A stretch of DNA of 64,000 nt from Marchantia polymorpha subsp. ruderalis. Taxonomy: Eukaryota; Streptophyta; Marchantiopsida; Marchantiales; Marchantiaceae. The position numbers and the translations under genes were made by a program. The stretch's first letter is position 1. Every line of letters starts with the position of its first letter. The stretch lies in NCBI GenBank assembly GCA_037833965.1, contig AP031356.1, positions 11,492,501-11,556,500 of the forward strand. Direction: 5' to 3'. The notes under the pieces were generated by a model. The model was given only the letters and a program-made list of their open reading frames with translations. It had not been told where the DNA came from and did not search any database. This document shows positions 1 to 64,000 of this stretch, one piece after another.

Positions 1-1290
1 TCACTAACTCCTCGTCTTTGTTCTCCGCTTTCCTATCAGATTCTAATGGCATGATGTGTGCCTTGATAAATGCTTTCTTGATGTACGTGTGACATAGATT
101 GCCATGCTTCCTTAACATAATTCGCAGCATTAAGAAGATGAGCTTGATTTTCGTAAGCAGCTCCAGCAGCACCTCGTCGTAACCTTCGACCTGCTCTTTC
201 TTGTGAATTTTTGCTTCATTGTCTAATTGAAAAAAGTCCAGAATGTCCTTGAGATAAAGATATTAATATCGCTTCTTCAAAGCTGCGACTCTGCCCATAT
301 CGCAGGGTTGTTTTCAACTGATACAATTTGGAAAAAAGAAGGCGATCATAACGTTGTGACGTTCAAAAGCCTCAAAGTGCCCCGGCGCATTGTCCATCAA
401 CAAAAGGATCCGACGTCCAGTTCGTTTTTTCACTTCTGGCAGAAATATTTTGTTGAACCACTTTCAACATGTTTCCTTATACATCCAAGCTTTACATGGA
501 TTGAAATAAGGAACAGACCACTTATGATCCTTGATACATGTAGATTCTTTTGGTTTGCCGATCAAAGCGCCTCAAAGCCGATCAAAGGAATTTTGTGAGT
601 TTCAACTACGTTGGCACACACGATTAGAGAAATCTGATCTTTGGATTTTTTCTTCCTTCTGGTAGTCAAAATGTGTTTATCTGGCAATAGAAGACTGTAC
701 CTTGGCAAGAGACGGAAAAAAAGTCCTGTTTCGTCCATATTGTAAACGTTTTCCGGTTTATAATGAGCAATAGTCGCATAGAGCTCGTCCAAAGTTGATA
801 GCAATTGTGGATCGGTCTTGTTGACTTCAGCTCTTTCTCCGTGAAGCAACATCTTCTGCAACCCTCGTCGTTGCCTGAATCGACGTAGCCATTGCCATGA
901 CGTCTTGAAGTCGGTTTCCAATATCGATAAACTCACTGCAATGCTTTTCGCCTTGGCAATGGCGAGAGATGGTGGAACAAGAAGATTGGCTTGACGCATC
1001 GTGTCAATCCAGATGTAAAGCATGTCTTCAACCTCGGTGAAACAACCAAGTGACGATCAAAACGTATTTTGTTTAGCTTCTTCCCACATTAAAGTAGATC
1101 TTTCTAAAACCTGCTGCTGCTTCTCCCACACTTTTTTGATAGCGCCTACGCTCACATCGTATTCGCGCGCTATATAATTTTTACTATAAGAATTTGTTTT
1201 GCTCAGCTTCGCTACTATTTCGCATTGCTAAGACTCATTGAGACGTTTTCCATTTGTGTTCTTCAACATTTCAATAATGCGAAACGGTGA
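1..1290 (-). pseudogene. Degenerate Tigger/pogo (CENP-B-like) transposase
   Basis: Read leftward from about 1290, the minus strand encodes a pogo/Tigger transposase: a CENP-B-type helix-turn-helix (KLSKTNSYSKNYIAREYDVS, then VGAIKKVWEK), the DNA-binding extension around SWQWLRRFRQRRGLQK, and the DDE_1 catalytic core with NVYNMDETGLFFR near 740 and LLLMDNAPGHFEAF near 370. The longest intact stretch is 562-1023. The gene is dead: in-frame stops lie at 1228-1230, 1057-1059, 314-316 (where QPCDMG follows and Trp is expected) and 263-265. A short internal duplication near 575-592 shifts the frame just after the IPLIGF segment. The C-terminus is cut by the window edge. Confidence 0.85.
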
Positions 1291-1571
1291 AGGTGAAGAA
1301 TGAGTATGCTTGAGCACTTGGCCCGCTTAGATTGTTGCAGGACATGTTGAACATGAAGACGGAGCTCGTTATCGGAAGCTACTCTTTGAGTTAGGGAACC
1401 ACTCAACAAGTTATTGGCAAGGTTTGGAAAGAAAGAAAGCTACAGTAGCGTTGCCGAGAGTTTGCCGTGATGGCTTATGTTTCATGACAGATTTGTCTAA
1501 ACTACGCACCTACCGGCTAAGTACGCACAAAACTACTAGGTTCAAGGTGCGTACCTAACCGGAGACTACTG
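1..1571 (-). mobile_element. Tigger/pogo-type DNA transposon, 5' part, truncated by window edge
   Basis: On the minus strand the element starts at 1571 with CAGTAGTCTCCGGTTAGGTA, next to a TA dinucleotide (1572-1573), as expected for Tc1/mariner-pogo elements that insert at TA. It then runs leftward through a decayed transposase and leaves the window at position 1. The segment ccggctaagtacgcac at 1512-1527 is a near match to the inverted form of the terminus (about 1548-1563), giving a subterminal inverted repeat. The second terminus is not in the window. Family assignment rests on the transposase. Superfamily is fairly sure; the subfamily is not resolved. Confidence 0.75.
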
Positions 1572-1573
1572 TA
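1512..1573 (-). repeat. Terminal and subterminal inverted repeat of the Tigger element, with TA target
   Basis: The terminus CAGTAGTCTCCGG (minus strand from 1571) is followed by ttaggtacgcacc, and an inverted near-copy ccggctaagtacgcac lies at 1512-1527. This palindromic arrangement is probably the transposase-binding end. The TA at 1572-1573 is the expected target-site dinucleotide. Confidence 0.6.
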
Positions 1574-3555
1574 CTTTTGAATCTTTTGTGATACAAATAC
1601 AAATTTTAAATAGTTGCATGATATCGTGTATTTGCATTTTTTTACTAAGATGCATGTGTTTGTAAGATGACAATCATCTTTAAACTCTCCGAGTATCTAG
1701 TATTGATACACGATTGAAACTTTTGCATTTCAAAATTCATGATAATCTACTCAAGATATTATGTGATGTTTATTTCTTCTGGATTTAAACGGTTTTCAAG
1801 TATAATCATAAGCTATTAGATTTTTAAGAAAGTCAATCATTGACAACAATTTACATAGTGTGTGAAGTATTATAGACTATGAAATTTTATAGCCTAAAAA
1901 TTTATCATTCAAATGATTGACTTTTTATGAATCTAGATCATTATAAGGTAGGTGAATTTTCAACTTATTTATGCTAACAAGATCAAATTTTTAGCCATTA
2001 ATTTTATTGAAATAATGATTATCATTATTTTTTAATGATAAAATTTTAATAATGTCACGAGCAGAAGTTTTGATATAGATTATGCACAATTGCAAAAGGT
2101 AAAAATTTGAAAAATAATTTATACGTTTTACACTTCAAACATTATACAACAATTTAATATCAACAAAGTAATCTATTTAAAAATAATGAAATCAAATCTT
2201 TGAAGTTTTTGCAAAATTTCACATAATTATATTTATCAATTACTAGATTATGATGAAAAGTATGATGATGACAATAGATTGATTTTGAAAAAATAATAGT
2301 TGTATATTTTTAATATTTTTATTAAGTTTGATTTAAATATGTTCATGGAACATGAGATCTAATCATTGATTGATAAAAAATGGTGGAATTTAATGAAGAG
2401 TTCAAAAGTAAGAATCTTTACTCATAAATTCTTCTATTTTCTTATGAAAAAGCTTAGTGAGTTTAAGTGAAATATGTTCATGGAGCATGAAATGTAATCA
2501 TTGATTGATAATTACCATTTACCATAACAAGATGTGAAAGCTAATTAGTATTGCAAAAAAAAACAATATCTGAGCTCATACTGCATATACTATCTTTTTT
2601 TGATAGAAAATATATGTTAGATGACAAACACAATCTAACATAGGACAATTAGTAAAAGAGTAGAAACATCTTTAATGATTTAGCATTTTACTCATAAAAA
2701 CCGTGGACTACAACAAAGTATTTTTGATTGTAGCAAAATATTGCACAAATCAACTGATATGTAATTGATGTGATATTTGATTTAGTATTTCATGAGAAAA
2801 TTGTAATTAAAATATTTTTTTAGATATCTAGATAAAAAAATGCTACATTAGATAAAAAATTGATTTTAAGAGATAAAATTAAGAAGAATTGGTTTATAAA
2901 TATTGAAATAATAATATAGATAAAAATATGTTTAAAAGCAGTAGAATGCAAGGTTTGATAAGTATGTGAAAACATAACAATTTTCATGAAGTTTATTTGA
3001 TCTATTTGTATATATGAAACATGTGAATAGATTTGATCTTCTTTAGACTTAAAATTCATTGTTATGACTTGCTGATTTTAACAAAAAAATCAATTCGATG
3101 TTGATGAATGCAAGAATCAACTAAAGTTTGTCATTTATGATGAAAGATTTTGATAAATGCAAATTTATATATAAAAGTTGATGCTAATAAGAATTTGAAG
3201 AAATGGAAGCTATGACTATATCAACACAAGAATATCCAACTTGTCTATGAAAATTTGTTTTACATGGCTGATTTTACATGAATTTGAAATTTTTTGATCA
3301 CTTATTTTAATTTTTTTAATAAATGAAAATTTGATTTTTGCTATTGGGAAAAAAGATGTACATTTATCTTGATAAAAAAAGTAACTCAATGTATGTTTTG
3401 TTGTGCAATAGACATGAAATTGCTCTAGCCATGAATAAGGTGAAAAATTTCATATCAAATTGAGGATAAATATATTCAAAAGCCATGATAGAAGATTTCA
3501 ACAAAAATATATTATTATGTTTGATGTTTTATTAGACTTTGTCTAATTGATTTTA
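1574..3555. other. AT-rich spacer, no gene seen
   Basis: Very AT-rich, with stops in all frames. The open frames present (for example 2820-3059 minus) have low-complexity composition dominated by Ile, Phe, Asn and Lys and show no domain. The last few hundred bases may be decayed upstream parts of the copia remnant that follows, but I could not align them by eye. Confidence 0.6.
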
Positions 3556-3985
3556 AGATATGTTGATTTTGTAGAGAAGATCTAGACAAGAGAAAATCTA
3601 TAATTGGATATGCTTTTACCTTTGGTGATGGATGCATTTGAAGATTTTTTTTCAATGAATGAAAAATTTAATTCATAAGAAGAATTAAATGTGTTATGAA
3701 AATATTAAAAGAAAATAATTTATATAGCTTAATAGACTTATGCCTGAAATGAAATTCAAGTGCTATCATTATAATAAGTCTAATGCAATATATATTTTAG
3801 CTTATCAACTAATCTATAGCAAGAAGAACCATATCAATATCATGTTTTATTTTATCAAAAATACAGATGCCAATTACAATGTTGAGCTAGTCAAGATTAA
3901 AGTTAAATGTAATCTAACAGATGCATTGATAAAGTTATTGCCACAAAGAGTAATGAAAAATATTGTGTTGCCTAGATAGAAGATA
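3556..3985 (+). pseudogene. Ty1/copia polyprotein remnant (end of RT and RNase H)
   Basis: Around 3556-3650 the plus strand reads, with one frame slip, RYVDF then DLDKRKSIIGYAFTFGDG, matching the conserved copia segment GYVDSDYAGDLDKR..TTGYVF. From 3740 an open frame gives AIYILAYQLIYSKKNHINI, FYFI, VELVKIKVKCNLTDALIKLLP, which is the copia RNase H end (typically SAI.LA.NP..H.RTKHIDI, HF.R, V.T..N.AD..TK.L). In-frame stops, for example TGA after GDGC, and length loss make it a pseudogene. No LTR was identified around it. Confidence 0.75.
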
Positions 3986-4016
3986 ATTCAAAAAATTATA
4001 CAGAAACTTTGAAGTG

Positions 4017-4019
<3 letters not shown>

Positions 4020-4053
<34 letters not shown>
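4020..4053. repeat. (TA)n microsatellite
   Basis: Uninterrupted alternating TA for about 34 bases, directly downstream of the copia remnant. Confidence 0.95.
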
Positions 4054-4056
<3 letters not shown>

Positions 4057-5600
4057 TTTCCAACATGTAAATGGAAATAAGATCATTACCCATGCAATCT
4101 ATATTGCTCCTTGTGGAATAATATATGATGGAGGCAGATGGATGACATGTCACTTTCAACTAACAACTTTTATCTAAAAAGCATACAAATTTTTAGTGTG
4201 TTGATTTTCAATAATATTATGATCTTATCAATATGCACACATATAGAAAATTTACTACAAATCAACTTTATCCATATTTTAAATAATGTTCTCATTTAGT
4301 TTTAGATAACTAAAGATTTTTATATATGTGTTGACACCAATTTATTTCTAGTTAACTCTAGTTTATAGAACATTTTATATGAGGTTTCTTTCCATGATCA
4401 TGATGAAAGTAAATAAATATACGGCAAAACATGAATCAACGAAATGATTTTTAGGAGGTAATGAAAGTATTATTAATTCATATTACTTTTATTCTAGTTA
4501 GTGGAAAATTAATTACGCTCTTAGTATTAAAAGTAGCTGGTTATAACTCTCAATGACAAATGTCTGATGCAGGTTAACCATGCATTTCATAGTTTGACAC
4601 ACCATCCACTCTTCCTCTAGGTGGAATTTGAATTTTTTTCCACATTTATGTGATAAAGAGTAGTTTAGTAGAAATATATTCAGGTGTTGTTACCATTATT
4701 TCTAGTAGTTAACTTGTTACAATGTTAACTACATGGATTTGTGACACTAATTTTAGGTTTTTGAGTAAAAAAATTCCGAAATTTCTAATTTTTTTATTTC
4801 GAAGGTTTTATGAATCTTATGTTAGTGGATAATATTACTGATATTCACAAGAAAATTTTGATGGATTCGTATTTGAAATTTAGATTCGTTGAGTAATACA
4901 TGTAAATGTACCGTAATGAGATATATGTAGATGCAAATTTCTAATTTTGTTCAACTGTTGTAATTGAAGTAAAAGTGTTATTTATAATTCCAAAAGTAAC
5001 TAAAGAATATGAAGATAAGGGTATAAGAAAATAAGTTTGTCTTCAATTAGTATATACACATATAGTTGCATATTATCATGGATATTATAGATCATATCTT
5101 GCTGCCTTTTATATAGAAGATATTCATTTATTTAATATTCTCTCTTTTTTACAGTTTTCCAGATTTAACAATTTGAAAAAATAAACCATGATTATAAAGA
5201 TAACACATTCAAAGTAGTTGCTCCAATCTATTTCTTATTTTCACAGTTGAAAATTGAAAAGATTACATGTTTAAGTAAAACATTAGAGAAGAGAGATAAT
5301 TGATCTTTCTAGACAAAATTCACAGGATGATATTATGGAGTTATCTTGTCTGTGACAAATAACTTACAAAAAGAAGCTTGAAGCTTAGACGTCTATTGCA
5401 ATTTGTCTTCGTTGTGAATACCAGCTACAATTGTAAATAGTGGGTTGAGCTTATGAAAGTTCAAATCCCAGTGAAGACAACCCCAGGAAGGAAAATACAA
5501 AACACGGGTAAAAAGATTGGCAAAACCTATGGTAAAAAAATGAATGTAAACTTCTACAAGTGTACAGGATATTTCTAAACATGTGCGGCATATGTACTAT
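4054..5600. other. AT-rich spacer, no gene seen
   Basis: No coding stretch or recognisable element. Near 5405-5478 there is a tRNA-like arrangement (a six-base inverted pair and a B-box-like GTTCAAATC), but the T and D arms do not fold. Confidence 0.55.
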
Positions 5601-6933
5601 TTACTGCGCCTTCTTCTCCCCCCTGTGTCTGTCATAAGGCACAGGTTGAGGAAGCTTCTGGCTTTGCTCCGCTTTCTTTTCCTGCTCAGTCACATGAGGT
5701 TCAGCTGCATGCTTCTTTGGGTGCTCTGCCATGTACGTTGCTCGTTGTTCGGCGTAGGTCTCAAATGCGCGGGGAAGGAACATTGGGATGAGGAAGCAGA
5801 ACAGATTGATAATGAAATAAACTGTGTTTGCAACGGCCAGAGCACGTCCAAACAACATCCAGGCGTAATCCTGCAAATTTTCAAATCCTCAAAATATTTA
5901 GTATGACTGATTTACGGAAGCACTAATCCCCCTCATTGTTCCTCGGTCAGTCAGTGGGAACTTGCAGTCATACAACGGGGCCAACTCCAACTGGAATAGG
6001 AATGACAACTGTCTTTAATGAAAGGGAGTTAAGAGGTAATATTATATGGTACTCTAACTTCTATTCAATATTTACTTTCCAGTGCAAGTTTCAGCTTTGC
6101 TATACATCATAGTTGGATGCAAGTTGTGGCCGAGATATAACTCAAGCATTGTCTGAGCGATTATCTCACGCTGGTCCATAAAGTCTAAGTTTCTGAATGA
6201 TCCAAATATCTTGGCTGTTCATTTCTGAGTTCTTGGAAGAAGACATAGTAAAAAAATTGAAGTAAACATTCCTACAAAGCAAAGAGGGGAAGAGACTTAC
6301 GGGAAAGCGTGGGTCGAATGGATGATCGGGTTGGTTGGAGCTGTGAGCTTGTACGTGAGTCTTGCTGAAGGTGTCGACGGTCCAGTCGCACAAGGTGAAG
6401 ATTCTTCGAGTAGTGTACAGGATTGGCAGGAGAGCTCTCACGGGAAGGGAGAAAATGCTCAACCCACTGATGACGTTTTCACTGAGAACTTGGAAAGAGA
6501 GGAGGAAAAGATGAGGAGTAGCAGCTCGTACTGCATGTTGGTCACCACGGGCGAAGCCACCCAACACGTAGGCTAACGGAAGGAAGAGGCCGATGATTGT
6601 TCCGAGGATAACATAGAATTGGAAAAAGCGGTTACCTCTAAACACGTCCGGTACTCCTTTTGATCCATAACTCGGAAACACCATAGCAGACAATGCAAAT
6701 GCATATATCGATAGAATGACAGGAAAGGCCAGATCTATCAAGGGAACAAGACCACTGGCAGAGAACACAACAATGAAGGCAACAAGCTGCAACTCGATCA
6801 CTCGAAGTGATCCCATAATTCCTCCAAGACCCGAAGCTGAGTTCTCTTCACTCCTCTTCCGGAGCTCTCCTTCGCCAGGTGTGGTTCCAAGTTGTGAACT
6901 GCGAGGCCCCGAAGCTAATGTGGCGCCCGACAT
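5601..6933 (-). CDS. Plant multi-pass membrane protein, DUF7733-like, two exons (join 6933..6301, 5870..5601)
   Basis: Exon 1 runs from ATG at 6933 (MSGATLASG) to 6301, ending at a donor read as TTTCCC|GTAAGT. Exon 2 starts at 5870 after an acceptor read as TTTGCAG and ends at the stop at 5601. Both junctions are phase 0, giving 300 residues. The first 42 residues are polar and Ser/Gly-rich. Hydrophobic segments lie near 46-64, 68-88, 105-128, about 140-160, and about 222-246 at the start of exon 2 (ALAVANTVYFIINLFCFLIP). The charged Lys/Glu-rich tail suggests a cytosolic C-terminus. The pattern SASGLVP, RRIFTLCDW, GRALAVAN, PRAF resembles the plant family listed as DUF7733, whose function I do not know. 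The frame stays open through the intron to 6166, which mimics a longer single-exon gene. An upstream in-frame TTG at 6954 is not a credible start. Confidence 0.8.
5871..6300 (-). other. Intron of the DUF7733-like gene
   Basis: A 430-bp GT-AG intron. The donor is GTAAGT and the acceptor ends TTTGCAG. The first 135 bases happen to be open in the exon 1 frame, so a retained-intron transcript would add about 45 unrelated residues before a stop. Confidence 0.75.
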
Positions 6934-7719
6934 CCTGACCACTCGACGTGCCAATTCTGTCTTTCACTTCGACAGTGATCACTCTTGCGAGGAAATAATT
7001 GATTGATGGACTCTCACACCTCCAGCAAACGCACAAAAATAAGCACAATTTTGTCTTTTGGACACAGAATTTCGCTTCAACGAGCGATGTGCTAGAACCA
7101 AAGAAATTACAACCTTTGGATGAATGGAACTCCACTGCTTCTGCTCGGATGAATCGCGAGGCTTTAACCCTCTGAAGGAACAACGTTGGAGAATCGCAAA
7201 AGTGCAGAGAAAGGCGGGGAAGCTGAATCTGGATCCAGGAGCAAGTAGACGCATGCGTCACTTGTCACCGCCGGGCACAGCCGCGTGGAAGCCTACTTGG
7301 ACTAATCTGCCACGTCGAGCCTCCAATCAAATGTCAGCAGCCCATTGTGCCAAGTGTCTGCGATGCTCTGTGACTGACGAGAACAGTGGTCCTTTGATTT
7401 GCAATTAGCTGATTTTTCAAAATTTCTACCTTCACATGATTGATTGACTTCATTTCTGAATATGTATTTATTTTTTTAAAGACTGGGTTTCTGTGTTTCT
7501 GCTTTATATAGGTAGGGAAAAAACAAAATTTCAAGTACTCCTAGGATCGGAGTCCACGATAAGTTTGCATCGTCGGGTCGCGAGTAAAGAATTTCTCCAC
7601 GACCTAATTTTATGTAATTGGGTCATTTGTCTGTGCTGGCTGTTGCTGACGCGATCTCGCGATGAAGTGATGCGCTGCGTAGTCTGGTAATGATGCACTA
7701 TGTCGGTCATGGTACTCAC

Positions 7720-9081
7720 CGTCCGCAGTCGTATTAGGAATACAGTGCTGAATCTCTCCACTCTTTGGCCAAATCTGAAAATCGAGTTTCAAGGGCAGAA
7801 TTCGACAGAGAGAGGTTGAATTTTTGGAGCTGGAGAAAGCGAATGTCTTAACAGGATACAACAGATCGCTCTCCACTATGCTCAGAGTCATGAATACATG
7901 GTTCTTGAGGTCCTCTGACTCTTCGACAACTGCAGTAAGTCACGTGAGATCGAGTCCGCATCTTCATTAGTATGACGCCCGGAGAGAAAACTGGTCATGT
8001 TCAGTCGTAACTCAACCAAGCTCAGAGTTGTTGCTTCATCGGTCGAAGTGAGGATGCAAGCCGATGCTCCTCCCTCCACCTCTCTTATGGATTTGTTCCT
8101 GCATGTGATTTTATAATTTTCTTATCTGTCATATTCCCATTTCGTGGCTTGAGAATTAGTTCAGCTGAACCCTTAGTATATGAAATGGTCAGACGGTACA
8201 CTTTCTCCACATCTGCAATCGTCTGGTGCTACGAAGGTAAGAGCAGTAAGATTAGCAAAGCAGCCAGTTCTTTAGATGACGCTGATCGATACAGTATTCT
8301 ACGATGGATTTCATGCCACTTGAGTTGCAGTAGAACAGTGGGGCAAGTTGTTCTCGGACCTGCAAGTTGTTCTTGTCACCCATAGGGGACACAGAAGTTG
8401 TGCAGGGTGCAATTTGGTTTGATTCTTTATGAGCGAACTGAAAAGAATATGATTCCAATATCTGGCGCACATTGTCACGAAAGCAGGTGTTGAGAATACG
8501 CATGCGTACTTGGGAGTTCCAGTTTGCGTTCCCAATTCATGACATCATTCCAAATCTGGACTTCCATGTACACTCTGTGCCATAGTGCAGAGAGGAAGAA
8601 TGCTGCTGCTCGTCATAGCAACACCCTATTACCATGGATCGTGCATTATTCTTGTCCCATCTGTGAGGAATATGACAGTCGCTTGGCACCTGGTCCCCTA
8701 AGCACTGGGTCAGAAAATACTTCTACCGAGTCTCTACAGAGCATCTGAACTCTCTGTCACAAGCCCCAACTGTTGCATCATAAAACGGATGCGAAAGTCA
8801 TCAATCGATTCCACAGTCGAAGCATTTACCTGGCAGAGAACAAACCTTCCTGGATTCAGTCCAGGAAGGTCTCTATCCTCAGTTAACAGGAGGAGCAGCC
8901 TCGGATTAGTGGTTACCAAGTACCCATCATAGACCTTATGCTCAGAATATGAACTGGAATTGAGTTGGCAGAGAGTTTGGTAATAGAGGACAGTATATTT
9001 TACTGAAGCGACCCTTTCAACATGCACAAACCTTATTCTCTGCATGGCATGACGAAGAAGCTCCTCAGTCCCTTCCCACAT
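7720..9081 (-). CDS. Probable multi-exon protein-coding gene, unrecognised; exon limits tentative
   Basis: The minus strand has several coding-like blocks joined by plausible splice sites. The first (from about 9081) reads RIRFVHVERVASVKYTVLYY and on to NPGRFVLCQ, followed by a GTAAAT donor. An acceptor after GGGCTTGTGACAG gives RVQMLCRDSVEVFSDPVLRG. Further blocks follow near 8640-8540 (VQIWNDVMNWERKLELPS), 8503-8252 (ILNTCFRDNVRQILESYSFQ), 8215-8130 (VEKVYRLTISYTKGSAELIL) and 7891-7720 (SIVESDLLYPVKTFAF), the last ending at a GTGAGT donor. Composition looks like a folded protein rather than random sequence. I do not recognise the family, and the exon chain is not fully consistent in phase, so it may be decayed or misjoined. 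The start and end of the gene are not established. Confidence 0.4.
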
Positions 9082-11504
9082 ACAGTATTCTCCAGTTTAC
9101 ACCACGAGGGTTGCACTTCGCGACCTTCATGCACATCTCTTTCGTACTGCTGACTGATTAGACGGTACAAACTTCTGACTATGACATACCCCACCCACCG
9201 CAGCAGTGTTATCTCTCTGCTCCGGTATGCTTTCGCTCATCATGTTCTCATCTCCAGTTCGTGCCCTGTCTTAGGGGTTTGAGAACGCCTGGCTAGTCTT
9301 CTTTCCAGTTCCACCGATAGTCATGGCTAACATCAACGCATCTACAGGTTCAGTATTTCAAGATGCCTACGTGTTTCCAGGTGCATAAAACGGACTGTTC
9401 TGGCCGGGTTTTGAACTCACGAGGAAAACAGAGCTCAGACATATTATGTGTGCCAGTGTGATCAAGGACAGGTTTGGGCATACAATCTGTAATCGTCATC
9501 AATCATCATCCCGATGTGCACTTGCGGGTAGACTTACAGCGAATCCGTGAAATTGATCATGTTCCACATTAGTACCCACTTATACCGGAACAGATTAACT
9601 TCTTAACGGGTAAAATAGATTATTCGAACAGAAGATAGAATTCTGTTCGAACGCATTGTGACGGGTAGACCAGGTTGTAGACATCACAGCTTCATATTGT
9701 GCAGGACTTCTTGTACAGAATTTAGAACCATTCTTATCCTTTAGGTAAATCAAATCTACGAAGTCAGGTTAAGCCGCAAGTGTGAACTATGATCCAGAGT
9801 CAATTCTCAATGTATGCGAGATTGCAGTACTTCGAGCAAGGATCCCAACTTCTTATTTAATCGTCACTTCTGCTTTTGAAAACTACATGCTAATGCATGA
9901 CTGAAGCCGAGATTCTGTTATTGCTATTTCTAGGGTTACTGAAGGTTACAGGCATCTGAAGCATATTCTCCTCCACAAAAATTTGGTGTCTCCAGGCACC
10001 ATCAGTAGTGCACAGTTTCGTTCACACTAGACCTTTTCAAAGTGCAATCACTTGATGTGCGCGACTTGTTGAAGCTCCGTCTGCCTGCAAGTTGAGGTTG
10101 TGTCTTGCTTCGAAAAAAATTACTTCATCGTCTGAAAGGGTATGTGGCGGCATGTTCAAAGAAGAAGATATATGTGTGTATCTGATACACACCTTGGCAT
10201 ATAAATATCCGTATAGCAAATGCAGTATTCACAAGTTACTACCGTCACCCTCTTATACGTCAAGTTGATACTTCGAACTGCATATATCATTCGATATATG
10301 CAGAATATCATTCGATGAAGATACATTCGTGAATCAGTATGTATTAACACTGAGAGGTCTAAGAGGTCTAAGTAGGCAGCAAGGAACCTCTTGGACATAA
10401 GCCTGATATGAGTGGACCTAGAGGAAACCACTAAGTTGAATCACAAGCTTAATCTAGGTGCCGGATATGGGAGTAATCATAAATTACAACCGATGCCTTA
10501 TATCCGGATCAAACACTCTCTCACCTCCTAGAGCAAAAAACTGTATCCACTATGGACAAGTTTAAAAACTACACTTTTTTACAAGTTAAAACTTGAAGCT
10601 CATTATCTACCGTGGTGCTATACAGCACTAAATATAAATTCCTAACACTTGATGCTTTGTGATCTCGAGAGATTGATTCATGATCATTAAGAACCTTATG
10701 ACCAGAGCTGGAGAGCTATCTCGATGAGCTTTCATGGAGATTGTAGATCAGACTCAGGCTAGCCTTGATCACATCTTGGTATTGCATTCAGACGCATTGT
10801 TGTTGCACACAGTTGGCTATCTCTGCCTCAGACACTGTCCATGTTGTAGCAACTTTGTACAATAAACACCCGTTAAGTTCATCTTTTGGGCCCATATAAT
10901 CGAATGGAAATGTGTAGAACGTGCGCGGGTGGATAATCAAGAGGCCTATGTCAAATGAAAATGCTACACAATTATTTACTCTGTGCAGAAGCTCAACTAG
11001 TTTTATTCCCAACTGCTCTCACCTGAATGGTGCTGAACTTCTACCTGTTTAGTTTGAGCATGGAACACCGGGTTCTCAGCGAACTTGATTGAGCTCTGCT
11101 TTGCTTATTCCAATTAAATATTGATTGGAATTCCCTGTCCGGAATCGTTCACCAGGTTTCTGAGCCAGCAAGTTTTTATTTGCAAAAACTCCAATAAAAT
11201 ATAATTTATGACATGATATTTTTCCTCCGGAGTTGATGTATTAACTGCAAGAAACAATTTGCTTTAGAGCTCCCATACGATTGAAATAGCGTACCCTAAG
11301 GTATCCTGAAGTAGAATTTTTGTTTTCTTGATTGGAGGCCCGATCGGTATGGGAGACTCCAACTGTTGTTTGTCCTTGTCTAAACTTTTTCCCAAAATTG
11401 TGTACTTCAAAAGTGTATCAAACATTGTTTACAAATTTAATCATTTTCTCGGCTGCACCATAATGTGTCTACTCGATTTAGCCATAAACTGCCAGACAAT
11501 TCCC
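9082..11504. other. Intergenic, nothing recognised
   Basis: Moderate AT content, only short open frames with no domain signature on either strand. Upstream exons of the minus-strand gene ending at 7720 could lie here, but I see no convincing coding block. Confidence 0.5.
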
Positions 11505-11820
11505 AGACTTACTATATGGCCAATGGATTTTGATTGAGCACAATAGCTTGCACATAGGGTATGTGTAAACAATCCATCTGAGCAAGGAGATTTTAGTGAT
11601 CAGACCAATCCTAGACTTACTATAAGGCCAATGTATTTTGATTGAGCACAATAGCTTGCATATAGGGTATGTGTAAACAATCCATATGAGCAAGGAGATG
11701 TTAGTGATCAGACCAATCCTAGACTTACTATATGGCCAATGTATTTTGATTGAGCACAATAGCTTGCATATAGGGTATGTGTAAACAATCCATCTGAGCA
11801 AGTAGATGTTAGTGATCAGA
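11505..11820. repeat. Tandem repeat, three copies of a 108-bp unit
   Basis: Units begin with agacttactata at 11505, 11613 and 11721 and are near identical; the third stops at 11820, slightly short of a full unit. The period is exactly 36 codons, which is why a repetitive minus-strand open frame (WIVYTYP.CKLLCSIKIHWP repeated) runs through. This is most simply a non-coding minisatellite-like duplication. Confidence 0.93.
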
Positions 11821-13795
11821 TTCTGTCATGTGTTTCCCAAACTAGTTTAACGAAATAATTATTACTTTTCTAAGCATGAAGATGACCGCTGTTGTCGTCA
11901 TGAATATTTGATTGGTGTTTGACAAAATTGAAGGTAATTATAAGCATCAAGGTTTGACATGTCAAATGTAGATTTAATCTTTTTGAGATTATCTGCATTC
12001 CTTCTGAACAAAATATTTTCAAACTATACCATCAAAATAACAGAACTAAGAAACATGAAGATGTAGAGGTTGTTGTAAGATTTGTTGCATATTAAACCTA
12101 AAGACTAGATATGTTTGTCAACTTTCTCACATCAAGCTCTACAAGCTTCACAAAAACCCATATAAAACAATAAAGTTTAAAGACATGCACTCGATCACAA
12201 GAGCAAAACTTAGAATTTTATGAAAAATCACATTTTTCATTATTGAAGATACCTTGCAAAAAACGTCGGTATGAACCATTGTGATTAACATTGAGATTAA
12301 GTAGCCAAATGTGGGTTATAAAATTCCTTTCATGCTGGTACTAAAAAAACCTTAAACAATTTCTGCCAATGGATTATATCTTGATTTTCATTACTTTCAC
12401 CATATGTTGTGAGGTAGATGCTTTGTATAAGCACATCAACAAATTAAATTTTTCATTAGTTATTCGCAAGTATCAAATTTTGGAAGTAATGTACGGAGGG
12501 TTAAATATAATAACATAGTTGGTACATAATAATTTTTCATTAAATCAGCTTATTTAGAAATAAGCTGATTTAATGAAAACCACCTTGATTGATGAATAAA
12601 TAGTCTAAATCCCACCTTCATCGTATCTAATTTTATGTCTCGTATTTGAGACACAAAAATTCTTGATAAGGATGGTATACATTGTATGCATCACTAGGAT
12701 GAGTGGAAGTGAAATCAAGTGTGGAAAATGAATATGCAATGGATGATGTAAGTAGATGTTTCAGATATACAATAAATGATTATAAAGAGGAGAGTATGGT
12801 GATGATTTAAAAAACCTGATCTTGACAGATTGCTTCAATATATGGCATTTGCCGTAAAATACATGAGTAATAAATTGGATTCACCATATTTCATCCTTCT
12901 TGATATAGTATCTCAAAATCCATCAAAAATCATATATATCTTTGTAGTTTGACAACAAAATTCTGTTGTCACACTAAACAGAAAGAAAAAAATATGAAAG
13001 AAATCTAAATTAAAATTATTATATACGTGTGAACATTAGATCCTATGTGATTTCACCATAATCAAACTAAACATCTAAATTAACTCATTATCTATGTTAT
13101 AATATATATCTTTTGTTGATGTGATATTGATTATTTTTTTGGTCCACAACGTGATACTATTAAATTGACTTACTCATGTTTTGATTTAATGATAGTTGCA
13201 TATTGAATGAGTGTAGATGATGTTGATGTGATTTGTATTCCATATTATTACTATGTTGTCGAATTTTTTCACAGAATTAGAAAAACAAAAGCTTACACTC
13301 AAACTCATACAATGTCAATACGGGCATTCATTGATAAGCCAACATCAGAGTATATTGTTTGCCATGGCTGACACAAGAATACATGGTTTGTCATTGCTGA
13401 ATTACATCTACAATATCTAAAAAGTTTTACTGAAGTGAACCTAAGAATGTTCAAGAAAAACTTTGAATTGCTTTCCTTCATAGTGAGGAGAAAAATACTA
13501 ATAAACTAGCAAAATTTTAAACTCAAACTAGGATTTAGCTAGATGGGTTTATTTCAAACCAAAGTGAAGAATTACAATTTACTCATGTCATGAAGACAAC
13601 AAACTTCATATAATTTGCATAATTATTCTATGGAAAAATCTAGTAAGAAATCTTACATAGGATGCTCTTTAAATTAGAGCTAACAAAAATAAACCATAGC
13701 CAAAACATGTGATTATAAAATATAGGGGGTGAAAAGAAATGATAATAAAGTCTAATTATGCTTTTCATGCAAAACTTGCAAAGTAATACAATATT
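11821..13795. other. AT-rich spacer with one strong hairpin, no gene seen
   Basis: No coding stretch or transposon domain was found. The only structured feature is the perfect inverted repeat at 12534-12579. Confidence 0.55.
12534..12579. repeat. Perfect inverted repeat, 22-bp arms, 2-base spacer
   Basis: The arm at 12534-12555 is the exact reverse complement of 12558-12579, separated only by AG. It would form a cruciform or an RNA hairpin, but the loop is too tight for a normal RNA loop without opening a few pairs. It could be a foldback MITE remnant or a template-switch palindrome. Confidence 0.9.
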
Positions 13796-14153
13796 TGTTA
13801 TAAATTTGTTGCCATACAACTTACATTGCTGACATGTTATACTCTCTCTCTCTCACACACACACACATACACACACAAGGAACTAGAGCTTACACACACA
13901 AAGGTATCACAACTTGCCTCTCTAGCTCACGGTTAGGTATCTAACTACCAGGTAGCACTCTCTTTAACTATATGATATACACCTTCATGGATGCGCAAAC
14001 CAGTAGGCTGGTGCTATGTCGCCCCTCATTAGTCGTCTATCTGCAATTCATAACATGTGAATATCAAGTCATACATCTATCTGAAGTACGTGAAGGATAA
14101 ATCCATCGTCCAGCTGGTACAACATCGATAGGTGGAGTCAGACACAACATGTG

Positions 14154-14486
14154 TCATTCTCTAGAACACCTATCACACAACAACATACGGGCCGCCTGAC
14201 CAATTGATCCACATAAGATGCACCTCAAGCCTGCACGTATTATTGCCACGCTTGAGTTTATTGTACCATCCACGTATGGAAGGTGGCATGGCGCACAATT
14301 GTGCACATGATCCTTCCAAATAACACCGTCATAACGCTCCAACATGAAAACTCTAGAAGATAACATTTTTGCCGTCACATTCAATGTAATCGGTGCAATC
14401 TGTTGTAAATAAATGTGATCTTCCACATGGAATCTACAAATTGATGGTCGATAATCTACTCTTTGAATGGTTGCATACTGCAACAT
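14154..14486 (-). pseudogene. Integrase C-terminal region and PHD finger of the old gypsy copy
   Basis: Encodes DGVIWKDHVHNCAPCHLPYV, then CILCGSIGQAARMLLCDRCS, closely matching the younger copy at about 27870-28220. The PHD cysteine pairs CILC and CDRC are kept, but the frame ends just before the His-x2-Cys part. Survival of the domain in two copies of different age shows that the PHD finger belongs to the family and is not a chance capture by one copy. Confidence 0.85.
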
Positions 14487-14952
14487 ATATCTATGCTAAG
14501 CAATTGCAAGGTTCTCAAATGCTGCAAGTCTAACTCTCCGAAAGAGTCTTGCACGTTGAGAGCACATTCTCATCGATATGCCCGTGGCATCAAGCTTCAT
14601 CATCTCACTAGACTCAAGACGAATAGATGTTGGCAGGTCTTGATCTTCGCCATATAACAGAAAATATGCTGAGAAAAAAACCAATGATGCTTGACGAGTG
14701 AATCGATATCCAGTGACCAGCCATGGTGACTGAATCTCCTAGTTCTCAAGATGCTCCTTTTGTAGTTCATATTTGTGCAACGTTCTCTTCATCGTCTGTA
14801 CAACACATGATTTCAAAACGTGATCCGATGATCAATCAGAGCCTTGTCACATAAAACCTGAAACTATGTACCCTGATCAGTCAACACCTCAGCTGGTGCA
14901 CCAAAGTGAATAAACATCCGGTTAAGGAAAAAAAACACTGCTCTTTTAATCA

Positions 14953-14957
14953 CCTTG
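14953..14957. repeat. Target-site duplication of the solo LTR (left copy; right copy 15310-15314)
   Basis: CCTTG occurs directly before the LTR start TGTAAC and again directly after its end GTTACA. The younger gypsy copy has a single CCTTG in the matching integrase position, so this is a true 5-bp duplication. Confidence 0.85.
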
Positions 14958-15309
14958 TGTAACCATCTTTAGTTAGTTAGAACTAAAGTAGAGGTTACTC
15001 TAAATGTTGATATGGATACTTTAGAGTACACTAGTTGTAGCTGCCACATTAGCGATTCACGCACTTGGTTGGTAGAGACTAGGTGTGTTAGTTGACAATG
15101 CCACGTCAGCAATCCAAGTGTTTGTTAGGGTTATCCGCCACGTCATCCATCCACTAGGAGTGGGATGGATGGTGGGGATAAAATCTTATCTTCTTGTACT
15201 TTTGGTGAGAGCTATATAAGGGAAAGGAAGAACCATTGTTGGTATTTCTCATCTTCAGAGTTTACGTTTCTATCTTCGAGTGAACTTCTCTTTAAACCCT
15301 AGTGTTACA
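14958..15309 (+). mobile_element. Solo LTR of an unrelated LTR retrotransposon, 352 bp
   Basis: Begins TGTAACC and ends GTTACA (6-bp terminal inverted repeat TGTAAC/GTTACA, TG...CA ends) and is flanked by the 5-bp duplication CCTTG. It interrupts the integrase region of the old gypsy copy, and the flanking reading continues on both sides. A TATA-like GCTATATAAGG lies near 15210, suggesting plus-strand orientation. There are no internal retroelement genes, so it is a solo LTR left by LTR-LTR recombination. Confidence 0.85.
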
Positions 15310-16193
15310 CCTTGTCAGGTAATGCCACGAACTCAATCCACTTGGAGAAATGCTCCATCATCACCAACACATATCAATGATGTTATGTAATCAAAGGTAA
15401 TGGTTCAGCAAAGTCCAAACTCCAACGGTAACCCAATCCCATGATAGGTAAGGGGTGTTATTCTGCTGTTGGGCCATATAACGATTCCGTCACTCAATCA
15501 CAAACCATGCAACGTGATATATCGTGATATATCGTTTGATACGTATGCACACCACGCAACCAATAGTGACCAATCCGTAAGCTGTATGTACGCTTCACTT
15601 CACGTATCAAAATGTCCCAACTCCTCATGAGCATGTTGCACAATGCGCGTTCCTTGAGCTGGATGCGAAACTACTTGTACTCTACCTTCATCCCACACTT
15701 GGAGAACATGTGCTCCCTCCAATCGATATCTCTCGCCCGCTGGAAAACATGATCTTGTTCCTTGACACTTACTGTTGTTGACACCATACTGATCCCTAGA
15801 AACTCTTATATTAATGCATCATCGTGAATATCACGCTGATCCATAACATCGTCTTTAATATCAAGATATGAAGATTGGCCATCCACTCTTTGACTAGAGT
15901 AAGATGTCAAGTGATCCTTCCTACTAAAGTCTACACGTGACAAACACAAGAAAGCATATGCATGCCAACCAAACACTATCTTCTCATCAACCTTACCATG
16001 CCATCTATATCCAATGTCAAACTCTTGGCTAGTGCATGGATATTGACTCTATCCATCGGCATCAAGGTTCGCAACTCCAAGTCTATGTATCACCTGAATG
16101 TCATACTCTTGTAAGATGGGAGCCCACCGTGCAAGCTTTTGTGTGAGCTTGTCAGACTTCATCAACCACTTGAGTAGCTAGTGATCACTAACA

Positions 16194-16196
16194 AGA
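16194..16196 (-). other. RNase H third catalytic Asp codon, old copy
   Basis: The minus strand reads GTT AGT GAT CAC, keeping the Asp-His of the Ty3 RNase H motif (usually TDHxPL). The younger copy has AAT (Asn) at this place (26503-26505), which marks its change as derived. Confidence 0.7.
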
Positions 16197-16584
16197 GTAA
16201 ACTGTGTGCCAAACAAGTAACATCTAAAGTGTGACACAATCCACACTACTGCCAAACAATCTTCCTCAAACGAACTATACTGCAAATCAGCTGCATTGTT
16301 CGAACGGCTAGCATACGCAACCACAACATCTGACTCTCATCATCATGTTGCGTTTACACCGCTTCAAGTTCCAACATATTCCAATTAGTGTGCAACTGAT
16401 ATGGACGATCTCTGATGGATCTCCTCAAGATGGAAGCAGCCAACAACCTAACCTTAAGTTCAACGTAAGCTCTCCCTTGGTCATCTCCTCATTGTCACTC
16501 CTGATCCGATTTTAGCAACTGGTTCAAAGATTTGGCTATAAAAGTAAATTCCTTCACATACTTCTGGTAGTAGTTCGCTAAATC

Positions 16585-16712
16585 CATGAATGCACAAAGT
16601 TTAAAGTTTGTGCATTCATGCATGCGTGCAAAGGTTGGAGTTATTGCACGCATTACTCGTCACATCCGAAGACAAGGAATGCATGCAATAGCCTCAACCT
16701 TTGCTTGCTAAA
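16585..16712. repeat. Local inverted duplication inside the old gypsy copy
   Basis: 16585-16598 is the reverse complement of 16607-16620, around a central TTTAAA. Just beyond, about 16628-16660 (gcaaaggttggag...) is inverted again against about 16670-16710 (...cctcaacctttgc). Compared with the younger copy (26030-26110), the extra 60-odd bases are a forward-oriented piece of the same RT segment placed inside its reversed version, as expected from foldback template switching. Confidence 0.75.
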
Positions 16713-17107
16713 CTCCCAAACCACATGGGAAGATCAGATGACCCAAATATTCAACGGTCTCCTAGAAGAACTTACACTTCCCCGGATGTAAACGCAAATC
16801 ATGAGCCTTCAATCGCTCAAACATAATCTACAAATATATCTGGTGTTGCTCAACTGTGTCACTAAACACCAAGATATCATTAATGTAACACTTGGAAAAA
16901 TCCAACCCCGCTACGATACTGTCCATATCTCTCTAAAACTCGGCAAAGGCATTCTTCAACCTAAAGTATAAGAATCACCATTGATACAAATAATCCTTGT
17001 CGTGAAAGTTTGTCATACTCCAAATCAAGTCTCTCTCCATATCACTATACCAATAGGGACGATAAAAGATTGTCGTCTCGCTAGTTAACTCTATCCGTAT
17101 GACTGAT

Positions 17108-17111
17108 CCAA
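17108..17111. repeat. Target-site duplication CCAA, left of the younger gypsy element
   Basis: CCAA at 17108-17111 is repeated at 29000-29003, directly outside the two ends of the element. Rejoining the flanks gives gatccaatcaaag, which matches the uninterrupted RT sequence of the younger copy (reverse complement near 25345-25360). Confidence 0.88.
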
Positions 17112-17403
17112 TGTCATGTAGTTACGAGTCGGCCCACGCAGTTTAGTCACTTACTATCTTTAGAGTTGAAGTTAGGGTTCGGTCACGAGGGGTATAGAGT
17201 CGGGGACGGCTCGAAGAACGTTAGTTCTTCGAGTCGAGCCTGGAAGCGTCGGGAGCGTAGAGCGACTTTCCCTTTTGCGTCGACCTAGATTCTCCGAGTG
17301 TGGAATGGGTTGGGCTTGACTCATGTTTGTGACGGTGACGGTTTGTTGCCAGTAGGGTAATTGACCGACGGAAGTTCCAGTGGGGAATCTCCCGTTTATT
17401 TCA
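17112..17403 (+). repeat. R block, left copy (LTR-like, 292 bp)
   Basis: Begins TGTCATGTAG, ends TTTATTTCA, and is the same length as 28592-28883 with six substitutions. It contains a TATA-like box (17193-17196) and a short hairpin (ggctcgaagaac / gttcttcgag near 17209-17233). Unlike a normal 5' LTR it is not preceded by block A, although A is what follows the polypurine tract at the 3' end. Confidence 0.92.
17193..17223 (+). promoter_or_regulatory. Candidate element promoter: TATA-like box and inferred start site
   Basis: GGTATAGAG places TATA at 17193-17196. The A at 17223, 30 bases downstream, begins AGTTCTTCGAG, which is the exact complement of the putative primer-binding site. The start site is an inference from that complementarity and spacing. 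The same pair exists in the right R block (start at 28703). Confidence 0.45.
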
Positions 17404-17414
17404 CTCGAAGAACT
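17404..17414 (+). other. Candidate self-priming primer-binding site
   Basis: Immediately after the R block the sequence is CTCGAAGAACT, the exact reverse complement of 17223-17233 within R. I saw no match to common tRNA primers such as TGGTATCAGAGC. Tf1/sushi-type elements prime reverse transcription with the first 11 nt of their own RNA annealed to a site just after the LTR; the geometry here fits that model. A competing hairpin inside R uses the same bases. Confidence 0.5.
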
Positions 17415-19617
17415 CCAGTGGGGGTCCTGCAGTGCGGGATCACGAGAAAGTTTGTTAATTTGTTACGTTTCTGTGTGTTCCGTCGCGTGTGTGAGTTGGT
17501 GAGTTCGGGTATGTTCGGGCCTGAGTTACTTCCTGGATCTGACGGGAGGTAAATTGTGCGACATAGAGGGGGTGAATGTATCGAGGAATTTCGGTCTTCT
17601 GCGTCGAGCACTGAAGATCAGTGTGCTACCTGTTTCTCACTGATCAAGTCCTCGATCACTAGGTCATTGAGGATGTGGATGTCGAGAGTGTGATATCGAC
17701 GATTGCACTCTTAACTTGGTCGCCAGGGTTTATATCATACAAATTAGAAAGCTGAGGAGGAAAAAGACGGGGAGGGGAGAAGGTCAAGGGCAGCAGCAGC
17801 AGTATCAGCGGCGCGTACCCGTGGCCAGGGCCATCGTTTGAAAGAATTGCGTGTGGGAACGACGATTGAGATTGAGTTCGTCCGGCCGGTGTTGGTATTT
17901 CTATATCTCTTCGTTCGAGACATCGTTGGCGGCTCCGAGGAGATCTAGCAGTGTCTCGTATCAGTCCGGTGCTCGTAACGGAGAGGATTGTACCCAAGAC
18001 AAACCCTAAATATTTCTCTTTGCTGCGTGCCAATTGGTTCGATTTTTCATATCTACATCCATCGACCTACCTTACCCGACCTTTCCTCTCCTTTTGATCT
18101 TCTCCACCTCGGTGACTCCTTCGTTTCGACCTCAGGACGACCTTCGTGGTCTCATCTCGGTCGTGTCTGGTTTCGGAAGGAAAGTCGGAGTTTATACCTC
18201 ATAAGCGGCGTCACGGGTTTTTCTTTGTTCCTGATCTTGGTTTGGCTTGGACTCGCCGCGTGGATTGGAGATTCGTCAATTGATAACTGAGACTGCCCCC
18301 CTCAGTCTGTAGGCAATGTTTGCTGTGCTACAACGATCATACCTGCGCTGCTTTGGAGCTTTATTGCCTGATTATTTCCTGCGCTTTGCTGGTCAGGCTG
18401 AGTGAGAAGTTCTTAATATTAGTCTCTGACCGACTCATATGCCTAACCTCCTTTTACACATACTTTACTAGTCGGCAACACCGTGCGTTGGACCGGACGC
18501 ATCCTACGAGAGGCCGTTTTGGCCAGATTTGCAAATCTCACTGTCTTGACTTCGAGAACTCATTTTTGCCGCGAACTTTTGCTACAACACTGGCCTGGAG
18601 GTGGGAAGAAGATCTGACTACTTCATGCCGGCAGCGATTCTTGGGATCGGTGCAGATTATGTTTCGGTGCAATCCGCCGGAACGTGCCGAAAATGGAGTT
18701 GTTGAAACAAGGTGTTTGAGGATATTTGGTCTGAGCACAAGTTGATGATCCTACCACAAATTGTTACTGGCAAGCCAATCGGCCACACCGAAGTGGAGAT
18801 GTTTACTTAGAAGTAAAGTGGCTGATCTATAAGTGATTGAATATGCAAAGTTTCTAGATCTCGCCATCTACTGTCCTCCCGATTCCACCCCGGCTCGAGA
18901 AGGGTTACTACTGTTGACCCGAAAGCAGTGCAGGGTGCAAGAATCTACAGACCTGTACGGCAAAGAGGATCTGGAAGGGGCCTGGGCGTTGAAAACCTCT
19001 AAGCTGGTCGCTATTCGACGAAAGCCAGGATGTCGAGTGAAGAGGACAGGAGCTGTCAAGAAATACTTGCCCTAACTTGTACTTTGAGAAGCGCACCCAC
19101 TGGTGCTTACAGAATCTGGGGCCAGAGAGAGATCTGTTTAAAGTCCGGGACATGCCATGTCGCTAGGTAGACCGACTTCCTTTCCTAATCTTCAGGAGCG
19201 GTATACTACCGATCACTTCTACCGAATTTCAGTAGAATCTACGGAGCCAGATTACCCGCCATTTCGGATATTCCTAGTACATTCACTCGGGGATTCACTA
19301 ATTCCACAAGTCATCAATCAGGGTGAGCTTCGACCAAAACTGCCGTTGTGTTTCTTACGTTGCAGACCCCCTCGAAAGTCTTCGGCTGCTCGTGCTTTCA
19401 GAGGATGGTTAAAAGAGTTGGGACACTCTTTTTCTCCCTTTTTCGCTTTTGAGTCGAAATACCTTGGTACTTGATTGATGCTTGTTGTACTTTGATTGTA
19501 TTCTGCTACATAGTAACTGCTAAATACTATGTACTAGACTGGTTTGTCACCTTGCAGTGCACGTACTAGCAGCAGCCAAAAACTTAGCATCTTATAATGA
19601 GAGTGACTCATTTGTAC

Positions 19618-19644
19618 ATCTAAATGATAGTGAATCATTTAGAT
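19618..19644. repeat. Hairpin in gypsy leader, 11-bp arms
   Basis: ATCTAAATGAT (19618-19628) pairs exactly with ATCATTTAGAT (19634-19644) across AGTGA. It could be an RNA structural element of the leader; no function is known. Confidence 0.7.
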
Positions 19645-20084
19645 ATTTCATTTTATAGTTACACTAAGATGAGAATCACCAGGGATATCAGAACATCTGA
19701 AGTCTAAACTACTTCAGTTTACAGACGTAGTAGTTCAGGCACATTTGATCATATATCAGATTTCTACTATCAGTGATAAGAGTAGTGTGTGGTATTACAC
19801 AGAGGATGGAATAGTTTGAGCACAAGGTTTGGCAATTATTTCTTGTGCTACGCATTTTAGAGTTGACTTTATATAGGTCTTAAAACTCTCTTTAGTTAAC
19901 GTATCATTTTACTGTGGTAATTATACATCAGTATAATTTACAGTCAAAAGGTTACTGGTGATCCTGTAACACTTTGTGATAGTTTCTAGTTAAACTATTT
20001 TTAGTTTTCAATTTAGTGATCTAGTTTACAAATACTCTGTAAACAATCCTTGTACCCAGTGGAGTTTTGACTTGTGAAGAGAAA

Positions 20085-20441
20085 ATGCCGCTTGATGACA
20101 AAGTGGGAGACAGTTTACCAGAGATTCAGCCAGTGGAGGTCGTCAGCACCGAGGAACGTGATCAGGAGCAGGAGGTGAGGGTGCAGCCTCAAGTAGAAGA
20201 GAATGTGGTAAACCCTGTCGTGGTAGAAGAAAAAGATTCCGGGTTAGATTGAGACGAGGCACTAGCCGTGGAAAAACTTCTAGAGGAATCCGGCCTAGAG
20301 TACAGGGTATGTGAGGATGAGTTACTAGACCTTCCGCAGGATATTGCCGACCATTTGAGAGATGTTCAGTATATTCAAGACTGTCTTTCAGAAGAAATTC
20401 TTGTACTAGAGAAATTTCTCGATAATCTTCCAAAGGATTGA
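20085..20441 (+). pseudogene. Short acidic ORF in the gypsy leader, one in-frame stop
   Basis: From ATG at 20085 the frame encodes MPLDDKVGDSLPEIQPVEVV and further Glu/Val-rich sequence, meets TGA at 20250-20252, then continues in frame as DEALAVEKLLEESGLEYRV and LPQDIADHLRDVQYIQD to a stop at 20439-20441 (118 residues apart from the internal stop). It is very acidic, and the second half could form amphipathic helices. No family recognised. The uniform composition across the internal TGA suggests that the stop is a recent mutation in a once longer ORF. Confidence 0.5.
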
Positions 20442-21321
20442 TAGCAACTACCTGTAGCGTTTAGACAAAAGGTACTGAAGGGATCGGGAGTTTGCACCCG
20501 GTCTCACTACCTGTAAACGTGATGTTTTGAAAGCATTGTAAATATATATATGACGTAGTCAATATATTGAGCTTTCAGGGTGTAGTGTGTTTGTTGAGGG
20601 GCAGTGTGACCCCTGTGTGAAGGAGAAGGAAAAAAAAAAAAAAAAGAAGTTTTCGAACAATTTTTGTTTGGATTTGGAGGAAGAGGGCATCATAGGCACT
20701 GGAGGCCCACGTAAATGGAGAGCGATGGAGATCGAATCGGGATCGCGAAGCAATGCGATGTCCCGTGTGTGTTGTCTTGTTTTGTGCTGTGTTTCCTTTA
20801 GACTGGAGAGTCGTTGCTAGCTGGTTGCTTGTGTTTGGATCCTCTCCAGTCTTGCTTCCTGGTGCGCGCCCGTGTAGGGGTGACGCTGATTTCCGGAGTT
20901 GTTTTACTCCTGTGTGCTGGCGATAGGGGGCTGGACTTGATCACCGGCCGGTCTATCTATGTTTCTCTCACGGTGAGACTGGAGTGATGACCAGTAACCG
21001 TGAGAGTCTTCTTGCTGTGATGACAGGTTAGGTTGCCCATACCCCTTAGCTAGTAGGGCTAGAGTAGCTCAGTGCAGCACGGCGTCAGGGGCGGATTGGG
21101 TTATTGGGTGGAGATCTGGCAGTGGTGCCAGTTGAGGTCTCGTCATCACGGAGCAGTCTAGTGGTCCTATTGAGGACCGCGGGGGATTTACGCGGAGTGG
21201 GTTGAGGTATCGGCTACCTTCACCTATTTCACCAGTTGTTGCGGAGCAGGACCAGAGTGTTGCAGACACAGAGTCTTTGGTGGTGATATCGTCTAGTGTC
21301 TCAACCCCATTGATTTGGGAC

Positions 21322-24300
21322 ATGGACGGGATGTACGGGGCCTCGAAGGGCCCTCGACGTTACTCTGGTGCAGTGGGCACCATCGAGCTTGATGATTTTA
21401 TTCAGGAGTTCGACACGTGGTGTGATATGCAGTTTCTGCGTAACCCCACGTTGTTTACACCCTTCTTTGCATGGAAGGGGTTATTCCAGCATTTGGAGGG
21501 GCCTCCCATGGACGATTATCATGAGTTTGGGAGAGAGTATGCTGCAGAGATTGATGCATGGAGACGGCATTGGTCTCCGAACTACTCATCCATTACCCAG
21601 GGTGGTGTGGGTACCAGTGGAGCTGCGAGTATCGGCATCAGTGGAGGTGCGAGTAGTAGCATCAGCGAGGGTACCAGTGGAGCAGTTGGCGCAACTGGTA
21701 CTAGTACCAGCAGCGGTACTGTTAGCATTGCCGGTGGCAGCACGAGGGGAGATGCTACTGGCGTACCTTCGTTTAGCCCCATTCCTGAGTTCTTCCAGAG
21801 ATTGAGGAAGAATTATCAGGGGGTGAAAACGGAGAAGTTGAGGAGCCTCCAGGAGTTTGAGCGGAAGACTGGTGAGAGTATTCATGAGGCATACACTCGT
21901 ATGCGACGGCTCATCTCAGTTACTCACGGTGTGACTGAGGCACAAGCTGTCCAGTACTGGTATCGGATCCTGGACAGAGAGTTGCGGAGGAGAGTGCGTG
22001 ATGCTACTCTCATGAGCGACTCATCACCCACATTAGCCCATGTGTTTGCTCTTTCTGAGAAGATTGAGCTTAACATGGTGGAGGAGAGGGTGGTGACGTC
22101 TACATTTGCGAGGGACACGACCACTACTTCGCGTATCCCACATAGCCCAGCACAGTCTCGCCCCATAAGTGGGAGTCGTGGAGGTCATACACGACATCCT
22201 TCAGGTCAAAGAGAGCCTAATGCGCGGCCACCACTGCCTTCATTTTCGGGCCAGCCACAGGGACCGTCATGTTGGACATGCGGAGGTAGCCATATGAGGA
22301 AGGATTGTCCCCAAGAGCGAGAGGGACAAACTCCACATGCTAGGCCACAGCCGGCACAGGTGACCTGTGATCATTGTCATCGACCGGGTCACCCTCGAGA
22401 GCGTTGCTTTGACCTTCATCCTGAGTTGAGATCTGGAGGTAGAGGTCGTGGAGGTGATGCTCCACGAGGCCGAGGTGGTCAAGGTGGCAGAGGCGGTAGA
22501 GGTGGTAGAGGTAATGGAACCATTGAGCATACTGCAGCGAGTGCTACTTCCGCCACAGAGAGCGCTATGGCTGCTCGGATTGAGCAGTTGGAGCAGAGGC
22601 TTGCTGCTATGGTTGGTCTGGGGGCGAGCACTTCCACATCTTACGAGGGAGAGGATTTCTCCTATTTGGCCAGTGCAGCACAGGTTGAGGCATCAGTTGC
22701 AGTGATCAGAGGTGGTGCTCGCACTTCAGAGCCACGTGGTGCGACTGTGGAGTTGGACCCTCAGAGGGGTGAGGGTGGACGTCAATCTAGACTTCCCCAG
22801 TCCTTTTTGTTGTCAGAGGTGGGTAGCAGTTCATCTATGAGACCTGCACCGCCTAGTGACACTAGAGTGAGAACTGAGGTTCTTACATCATCTGTTGGGG
22901 ACCTAGACGTGCCATCTAGTGCAGTGATGCGGATGGCCACTTCAGTCTTGCGATCTCCATTGTTTTCAGCCACGGAGTTGATAGACTCTGGTATTGATTT
23001 GGCTCGAGTATTTCGGGTAGCAGCCACGTCGTGTGAGCATGGGAGAGTCGCTGCTACGAGTGCCGAGATACGTGAGGATACAGTTGAGGACCCATCCTCC
23101 ACGTCTACATTGTTCGAGGAGACTACTTGGCAGGCCGCAGCGGCAAGGATGGAGTCCTTACCAGCTCGCCCAGCCATTGATCGCGAGAGTATTGTTCCTG
23201 GTGTATGTATGGTGGACAACCGAAGTGGTCTATTTCGGTTAGTGAGTTCTACTGGACAGGTGTATGTCCCAGCCAGAGTTTTGTTGGATTCTGGTGCACA
23301 GCCCTTGATGTTGGGCAAGGCTGCATGCATTAGTTTGGGCATTCGGAGGTCAGAGTTGGAACCTTGCCCATTCCAGATCCAGACATCCCTTGGTGGCGCC
23401 AGCAACAGGTCTTACTTTATGACCAGGGAGAGCGTAGCGGTGCAGTTGAGGCATGATCACCCTCATGATAACTCGCAGTTTGGAGTTCGTGCTGTGGTTA
23501 CATCAGCAGAGTCATATGATGTGCTTGTTGGTGGAGTGGTGTTATACCCGATGGGCTTTCGGATGGACTATTGGACGGAGACTGCCGCATATCGTCCTGG
23601 TTGGCAGTCCGGAGATGGACGTCTAAGCGAGCTGCCAGTGAGATTTATTTCTCGGGATCGACCTCTTGGGTCTTCATCAGCAGTCTTGGCATCTGTTGCG
23701 GGTTTTAGCGGAGTGCTTACCTGGCCCGATGACTTGTTGGAGGGAAACATGTCTGCCGACGATACCTCACTCTACGAGGATGTGGAGGAGGTTGTGAGTT
23801 TCACATCGGCGGTGACTTCACCCTTAGATGTTCCACTGTGGAGTTCGTGCCAGGCACTACAGTTGGAGGCTGATAGGTTGGTGAAAAAGGCTTGGAGTGA
23901 AGCCTCTTTACCAGCAGAGCCAGACACGGCTTCAGCTGATTGGCTAGTTAGTGGGTCTAGCGCATTGTCTCCATTGGTTACTACACCTATTGCATGGGAG
24001 TATTCCTCAGAGTGCGTTTGTTTGCTAGATCTTTTTGGTGGAATCAGCACAGGTTTGGCTGCAGTGTTGCAGTCAGGCATTCTCGTACGGAGATACTTGT
24101 ATGTGGAGAAGGACGAGACTGCACAGTTGATGCGGCGTTTTCCTTTGTTGTTGCCGCGATCAGCTGTCCGAGGATTCCAGAAGGCGTTGCCTTTAGACAT
24201 TTCATTGCTGGGGGCGCCAGACCTTGACCGCGTTGGCCATATTGATATGGTGATTGCGGGCTGGCCATGTCAGGGACACACACGCGCTGGACATGGGACA

Positions 24301-25185
24301 AGGTTGCATGATCCCAGATCTCGGATGTTTTGGGAGATGATGCGAGTGTTACGTCATCTTCAAGTGCAGTAGACACGTTCTCCAGCATACATTCTGGAGA
24401 ACGTACCATTGTTGGGTGACACTCGGGCCCAGTTGATGGCGAGTGTCCATCAAGTCCGAGCATGGATTGGATCAGCAGTATTGTTGGATGCTGCGAAGGT
24501 TGGATCACGGGCTCATCGTGCACGTTTGTGGTGGACCAACCTTTTGCCACGTGAGATATTGCGTCATGCCTATGATTCGGTGCAGCGTGATCCTACACTC
24601 ACCGTTAACAGTATCTTGGATGTTTCCCGACACTCTCAGGTAGTGAGAGTTGATGACAGGTCACCTATGGCGTTGGTGAACCGCGTAGGTCAGCCTCGGA
24701 TGGCTTTACCTACATTTGTCAGTTATCCGGCATCACATGCATATTGTGATGGGGGACCTGGACTACTATGGGACAGTACCCTACATCAGTTGGTGGAGCC
24801 CAACGCTGATGAGAGAGAGCGTGCGATGGGGTTTCTTACTGGCGTGACCGCGGCTTCTTCAGTTTCAGAGGCGTCGCGTCGTCAGGTTTTGGGTCAGGCT
24901 ATGGACCTGAACTACTTGACGTGGATTGTGAGCTTGGGTTTGGCCGAGCAACGCCGTTTGCGCGCAGATTTGATGGTTGTTACACCACTTATTAGCTAAT
25001 TGCCTACCGGGACGGTAGTGGCAATGGCTGGGGGCAACAGGCGAGATATTCGGCATTCTTGGAGTTTATGGGACGTGACGAAAGGACTTGCCAGAGTTGC
25101 AGCCCATGCAGTTGGAGAGGATTCTCAGGTGGAGGTGGCTACGAAGGAGGGTACGGAGAACCCTTCTTTGCAATGTGTAGCGTAG
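21322..25185 (+). CDS. Gag-protease-DNA methyltransferase polyprotein of the gypsy element (two nonsense codons)
   Basis: I place the start at the first ATG of the frame, 21322 (MDGMYGASKG); the frame opens after a TGA near 21133 but has no earlier ATG. In order: Gag (about 21322-22250, with LFQHLEGPPMDDYHEF), CCHC knuckles (22270-22308, 22366-22407), RGG-rich stretch (22435-22520), aspartic protease with DSGA at 23287-23298, and a C5-cytosine methyltransferase (about 24007-24975). The frame ends at UAG 25183-25185, which looks like a regulated readthrough stop leading to pol. Two further stops are probably mutations: TAG at 24370-24372 within the DNMT, and TAA at 24997-24999 just after it, where two older copies have TCA. 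There are no frameshifts. Confidence 0.88.
22270..22407 (+). other. Two CCHC zinc knuckles of Gag nucleocapsid
   Basis: The first, CWTCGGSHMRKDC (22270-22308), is C-x2-C-x3-H-x4-C, one residue short of the retroviral consensus. The second, CDHCHRPGHPRERC (22366-22407), is the canonical C-x2-C-x4-H-x4-C. They bind element RNA during packaging. An RGG-type Gly/Arg-rich stretch (GGRGRGGDAPRGRGG and on) follows at 22435-22520 and probably adds RNA affinity. Confidence 0.9.
23200..23570 (+). other. Aspartic protease domain
   Basis: RVLLDSGAQPLMLGKAACIS, with the catalytic DSGA at 23287-23298, followed by hydrophobic strands ending near YDVLVGGVVLYPMGF. This is a retropepsin-like domain that would process the polyprotein. 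It is separated from the DNMT by about 430 bases of low-similarity linker. Confidence 0.8.
24007..24975 (+). other. C5-cytosine DNA methyltransferase domain inside the gypsy polyprotein
   Basis: The conserved motifs are present in order: I, LDLFGGISTGLAAVL (from about 24025, AdoMet binding); II, YVEKD; IV, GWPCQGHTRAGHG with catalytic Cys codon 24268-24270; VI, YILENVP (about 24388-24410); VIII, RAHRARLWWTN; IX, RERAMGF; X, LGQAMDLN. The order I-IV-VI-VIII-IX-X is that of unrearranged bacterial, Dnmt1 and Dnmt2 enzymes, not the circularly permuted DRM type. A TAG at 24370-24372 falls between motifs IV and VI, so this copy would make a truncated enzyme unless it is read through. The domain lies between protease and RT, a place where Ty3 elements normally have nothing. 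The substrate is inferred to be DNA cytosine; specificity is unknown. Confidence 0.9.
24370..24372 (+). other. In-frame TAG within the DNMT domain
   Basis: The frame reads CAA GTG CAG TAG ACA CGT. The older plus-strand fragment (near 30165) reads CAA CTA TAG CAG TCA CGT, so its stop is one codon earlier. The simplest ancestor is CAG CAG, hit by an independent C-to-T change in each copy. Confidence 0.75.
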
Positions 25186-25191
25186 CAACTA
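25183..25191 (+). promoter_or_regulatory. Putative UAG readthrough signal between DNMT and RT (UAG-CAA-CUA)
   Basis: TAG CAA CTA at 25183-25191 fits the type I readthrough consensus UAG-CARYYA known from tobamoviruses. Upstream and downstream coding regions are in the same frame, so suppression would fuse Gag-PR-DNMT to Pol. The old copy has TAG CAA TTA at the matching site (29166-29158, minus). Conservation of stop and context, while surrounding sequence has diverged strongly, argues for function. Confidence 0.7.
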
Positions 25192-28100
25192 TTGACAGTG
25201 TCGCCTCCCTCTAGTGTGCCTATGGAGGAGGAATGGAAGCCATTGATTGGTTCCCAGATCACAGGAGGAGAGAGGCGAAGATTGACACAATTCCTACGAG
25301 ACTATAGGAGTTGTTTTGCTTTCAGTTTGAAGGAGTTGGGTGCGTTGATTGGACCCGGTATACGGATAGAATTGGCTAGTGATACGCCAATCTTCCGTCG
25401 TCCTTATCGATACAGTGAGATGGAGAGAGATTTGATTCGGAGTAGGACGTTGGACCTACTGAAGGCTGGACTAGTGGAGTTATCGCATGGTGAGTATGTG
25501 TCAGCCACTGTCATGCCGGTGAAGAAGGATGTACATGGCAACTACACGGATAGGCGCATGTGTGGAGACTACCGTCCTATCAATCGGCAGACGAAGTCCG
25601 ATAAGTATGCCATGCCTACACCTGAGGAGATCTTCGATGTGGTGGGACATGCGAGGATTTTTAGTACTTTGGATCTTCGGGCAAGATACCACCAGTTGCC
25701 AATTCGGGAGGAGGACAAAACCAAGACAGCGTTTTGGGGCGTCAACTCCCACGGCAAGGATTGTTTGTATCAGTGGCGATTCTTACCCTTTGGGTTGAAG
25801 AATGCACCTGCCGAGTTCCAGAGGGTTATGGACAGAATCTTGGCGGGGCTGGATTTTGTCAGATGTTACATTGATGATATCTTGGTGTTTAGTGACACTG
25901 TGGAGCAACACCAGATACACTTGCAGATTGTGTTTGAGCGATTGAGGGCTCATGGTTTGAGGAAGTGTAAGTTCTTCCAGGAGAAGGTTGAGTACTTGGG
26001 TCATGTGATATACCCAGGTGGTTTAGGAGTTCAGCAAGCAAAGGTGGAGGCTATTGCACGCATCCCTCGTCCCACGGATGTGAGTAGAGTTTGTGCATTT
26101 ATGGGTTTAGCGAACTACTACCGGAGGTATGTGAAGGGGTTCAGTGCTATAGCCAAGCCTTTGAACCAGTTGCTAAAGTCAGATCAGGAGTGGCAATGGG
26201 GAGATGAGCAGGAGAGAGCTTTTGTTGAGCTCAAGGCCAGGTTGGTGGCCGCTCCCATCTTGAGGAGACCTATCAGAGGTCGTCCATACCAATTGCACAC
26301 TGATTGGACTATGTTGGGACTTGGAGCGGTGTTGACGCAACGTGATGATGAGGGCAAGGAGTTTGTGGTTGCGTACGCTAGTCGTTTGAACAATGCAGCG
26401 GAGTCGCGGTATAGTTCGTACGAGGGAGAGTGCTTGGCAGCAGTGTGGGCTGTGGCGCACTTCAGGTGTTACTTGTTTGGTACACAGTTCACCCTTGTTA
26501 CTAATCATCAACCGCTCAAGTGGTTGATGGAGTCCGACAAGCTTACAGGGAAGCTTGCACGGTGGGCTCTCATCTTACAGGAGTACGACTTTCAGGTAGT
26601 GCATAGACCTGGAGTTGCGAACCTAGATGCCGATGGTTTGAGTCGAAACCCATGCACTAGCCAGGATGATGACACTGGAGCTAGATGGCATGGTGAGGTT
26701 GACGAGGAGATGGTGCCTGGTTGGCATGCATCTGCCTTCATGTGTTGGTTACGTGGGAACTCCAGCAAAGAGGATCATCTGACATCTTACTCTAGTCAGA
26801 GAGTAGATGGTCGATCTCCAGATCCTGAGGTTGAGGATGGTGGTGTGGATCAGCGTGATGTACACGATGATGCATTGGTGTTGGAGTTCCTACGGACCAG
26901 CATGGTGCCAGGCACAGTGGATGCCAAGGAGCGAGATCGTGTTCTCCAACGGGCCAAGAGGTACCGATTGGAGGGATCACATGTTCTCCGAGTGTGGGAG
27001 GACGGTAGGGTACGAGTAGTACCACATCCAGCCCAGAGAGCACGCATTGTGAGGCATGCTCATGAGGAGTTGGGACATTTTGGAGTGAAGCGTACATACA
27101 GCTTACTCCTTGGTCAGTATTGGTGGCGTGGTATGCATACTTAGGTACAGCAGTTGGTATCACGTTGCATGGTTTGTGATCGAGTGAGGGCATCATTCAA
27201 TGCCCCGACACCAGTGTTACATCCATTACCCATCATGGGGTTGGGTTACCGTTGGAGTTTGGACTTTGCTGGACCACTACCTTTGACTGTACGACATCAT
27301 CGGTATGTGTTGATGATGGTGGAGCATTTCTCCAAGTGGATTGAGTTGGTGGCATTACCTGACAAGGCAAGTGAGGGAGTAGCATATGCTTTTCTTGACA
27401 GAGTGCTTAGTCACTATGGTGCACCAGCTGAGGTGTTGACCGATCAGGGAACGGAGTTTCAGGGTGAGTTTCAGGTCTTGTGCGACAAGGCACTGATTGA
27501 TCATCGGACCACGTCGCGAGATCATCCAGAGGCGGATGGTTTAGCTGAACGTGTTGTACAGACGGTGAAGAGGGCGTTGCGCAAGTATGGCCTGCAGAAA
27601 GGTCACCTTGGGGACTGGGATATCCAGTTACCGTGGTTGGCCATGGGATATCGGTTCAGTCGGCAGGCATCCTTGGCTTCCTTCTCACCATATTTTCTAT
27701 TGTACGGCCGAGATCCAGACTTGCCAACATCGATTCGTCGTGAGTCTAGCGAGGTGGTGAACCTTGATGACCCGAATATGTGGGTGAGAGTATGTTTTCA
27801 ACGTGCAGAGCTCTTTCGGAGAGTTATGCCTGCAGCGTTTGAGAATCTTGCGATTGCTCAACATAGAGATACGTTGCGGTATGCAACCATTCGGGGAGGA
27901 GGTTATCGACCATCAATTCGTAGATTCCATGTGGGAGACTACGTCTATCTACAGCAGACTGCACCGACGACATTGGATGTGACGGCGGGACGCACAATCT
28001 TGCGGGTGCGGGAGGTGTTACCTTCTGGAGTTCTCCTGTTGGAGGGTCGTGACGGCGTTGTTTGGAAGGATCACGTGCGCAATTGTGCGCCATGCCACCT

Positions 28101-28302
28101 CCCAAACGTAGATGGCACTATGGACTCAAGCTTAGCGGTAGTACGTGCTGGCTTGAGGTGCATGCTGTGTGGGTCAGCTGGTCAGGCGGCTTGTATGTTG
28201 GTGTGTGATAGGTGTTCTAGGGGATGGCACATGTTGTGCCTGACTCCGCCTATCTATGTTATTCCGGCTGGACGATGGGTGTGTCCTCGATGTACTTCAT
28301 AG
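25186..28302 (+). CDS. Pol polyprotein: reverse transcriptase, RNase H, integrase, PHD finger
   Basis: In frame with the upstream Gag-DNMT and probably expressed by readthrough of UAG 25183. RT (about 25390-26090) has FSTLDLRARYHQL, RFLPFGLKNAPAEFQ and the active-site YIDD at 25867-25878. RNase H (about 26270-26640) has LHTDWT and YEGECLA, but TNHQPL in place of TDHxPL. Integrase has the H2C2 finger (HAHEELGH...CMVC, about 27050-27180), Asp codons at 27262 and 27442, and Glu at 27547. A PHD finger closes the protein (28159-28299). The domain order RT-RH-INT defines Ty3/gypsy. One stop, TAG at 27142-27144 inside the integrase zinc finger, is probably a mutation; the old copy reads TAT there. 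Stop at 28300. Confidence 0.9.
26503..26505 (+). other. RNase H catalytic Asp replaced by Asn
   Basis: The codon is AAT in GTT ACT AAT CAT CAA CCG. Ty3 RNase H normally has Asp here (TDHxPL), and the old copy keeps GAT. A G-to-A transition, predicted to impair RNase H of this copy. Confidence 0.75.
27010..27740 (+). other. DDE integrase domain
   Basis: Zinc-binding HAHEELGHFGVKRTY...CMVCD, then catalytic Asp in WSLDFAGPL (27262-27264), Asp in LTDQGTEF (27442-27444) and Glu in ADGLAERV (27547-27549). There are 34 residues between the second Asp and the Glu, one fewer than the usual 35. Followed by LASFSPYFLLYGRDPDLP, the common end of the Ty3 core. It would insert the cDNA and make the short target duplication seen at the element's ends. 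Confidence 0.88.
28159..28299 (+). other. C-terminal PHD finger of integrase
   Basis: CMLC, then VCDRCSRGWHMLCLTPP, then WVCPRC: C-x2-C-x11-C-x2-C-x4-H-x2-C-x15-C-x2-C, a good C4HC3 PHD pattern with the usual Trp before the last Cys pair. PHD fingers often bind the histone H3 tail. In chromoviruses a chromodomain at this position targets integration to chromatin; by analogy the PHD finger may steer insertion here. The finger is also found in the old copy (14154-14486). Confidence 0.85.
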
Positions 28303-28473
28303 GGGTAGATGACTTGATCTTCACATGTTATGAATTGCAGCTAGGCGACTAACGATGGGGCGACATAGCACCCGGCCTACTGGTTCGCGCACCCACGAAG
28401 GTGTATAGCATGTAGTTGTAGATAGGGCTACCTGGGAGTAAGAGGGACCTGACTGCCAGCTAGGGGGGCGAGT
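28303..28473 (+). other. 3' untranslated region of the gypsy element
   Basis: 171 bases from the pol stop to the first base of block A, non-coding, ending in the polypurine tract. The same segment is recognisable in reverse in the old copy around 13920-14100, so it belongs to the element. Confidence 0.7.
28462..28472 (+). other. Polypurine tract
   Basis: AGGGGGGCGAG lies two bases upstream of the TGTGACA that starts block A. This is the expected plus-strand primer position and marks 28474 as the 5' edge of U3. The old copy has a purine-rich agagaggcaag at the same place. Confidence 0.7.
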
Positions 28474-28589
28474 TGTGACATTTGAGTGTGTACTCTCTCG
28501 CACCTTATATGTGTGTATGTGTGTGCGTATGTGTATGTGAGTAGCATGTCAGCGATGTAGAGTGTATGGCGATATGTATTCGCACGACA
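28474..28589 (+). repeat. Block A, first copy (U3 start)
   Basis: 116 bp, TGTGACATTTGAG to CGCACGACA, GT-rich in the middle. Identical to 28886-28999 apart from one 2-bp GT indel. Follows the polypurine tract directly and is joined to the R block by GC, forming the palindrome GACAGCTGTC (28586-28595). Confidence 0.92.
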
Positions 28590-28591
28590 GC

Positions 28592-28883
28592 TGTCATGTA
28601 GTTACGAGTCGGCCCACGCAGTTTAGTCACTTACTATCTTTAGAGGTGAAGTTAGGGTTCGGTCACGAGGGGTATAGAGTCGGGGACGGCTCGAAGAACG
28701 TCAGTTCTTCGAGTCGAGCCTGGAAGCGTCGGGAGCGTAGAACGACTTTCCCTTTTGCGTCGACCTAGATTCTCCGAGTGTGGAGTGGGTTGGGCTTGAC
28801 TCATGTTTGTGACGGTGACGGTTTGTTGCCGGTAGGGTAATTGACCGACGGGAGTTCCAGTGGGGAATCTCCCGTTTATTTCA
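28592..28883 (+). repeat. R block, right copy
   Basis: 292 bp matching 17112-17403 with six substitutions (about 98% identity by eye). Followed by GT and then block A', whereas the left copy is followed by the candidate primer-binding site. Confidence 0.92.
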
Positions 28884-28885
28884 GT

Positions 28886-28999
28886 TGTGACATTTGAGTG
28901 TGTACTCTCTCGCACCTTATATGTGTATGTGTGTGCGTATGTGTATGTGAGTAGCATGTCAGCGATGTAGAGTGTATGGCGATATGTATTCGCACGACA
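28886..28999 (+). repeat. Block A', second copy, at the right end of the element
   Basis: 114 bp, nearly identical to 28474-28589. It ends ...CGACA directly at the CCAA duplication. Its presence after R, and the absence of A before the left R, give the layout R-genes-A-R-A'. Confidence 0.92.
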
Positions 29000-29003
29000 C
29001 CAA
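29000..29003. repeat. Target-site duplication CCAA, right of the younger gypsy element
   Basis: Second copy of CCAA; the old element's sequence resumes here without loss. Confidence 0.88.
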
Positions 29004-29445
29004 TCAAAGCATCTAACTCCATGTCAAAGTCAAAACAATTTCTATACACATGTAAAAATTGTGTCAACCGTCGTCTCTCACCTCGTATGATCAGGAGACT
29101 AATCAATGACTTCCAAACCTTTTCTATAAGCACACTAGAGAGAGACAACTCTTTCAATAATTGCTATGCTTCAATCTCCAAAGAATTGGTACCGCTCTCC
29201 ATACCCTTATTTGGATCAATCTTCACGTGAAAAACTCCTCCAATTGCTTGGGCTGCAATTCTAGCATGCCATGTCGTCACATTCCACGAATTCTAAGGAT
29301 GACGAATATCAAGGATGACGAATATCTCGCTTGTCGCCCCCTGCCATTGGCTCTACCGCCCCGGTAGACAATGAGCTAACAAGTGATATAGAAACCATCA
29401 AATCATTGCAAAGACGCCGTTGTTCAACAAAATCCAGTACTTCGC
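29004..29445 (-). mobile_element. Old gypsy copy, other half (DNMT end to RT start)
   Basis: The minus strand from 29445 to 29004 matches 24920-25350 of the younger element: the end of the DNMT, the inter-domain spacer, and the N-terminal part of Pol (GERRRLTQFLHVYRNCF). The conserved UAG lies at 29164-29166 on the minus strand. It continues across the younger insertion into 17111-13796. At about 29445 it stops against an oppositely oriented fragment of the same family. Confidence 0.85.
29158..29166 (-). promoter_or_regulatory. Conserved UAG-CAA-UUA readthrough context in the old copy
   Basis: The minus strand reads GAA GCA TAG CAA TTA TTG AAA GAG, aligned to GTA GCG TAG CAA CTA TTG ACA GTG of the younger copy. 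The stop and the following CAA-YYA are kept, although the neighbouring codons differ. Confidence 0.7.
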
Positions 29446-30930
29446 TTGAATCTTCTCGTACGATATTGACATCAGTTGCGGATTTTAGCAGAACTTAGGT
29501 AGTCCAATGACTTGTTAGAGTGCAATATGTCGGGCAACGACACTCTAGTCTATGAGGATGTGGAGGAGATTGTGAGCTTTGCAGCGGCATGTCTTCTTCC
29601 TTGGATGTTGCACTTTGATATTTTTGGCATAAATTACAGTTGAAAGCTGATAGGTTGGTGAAGAAGTCTTGAAGTGATGTCTTATTACGAGAAGAGATAG
29701 AGAGGGCTCTAGATGATCGGCCCCTTTGTGGCCCTACAACGTTATTTCCATTAGATACTACACTGATTGCATGAAAGTATCCTCCGGAGGGTGTTTGTGT
29801 GTTGGATCTTTTTGGTGGAATTAGCAATGGTTTGGTTGCAGTGTTGCACTTAGGTATTTCCATACAGAGATACTTGTATGTGAAGAAGGATGAAATTGCA
29901 CGTTGATTTTTCTCACGACATATTGCACAATTAATGTAGCGTCATCCTTCATTGTTGCCACAATCAGCTATTCAAGGATACCACAAGGCGTTGCTTTCAC
30001 ACATTTCATTGTTAGGGGGGACAGACCTTGATCTGGTGGATCATATTGATTTGATGATTGCAGTATGGCCATGCCAGGATCACACACGCACTCGTCATGA
30101 AGTAGTGTTGCATGATCATAGATCTTGAATGTTTTGGAAGATTTTACGTGTGTTGCGTCATCTGCAACTATAGCAGTCACGTCCCCTAGCATATAGACTA
30201 GAGAACGTGTGATTACTAGGTGACATTCAAACCTTGTTGATGGCGAATGTTCATGAGGTCAAATCATGGATTGGATCAGCCGTATTGTTGGATGTTGCGA
30301 GGGTTGTATCATGTGCTCTTCGTTCATGATTATGATGGACAAAGAGATACTAAGTCCTGTCTATGATTCTATGCAACATGTTCCTACACTCACCATCGAT
30401 AGTATCATGGATTTTCCCCGACAATCTTAGGCGATGAGAGTCCCTAATAGATCACCCATGGCATTGATGAATCGCTTAGATCAGCTTCGAAAGTCTTTAC
30501 TCACGTTGGTTAGTTATCCGACATCACATGCTTATAGAGATGATGGTCCCAAGCTTGAGATACTCGTGTGCAGCAGTTGGTGGAAGCCAACAACAACTGA
30601 TAAGCGCAAGCGCGCAATGGGGTTTCCTATCGGTACTATGATGGCTCGTTTAGTTTCAAAGGCGTCGGCAGATGTTGGATGAGGTTAAGGATATGACCTT
30701 TCTGACTTGGATTGTGAGCCTGGATTTGGCTAAACAACAACATCTTTGCATTAATTTGGTGGTTTCTACATCACTGGTTAGCTCATTATCTACCGGGACG
30801 GTAGAATCAATGGCTAGAGGCGACAAGTTAGATATTTGTCATCCTTGGAGTTCATGGAACATGATGAGAGGGTCTACTAGAGTCGCAGCCCATGCAATTG
30901 AAGAAGTTTTTCACGTGGAGTTTGATCTCA
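29446..30930 (+). pseudogene. Degenerate plus-strand fragment of the gypsy family: DNMT region
   Basis: Matches 23675-25130 of the younger element. DNMT motif I is readable as VLDLFGGISNGLVAVL near 29805, motif IV as WPCQDHTRTRH near 30065, motif VI as LENV near 30200, and the C-terminal part as FLTWIVSLDLAKQQ near 30700. Several stops and indels, including a short inserted repeat near 29905-29935, kill it. It starts in the protease-DNMT linker and ends before the readthrough stop, with no LTR or pol, and abuts the minus-strand copy at about 29445. Confidence 0.85.
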
Positions 30931-33900
30931 CTTTCACCCTGAAGCATGACAATCGAGAACCACACAGTTCCATCTTGAAAACATACTCCTATAGTGTCCA
31001 AAAAGGATTCACTTCGTAGGTAGAGCGACTCAAATGTTGACCGTTCACTGTTACAATTGAATGGTGATTGTTCTTTCTTTCCATCTCCCCCTTCCTTTCT
31101 ACCTTCTTCTCCAATGAAGGGAGTATGCCATGACTTGGTTCAAAACCAGAAAAATTCAGTGTTGACATCAATGCACTCCACGCAACTGAGATCAAATACT
31201 CTCCAACAAAGTGATCTTCTCTACAGACTCCAGCTGGAAAATTCCAATATGATGTAGCCAGGAAATCAGAGCGGACGTGAAGACTATAACCAAATCTCCG
31301 TTGCTTACCTCCAAAACTGGATTTCTTTAGAAGGATTGAGACCCTCCAATGTACACTCAATACACGTTTCCAATTGTCCCATCACAACAGTTGATCATGG
31401 ATTTTCTTCCGGAGAGAGTGGCTTTTAAAGCTATCTAGTTCTTTAGCTACCAACTAGACTGAACTTGTTCTCATGGCCAAAACAACACAACTTCTTGCAG
31501 CTTGTGTCAGTGTTAGCTCAACTCTCCAACTCACTCTATATTCATGAGGCACTTGTCTAGATCAAAAGGCTTTGGCTTGGGCTGTGCAGCTTGCTTTCCA
31601 TCGTTTGGCCTCGCCTTCATCACTACTTGAACATCAACCACCTTCTCAGATGGGTTATTTGGATTGGCTCCTCAAGATGCACAGATTCTTCAACAAACGG
31701 CTTTGGTGTCAAGAGCTAATGGTAGGATCGCACTCTCAACTTGTGCTTATACTTCTCGATCTTCTCAAGTATAGCTTTTAAGCTTGATATTTTATTGAAT
31801 GTGTATCTAGTATGTAGTGAACCCCTCGACATCCTCTATAGAAATTGCTACTCTGTCTATATGAATCCCTCTTATGTACAAATTGATTCTTTGATAATAT
31901 CTTCTTCTCCAATTGCGATGGTTTTTGCACTGAGGAGATAGTATTTACTCAAGTACAAGAACATGTACTGCCTCAGAATTCACTCTGTCACCATTTCACG
32001 CAAGGTATGAAAGAAGTGCAGAATATGAGAAGTACTCGTTTTGTCTCAACCAAACAAACACTCCAACCAAAACTACGGCTCTCTGGAAGAGATTAGATCG
32101 ACTGCATGACTACTACTGATCCGGCCGCATGAATGGCTTTTACTCTCACGTCACCGTCAAGCTCACAGTCACTGTAATAGCAAATAATTACCGAAATGAA
32201 GCATAATGATAAAGATGCAATCCCACGAGGACAGAAACAACACCAAAGAACCAAGTAGTGTCACGATTTGACATTCTATTGAAAAATTTTACTTCTTAGG
32301 CACATGTCACTCCTAGAAGACACTGCTCGATTACGGTCGAAGGTCCGAAGAGCAAAGTATAATCACACACACAACCTAAAAATTGTCCAACCAAAGCCTG
32401 CAAGAATCGCACCCGATCCTGCACCCTGTATTTAGGGGGGGAAATTTTCCAAGATTACTCACTAAGCCGGTTGCACTGAGCTTCCACTTTACAGATTTGC
32501 TTAAATCTTGAACTACACATACGCTACTCAGATTATCTGAATTTGACTCTCTACTTGAAATGCGGTATCTTCGACAAACTAAAGCAACTCGCACACGGTG
32601 ACAAAACACTCAGTTTCACAAACGTGTAGAGGAATGCAGGCTGAAAGCTGAGAAACTAATTAATGGAAAAGACCCCCCGCTCAAGACAGAGCCTTGAGCC
32701 TCTTTATTTCTAACTAACACTCCGAGATGTCACTTGCTGTGATGCGAGCTTCCAACATGCGCGACGCCATCCGACTTGGCCGTTACCACGCTCGTTGAGC
32801 TCTTATCTACTCCTATCCTTCTCAAAACGGATGACAATTCCAATTCCTGGTCTCCTTCGTCTCCTCCAAACCGGAGATGAATAAATTGAGCTTCATATCT
32901 AACTGCCGATGCCCTGCTACTCCGCTGGCTGTCACTTTCTTCACTTGACGTTCCGGCTGCACCACGCGCTTGGATTCTCTCTCAAATCCCTTAAAGTCCA
33001 AAGTCCAAAATCCAAAGTGTCTTCTCCGAAGTCCGAAGTTTAATTACACAAACTCAAACTCAAAGCTCCAAATTAATAACTTCTTCAAACGGACTCCAAC
33101 AACGCCATCCGGCTGAAACCAACAACCATTACCAAATTTCAGCTCAAGTTGACAATCCAACGCGAAGATATGGCTTCCGCAAGATCCATGCTCCAAGGCC
33201 GAAGACCGAAGAGATTAAGGCCGAAGTCCGAAGTCTCTTCAACCGGAGTCCGAAGATCCTTCGGCCGAAGACCCTTCTGCGCCTTCGACTATCCATACCA
33301 GCCACTTCCGACACTCATAACTCAGTGATTCTTTATCTGTTTTAGAAGTTACTGAGCTCATTAGAACCAACGTTCAAAGCTCCATCTATCCAAACCTTAA
33401 TTAAGTCAAGTCGTTACTAATTGAAAAAGGTATGAGATATTTACTCTATCATATGATAACTCATCTAATTCAACTTTATTGCTTACGAGTAAAACACTAA
33501 CGTGAAAGAGAGGAAGCTAAATGGATTCCACTACTACTAATTGGACCTCTACTACAAAATCCACTTTTAACTTTACTTTGTAGTATTCTTATTCTAAAAG
33601 TTTGAAATCACTAGTCTTCTATCTCTCAAACTTCTTGTTTTGAAAGAAAAAGAAAAACTACGTTACCACAGTTGGAGCATGCACTTCATTGCAGCCCTCA
33701 ACATTTGTTTTTCTTGTAATTTGGCCGTTGACGATGGAATGACAACTTCCGGTCTGCTTCGGTCCACGTTAGAGCTCGCAAGTCAATGACACCTTCGCCT
33801 TCATCATGTACGTGAATGAGTTCTTGCTGTTCATCTTGTTCATCACAACAGAGAATGTTTGACACCTTCGTACTGTCTGTTTGTATGTTGTTGACGCATT

Positions 33901-34070
33901 AACTCTTAAGCATTTCCAACTGTAGAAAACTCAAATCTTCACAGGTCGCTTTCACGATGACTGCAACATCTTGCACGCCTTTGAAGTCAAGATTCTTTTG
34001 ATGCATTGTTTTCACGACATACAGAACTACTCCTAGAGAATAGGCAAGAAAGCAAGCTTTCATTAGAGTC
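30931..34070. other. Intergenic, no gene identified
   Basis: Scattered short open frames on both strands without a recognisable domain. At about 33190-33290 there is a run of imperfect CCGAAG-type repeats (ccgaagtccgaag...ggccgaagacc). A short inverted pair gctcaag/cttgagc lies near 32680-32700. Nothing can be assigned to a gene. Confidence 0.5.
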
Positions 34071-34912
34071 TGTAAGACCGGGTGTTGCACAAATGTACTA
34101 AGTCTTAGAAGTGGTCAAGTGATTAGGGATAATTAGCCAAGGCACAGCTAAGTCTAGCTAGTTATGACCTAACTAGTTAGTTATAACTAGGTTTATCTAG
34201 TCATGATTAAGTTTAGCTATGATGTCTATAGTTGGCGGGAGAATTAGCAGAGTTCTAGAAGAGTGGAGTGAGCACTTCTATTTTGTCTTCTAGAAATGAG
34301 TGAGCACTTTTATTTTGTCTTTTACAAAGTTTTAGATTCCAAGGGATTAGATATTTGACTAGAAGCTTGGATTTGATTGGTTTGACTCAATATATGAAAG
34401 ATGATTGGCTAGACTAAGTCTAGTGTTGACTTAGTGGCTAAGAAGCTTGTAGAAGTTTAAAAGTTTCCAATGCTATGTCGCCACCTCAACCTTGGATTCC
34501 GGAAACTTCTAGAAGGTTTAGATAGGCCAATGGCATGTTGCCACATAGAGAGTGTTAGTCAAACTTACCTGGGTAAAAGTAAGTTATGAGAAATTACCAC
34601 ATATTAGTATGATAACTTCTCAAATAGTATAAATAGAGAGGTAGAGTAGCAACTCTCAAGCGAGTTTGGAAAGTCATGTGTGAGGACTTGTCATATATGA
34701 ACGAGTGACGATTTTCAATACCTTGGAGTGTCGATGTTTGTGTGAGTTGGAGTGCTACCTTGAGTGATTCTATGAGTGAGTGTTTGGGCTATGAGTGTGA
34801 GGATGAATCCTAGTCTTCTATAACCATGATGCACTACCGCAAAGCCATCTGAGGTAAACCTGAGTGAGAGTCAGCCCGGAGGTTGCAGGTCGCAGTGTCA
34901 AGCTTGACTACA
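34071..34912 (+). other. Possible LTR or promoter remnant with TATAAATA box
   Basis: Begins TGTAAGACCGG, carries imperfect repeats of tagctagttat type, and a strong TATAAATA at 34628-34635. A stretch ending ...GACTACA lies near 34912. This looks like an LTR of a degraded retroelement, but I could not find matching ends or a target duplication, so limits and identity are uncertain. Confidence 0.25.
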
Positions 34913-37900
34913 CCTCAATTGTATCGAGCACCATATTCAAGCTAGAGCTTAGATTCTACTCAATTGTAGTGATGCTTCTTGCTTGCCACGAGCAACCACT
35001 CATGTGAAACACGGTTTTCTGTACAGTCTCGCCTTTCAGCACTTCAATTTTGCAAAATTCTTCAGCTACAAAATCCATTGATAATGTCACAGATGCAAAA
35101 TTCAATGCAATCTCTTGCGTTGCCAATAAACAGATCCCTTCTTAGCTATTCGGCCAAAGTCATTCATACACCATTATGTAGATCATTGCAGAATCTCCCA
35201 CCAAGTAAAATCCTGAACCATATTCCATTCAAATCCAAACTCGCCCTCCGACTAAGAGGATTGAGAATAGATCTCACTCTCGTGACAAGAGAACTTCTCA
35301 CTATCACATTCTCACACGATGGAATCATCCAACAAAATTCACAAACAGCAACGAGATTGCTCAAAACAATCTTTTGACGTGCGTACATTCAACAACGTGA
35401 GTTCTTTGAGTGAATAGTTACGTGCAAATCCCACTGATTCAAACATAAAGGATCACATCAGGTCAAGCTAAATCCACTCCACATCTTGAAAACTACGGGT
35501 TGAAGCTCACGGGGACACCACATCAAGTCTGCTAAAAGCTACCCCAACGCGCAAAGGTTCAACTCAAAAAACTGAAAGTTTTTTGTGTTTGCAAAACTCT
35601 ATATTCTCTCACAAGTGAACCCTAATCCTAGTACCACACTAACTAGAAATGGCACGTGTACACATGAAAATTTTATTGAGTCATAAATTTGATCAACGTA
35701 TCAGTTGAATTACATTTATCATCAATTTTGATTAGTTCAATTTTTTTATCAAAATAGAGAGTCAATTATTTTTCAAATAGAGTGATTAATGAGGTTGATG
35801 TGTTTCAGTACATTGTACATCGCAAATCATGTGATGTACATGATTTGGAGCAAGATATAACGCATTTTGATTATCGCATAAAAGATTCATAACTTCATGT
35901 TTCGATCTATATGATTGCACTTATCACAGCGCAATCATATAAGCTAAAGGATTGCCTAAATGGAGAACTGACCATCTTATAGATTATATTGTATTGTCGT
36001 CTGTGCAGATGTTTGATGCAGGAAGCTAACGTGAGAACTAAATCCCTCAAGCTTGACCCTTCTTCGGGCAGACAACGGGCACCGAAATATCTTGCAGTCG
36101 GAGACAGATTGCCTCTCGGACAGGAAATGAGGGAGAGGAGGAATCCCAATCAAAGGAATGACCTCTCCGACATGGAACTCTAAATGCAGAAAGATTAGCT
36201 GACAAATCTATCTGAGAGAGATAAGAGTGTACCGCAATAGTCGACCGAGCTCCACGATATCCACAGAGTGCTTCCTAGGATTCCAAATCGAAGTCACGGA
36301 GTGGATCGTTGATGAAATATGAAAGGTGGGTAAAGTACAACGAACTGGACTGAAGAACTGTTCCGTATCTTTGACCATTTCTGGACGGCGACCGAATCAC
36401 AATGGACTGAAATGTAGGATCCGAGAGAAGATCGGAAAGAAGATCATACTAAAACAGCTTCTCGTGCAGGGAAGAAGCCACGAGTCACAAGTTCCAAGCG
36501 TGAAAGAGTTTGTCCTGCCGGAGAGGCTGCCTGCTCAAGAGTAACGAGTACCGTATCAAAACTGCTGCAAACGGGGAGAGGGGTTCGTAGGCACGATGAG
36601 TACCTACACCCGCGTCCTCAAAAGAAAGCGGATCTAAATGTCCGGATCCGCTTGGCATTTGTCGATAGTTGAGATGTACTCACGAGCGTGTGTATCCAAT
36701 CCGACGAGACACGTCTCTCGAACAAACCACCGGTTTCAGGCGGTGAAGAGAGGGTCCTGAACTTGTCCTCAAATGTCGTCGACATCTGGTCGTGGAGGGA
36801 AAGGAAATTGAACGCTTCGTCAGAGTAATTGCTTTGCAGTCATAGAAGATCTGTGCATGTCGAGGGAGTGACAAGGTGCTGATCCAAATAATTTTTATCT
36901 TATAGACGAAGACGTACAAAGAATCTGACTGACAGACTCATTGATTGATTGACATTTCTCTCCCTTGTGACATCGATTAAATGAGAGTACTGCAGTACCA
37001 CCGACTAAGTGCGGAGTGCTCAATGCGTACATCACTCCATCGTGGGATTCCATTCAACTCGCACGAAGCTCACACAGCATACCAGTCCTCACATATCTGC
37101 CAAAAGCAGGAGCAAGTAGATTGAAGCTGACTGATGCTGGTGTGAGCCCGAGATCGATGCGCATTGAGTTACTACTAGTATAATTACTCATCTGCATACG
37201 ATGCGGATGATTACTGTAATTGCAGGCTCACTTGTACGTAGAATGTGATATGGGGGTGCAGGCTCAGTTCTCGGTGACAGCGTCCGGAAGGACAGTCCTG
37301 CTGCATGAACTACAGGAACTTGTATCAGAAGGGTGAGCCGAAAAGAACCTGATAGACGGAGTTGAACGGGAAGCGAGAAGCTGCTAATGGTAGAGCAGAG
37401 CGGAGCCGAGCATGCAATGCATGTGCACAGGGCCCAGGGGGTCCATGTAACATGAATCCACCAGGCAACGTCACAGCTATTCAAGTCGTTAACTTTGTCC
37501 CATGAATGTCTGCCACTAGGTAGCACCTGAGAGGGTCAAAACTTGTTCTGAACTGACCTGAACGATGAGTGAAATGCGAGCCATAATGCATGTAACTTCT
37601 CCCGATCGAATCTCATATCGACTGGCAAGGTTAGTTTCGATTCTGCTCTAAAATCTCGGCATGTCCAGATTAGCGGTAAGAACTTTCACAGTACACCTGA
37701 AGGTACTTGACGAAGAGGTGCATCAGAAAAGCTACAAAGCGCTTTACCCCACTTTGACCGACTAAACCATCAAGCTTTGGAGAGGCTAGTGTTGCGCAAA
37801 CAAACGACACAATCTCTGGTTATCGCAACTTTAGATTTAGAATGTCTTCCTCCAAGCACGCAGCAAACGAGCGGGTCCCGCCACCCCCTGGCTCTTCATG

Positions 37901-40900
37901 ACAGTTGTGTAATCAACCGCTGCTGTTTAGTTTCTGTCACCGTTAGTCTCTGCGGAAAATTATCAGGTCGTATATAAACCTGCACCAGCTCTTCCCCGAA
38001 TTTTCAACATTCCGATGTTCGAAGGTTTAACTAGACTGTGTATGATGGAGAGCATAGGCAGAATGATTCCACCATATGCGTAATTATAGAAGGCCAGAAC
38101 CTTGAAACTTGGGCTTCCGGAATGTTACGAGACTCCACAAACATCCATAAGGAGGCTTGGGCCTCGATCGATATTACCTTGGAACATGAGTAGAGGAGAC
38201 GAGCCTATGCAGACAGGCTGAGAACTCCATCTCCGTGCTAAATTCAAACATGTCATAAAGGAATTTAGCTGTCCGCTGGTGTATTCATGGAAGGCACAAA
38301 TCTCTTATGTGAAGAGAAAGGTATCATGGATTCGATCATAAGCTGGATATGTCTTGCTTCCGTGGAATGCAAAATTGATGAGTCACATACAGGAAAAAGT
38401 GGTCATCCCTTGGAAATGTTCCAGTGGTGCACAATCCTCAACCATCAACAAAATTTCTTCTTTGATGCCTAAAATGCAGCCCTCTGAGCTCAATCTTCAC
38501 TGTCCCAGCGCCTGTCTTGCAATTTCGACCGACGTAAATTCCGGGGTAGAAACATCTACACACTTCCTCTTTCGGAATCTGGAGTCCAGTCCCTCAGAAT
38601 CCTCTCAATATGGCACAATGGCTTCCCTTCCCATCCGAACAAAAGTAGTTTCTTCACGCACAAGAAAAGGCCTTCCAATTTTGAAAATATATCCTTAAGA
38701 GATGATCATTACCAAAATTTAGCTTCCAGGAAGGCTGGAGACCAAATAAGGGTGGGTATCTGGACAAACAGGCGAGAATAGCTCTCAGCCGCCGATCCTG
38801 TACCTGTACTAATAACAACTTCTCAACACCTTACTGAACCTCTGCGTTTGTCCCTTGTTCAAACCCTGATCAGTCTTCTGATTCTGCCTAAATCCACTCG
38901 ATAAGGCTCTTCTGGGTTGGGCAAGCTTGGCCTGCTTGCTGCTGATCATATGGCCTCTGAGTGTTTGATGGATCACTAATGGATTTAGGGGCCACTTTCT
39001 TGCTACTCCAGCACAGTGCCTACATGACCGCTTCAATCCTGTCAACTTAACAAATCAGAATGAAGGCATGCACCGCAGGGGAAATGAAGAACGGAAGACA
39101 GGATGGGAAAAGCAAATCAGACGACCCCTTGGTGGTCCTGGTAGTCTCAGAGGCCGTGCTAAATAGTTGTGTTCAATAGGATGAAGAAGAAGGAGATGGA
39201 GTGGTCAGAGGTTAGTTTAGTGGAGACAAGTGCGATGGTTGCTTGATGTTGAGATCCTTGTTTGTTGTATTGTTGTATATTGTTGCTGTGTTGTTGCTAT
39301 GCTATCAGACAGAAAGCACTCAGTCCGCGGGCAGTGGGTGAGTGAGAGCTCTGGGGACCCACACCATCGATCTGCACAGTCATAGTGCTCAGATTTGTGA
39401 ACAGAGCGAGAAGAGGTACAAGCGATTTTCACAAGGAACAATAGCTAGTTGCCCTCGTCCTTGTTCTGCAACTACTCCACTTTTAGTTTCCTGTCAAAGA
39501 GAAACTGAGTTGGCTTAGCCGCCACTGAGGAAGAAAGAACTTGACCATGGACGAGGAAAAGGATCAGCAGGAGGAGCCCCGGCAGGAGGAGGCGGATGTA
39601 ATGGCAAGTGCACTCGTTCTGGTAACAGACTGTGCATCGCTCTCATGGCCACATCTAAAAAAGCCCATAGGTGATAAGAAGTGGTCCATTTGCAAGCAAA
39701 TCTACTGTACCCTCTTCTCCTTAGTCCACACAATGTCCTCAACTCTGGGGGCACCAAGAGCACGATCCATGATGTAAATGGGAAAGGGCTCTACTTTATC
39801 CGGAAGGTGAGATGAGATTCGTCAGGTCCCAGTCGGTCTATTGGTGTGCCATTAAAAGATTGCAACCTCTCTGGATTTCGAAGGGCTGAGACAGTGGTAA
39901 TCAACAACCGTTAACTCTAGGTTACGCTGGGTGCAGAGCGCACATGGACTTTATCGTGTGATTTGCTGGCCCCTTTACTGCTCGGGATTCTTTAATTTTC
40001 ACAAGAAGCACCAGAAAACTCTGAAGTTGTCTGCCCTTGTGGGTTGTGCGTGCATTTTCCTGCCTCCTTCGCCCATTCTCACAGCCCTTGGTCATATTAC
40101 GTGGTTCCCTTCTAATTGTGTATGTCCAATCGCCAATATCAATACTTATCAATAAGAAGCCCCTCTCTGTAAAGAATCTGACCGACACAGCGCACATCCT
40201 TCTGACTGCAATGCTGCCTCCAGCTTCCCTCTCGCTCAATATTCTCCTCTTAACCTGTTTGCACCACGATCCTCTGACTACCTTCTCGATGCGCTGCAAT
40301 ACTCCCCACCGTGCGTGAACATACACATGAACTTCTCTGCTTGTGCGTGCCCCTGATTCACTTATATAATATATATATTGTACCTCCCTGCGTCCCTTTC
40401 TTCGTTTTTCCCGCTCTATCTGCAACAACTGCTGATGCACGGTGACCGCAGGGATGGTCACGCATAGCCATCACCATCGAGTTTTGCGCAGCCAAAACAC
40501 TCACATTCTCTTCTGTATGCGGCGCCTTGGAATCTCAGCCGACCTAAATCAAACAGCAACCGGAATTCAGACACAATTGTTCGCTTCGATTTCCTGCCTG
40601 GCTCCTGTACACCCGGACAACATTGTTCTCATCCCCGCTTTTAGCTGCTACACAGCCCGCCCCGCCCTGCTAATAGAAATCAATCGCCTTCCTCAGGCAG
40701 TGGTTAAGCCAGAGGCGAGCTCGATCTCGGTCGTTTTCGGGTGCTAATTCTACAATGTCATGCACCTCGCTTGCACGCGATTAGCGTAAACTTGAGACCC
40801 GGGAAAATGTTGTGGTTCTACAGACAGCTTACAAGGACTGTACATTTCTGACTCTTGGAATCTGGAAGCTCCAGTTTCTATTGACTGATGAAAAAGTTTC

Positions 40901-41999
40901 GCCCTGAATTGTACCGGACGGACCGAACTCAACCAACTCAACTCAACCCAACCCTACCCTACGGTAGGAGAAAGGAAGTGTGATTGAATGGGATCCTGAA
41001 GACAGCTGGCGTGCATTTCTCCGAGGCAGTGATTCCTCTGCAGTGAGTACCTCTCATACCTCGTGCTCAATGTTTACTCTGGAGATCAAATTGATCTAGT
41101 GTAGTCTCGACTTGATCGGGGTCCAGCACATATTACCAGTGAGAGTGAAGTTCACTCACAACGGACAAGCTTTTTATAAAGGGGAAGTGTGTCACCGGCG
41201 TTTCTCCACGGTTTGGTTCTTCATTCACGTGCCGTTTGGGAGAAGCAACCGCAAGTCAGAAGACTCACCTCACTGAGAATGACTAGCTTGCTTGCTTGCC
41301 ATAGAGTGCCAATCAACCATCTACCGCACAGCAGAATGACAAGAGCGATCGAAGGCACAAGGATCATAACTTTCGGAAATGCCCCTATAGAGAATCCGTG
41401 CGGTTTCATAAGATATGAGACAAGAATATATTCAGGTCTCCATGCTCGCTTGCAAAGGCGTGGGTCAGCCCACCTGCGACCATGCATGGGAGAGGGCGAT
41501 CGGCAACTTTGAGGCCGCCCAGTTCAGCCCGCCCGACGGTTGAATCACGTTCCTAAATTAATACTGCAATGAGGAGAACGATTGATGATGAGATTCAACG
41601 TGAACATAACTTCCAACCGCTGCTGCGAGGAATAATAGTGGGGACTGGAGCTTGAGGACCTGAGCAGGATTTCTTTAATGGAAGAACGGTATCTCGTGCA
41701 GCACGAGTGAGTTGACACAGACATATGATCCCCGCTAGCGAGTAGACTCACACCGGCTGTTTCAGCTGTATCGCCTCTAATATCTGTCGATGCAGAGCGC
41801 CCTCCTGCTCCCTTCTCGTCTTCTGCGGCGGTTCGATACAGGCAAAGCAGGAAGGAGAGCTTTCGAGGAAAGTACACCATATTATTCTCCAGAGCTCAAG
41901 CCTCCAGTTGATGGAATCCTGTTGATGGAGCCTTTCCATCCTTTTGCACAGTACTCGCTGCTCCCTCGAGGCCCTCGCCGTCGTCCTCCATGGGGTTCA
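34913..41999. other. Intergenic, no gene identified
   Basis: Open frames up to 179 codons occur (for example 39922-40461 minus), but their composition and lack of motifs suggest chance. A short AT repeat lies at about 40360-40380. No RNA gene or transposon domain was recognised. Confidence 0.5.
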
Positions 42000-44900
42000 G
42001 GACGAGCAAGTCCTTCCCTTGTCCCTGGAGCAATTAGCGCTTGCTGACCGCGGTTTGTGCCCCGGCATGCCTGATGCTTTGGATTATCATTCTAACAACT
42101 CGACTGCTTACTTTAATCCCTGCTCACTCGGGCTCTGAGCCTCTGACCGCGATTGACTCGAAGCATAAGCTCCGAGTTCGCCTTTAAACCCCGCACATCG
42201 GGCTCGAAGTGAAATTCACGACCGTGAATTACCCCGATTCATTGCATCTCTTCCTAGTCCTTCTACTCGCGTCTACTCGCATTGCGGGCACCACTGAGAC
42301 TAAACGGAGTCCCTAACCAAACGCTTCCTTGGATAATATGATATCGACCTCGATGGAATCAACCCCAGGGAGGTATAACCGGCGTGGCTGCTCGGGATGC
42401 GGCATGCTGAGGAGGGCACCGGACGGGCCCAAACGCCAACAGCCTGTGTAAGTTTGCCAGTGAAAGTGGGACCGCCCGGAATCATAGGGCTGGATCCAGG
42501 TTGCCGTTTTCCAGCTCGCCAAAAATTCGACAGTTTGTTGTGCATATTGAGCACATGCCTTGCCAGAATCTGCAATGGAATTGTCGCCTTTTTTCCTACT
42601 CCCAAACTTGGCAGCCGTTTTCACTCTGATTACGCATGCGAAAAATTCCAGGTCATGACATTTTCCCGGCGCCCCAAGTTCCCAGCAGGGTACCAAGGAC
42701 ACTTCGGTCCTTCTTCTATAGCAGTATAGCCTCTCCATTTCTCCTCGCTCGGTTTCTATGACCGGCTGAAATAAGAGCCGGATAACTTACAGCATGCTCG
42801 CATGCGGACTCTTGTTTTCGTGCCGGTTCCACTCCCGGCATCCTTCCTTCTCTACCCGGCGAGCTTGCCACGGAATCCATCCACCCACAGGCAAACGGGA
42901 AAAATGAATCCAGCGTGAGGCTGCCTGACGGTTCCGTTTGTTATCCAGAAGGGCTACCAATATTAAAGTTACTATTGTCTCTTCACCTGAATACGTCAGT
43001 AAGTTTCATTCGACGCTCATCTAGCGGTGAGTTGTGGAATGCAGTCCACCGGATCTGGCATTGCAGTTGCACTAGATGGTGCTCGATTGACCGGCAGGGA
43101 AATCCCGTTCCTCCTCCTCCTCCGGTAGACGGTGACTGATACGAAAGTTCCCTCGCGGTAAGAGTCCGTGCGGGGATCTGTCCAGTACTAACCCGACCGA
43201 CCTACTGCGGGCTACGTTCAAAGCCAAGTCTATGTCGATCTACGGAATAAAAGGCTAACGTTGTGGTAGTCTTTTGTCCTCGTTCACCGCCGGTTACCGG
43301 TGTACTGCCAACGATTCGGGAAAAGCCGCTTCTACCGTCTCCAAAATATCACCTTGTCGCCTCGGATATATGGACTTCGGAAGGTGGATCCGCGACGGAT
43401 GGTGACCTCGCGTTCGTCTGGTGAAAAAAGGTCAAATCTGGCCCTTCGCTGATCCGAAGTCGTCAATCCAATCCCAGTCCTAGTCCGGCGACTCCAGCCA
43501 GGGCAGGTCAAGGTCACGGAAACCTTGTGACAGAGGGATTCGAGACTCGCGGGGATTGACTCATCAGGTTACAGCGCGGTAACTGTCGTCCTTTGCGTCG
43601 AGAAGGTGACCTGGAGCCAGTGTTAGGCGAGGTCATGAAAGGTCAGGGAATCCCTGTGGGAGAAATCAATTTCTCTGATGCAGTGTGGGTCTGGACGTAA
43701 CTGTGGTAGAGGTGGAGAAGGTGAAGAAGATACGTCAAAGTGTCCGATCCGTCCAAGGCTGCTGCAGCACGACCTGCTTCCACGGCACTGAACGGAGCGG
43801 AACGGTTTTATCGCACGAAGGAGAAGGGCAGAGACGCGCTTGTCGTCGAGCGACAGGACCGCTAAAATTAGAAGGGAGATGGCGACTCCTTGAGCCCTCG
43901 AAGCGGAAAGGAAACGGAGCCATCAGGAGGAACACCGGAACAATGATTATGTGATACGGTCGCCGATGATGTATCGGACAGGAGTCACATGCATCGAGCT
44001 CGCCCATCGGATCATGGCATGGCGCAAGCTAGCAGCCAGCCAGCCAAGCCAAGCGAGCACGCCAGACAAATCGACAAGCCGAAATGACCGGCACTGCTGC
44101 GGCAGTGCGGCCTCCCGTGCCCTCTTCGCGGTCCCCTCCAGGTTCCCGTCCACTGTCGGATGGCCGGACCGTGATGGAAGAAGGGTCAAGAACGGGTCCT
44201 CCGATCGTTCCTCCACTCCCGTCCTCAAATACTGTAACGTCTGTGCGTCACGGGTCATTTGCATCCCGCCGGGTGCGTTTTGGTGTCCGATTATTACAGC
44301 GTATTACGGGATTCGGCCATAATCGTCTTCGGAAATAGGGTGTGACAAGTTGACGGGTTTAGATGACTCGTGTTCAGGAGCCGGTGATTGCATTGGTGAG
44401 GGTCGAAGAGAAGTCCCCCGGACGGGAGAAGATCTCGGACCGCGCGAGGGAGGTCCGCTCGGGTTTCCGAATCGTTGCTGCGCTGCGGAAGGGCCCGTTC
44501 TGTCTGACGCGCGGGATTGCTTTATCTTAACTCAGCCAGCCCGGGTATCGGAGCCTGCCCGCTCTGCCCGGCACTCTGCAAGGAGTTCTCTCGGCGCGTC
44601 CGGGGACGATCATTTACTGTCGTGTCTGAGGGGCCTGGGCTTTCGCTGGTTCGCCTTCTGTCTGTCATGCTCGACCCGCCCGCGCTGCTGCATTGCTCGC
44701 TATTAAGCCCGCATCGGACCGAGGCGTTGGACCAGACACCGGCCACCAGACGCCCCTCGCTCGACCGCGGGAGCAAGAAGGAAGCAAGGGGGAATGAGGT
44801 AGTCGTGCTTCGATCACATCACCCTCCACCTCAGCACATCATCGCGCAACCGCACAGCGCAGCAGCAGAGCATCGCAGAAGTGCACCGCGAACCTTTGGG

Positions 44901-45571
44901 CTTCTCGGCTCGCAAGACTTGATTTTGACCCACCCTCTTGAACGCCCGCTGCTGCTGCGATTGAGCTCGAGTTCTCGATCTCCCTCGCTTCTTTCTTCAT
45001 TTCCTGTCCTCTTCCCTCGTCTTCGTCAGAACAGCACCGACTTCGTACATGTGGGTCTGATTGATGAGACGCTGTGTTCGCCTAGGGCGAGTTCGTCCGC
45101 ACTCGGCAGCAAGAACGTGCCCGGAGTGCCGAGAGCGCTCGAAATCGGCCTGTCCAATTTTTTTGTGTGACTGCTGTCGTCTTCTGGGAAGCGTCGGGTC
45201 TTTTTGCCTGCCTCTTATTGGACTTCAGTTGCACTGGAGCCAGCAGTCTGAGACGGAATTACTTGCGGACGAGTGAGTTCTGGCTAGTGCAGGCAGGGGT
45301 CGGATTCATTCTGGGCGACGAAGGTTTGGGCCGGAATTCGCTGCGGTCTTTTGATTTGTCGAGCATTCGAAGGATTGTCCTTGTATCAGTGTGGAACGGG
45401 CTAGTCTCGGCTTCTTCATCGTCACGTCTCAGCCATTTCATACTCCTGGACTTCTTTGGCCTGCATCGAAAACCTTCAATGTGGTGAGCATTGGGCCTCA
45501 GTAGACATTGAGTCCAAGCTCATTGGCGGAAGAGGAGCGAAGGCCTGGATCGTGGATTCGACTGGTGAAGG
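42000..45571. other. GC- and CpG-rich region upstream of the UPF0301 gene
   Basis: Base composition rises clearly above the rest of the window, with many CG dinucleotides, especially at 43.6-45.2 kb. Long open frames (for example 44517-45170 plus, 217 codons) are Ser/Arg/Pro/Leu-rich and overlap open frames in other phases, as expected from GC-rich non-coding DNA. It probably contains the promoter and 5' leader of the gene starting at 45572; a non-coding first exon cannot be excluded. Confidence 0.5.
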
Positions 45572-47172
45572 ATGGCTTGTGAGGCGCTGCAAAGTGGATT
45601 GAGTCTCGGCAGTTTGGAAGCAAGACGAGTTCACTGCTCTTTAAACTCGGCACAGCGCAGTCCTGGTGATGCAACCACTTCTGTCGCACTTCCGTCGAGG
45701 TTCCTCGGAGCGAAATTGTCGTCATTGGGTCACAAGCGTTGCTCTTTCAGTGGTATGTCCTAAGCTCTCTTGTGTGCTGTAATCTTAATGTGCATGACTT
45801 CAAATGCACACTCACCCAAAATACTGGACAGTCCAGAGGTTACTCTAGCATTGCCAGTTTTCAACATATCCTGTTGTAGATTAAAGCTCGGACTGAGCCG
45901 TGCAATTTGGTTAACTGTTATCTTCCTGTACCGAAGGTGTCCTTAGGAGTCGGGTTAGCGCCATGATATGCCTTACGTGAGACCGAAGCATTCCTGAAAT
46001 CACTCAAACAGGACGTGATAACTCCATCTCCCCTTTCCGTGAACAACAATAAGGATTTTGCTCACGCATTTGTAGATTTGTCCAATTCGTTTTGAGGTTC
46101 GTGCTTTGCACCTGTTGCACATCATCAGTACTCAAGTCAGTAAATGCATATTGTTCAGCCGCTGGTCACGGAAACTTTTTGGCAGAATTCGCCATGAGAT
46201 ACAGTACTACTCTTTACTGAATAACCTACGACGGTCTATTTCGGTGAAATTGAGTCTGATGAAAATTATGATATTTTTTGTGCAGCGTCATCACCTGCGA
46301 TTGGACGGCTGGAGACAATGAAAGTTGAGTGTAGGACAGCCGAGCCAGACCACGACCTGTCGTCAAGCGACGAATACTGGTCAAGAATTGCAGCACAGTA
46401 CCAACAGCCGATGTTCGACGTTTGTGATCATGTCACCATACCTGACAGGATAACGACTGCGACCAGCGAACGATCAAGATCGAGGGCCACCTTGATGGTG
46501 CCCGTTCACGAGGAAAATCAGATTGACTGGCGCAGTTTCAGGGCGAAATTGTGCTCGACTGAGGCTATGGATCAAGCCTGTGCAAGGGACTCTAGTGATG
46601 ATGGGCAACTTGCGGACTCCAAGCAGTGGGCTCATCGACTCTCCACACCGGAAGTGGGATGTGTCCTGATTGCAACGGACAAACTGAATCATCACGGATT
46701 TTTGCGAGGAGCTGTGATATTGCTTGTAGGATTGTCCCAAAATCACTGCCAGGGGATTATTCTCAACAAGAAGATGCCTTTTTCTGCTCACAGTCGGCAA
46801 GGAGCCGATCAACGAGTTCTTCTAGGCTTATCTGGATGTCCCAAGTATGTTGGCGGTCCTGTGTTGTCGACGCCAAAAATCAGTGTCCTCAGCGAGAAAA
46901 CAGACATTCGGGGATTCAGAACTTTGATGCCAGGCTTGGCTGTGGGTGGAGATGCGGCACTCCCAACTCTTGTGAGCGCGGTCGGCAGTGGTGAGATCCC
47001 AAGGGATGAGGTTAACGTGTATGTGGGCGAGGTCGAATGGGAATCCAGACTCCTGATGGCAGAAATTGGTGTGTTTGAGTGGTGGGACGTCGCTGCTTGT
47101 AGCAGTGACACGCTTCTCCAGAGCTCACCAGGTCACCTAAGGGAAAATTTACGATCTCTACTCTCGTCGTGA
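45572..47172 (+). CDS. UPF0301/AlgH (DUF179) family protein, probably plastid-targeted, two exons (join 45572..45752, 46286..47172)
   Basis: Exon 1 starts at ATG 45572 (MACEALQSGL, with A at -3 and G at +4) and ends at 45752 before GTATGT. Exon 2 starts at 46286 after TTTTTTGTGCAG. The split codon (g + cg) restores the frame exactly into the long second exon, giving 355 residues. Residues 1-70 are Ser/Ala/Arg-rich and poor in acidic residues, like a chloroplast transit peptide. The UPF0301 domain covers about 175-330: WAHRLSTPEVGCVLIATDKL, then FLRGAVILLVGLS, QGIILNKKMP and YVGGPV, preceded by DWRSFRAKL as in plant members. The usual C-terminal YAGWAPGQL-like segment is weak (VYVGEVEWESRLLMAEI), so the copy is divergent there. 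The biochemical role of the family is not established. Confidence 0.82.
45753..46285 (+). other. Intron of the UPF0301 gene
   Basis: 533-bp GT-AG intron, donor GTATGT, acceptor preceded by a T-rich tract (ATATTTTTTGTGCAG). Phase 1. Confidence 0.8.
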
Positions 47173-50038
47173 GGTCCCGGCTGCCGCGAATCCGGATCCA
47201 CAGGCACACGGCTGTCGACAGGTTGCAGCCATGCTCACCTGTACCCTGCATGGCGTCTGCCGCTAGGGTGTACATAATATTCTCGCTAGAACCAAACTTG
47301 GACGCGGCCCACGTCGGAGACACTCCGATCAATTGTACAGCCATGTTTACTTCGTTACCTTTTTCAATTGGATCTCGAGTCATTCTGGAGACGGAGCTGA
47401 TCAAGACCTGTACCTCGTACTTCCCTTTTTGTCGTAGGGTCTCAGTTTTAGAACTTTCTGTGAACCTATTCATGTGGATAAAGATGTCAATATGTCAGTA
47501 GGGAGGAAGGTCTGTACATGCATCAGTACAGATGAAACCGTTCTTGTTAATATGCCTATCCATTTTTCTCTCAAGGAATGCGGCCGGCTTAGGATCTTAG
47601 CTTCTCATGTAAAGAGTCATAACTGTTGCACGGAATCGAGCGCAGCGAACATTTACGATTACATGTGTTCGGAAGAGTACTTATAGGATTGACAGTAGTA
47701 GCTTGGGCGTTCTCCTAACCTTCGGGGTGGTCCACAGGAAACGGGTTTCTTCCTAGTAAGATTTGTGAGCCCGTACATGGCCCTGGGTTCGCAATTCCAG
47801 CAGCAGAGGGATATGTCCTCTAGCCATCGATTGCGAACTCAGGAAATACAATTCTGGGAAGAAATGCAACGCACCTCCTGTGGACGCGAACGAAGAACCG
47901 TGGATTGTCTCCAGGTTCTCGAAGAGTGTATATTTCTTGTACTTCCGATAGTGATACATACATTACAAAAGAATAATTTTTTCTTATCGTGACCTGTGCG
48001 CTGTGATTTCTTCTTATTGAGCAAGCATTTGGACGAAGATGAATGCCTTTATAGCTTTCTTGTTCGAATGGACAGTGGGACAGAAGAAATCCCTTCGCAG
48101 TCTCTTGCAGAATTCGGTCTGTGAAGAAGGACAGCATCTGCTTTTTTATTGTTTTAGCTCCTTCATACAAATGATGAGTGTTTCGTTGACAGTACGACTC
48201 CCTTCACAGTCTCTTGAAAATCGGTCTGCAAGAGAAGGATATCATCGGGCCTGTGGAAAAGTGTACGCAACGACGGGTTTGACTGTCGCATCCTGTACCA
48301 GCACTATCGGAGATTCCGGAATCCAAACCAACATTCACATGTACGCCGAATGTGGCTCCAACTTGCACGATAATATCAAACGACCCGCGGGAGTGCTTCT
48401 TCCTGTCCGATGACTCGAGCATGACGCTCTCCTAGTCTCTGCCCCTGGAATCGACATCCGCGACGAAGAATTTCCTTTCATGTTTATGTGCGCTCCGCCT
48501 GGTGCACGCTCGTCTTTAACGCGTTCCGTGCCTTCTAACGGTGACACCGCAGTGCCCTTTCCCCGACGGTCGAAGCATGCAGGCACATCCGACACTAGCA
48601 AACAAGGCGACCACGTGGACTATATCCACCGCCCCCTACACGACACCACGAACGAGGCTCATGTTACTCTCATCCTCCCGGCAGAACCAGTCCAACGATG
48701 GCCTCTGCTCTCCTACCAATTCTCTGATTCCTCTTGGTTGCGTGCCACTTCCGTGGACCTGCAGACCATTCTCGCTTTTCATTTCCGCTCCCTGCAAAAT
48801 TTTGTACGACGATCCGCGCTCGGGGACGTTTGAAGGCCCCAGTCCGGATTGCACACGAATTAGGTGGTCGTTTCTTGTGATCCAGAGGCGAGGGCTAAAG
48901 CAGAAGGGTCGTTCCGCAAATTTCGAGTGCCCGAGGTATCTGCAGTATCCACTAACTGCACCAAAGAAATGCCCCAGAGAATAACGAGGAGCTCGGCCAG
49001 CTTTCTGTTGAATCATCGCCACTTTTCTGATTTGTATCGAGCACTTTGTCGTAGAGAATCGTGTCTGGAGTCAAGTTGACAAAACCTGACGGAAAGTTCT
49101 CCCGACGTGAGCTTTCATGAAAGCCCCTTTAACAATAAGAACACGGAAGAGCCGGGGCTGAACGCTGTTCATCGGCACCGATGCAACTAATATCTCCCCA
49201 CAGGATTGATACGAGGTCGTGGACGCATCAGAGTCAAGAGAATTTCGAGGTCCAGGCAAATGCAGTCGGGTGTCCCGAAGGCTACCATCCCGAGCGTCTG
49301 AAAGGCAAGGCACAGAAAAGGCCACCTTCGAGCCGTACAAAAATGATTCGACTCGCAGCTGACTATGCGTAGACGGAGCATTTCCACAAGAAAAATCCCC
49401 GTCTCAGCCTTTCTCACTTTCTGCCTTTTCCCCTTTACGAACCCGAGACATCGTAATGTCCGATGCGATGCATCACAATGAACCGAGTCGTCCGACCAAA
49501 AAGTGTGCAGCATACAGACGCTCTCTCCCATCTCTTCGTGCCTTCCGCCATTTTGCTAGTTCCCTTCTTTCTCACCTTTTTTGGGCTCGTTACGTGACAC
49601 TTCGGCGAGCTGTAGAATTTTCGTTCCTCTCCCTCCCCCAGTCAATAGGTGCCCGAACTACGAATGTCTGCCTCTCACGCCGTGGAACCACCGAATCAGA
49701 CAGCATGCTCATGTTGGTGACTGCTGTTGTGTTTATTTTGCAACATGCTGTGCAAAACAGCCAAGAAGACAAATCGGACTTTCCAGCGTCTGGCCATTAG
49801 ACAGGTATCGCGTGGATATTGCAGTCTTGGATGTTCAACTCCTCCACATATTGCGCTGCTAATAATGATCCTTTGAGAAGGTTAGAGTTGCGGACGTGTG
49901 TAAGCACGCATATCAGATATAGAGGATCATTCTGTATTAGTTCCAGAGAAATGCAGTTCCTGGCTTTCGATTCATTGCTCCCAGCGCACGACGCAAGGTC
50001 TCGCTGATTTTTTTTGTCGAGGTTCTGGATCCTGCCTC

Positions 50039-50079
50039 AAAGACGTGAATCGTCTGAGTGTTGGATGATTCACGTCTTT
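50039..50079. repeat. Inverted repeat, 13-bp arms, 15-base loop
   Basis: AAAGACGTGAATC (50039-50051) is the exact reverse complement of 50067-50079. A short stem-loop, too small for a typical plant miRNA precursor. Confidence 0.8.
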
Positions 50080-53000
50080 CAGGTTTCAGTAAACTTTGAC
50101 TCCTTGAACCTCGAGCCAGGCAAGCAGTTGATCCTTGTCCTTAGTGCTAGAGCTCTCAGTGTCCAGTTTCCAGGGGACTCCGAGACCTGTAAAGCTCCTC
50201 ATGGACTGCACTGCCGTATGCTCCTTTGTTCCATTGCCTACTATATCCACATGGGCAACTACCACTTCAAGGTTTAGCTTTTTGACCCCAACAACTCTTG
50301 TCAGCAGCAGCATTTTACATACTCATCTCGATTATTATTACGCCCGTTCACGCACGTAAGCCTCTCGACTGTCGCACACCGGCCACACTTCTGGACCAGT
50401 GCAGAAGCGCAAGATTAATAAGAACCAGGTAGATAATATATATATCATATATATTGCTATATTACTTGCCCCTCCACCCCCGCTCTCCCCCTCCCTACCC
50501 AGTTTAGATAATTGCGTTGCAATCCACCGCATCGTAGTGTGACTTGTGGTCTATCTCTTCTGGACTTCTCATTGTCTTGTTCCTCTAGAATCCTTACTGC
50601 GTCTGATGATTAAAGGTGGATTATTCAGTCTTTTTCATACAGGACAACGTACATGTGCGCAGAATGCAAGCCCTCTCCCACTATCGGATTTCAAGAGTAT
50701 TAACTTGCCTGTGCACACATGGGCATCTTGGTGGTGATAGCCCTTATCCAAACTAAAGAGCTTTTTAGTATAGGAGAACTTTTTTTAAATGTTTTTCTTG
50801 ATTTTCTTGGTGCTAACCATTACCTTCACTCTGCTTGCATAAGACACGTAAAGACATTTATTATTTATTGAAATAGCGCAACCAAAAATTAATTTTTAAT
50901 TGGATAATTCAATGCTACATCCGGTGCCAGCTCATCATATATTGGCTATGCAGCGGACTTTGGTGTACTGGACAGAAAACTAAAGCCCTGAAAACTACTC
51001 ATATCTATGGAGGACAAAATAGTACAACTAAGAATTTTTAGTAATTCGCACAGGGACTGTGACCGTATCTGGGTATTGTGTGGAATACACGTGATCTTCG
51101 GACATATAAATTCATATCACACCATGAAGGTGTAACCTAAGGTCCTAAAATAGCTTAATATAACTGGTATAGTAAGCTACAACGTATATATTTTCAAAAC
51201 CAAAACGAATGGACAAACTAGAAGATCAAAATATATATATACATGCATTTGAGTGAGGGTGCAATGTCCGGATTTGTATTTTCTGAGCTAATGTGGGTGG
51301 GCAGCCACATTAGCTTGGAGTTCAAATGATAAATATTTTTACTTCGAAACTTCATTGTTATATACAAACAAATCATCCATTACTAATATACACTCTGAAC
51401 GGCGAACATGAAAATTTCCTCTCTCTTCATTCCAGTTAAAAAAATAACCATTTCGTGTGAGGTTCATTTGGTCTATGACTTGTAGAGATATGCATTACTT
51501 ATGTCTAAACCGCCTCCCCCCTACGCTTGGGGTTTCCAAGCGATTCTTTTTATATTTTTGCACAATATCAAAGCCTTTTTATGATCACTAGTGATCGTGT
51601 GTAACAGAGGTAATGCGTGTGTTATGACCAATCCTCGCAATGATGGCCGGAATTTGAATAAGATTTTGCATTCAAATAGACGCCACGCAGTTCAAACGAC
51701 GTTATGAATTGAAAAGATATGAAGGACGGATTTGGATGTCACCATTGTAAAGTCAAAGAGTGATTTGCACTTTAGACTTAAATGATGACCATGCAGACGT
51801 CACTCTGCATTATTTTTCCATACTTTGGATTAACGTTGAGGAAAGGTGTCATATAGGTCGGCGTCCAGTTCAGTCTTGAAAATCGTGCCAGAATGACAAA
51901 ATAAACATACAAGGAAGCAAGAAACTCCATTATATGGCAGTTCTCGTTTATCCTTCGATCTCCAGGTTCAATATGATCAAGCGACCTCTGACTATAGCTC
52001 GACAAATTGCAAAAGGTTGGAACGTCGTGGACAAGAATCCGACTTCACAACTGGCTAAGACGTGGAACACCAAAACCTGTAAATTATATGTACATACTTT
52101 ATTGCATATTTCCAACATGTACAAGAGAGTCCGTGGCCTATTATTCCAGTGCCTTGATAACTAGTTTGTACGATTTTGGCATTTATTTGGAGATTTGTGT
52201 GGTTGATATTGAGATAAGCTGGACATAAGTAATTAGATTACATCTCATCCCTATTTTTCTGCTTATGGCTCCATTTAATCTAAGTATGAAGTGAGTAGAT
52301 TCATTATTTTGACGTTAACAAGATCCACTGGTATGATGATAATTATTACAAGGTTATACGAAAGATCTAAACATAATTTTACATAACAACACTCTAATTG
52401 TAATGTCATTCTTTCTCTTGATTGTACTTCTTTTATTCTTCGCAGCTTATACATCTAATATTTTCGGCCTTTCTTACATGCAATAATCTTTAGTTACATC
52501 GGCCAATATAGGGAATTCATGATATCGATCCTTGGTTAAATCTCAAATCTTTGACCGCAACACTTTCCGTTTCAAACATGACATTTATCATTCAGAAAAC
52601 GTTCTAAATGAATAATGCATATGTGGAAATACAGACGATAACAATGGCATCTCCTCGAAGGTTAGCATGAATCTGGTAGATACCTTATGCCCAGTCAACT
52701 TGAGGAATCAATGGCTCAAACTTGACATTCCTTCGTGACTAAATACAGAGATTCAGATGATTCATCCACACCTCGTGAACTCAACCAACGTATCTGTCAC
52801 GGGCTTAACGACTCCTGAGTCTGGTCAGCTCCAACTGAACCACTTCATATTATAGACTCCCTTCCTTTGCTTTTCTGTCCTGCGATATCCAGGACCTCGG
52901 CCTCTTGCTGGTGAACTGGGAAACTTGAATCGAGGACACACGCACCAGATGGGCAGAAACGTGGCACAAATGTTGGAATCTTGTAGTCTGGGGAAGTGCG

Positions 53001-55151
53001 AGGAGAAGGAGAAGAGTATCCAGTGAGATTGAGGCTCGGTGCCAGGAACTCACTATTCAAAGGCCCCCACCAGTTTCGTTTAACTGGATCCCACAATGAG
53101 CTTGCTCTACAGCTCAGTGCTCAAGATCCAGCAAAACGGAGAGGGACGGGCTCTGGCCGAGCTTGAAAACCCACGTGCTAATATGCCTCTTATCCTGGTC
53201 CTATTTGCTCAAACTCAAACTCCTGTCGATCTTCACTGAACCTTGTCCACCAACCACCCTAACCGGCCCCCACATGCACCTCAGCTTTCCAGATTTCACC
53301 ATTCCAATCCATAAATCTGACCAATCGCCACTAAAGTCCTGAGATTTGCTTCAGACCCCTTGGGCGCTGCTGCCTGGACATTCTCATAACCTCTGAGCTC
53401 TCAGTGCCTCGACTATTTTACCAGAGCAGCGTACTGTACAGCTTGAAAGTTCTACTCTTCCATGAAGCTCCAAAAGCTCAAGCCAGCTTATCCTCTCTTG
53501 AACGTGGTATTCGTCAGATTTTGGCTTGTCGGATTCCAGAGGCTAGCCTATGTGAGTGCTCGAGCTTGAATATGCTCTGGGCCTTCGAACTATTGAGTAG
53601 CCATTGTTCCACTGCCCGCATGTGTCTGAATATTATTTGCAGGGATTGGGACACCTTTTGTACCTACATTAGGTGAGCCTTTCAGAATATCATTTGCCTT
53701 TACACATCCTGAGTTATCGAGGCAATGGAGTGGTGTTGTGGGACACTGCGACAAACGAGGTACTCATATGTTTGTCTGCAGTGACTGAATCATAGATTGT
53801 ATTAAGAAACTTCCTCACTTTCTGCTGAAAAGCTTTTCCTTATCATAATAAGAGTTTCATACACAAGATTCGGACGTTCCGTCACTACTATGTGACGCTT
53901 TAAATTTGTTCAAGGCTCATTATCTGCTGCGACAAGGGCAAGGACATATATAGTTTACGAATTATTTTTTCTCAAATGTTTTCTATATATTGAATTTTTT
54001 ACATTATCACCAGGGTAACAATAAGGATTTGCTCCTCTGTCCCTCTGGCATCCTCAATAGAAACATTTTCGACTCTTAACCTTAAGATATATTCCTAACT
54101 TCCACAGAGATTATAAATGGTAATGTGGGCACCCTGATTTGAAGTCTACTATGGACAAGAAAATTTGGACGAGTACAAGCATTCAATGCTCCTATTAACT
54201 CTGTGTATATTTTTTCCTCAATCCACCATTTTCTTGGTAATTTCATGGTTGCCTCGATGTGATTAGTCTAAAACCTTCCATAGTATGTAAGTATATTATA
54301 GCTATTTTCAGAGACAAAAGCATTCGCTCTGTCCATACTAACTTGTGGATTTCTACTTCGTTGAACACGTATCCTCCAAGCGACATTGATCTGCCAAAGT
54401 AGCGAGCGGACAAGTTATTTTCCATTCCACAAGCTCAGTCTTTCCGCTCTTCTCAGTACGTAGAAGCTATAGAATCCTCGCCTGCTGAGCGACTGGAGCA
54501 GTTTCGGTAAAAAAAAAAAACCTGACCTTACAAGTTTACCGTTAATAATGAAGCTGTGGTGGAGCACTTTATCAAACAAAAAGATATTCCCCAACTGGAA
54601 GAAGATTTCCATAGAATGTTCATTGTTTATTGTTCAATTTCTCAGCTCGAGTCTTGATCTAATTTCTGGCTCCTCCTCTTTCTAAAGGAACCTCTTCCAC
54701 TATTTTAAAACTTAATTTCCAATGGTCTATATCACTTTTGCATAACTTCCACAGCATTTCAGCTTTCTCTACTGGGGTGTGTTAAGATTGAGAAGTGAGT
54801 TCAACCATACGACCGTCACTTGACTTTCCTGTCTGACTTCAAGCTTTGTGCTCCTCCTTTCCTCTGCCCATCGCTGCTTGTCTTTTTGGGAGCAATTATT
54901 GTATCCTCAAAACATCCTCCTCGAAATCATTCCTATCTGTTTGGAACTTCTTCTTGATGCCAATCCACATTGCTACTTCTGAATATAACCTTCTGGTTAA
55001 TACCGAGAGATCAATGGGAAAACTCATGTACTTCACTGCCTCTTGCTTCTTTCATAGTCCATATCTTATATCTGCCGACCTTTGTTTTTCATCCACATGG
55101 GTATTATGAGGCTATTAGTTGGATTCAAACAAGCACTTAGATTCTCTTGAA

Positions 55152-55185
55152 TGCAAGTTGCAATGGATACACATAGCAACTTGCA
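55152..55185. repeat. Inverted repeat, 10-bp arms
   Basis: TGCAAGTTGC (55152-55161) and GCAACTTGCA (55176-55185) with a 14-base spacer. Minor. Confidence 0.7.
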
Positions 55186-57464
55186 CTCTTTCAAAACACA
55201 ATTGTGTTGCTCTCATCATGGTACCCTTATCATCAGCAAAGACCCGATGCATGAGAAAATTCCCTCCTTTTAGCTTTCTACCCTCGATCTAGGCAACTGC
55301 ATGCTTCCTGTCTAGGATCATCAATCTTCTGTTTCATAGATAGGGCGAAAAGCATGAAAGCCATTGGGCTTCTTTACCTCATCTAAGATCTAACATGACC
55401 TTTCTTGTGTGATTTGCTGGAATCAACACCCTTGACATCTCTCTTTCTACATGTCGTGTAACCGGCAGAAAAGAATTCTCCTTGAATTCTCAGCTCCACC
55501 AGGTGCGCAACTTATAAAACATGTTGTTTGTGTAACACCGAAACAACTTCACTTTCACATAACTCAACTGTAGAAGAATTTACTCAAAGTATATGATTTG
55601 ATAATTGCTTGAAAAAAGTTCATTTTAGTTCATGTACCAAAGTTCAAATAGTAACATAAGACTCCATCAAGCCTTAAACTCATGAAAAATGACGTATCAT
55701 ATTTGATCTCATAGCATAAATATTTCTTGTGCGTAATATTGAAGCTAAAATTTTGAAAAGTGTATGAAGTATACAAGCAATTCAATAAAAAAATAAAAAT
55801 TCTTGAATTCTGTCTTATGCACAACACTAGCTTTTTCTCCTTGTGAAACAATGAAATTTTTTTGCATAAAACATATACATGATAAACTGAGATAGATATG
55901 AATGCCGGCTGGTTTGGTAAAGCATCTTGGCTCTATCTCATTTAAATGTCAAAGTTTGTATACATAAATCTAAATCCATTTAACTTCAAGGCTAAATAAA
56001 AATTTTTATTTTTGCATAAAAATATACTAGGACATCTTGGATGTTGTAAGGTCATTTTCCTTCCATCCTTGATGATGAAACCAGTATGTTTGAGACAATA
56101 ATTTGGTTGTGCCAAACAAAGTATATATATGCTTTAACCTTAGATAACAAGGTATGTAATAAAAGTGTAGATAATTGAAGCAAGGAAAGGCATGAATCCA
56201 TCTTTGTAACAAAAATTTCTGGTGCAAAGTCACCTCATGGTCATGTCTCAACTAACCATCCCCATATCTTGCGCATCCTCGTCCTCAAGTGGGACCAACG
56301 CACAAACAAGCTGCCTACTGTTTTGAAGGTGAATCTGCTATCGACCATATTGCTATCTCGTCACTCTAGTACCGCACTGCAAAATTATACAATAAAACAC
56401 CCATAGCTCTCGCTCTTTTTTACAGTCTGCATCCTGTACAAGAATACATAGTAGTCAATTTGCTTGTCTCTCATCAGCTTTCATCTCTTTCCGTGTAAGG
56501 ATGTCTGACGGTGGACTCATGATTTAGACCCATATCTTCATATTCTTGAAATGAAGTTTATTCCCTAACTCATACACATTCCAATTATTGTTTTGACTTG
56601 AGAGTCATGGTTTGCCTTGGTTGGAAATTTAACCAAGTGGGTTGCAGACCTAGACCCCCCTCCCTCTCTAAACTTTCTTCTGTCTTTTCTTCCCTAGGCT
56701 GCATCCTGTAATCGGACTCGATGCAGTGGCTTGAATTATCGGATTATTCCCTCCCGCTGGAGATGAGAACTATATTGTCCTTTCCTTCTCCCTCCATCGT
56801 CGTAATTTTTTGGGTCGGTATTCTACGAAGACTCTATCACCTTCCACCACTTTCTCTTCACGACTCGACATCCTTCCTTTATAATGGGCTCTGTTCATAC
56901 ATTCGTCAATCGGAATCAGGTACTTCCTGTTAGATCTGCTTCCTGATCAATTTCTAGCCGAGGCTCCGGATGTGACGTGCCTCACTTGCATCTGCGAAGA
57001 ACTGGCTCAGAGGCAATCAATGTTGATGACTTCAAGAGCTTTTCCTCGCACACAGATGCCACACACTAGAGCAGCTCATTGTCGGACTCTCTAGTCTATT
57101 TGTGTCTCTTTGTCCTCTTTGACGCCTTTGAACGGCTAGTCCATATTATATGAGATCTTCTGTATTCTCATGATGAAAAAGGCCTACAGATATGTACATC
57201 CTCGTGAGTTGCCGTCTATTTTGAGGCTCGCAAAAAAGGCTCTTCATGTTGAATTCTACACCATTCTCAAATGTATACTTTTGCTTTTCGTGATTAAGAA
57301 GAATTTCGTATGAAGTACATCAAGCCAAACTTGCGTTTGGTGGAATCTATATTATATCATTTCTTATGTTAGTATAGGAAAATCTGCAGTGACAGTTCTT
57401 TTACTGGTGCCCTGCCCTTTCTTACTTCCTACTTTTTCAAACAAATGACTCTCATGAACCATGA

Positions 57465-57507
57465 GAAACTATGTGACTCTCATGGTTCATGAGAGTCACA
57501 TAGTTTC
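57465..57507. repeat. Perfect inverted repeat, 20-bp arms, 3-base loop
   Basis: 57465-57484 is the exact reverse complement of 57488-57507 with GTT between. Part of the same motif (actctcatg) also occurs just upstream at 57448-57456, so the structure may have grown by local duplication. Confidence 0.9.
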
Positions 57508-57814
57508 ATAGTCACATATTTACCGTGACAGTTCTGAGAAGAGTATCAGAGCCAAATCTAATTAGATTAAGTTCGATTTCATGTCTTTGAAAGATGTCGC
57601 TTCAAATGTATTACATGATCTTAATGCCGGACCATCGAAAGTTGAAACTAAAAATTACCTTCTCAGGAAAAGCAGAGTTGTTTGTACATTTGAAGGGGAC
57701 CATGGATATCACCTTTTACTTGTTTACTTTTCTTGAGATGGACACTTTAGTAATAATGCTACCCTAGTTTCAGAAACAGTTATTTATGTGAGTTGCTAGA
57801 TATCGCTCTGTCTA

Positions 57815-58860
57815 GGGTAATTATCCTTCCTCTAGGCTAATGTGCACTACTTCTCCAATTTCTCTGTAGACTATATCACACATCTCTAGTAAACATAAAG
57901 TTAGTTGTAACCAATCATAGAGTTTTGTTTTGTATAGTAGGGTGAAGTATAATCAACCCAAACTGAGGGATAATTAACCCTTCCCTTATTCATATACTCC
58001 ATCGCATGTTTACGTTTAGGCTAATTATCCCTTGCTATAGGCTAATGTTCACTACTTCTCCACTTTTCGTGTGCCTATATCACACACCTCTTGTAAACAT
58101 AGGGTTAGCTTTAACCAATCACATAGCTCTGTTTTGTATAATATAGGAGCATGAGGTATAATTAGCCCAAACTAAGGGATAATTAGCCTCTCCCTTTATT
58201 TATGCACTCTTAAAGACTATATCACACATCTCTAGTAAACATAGGGATAGCTCCAACCAATCGCAGAGCTCTGTTTTATATAGTATAGGAGCCTGAGGTA
58301 TAATTAGCCCAAAGTGATGGATAATTAGACTCTCCTTTATTATGCATTGCATCGCATGTTTAAGCTAGGTTAATTATCCCTTGCTATAGGCTAATGTTCA
58401 TTACTTCTCCACTTTCCGCATGCTCTTGAAGACTATATCACACATCTCTAGTCTAATGTTCACTACTTCTTCACTTTCCGTGTACTCTTGAAGACTATAT
58501 CACTCATCTCTAGTAAACATAGGGATAGTTCCAACCACACAAAGCTCTGTTTTGTATAGTATAGTAGGTGAAGTATAATTAGTCCAAACTGAGGGATAAT
58601 TAGCATTTTCCTTATTTATATACTGCATCGCATGTTTAAGTTTAGGCTAATTATCCCTCGCTATAGGCTAATATTCACTACTTCTCCACTTTCTGTGTGC
58701 ACACCTCTAGTGAACATAGAGATAGCTCTAACCCTAGTTAGAGCTATCCTTAACCAATCATAGAACTCTGTTTTGTATAGTATAGTAGGGTGAGGTATAA
58801 TTAACTGAGAGATAATTAGAAATTACCTTATTTATGTACTGCATCGCATGTTTAAGTCGG
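57815..58860. repeat. Irregular tandem repeat array, units about 200-350 bp
   Basis: A module reading approximately ctaattatcccttgctatag / gctaatgttcactacttctc / ctctagtaaacatagggata / agctctgttttgtatagtat / gaggtataattagcccaaac recurs, starting near 57815, 58020, 58370 and 58645, with extra partial copies near 58205 and 58455. Copies differ by point changes and internal deletions. No coding content. Confidence 0.85.
58721..58748. repeat. Hairpin inside the tandem array, 12-bp arms
   Basis: GATAGCTCTAAC (58721-58732) pairs with GTTAGAGCTATC (58737-58748) across CCTA. The first arm is a normal part of the repeat unit; the second is an inverted copy of it present only in this unit. Confidence 0.8.
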
Positions 58861-61800
58861 AACATGGTTGGAAGTCCTTGATTGTTGTGACGTAGTCCAT
58901 ATGACATCCAAATTTCGTTAGTACTTTCATTCTCTAGATCATCGAGATACAACCATGGACAAATCCATAAAAATGTCTAGAGGGGCATGTTCATTCCTAC
59001 AATGTCAGCAGCAAGATTGATCCTTCTCACGAATCCAAAACCTTTCAAGTAGAAAATGATACGTTCCATGATTTCATGATTCTCTGGATTTCTATTTATC
59101 TTTACAATGAGAAAGAATGACATGTTTATGCATAAGCACGGCAAGTGTCTTACACTTGATGTCCTCATCCGTCCCTGTCAACTCCTTGGAATTTGGACAA
59201 TGACACCTGTATATAAGCAAGTGGTGTAGGCGACTTGGGACACACCTCTCAGATTAATTAATAGAAATCTAACTGGCAATGAGTTGGAGGAATGTTGTGC
59301 CTTTGATAGATTTGTTATGCGCATTCGAATGCCATGACTTTTTATTCATACTTTAAATTTCTCAAACTGCTCTGAGCCTCACACCATGTAAGTGACAATC
59401 TCAACCGTGTACCATAACATCACCCACCTGACATCCCTGACACTTATTCCATGCCTGAAACGACAATATCCTCTCAAATTACATAAAAGATGTAATCAAT
59501 CCCAATTCATAGGAAACATTGCAATATTAGTAAGTCAACACACAACCTGTCCATCGAGATCATGCTTCTCATTGTCAAGGTCTCAGTCCTGAACAGTCCA
59601 CTGAATCAAATTCCGTGGTCTTCACGACTGGAAAAGCGCTTTCCTTTACTTGATTACATAAAGGACAATGACACGAATCATGCAAAACACATGGCTTTGT
59701 TGAAAACACGACATTTGTACCTGAGTGTAGTGCTTCATGTGAGCACTATTGGAGTGGACATGAATTAGAGGTATGTTAGAGAAAATATCACCCTCAGCTG
59801 CTCTTGCTTTTTGTCTCGTCAACTATTTCAAGACACATTTCCACATAGACGAGGAAAGCAGTGAGGGATAGGTGTCGATGACTTCAATTCTTTAAAATTG
59901 CGGTTGTACATTGCCTCTTTGTCGGCCTTACGGATAGAACGTGCGAAATGAACCTCCGAGTCCAAGTCCCACATGTCGTTCAGAAGAAAATGCTTGTACT
60001 GTACTGTGGGACATTGTTTTCACGTGCTCACTTTTGGCACAGTTCTTTAGAGAAACGTTTTCGACGGTCTGTCGGCAAGCAAGAGTGTAGGAAATCGCAG
60101 TTACTCAGAACAGTAGAGAATGTCTCTCGAAATTATAATGCCAGCCCTGGGTTGGGATGAAGGCGGAGAAGTGAGGTGTTGCAGATGTGTACTCATTTCC
60201 TGAACATAGGGGTAGCCACTCTGGGCGACAGATCATTTCTTCCAACTGATGCACATCTGCATGTTCGTGATCGTCACGATCATCATCCACAGTCCCTGAA
60301 CTCTTAACTTTCAGGACCACTCCAACGTACAACTAACCAACCTCCCAACCAAAGATTTTATGAGAAGTACCATGAGTAGAGTAAAAGGAACCCCATGTTC
60401 ATATCACTCGTTGGATTTGAGGTCTCATAATACTCATGGTGTTCCTTGCTCGTCATCCTTTCTTCATTCTCGCACTTGGATCACTGTCATCTCTGATTTA
60501 GAATGTTGTGAAATTATTTTTTCTTTTTTCTTTAGTTTGGAGGGGACCTCAAATGTTGTGAAAAGGGAAGTAGGGATCTATGAGAAGTCGTAGAGAAATG
60601 TTTACGTATTATGTTCACCTTTGTGCTCATTCTGTTTCATCATATACGGTCACCCGAACATATGACGGCGCGTGGACGCTGACGTGCTATTGTAACCTCA
60701 AAATTCGACGCGTACGGAGAGAGCTTCGTCAACAACGTAAATTGGTCTTCCAATGTAGCTAAAATATCTGTCCATTGTAAGCAGTAACAACTGTAAATCC
60801 AATATTCATTTATGGGATTCTTATGAAATCCCGTAATGGTACTTGCACTAGTCAGAGACTCTAATATTGGACTCAAATTTACGAGGTTAAGAGCTCATGT
60901 TGATTGAACAAAACTTATCTCTCTGTTTCTCTCTCTATAAACCTCATGAGGTAGTGACTGGTCACAATATGCGCATTGCAGTCGCAGTATTTTTCTATTC
61001 AATTTTGCCCGCAGGCCGGAGGTAGAACTCTCAGAAGGGGAGGAGATGACACCTACCCCGTACTGAGTCCAAACTCACCAAATGATCCTAACAACTGCAC
61101 TAGACACCCTTTTCCATTTAAGATAAATTATATTCCATTATTAAGTAAAATGTCGATGGTCAATATATAATGTTCAGAAGAGGTATGAGCTGTTCTCCAA
61201 AAAATTAAACGTAGATGATACAGTAAGATTATTAAAAAATACAACCTTAATACAATCATTTGTTAATAAGTCAATGTAAGTCTTGTAACCGATTAGGCCC
61301 CGATATGAATAATATAATTGTCGAATACTGTAGTGCATCTTGTTTTCCATATTTCTCTTAGAGATCTTGAATCATGTGAGTTTGCGATGAGATGGATGGT
61401 TGAAGTAAAACCACAATAAAATGTCGTGAATGTGAAGATAATCAACTTAAAAAAGCAGATGAGTGACTGATCTGCTTTATTTTACTAGAATCAAAAAATC
61501 TGAGCATGTATGTACATTATTTGTAATAATTTATTTATTTACTTCTAGTTTTGGATATCGTAGGATTGATTTCACATGCAGGTGGTTTTTATACGAAGTA
61601 AATTGTGAGTTCCTGTATCCAATTTTATTTTGATTATTTAGAAAACTATCAAATTTGCATTAAGATTTAAAAGTAAGTAGTTCTATGCCCATAGCCATAT
61701 ATCTGGTTTTCCTATTTAGTATGTTCAGCACTTAATGGCATTTACATGAAGTAAATTAGTCTTAATTGATTGTGATTTTTTTTCAAAATTTTAATCATAA

Positions 61801-63015
61801 CATTGGTTTGATTAAGGCTTAACAATATTTGGCGATATCTTTATTATAAATAAATGAACGGTTTATTTTGAACCAATGCATTACTTTATCAGTCAATCTT
61901 CTATGATCATTTTCCACTTTTCAGACTAAAACGAGGTGATATTTCTGCAAATTTTTTAGATTTATTATACTTAAAATTAGTTTATTGTGGTATTAAATAT
62001 TATTCGACTCTTATTCAGTATTTGGGCCTATTTATCACGCACTATAATGCGATACATGATGAATTAACTAAACTAAGATGAGAAATTTGCGAAAGTCCAA
62101 ACGATACTAAAAAATTTTCATTCATTGATAAGAATTATAATATTATTCCAAATATGGGCACATGTAAATAATATTATTTTTCTATTCTAGTTTCTTTTGA
62201 TATCTGATTTTAATCTTAAAAAATAATTTACACAGTTTTTTGATTATATAATTGCCTTAGAGTTCATATGATCAGCATAAACTTTGCAAAAAAAAATTTA
62301 CTATTCATCCAGTTGTGTGTAAATGGCTAGCAATTCACAAATATCAGCTGCTACTGTCTTAAGGGTGCCAACATAAGGCAACGATGTGAAGAGGCAACTT
62401 TGTATCACATCTCAAGACATTCAAAATCGTTGAATTTAAACGGATTCATAAACATACTAGTCTATGCTATTTAAGTCATAATAATGAATTATGTAGTGAG
62501 ATTATATCCAAAATTGACTTTCGCAATAAAATGAGTGAGATAGTTTTCAATATTCGTGTCATTGGATTACAAGCGTAATCTCACTGTATTTTGATAAAAA
62601 CTTTCAAATCTGGTTTTTATAACAAATGAATGAGTAATGCTTGTATATAATCTCATATACTTACAGTTACTTTGAAATAAACAAAAATTCCATGTCCATG
62701 CCTTTTATTCAAATAAGAATTTTTGACAGCTGAATTTTAGATAATCATTAAGGGGACAAAACCTGATTGTACTTTGTCAATAATTTGCAATAGAATCGTA
62801 CATGTTTTTTTTCATCTGCACATGTAAATACAAAAAAAGTAGTTCATAAGTTGTGCAAAATATTGGGTTCAAGTTCTGTTTAAGGAAAATTACTGTTTTT
62901 TTATTTATTTTTCAAAACCCTGATAGTGCTTGCTCTTATCGTTCGTTCTAGGTGAAATTTAATTTATTATATATCAAATGTCACCTACTAAAATCATTTA
63001 TATATAATATTATTC

Positions 63016-63018
<3 letters not shown>
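58861..63018. other. AT-rich intergenic DNA, no gene identified
   Basis: No open frame with recognisable motifs, no transposon domain and no RNA gene seen. AT content rises further after 61.1 kb. Confidence 0.5.

Positions 63019-63049
<31 letters not shown>
63019..63049. repeat. (AT)n microsatellite
   Basis: About 31 bases of alternating AT. Confidence 0.95.
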
Positions 63050-63057
<8 letters not shown>

Positions 63058-64000
63058 AAATTTATCAAAAAAATGGAAGGTAAATAATTTACTACATAAC
63101 GCGAACATATTACTGATATTTAGTTGATTTAAGAATGCTATCATAAGAAAGTGTTTTCTGAAAAATTGGTGTGGTGTCAGATAATATATTTGAACATACT
63201 GCTCTCGAAAAGGCAATATTGTATACAAACTTCTAGCGAATAGAAGTTTGTATACATTCCAAATTCATTCTGTAAATTATTCAATGGCAGTGCATATATA
63301 CCATTCGAATGTCATGTATAATAATAGAAGACTTTCTTTTGTTTTAGTTTTGCAAACTATTTTGTTGGTTACTACCGGCCATATAAGAAAGATGTGTTGC
63401 GGGCAAGCAAGGCCCCACAATGAATATCTCACACATTCAAGGTGATATAATTTTTCCGAAGGCCTTGTGGACAACAGAGTTGTTTCCATTCGCCTAGGTC
63501 TTGCAATCCATTCACCATCGACTTCCGTGCCTTGCACCATGTTATGAGTGCAGAACTGCTGGCGATTTTCTGTGCTCCCCGCACGATATCTGTATCTCAT
63601 TCTTGAAACAGACAAGATTAATTGACATCTTTCTCTTAACAATTATGAGCCCATATAAAAAATCATCACAACAAATTGGATCTAATAAAAAATGTCGCTT
63701 TCTCAAACTCCTGGTATAATGGAGATTCAAAAAACCAAACTTATCAGAACTGCGAAGACTTTCTCAAAAGTGATTGTGCATGCCTAGTCAAATTTAGAGT
63801 CAACAATATGGTTATTGACCGATGTCAACTCAAAGTTAGAGATCTAGCTTAAAATGCCGTAGACGCATCGCAAAGTATGAGCAGCCGTCAAATATTCCTC
63901 TGGCTTTGCCTAGGAAGGCACATAGACGAATCCATATGAGCTTTTATACACGGCAAGTTTCTCACAACACTGGGCTCGTGTTAATCGAAGTCGAGCATCT
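63050..64000. other. AT-rich intergenic DNA, no gene identified
   Basis: Only short open frames without motifs, running to the window edge. Contains the hairpin at 63221-63255. Confidence 0.5.
63221..63255. repeat. Perfect inverted repeat, 15-bp arms, 5-base loop
   Basis: GTATACAAACTTCTA (63221-63235) and TAGAAGTTTGTATAC (63241-63255) with loop GCGAA. Confidence 0.9.

What the first reader, a model, noticed from the sequence alone, without database searches (positions are those of the whole stretch)
21322..28302. Ty3/gypsy element that carries its own cytosine DNA methyltransferase and an integrase-linked PHD finger
Seen: one frame with Gag, CCHC, protease, DNMT motifs I, II, IV, VI, VIII, IX and X, then RT-RH-INT and a C4HC3 PHD finger. 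Known: retroelements with DNMT domains have been reported in dinoflagellates and charophyte algae (recalled from de Mendoza and colleagues, 2018); I do not recall a version combining a DNMT with a PHD finger. Inference: the element may methylate its own or its target's DNA and read histone marks to choose or tolerate silent chromatin, a writer-plus-reader strategy.
Basis: partly seen in the sequence, partly recalled or inferred. Interest (0 to 1): 0.92.

Follow-up and report, generated by a model that had tools for sequence, protein, structure and literature searches.

The report
DNMT- and PHD-carrying liverwort retrotransposon
A jumping element in the liverwort Marchantia carries its own DNA-methylating enzyme and a histone-reader finger, looks set to make two protein forms through a leaky stop codon, seems to insert from circular or joined DNA, and holds different captured host sequence in the copies examined, some of it from host genes, which makes open questions about such elements testable.

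Summary
The window is from a Marchantia polymorpha assembly. The element spans 17112-28999 with a 4-bp target duplication and is a decayed member of a family of well over 100 copies. Gag-Pro-DNMT and RT-RH-INT-PHD share a frame but are separated by a conserved amber in type I readthrough context: TAG CAA CYA in 15 of 15 Marchantia copies read, TAG CAA TCA in a 65%-identical relative. The DNMT is DNMT3-class; DNMT and PHD are under purifying selection (dN/dS 0.12-0.16). DNMT-bearing Gypsy was known from Klebsormidium (2018). Here retroelement DNMTs of liverworts, Klebsormidium, Closterium and chlorophytes form one clade, with PHD in 28 of 37 DNMT+integrase proteins parsed; I found no description of the PHD or of the Marchantia family in the papers searched. 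Further: Tf1-like self-priming with compensatory change in the relative; repeats that fit integration of circular or joined cDNA cut at a palindrome inside the LTR; a slot beside the primer site whose content differs between copies, in two of them spliced host mRNA in antisense. The writer-plus-reader function is untested.

The parts
17108..17111 (.). left target-site duplication CCAA
   Evidence: flush with A1; same CCAA at 29000-29003; 9 of 9 copies with both ends have a 4-bp duplication
17112..17403 (+). repeat A1 (TGTCATG...TTTCA); left end used by the integrase
   Evidence: 98% to 28592-28883; 6 mismatches of 292
17223..17233 (+). proposed self-primer AGTTCTTCGAG, inferred 5' end of the RNA
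   Evidence: complementary to the PBS; 9 of 9 copies with A1; no 11-nt match at 3585 control positions
17404..17414 (+). primer binding site CTCGAAGAACT, directly after A1
17415..19496 (+). capture slot; 17754-18731 is 99% to a locus on C5 (6.61 Mb, upstream of a PA-domain ORF); 18717-18968 and 18966-19496 are 98-99% to a second C5 locus (9.58 Mb) with a 116-nt interval missing
19497..21135 (+). leader; at least its last 420 nt shared with 8 of 8 other copies compared
   Evidence: blastn among 9 leaders
21136..25182 (+). ORF1 Gag-Pro-DNMT frame (first ATG 21322) up to the conserved amber; broken here by TAG 24370 and TAA 24997
24016..24930 (+). DNMT3-class methyltransferase domain (approximate limits), with a 27-nt deletion in this copy
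25183..25191 (+). conserved amber in type I readthrough context, TAG CAA CTA
25186..28302 (+). ORF2 RT-RNaseH-integrase-PHD with its stop; broken here by TAG 27142
28159..28293 (+). PHD finger C4HC3
   Evidence: PF00628 2.1e-8; all 8 ligands in 15 of 15 and 20 of 20 loci
28462..28471 (+). polypurine tract AGGGGGGCGA
   Evidence: sequence; same tract before B in the copies printed
28472..28589 (+). repeat B1, ending CACGACA
28583..28598 (.). inferred internal integrase site, near-palindrome CACGACA-GC-TGTCATG
   Evidence: pattern with flank: 146 genome matches, 0 control; in L049 at 7048 with one base different
28592..28883 (+). repeat A2
28884..28999 (+). GT plus repeat B2, right end used by the integrase
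29000..29003 (.). right target-site duplication CCAA

Best explanation
This is one decayed copy of a recently active Gypsy-type retrotransposon family of Marchantia. Its main product should be Gag-Pro-DNMT3; leaky reading of a UAG codon in type I context adds RT-RNaseH-integrase-PHD to a minority of chains, so the methyltransferase would be packaged at Gag-like, not Pol-like, dose. Reverse transcription starts by self-priming (5' end of the RNA on an 11-nt site beside repeat A). The LTR as defined by purine tract and primer site is B-GC-A, but the integrase uses a palindrome inside it, so the forms A...B and A...B-A-B come from circular or joined cDNA and make 4-bp duplications. During cDNA synthesis host RNA is joined into a slot beside the primer site. 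Most likely role of the DNMT: to methylate the new cDNA inside the particle (inferred, following the proposal of de Mendoza et al.); of the PHD: to steer or tolerate integration at chromatin unmethylated at H3K4 (inferred from nearest relatives). Shown: anatomy, conservation, selection, duplications, spliced donors of two slots. Inferred: readthrough, priming, circles, methylation, histone reading.
For: Two ORFs with TAG CAA CYA between them in 15 of 15 Marchantia copies read (10 fetched, window, 4 more) and TAG CAA TCA in L049 at 65% ORF2 identity. Not a choice effect alone: no scored place has an open frame over 1365 aa or over 1231 aa. dN/dS between subfamilies at Ks about 0.3: DNMT 0.118-0.137, PHD 0.126-0.159, RT 0.052-0.063. 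DNMT nearest to DNMT3A/3B by profile (2e-20; DRM2 1.8e-8; HaeIII/HhaI about 5e-7) and by fold (50 of 50 listed Foldseek hits are DNMT3 structures). Self-primer/PBS match in 9 of 9 copies with A1, a different 12-nt pair in L049, 0 of 3585 and 0 of 1100 control positions. 4-bp duplications in 9 of 9. CACGACA-GC-TGTCAYG in copies and L049. A1/A2 differ at 0-1 sites in 5 of 7 copies. Seven GT-AG introns absent in two slots.
Against: No transcript, ribosome, protein, methylation or circle data were used. The window copy cannot encode the proteins. The ten first copies were chosen for ORF1 frames of 1355-1365 aa, so a stop near that place was expected in them; the CAR YYA context was not chosen for. 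Marchantia copies are close kin; only L049 is independent at DNA level. LTR-LTR joints are mostly precise (10 of 13), where end-joining is expected to vary. The dN/dS pairs share one reference and the PHD value rests on 53 codons. Selection shows use, not which use. K. nitens P0049 and several relatives have no stop between DNMT and RT.
Confidence: 0.7

Rival explanations
1. The in-frame TAG between DNMT and RT is ordinary decay and the element is one Gag-DNMT-Pol polyprotein as described for K. nitens.
For: K. nitens protein P0049 and metagenome proteins P0013, P0028, P0043, P0044 and P0064 run from DNMT into RT in one ORF.
Against: TAG CAA CYA in 15 of 15 Marchantia copies and TAG CAA TCA in L049, with ORF2 otherwise fully open in 7 of the first 10 copies. 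Twelve relatives of 1228-1433 aa carry the DNMT and no RT match.
Confidence: 0.05
2. The split repeats come from linear cDNA whose two LTRs are each cut at the internal palindrome, without circles; the extra A-B unit arises later by unequal recombination.
For: A...B copies (c6_30M, c9_22M) need only two internal cuts.
Against: A is followed by B in 13 of 20 3' loci, 10 of them with the precise joint TTTCAGTTGTGACATT, about 128 places genome-wide (control 6), and inside the target duplication; one tandem shares a single LTR (L029). This points to joined or circular cDNA before integration.
Confidence: 0.25
3. A DIRS-type element using a tyrosine recombinase.
For: A-coding-B-A-B order, as de Mendoza et al. 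note for K. nitens.
Against: rve integrase and no recombinase among the Pfam hits; 4-bp duplications in 9 of 9.
Confidence: 0.02
4. The slot is fast-evolving leader or nested transposons, not captured host RNA.
For: Some slot segments match several element copies; donors other than two were not shown to be genes.
Against: Five colinear blocks with four GT-AG introns missing (c6_30M) and four with three introns missing (c9_22M), 96-100% identical to single loci, one beside a Dis3-type domain.
Confidence: 0.07
5. The DNMT helps the host hold the element down, or acts on RNA, rather than protecting cDNA.
For: Named as open possibilities by de Mendoza et al. (section 11).
Against: Nothing here discriminates.
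Confidence: 0.3

Closest known systems
KnitGypsy-Dnmt3 of Klebsormidium nitens (de Mendoza et al. 2018, PMC5890265)
   Same: Gypsy domains with an unrearranged Dnmt3 domain, DIRS-like repeat order, purifying selection (section 9); K. nitens P0049 falls in the same DNMT clade
   Different: DNMT described as part of the Pol ORF; no PHD in the main text by term; no readthrough stop, self-priming, target duplication or captured host RNA in sections 6, 9, 11; figures and supplements not seen
SymbioDIRS-Dnmt3 and SymbioLINE-Dnmt (same paper)
   Same: retroelements carrying DNMTs
   Different: tyrosine-recombinase DIRS or LINE, not rve integrase (section 6)
Self-priming Gypsy elements such as Tf1
   Same: [quoted passage not shown] 11 nt is recalled for Tf1
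   Different: purine-tract/primer-site LTR and integrase ends disagree here
Bs1 of maize and other LTR elements with captured genes (passages of PMC13317346)
   Same: fragments of several host genes inside an LTR element
   Different: here a fixed slot next to the primer site whose content differs between copies, with antisense spliced pieces in two
Type I stop-codon readthrough of plant RNA viruses (passages of PMC11166343)
   Same: UAG CAR YYA context
   Different: placed between Gag-Pro-DNMT and Pol of a retrotransposon

Membership tests
Ty3/gypsy (Metaviridae) retrotransposons | RT-RNaseH-integrase order with rve core | tested here: met
Ty3/gypsy (Metaviridae) retrotransposons | protease before RT | tested here: inconclusive
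   DSGA motif in ORF1 but no Pfam hit in the window; protease hit in relative P0043
Ty3/gypsy (Metaviridae) retrotransposons | the same LTR at both ends | tested here: not met
   left end A, right end B; A...B-A-B or A...B
Ty3/gypsy (Metaviridae) retrotransposons | short target-site duplication | tested here: met
   4 bp in 9 of 9
KnitGypsy-Dnmt3 lineage | Dnmt3-class DNMT in one clade with a K. nitens retroelement | tested here: met
   27 retroelement rows on one side, 100/100; whether P0049 is the published element was not checked
KnitGypsy-Dnmt3 lineage | DNMT in the Pol ORF | tested here: not met
   conserved amber between DNMT and RT
DIRS | tyrosine recombinase and no target duplication | tested here: not met
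   rve integrase, 4-bp duplications
DIRS | split direct repeats | tested here: met
self-priming elements | PBS complementary to the element's own LTR | tested here: met
   11 nt in 9 of 9; a different 12-nt pair in L049; controls 0
self-priming elements | RNA starts at the primer sequence | not testable with these tools
   needs RNA 5' ends
type I readthrough | UAG CAR YYA | tested here: met
type I readthrough | extended protein is made | not testable with these tools
   needs reporter or proteomics
active C5 DNA methyltransferase | catalytic motifs PC, ENV, RxR | tested here: met
   11 of 11 copies read; P102, C103, E146, N147, V148, R188 invariant in 10 rows
active C5 DNA methyltransferase | methylates DNA | not testable with these tools
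   needs an assay

The most novel reading that the evidence does not exclude
A retroelement lineage that no longer inserts by its LTR ends: a DDE integrase cuts circular or joined cDNA at a palindrome inside the LTR, while the particle carries a DNMT3 at Gag dose and a histone reader on the integrase, and plus-strand synthesis repeatedly jumps onto host mRNAs beside the primer site, so that new copies carry antisense host gene pieces that might even act against host genes.
Probability: 0.35. Interest if true: 0.93.

Novelty: new variant of a known kind. Interest (0 to 1): 0.82.

Why it matters
It ties a young, multi-copy DNMT retroelement family to Marchantia, a model plant with genetics and methylome tools, so that why retroelements carry methyltransferases becomes testable. 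It suggests that DNMT-bearing Gypsy elements are one old green-lineage clade rather than a K. nitens peculiarity. An attachment site inside the LTR would be a concrete case for circular or joined cDNA as an integration precursor. A slot that keeps sampling host RNA would be a natural recorder of gene capture.

Tried and rejected
Viral-contig searches for DNA of relatives found none (2 of 8 scans); the one genome-contig scan gave L049 and a weak L050 (28% identity) that was not used. Rfam at gathering threshold: nothing in the window. RNA fold at the self-primer: no excess stability (z -0.28). The c8_12M 276-nt gap was first read as an intron; it has no splice sites and is treated as a deletion. 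The window's 116-nt gap is GC-AG in sense but could be a deletion with a 3-nt overlap. I looked for an order of captures by donor identity and saw no clear rule. The c6_30M antisense ORF had no Pfam hit; the donor gene had one outside the captured blocks. Trees used chosen rows: one in three of the metagenome rows and six Marchantia near-copies left out, 27+9+10 rows picked by hand; protein searches listed only the best 120 of 306, all 58 and the best 120 of 450. Of the ten fetched copies, c4_2.5M and c5_21M lack a full A1 match and were left out of the duplication and slot counts.
Full report
What it is and where it lives. The window is part of a 241-Mb, nine-contig genome. L001 lies on contig C6 (31,446,154 bp); its DNMT3 gene gives 99% identity to P0174, MpDNMT3b of Marchantia polymorpha subsp. 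ruderalis, whose longest source contig has the same length. The host is therefore a Marchantia polymorpha assembly. The DNMT of a sister copy (L005) is 94% identical to the annotated 'hypothetical protein' Mp_8g17980.

The coding part. Pfam finds DNA_methylase, RVT_1, RT_RNaseH, Integrase_H2C2, rve and PHD in one frame of the window. The frame is interrupted at 24370, 24997, 25183 and 27142. Only the stop at 25183 is shared. In the ten fetched copies and the window (11 of 11) and in 4 further copies it reads TAG CAA CCA or TAG CAA CTA. This fits UAG CAR YYA, the type I readthrough signal (passages of PMC11166343). Nine of the ten first copies were taken because one search gave ORF1 frames of 1355-1361 aa, one with 1365 aa, so a stop near there was expected; the context after it was not chosen for. 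No scored place has an open frame over 1365 aa or 1231 aa, so no copy in those capped lists is open across the stop. L049, a 9285-bp contig in a cyanobacterial MAG and evidently a contaminant, is 65% identical in ORF2 and has the same two ORFs (1162 aa from the contig edge, and 1047 aa) with TAG CAA TCA between them. By my count of the tables, 24 of 123 scored DNMT places lie in frames of 1351-1365 aa and 42 of 150 scored PHD places in frames of 1042 or 1045 aa. So the family encodes Gag-Pro-DNMT and, if readthrough occurs, Gag-Pro-DNMT-RT-RH-INT-PHD.

DNMT and PHD. A profile of ten retroelement DNMTs matches DNMT3A/3B best in the PDB (2e-20), then DRM2 (1.8e-8; an unnamed-type plant entry 1.2e-9), HaeIII and HhaI (about 5e-7) and DNMT2 (1.2e-4); no DNMT1 is among the 57 sequences listed. 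An AlphaFold2 model (pLDDT 73, pTM 0.80) has only DNMT3 structures among its 50 listed Foldseek hits (TM by query 0.57-0.65). Between two Marchantia subfamilies dN/dS is 0.118-0.137 for DNMT (three pairs), 0.126-0.159 for PHD (four pairs, 53 codons) and 0.052-0.063 for RT; the pairs share one reference copy. Two pairs within a subfamily give 0.26 and 0.44 over ORF2, on 38 and 25 changes. The last 77 codons before the amber are less constrained (0.45-0.70). All eight PHD ligands are kept in 15 of 15 ORF2 copies and 20 of 20 further loci. PHD relatives in the PDB include CHD4, PHF12, KMT2D, DPF, PHF21A and KDM5 fingers; that several of these read H3 unmethylated at K4, and that K4me3 readers have a tryptophan two residues before the zinc-binding histidine, is recalled. 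The element's finger has none there.

Family history. Of 129 proteins with polymerase or integrase matches among those listed, orders include RTRH-INT-PHD 50, RTRH-DNMT-INT-PHD 13, DNMT-INT-PHD 9 and DNMT-RTRH-INT-PHD 6; of 37 rows with DNMT and integrase 28 have the PHD. The K. nitens row P0049 (marked partial) and the Closterium row P0071 show none. In a quick tree of 68 rows, 59 form one group at SH-aLRT 100, 55 of them with a PHD by my count; the layout with DNMT between RNaseH and integrase (10 rows, Tetrabaena among them; Haematococcus and Chlamydomonas eustigma have it too but were too short for this tree) falls in one 12-row group; the layout with DNMT before RT is scattered (one of its seven rows, P0075, has only a 56-residue DNMT match). 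In a careful tree 27 retroelement DNMTs, with Klebsormidium, Closterium, Haematococcus and C. eustigma, stand apart from nine plant DNMT3s and ten metagenome DNMT3-like proteins at 100/100. Long branches remain (P0043, P0064), and no DNMT1, DRM or bacterial type rows were put in. The simplest reading is one old DNMT lineage that changed place; horizontal spread is not excluded. This differs from an independent acquisition in the K. nitens lineage as worded in 2018.

Ends and repeats. The window shows A (17112-17403), B (28472-28589), A (28592-28883), B (to 28999). In the 9 copies with both ends, 4-bp duplications lie flush with TGTCATG on the left and CGACA on the right (CCAA, TCTT, ATGT, TGAT, TGTC, AAGA, GATG, CACA, AGGC). 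c6_30M and c9_22M have no second A-B unit yet have duplications; c3_23M has one unit more. The purine tract lies before B and the primer site after A, so the LTR by reverse transcription is B-GC-A, while the integrated ends are inside it, at CACGACA-GC-TGTCATG. Cutting a one-LTR circle there gives A...B; cutting a two-LTR circle gives A...B-GC-A-GT-B. Genome counts: A followed by the primer site 295 (control 2, up to 1 mismatch), B-GC-A 146 (control 0) and A-GT-B 128 (control 6), both up to 2 mismatches. In 20 loci with the best PHD matches (three of them already among the fetched copies), A is followed by B in 13 (10 with the precise joint, 3 with variants), 2 are cut inside B, 1 runs into a primer site (tandem), 2 join to inverted gag, 1 to the ORF1 tail and 1 to other sequence (the gag and ORF1 joins read). 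The inverted joins look like self-integration products (inference). L049 has the palindrome with one base different at 7048 and a G tract before its B.

Priming. CTCGAAGAACT directly follows A and is complementary to AGTTCTTCGAG at position 112-113 of A in 9 of 9 copies with A1. L049 has CTTGACAAAGAT after its A and ATCTTTGTCAAG inside it. No 11-nt match occurred at 3585 and 1100 control positions. Both partners changed together, which supports self-priming.

The capture slot. Between the primer site and the leader, nine copies (eight fetched and the window) carry mostly different sequence, although ORF2 differs at only 25 and 38 of 3126 nt in the two pairs compared. c9/c3 share 917 bp, c7/c1 about 600 bp, window/c8_16M 169 bp. 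Seven of the nine slots were searched against the genome (c3 and c8_16M were not). Each has two or more blocks matching separate loci at 91-100%; by coordinates none of these loci lies within 40 kb of a DNMT or PHD place listed, but those lists are capped. Proven spliced donors: c6_30M, five blocks on C6 with four introns missing, the donor gene having an OB_Dis3 domain outside the captured blocks (1.8e-6); c9_22M, four blocks on C5 with three introns missing. All seven introns read CT...AC in the element's direction, so both mRNAs are antisense. The window's slot joins two C5 loci with a 15-nt overlap; its 116-nt gap is GC-AG in sense or a deletion, and another element copy on C8 keeps that interval. 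Antisense capture beside the primer site fits a jump during plus-strand synthesis (inference). Whether the other matched loci are genes or transposon pieces was not settled.

Age. A1 and A2 differ at 0 sites in c8_3.0M, c8_12M (one gap) and c3_23M (truncated by 22), at 1 in c1_0.4M and c8_16M, at 6 in c7_12.9M and the window. No rate was applied.

What is known. de Mendoza et al. 2018: abstract and sections 6, 9 and 11 read; PHD and Marchantia do not occur in the main text. A 2025 survey (PMC12344493, passages) repeats that some DNMT3s lie in retrotransposons. A 2026 review of gene capture in plants (PMC13317346, passages) describes Bs1 and says that 5' transduction in plants has not been reported; Marchantia does not occur in it. 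Searches of an open-access library (listings and abstract openings seen) showed no description of this Marchantia family, of a PHD on a Gypsy integrase, or of this slot; most subscription papers are not in that library.

Verdict. Observation confirmed with corrections; interpretation partly supported; writer-plus-reader function untested. Interest 0.82.

Noticed in passing
window 29494-30920: Older, badly decayed DNMT-region fragment of a related element, 74-76% identical to the element's own, directly behind it.
   Followed up: no
P0064 and P0087, C-terminal about 200 aa: Two relatives carry an extra domain with DPWAG...SPWF motifs after the integrase; weak D12 adenine-methyltransferase hit in P0087 (0.027), PDB search of the P0064 tail inconclusive (0.74). 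Possibly a second methyltransferase.
   Followed up: partly
L049 (CADCWO010000201.1) and P0152: Retroelement sequence filed under a cyanobacterial MAG, and a DNMT named under an Obscuribacterales MAG: likely eukaryote contamination.
   Followed up: partly
L049 1-127 and 9159-9285: Contig ends are identical over 127 nt: a circular assembly of 9158 bp, from one-LTR circles or collapsed copies.
   Followed up: no
P0002: A 68%-identical RT-RH-INT-PHD protein comes from a transcriptome assembly (TRINITY name, EukProt), so some relative is transcribed.
   Followed up: no
L029, L034, L035: One tandem with a shared LTR, two copies whose A2 is joined to inverted gag.
   Followed up: partly
window 2001-4000: GC drops to 0.229, the lowest of the 2-kb steps.
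   Followed up: no
C8:19255776-19258499 and C2:30886818-30889773: Element copies with the same slot content as the window and c8_12M but with an extra 116-nt or about 277-nt interval.
   Followed up: partly
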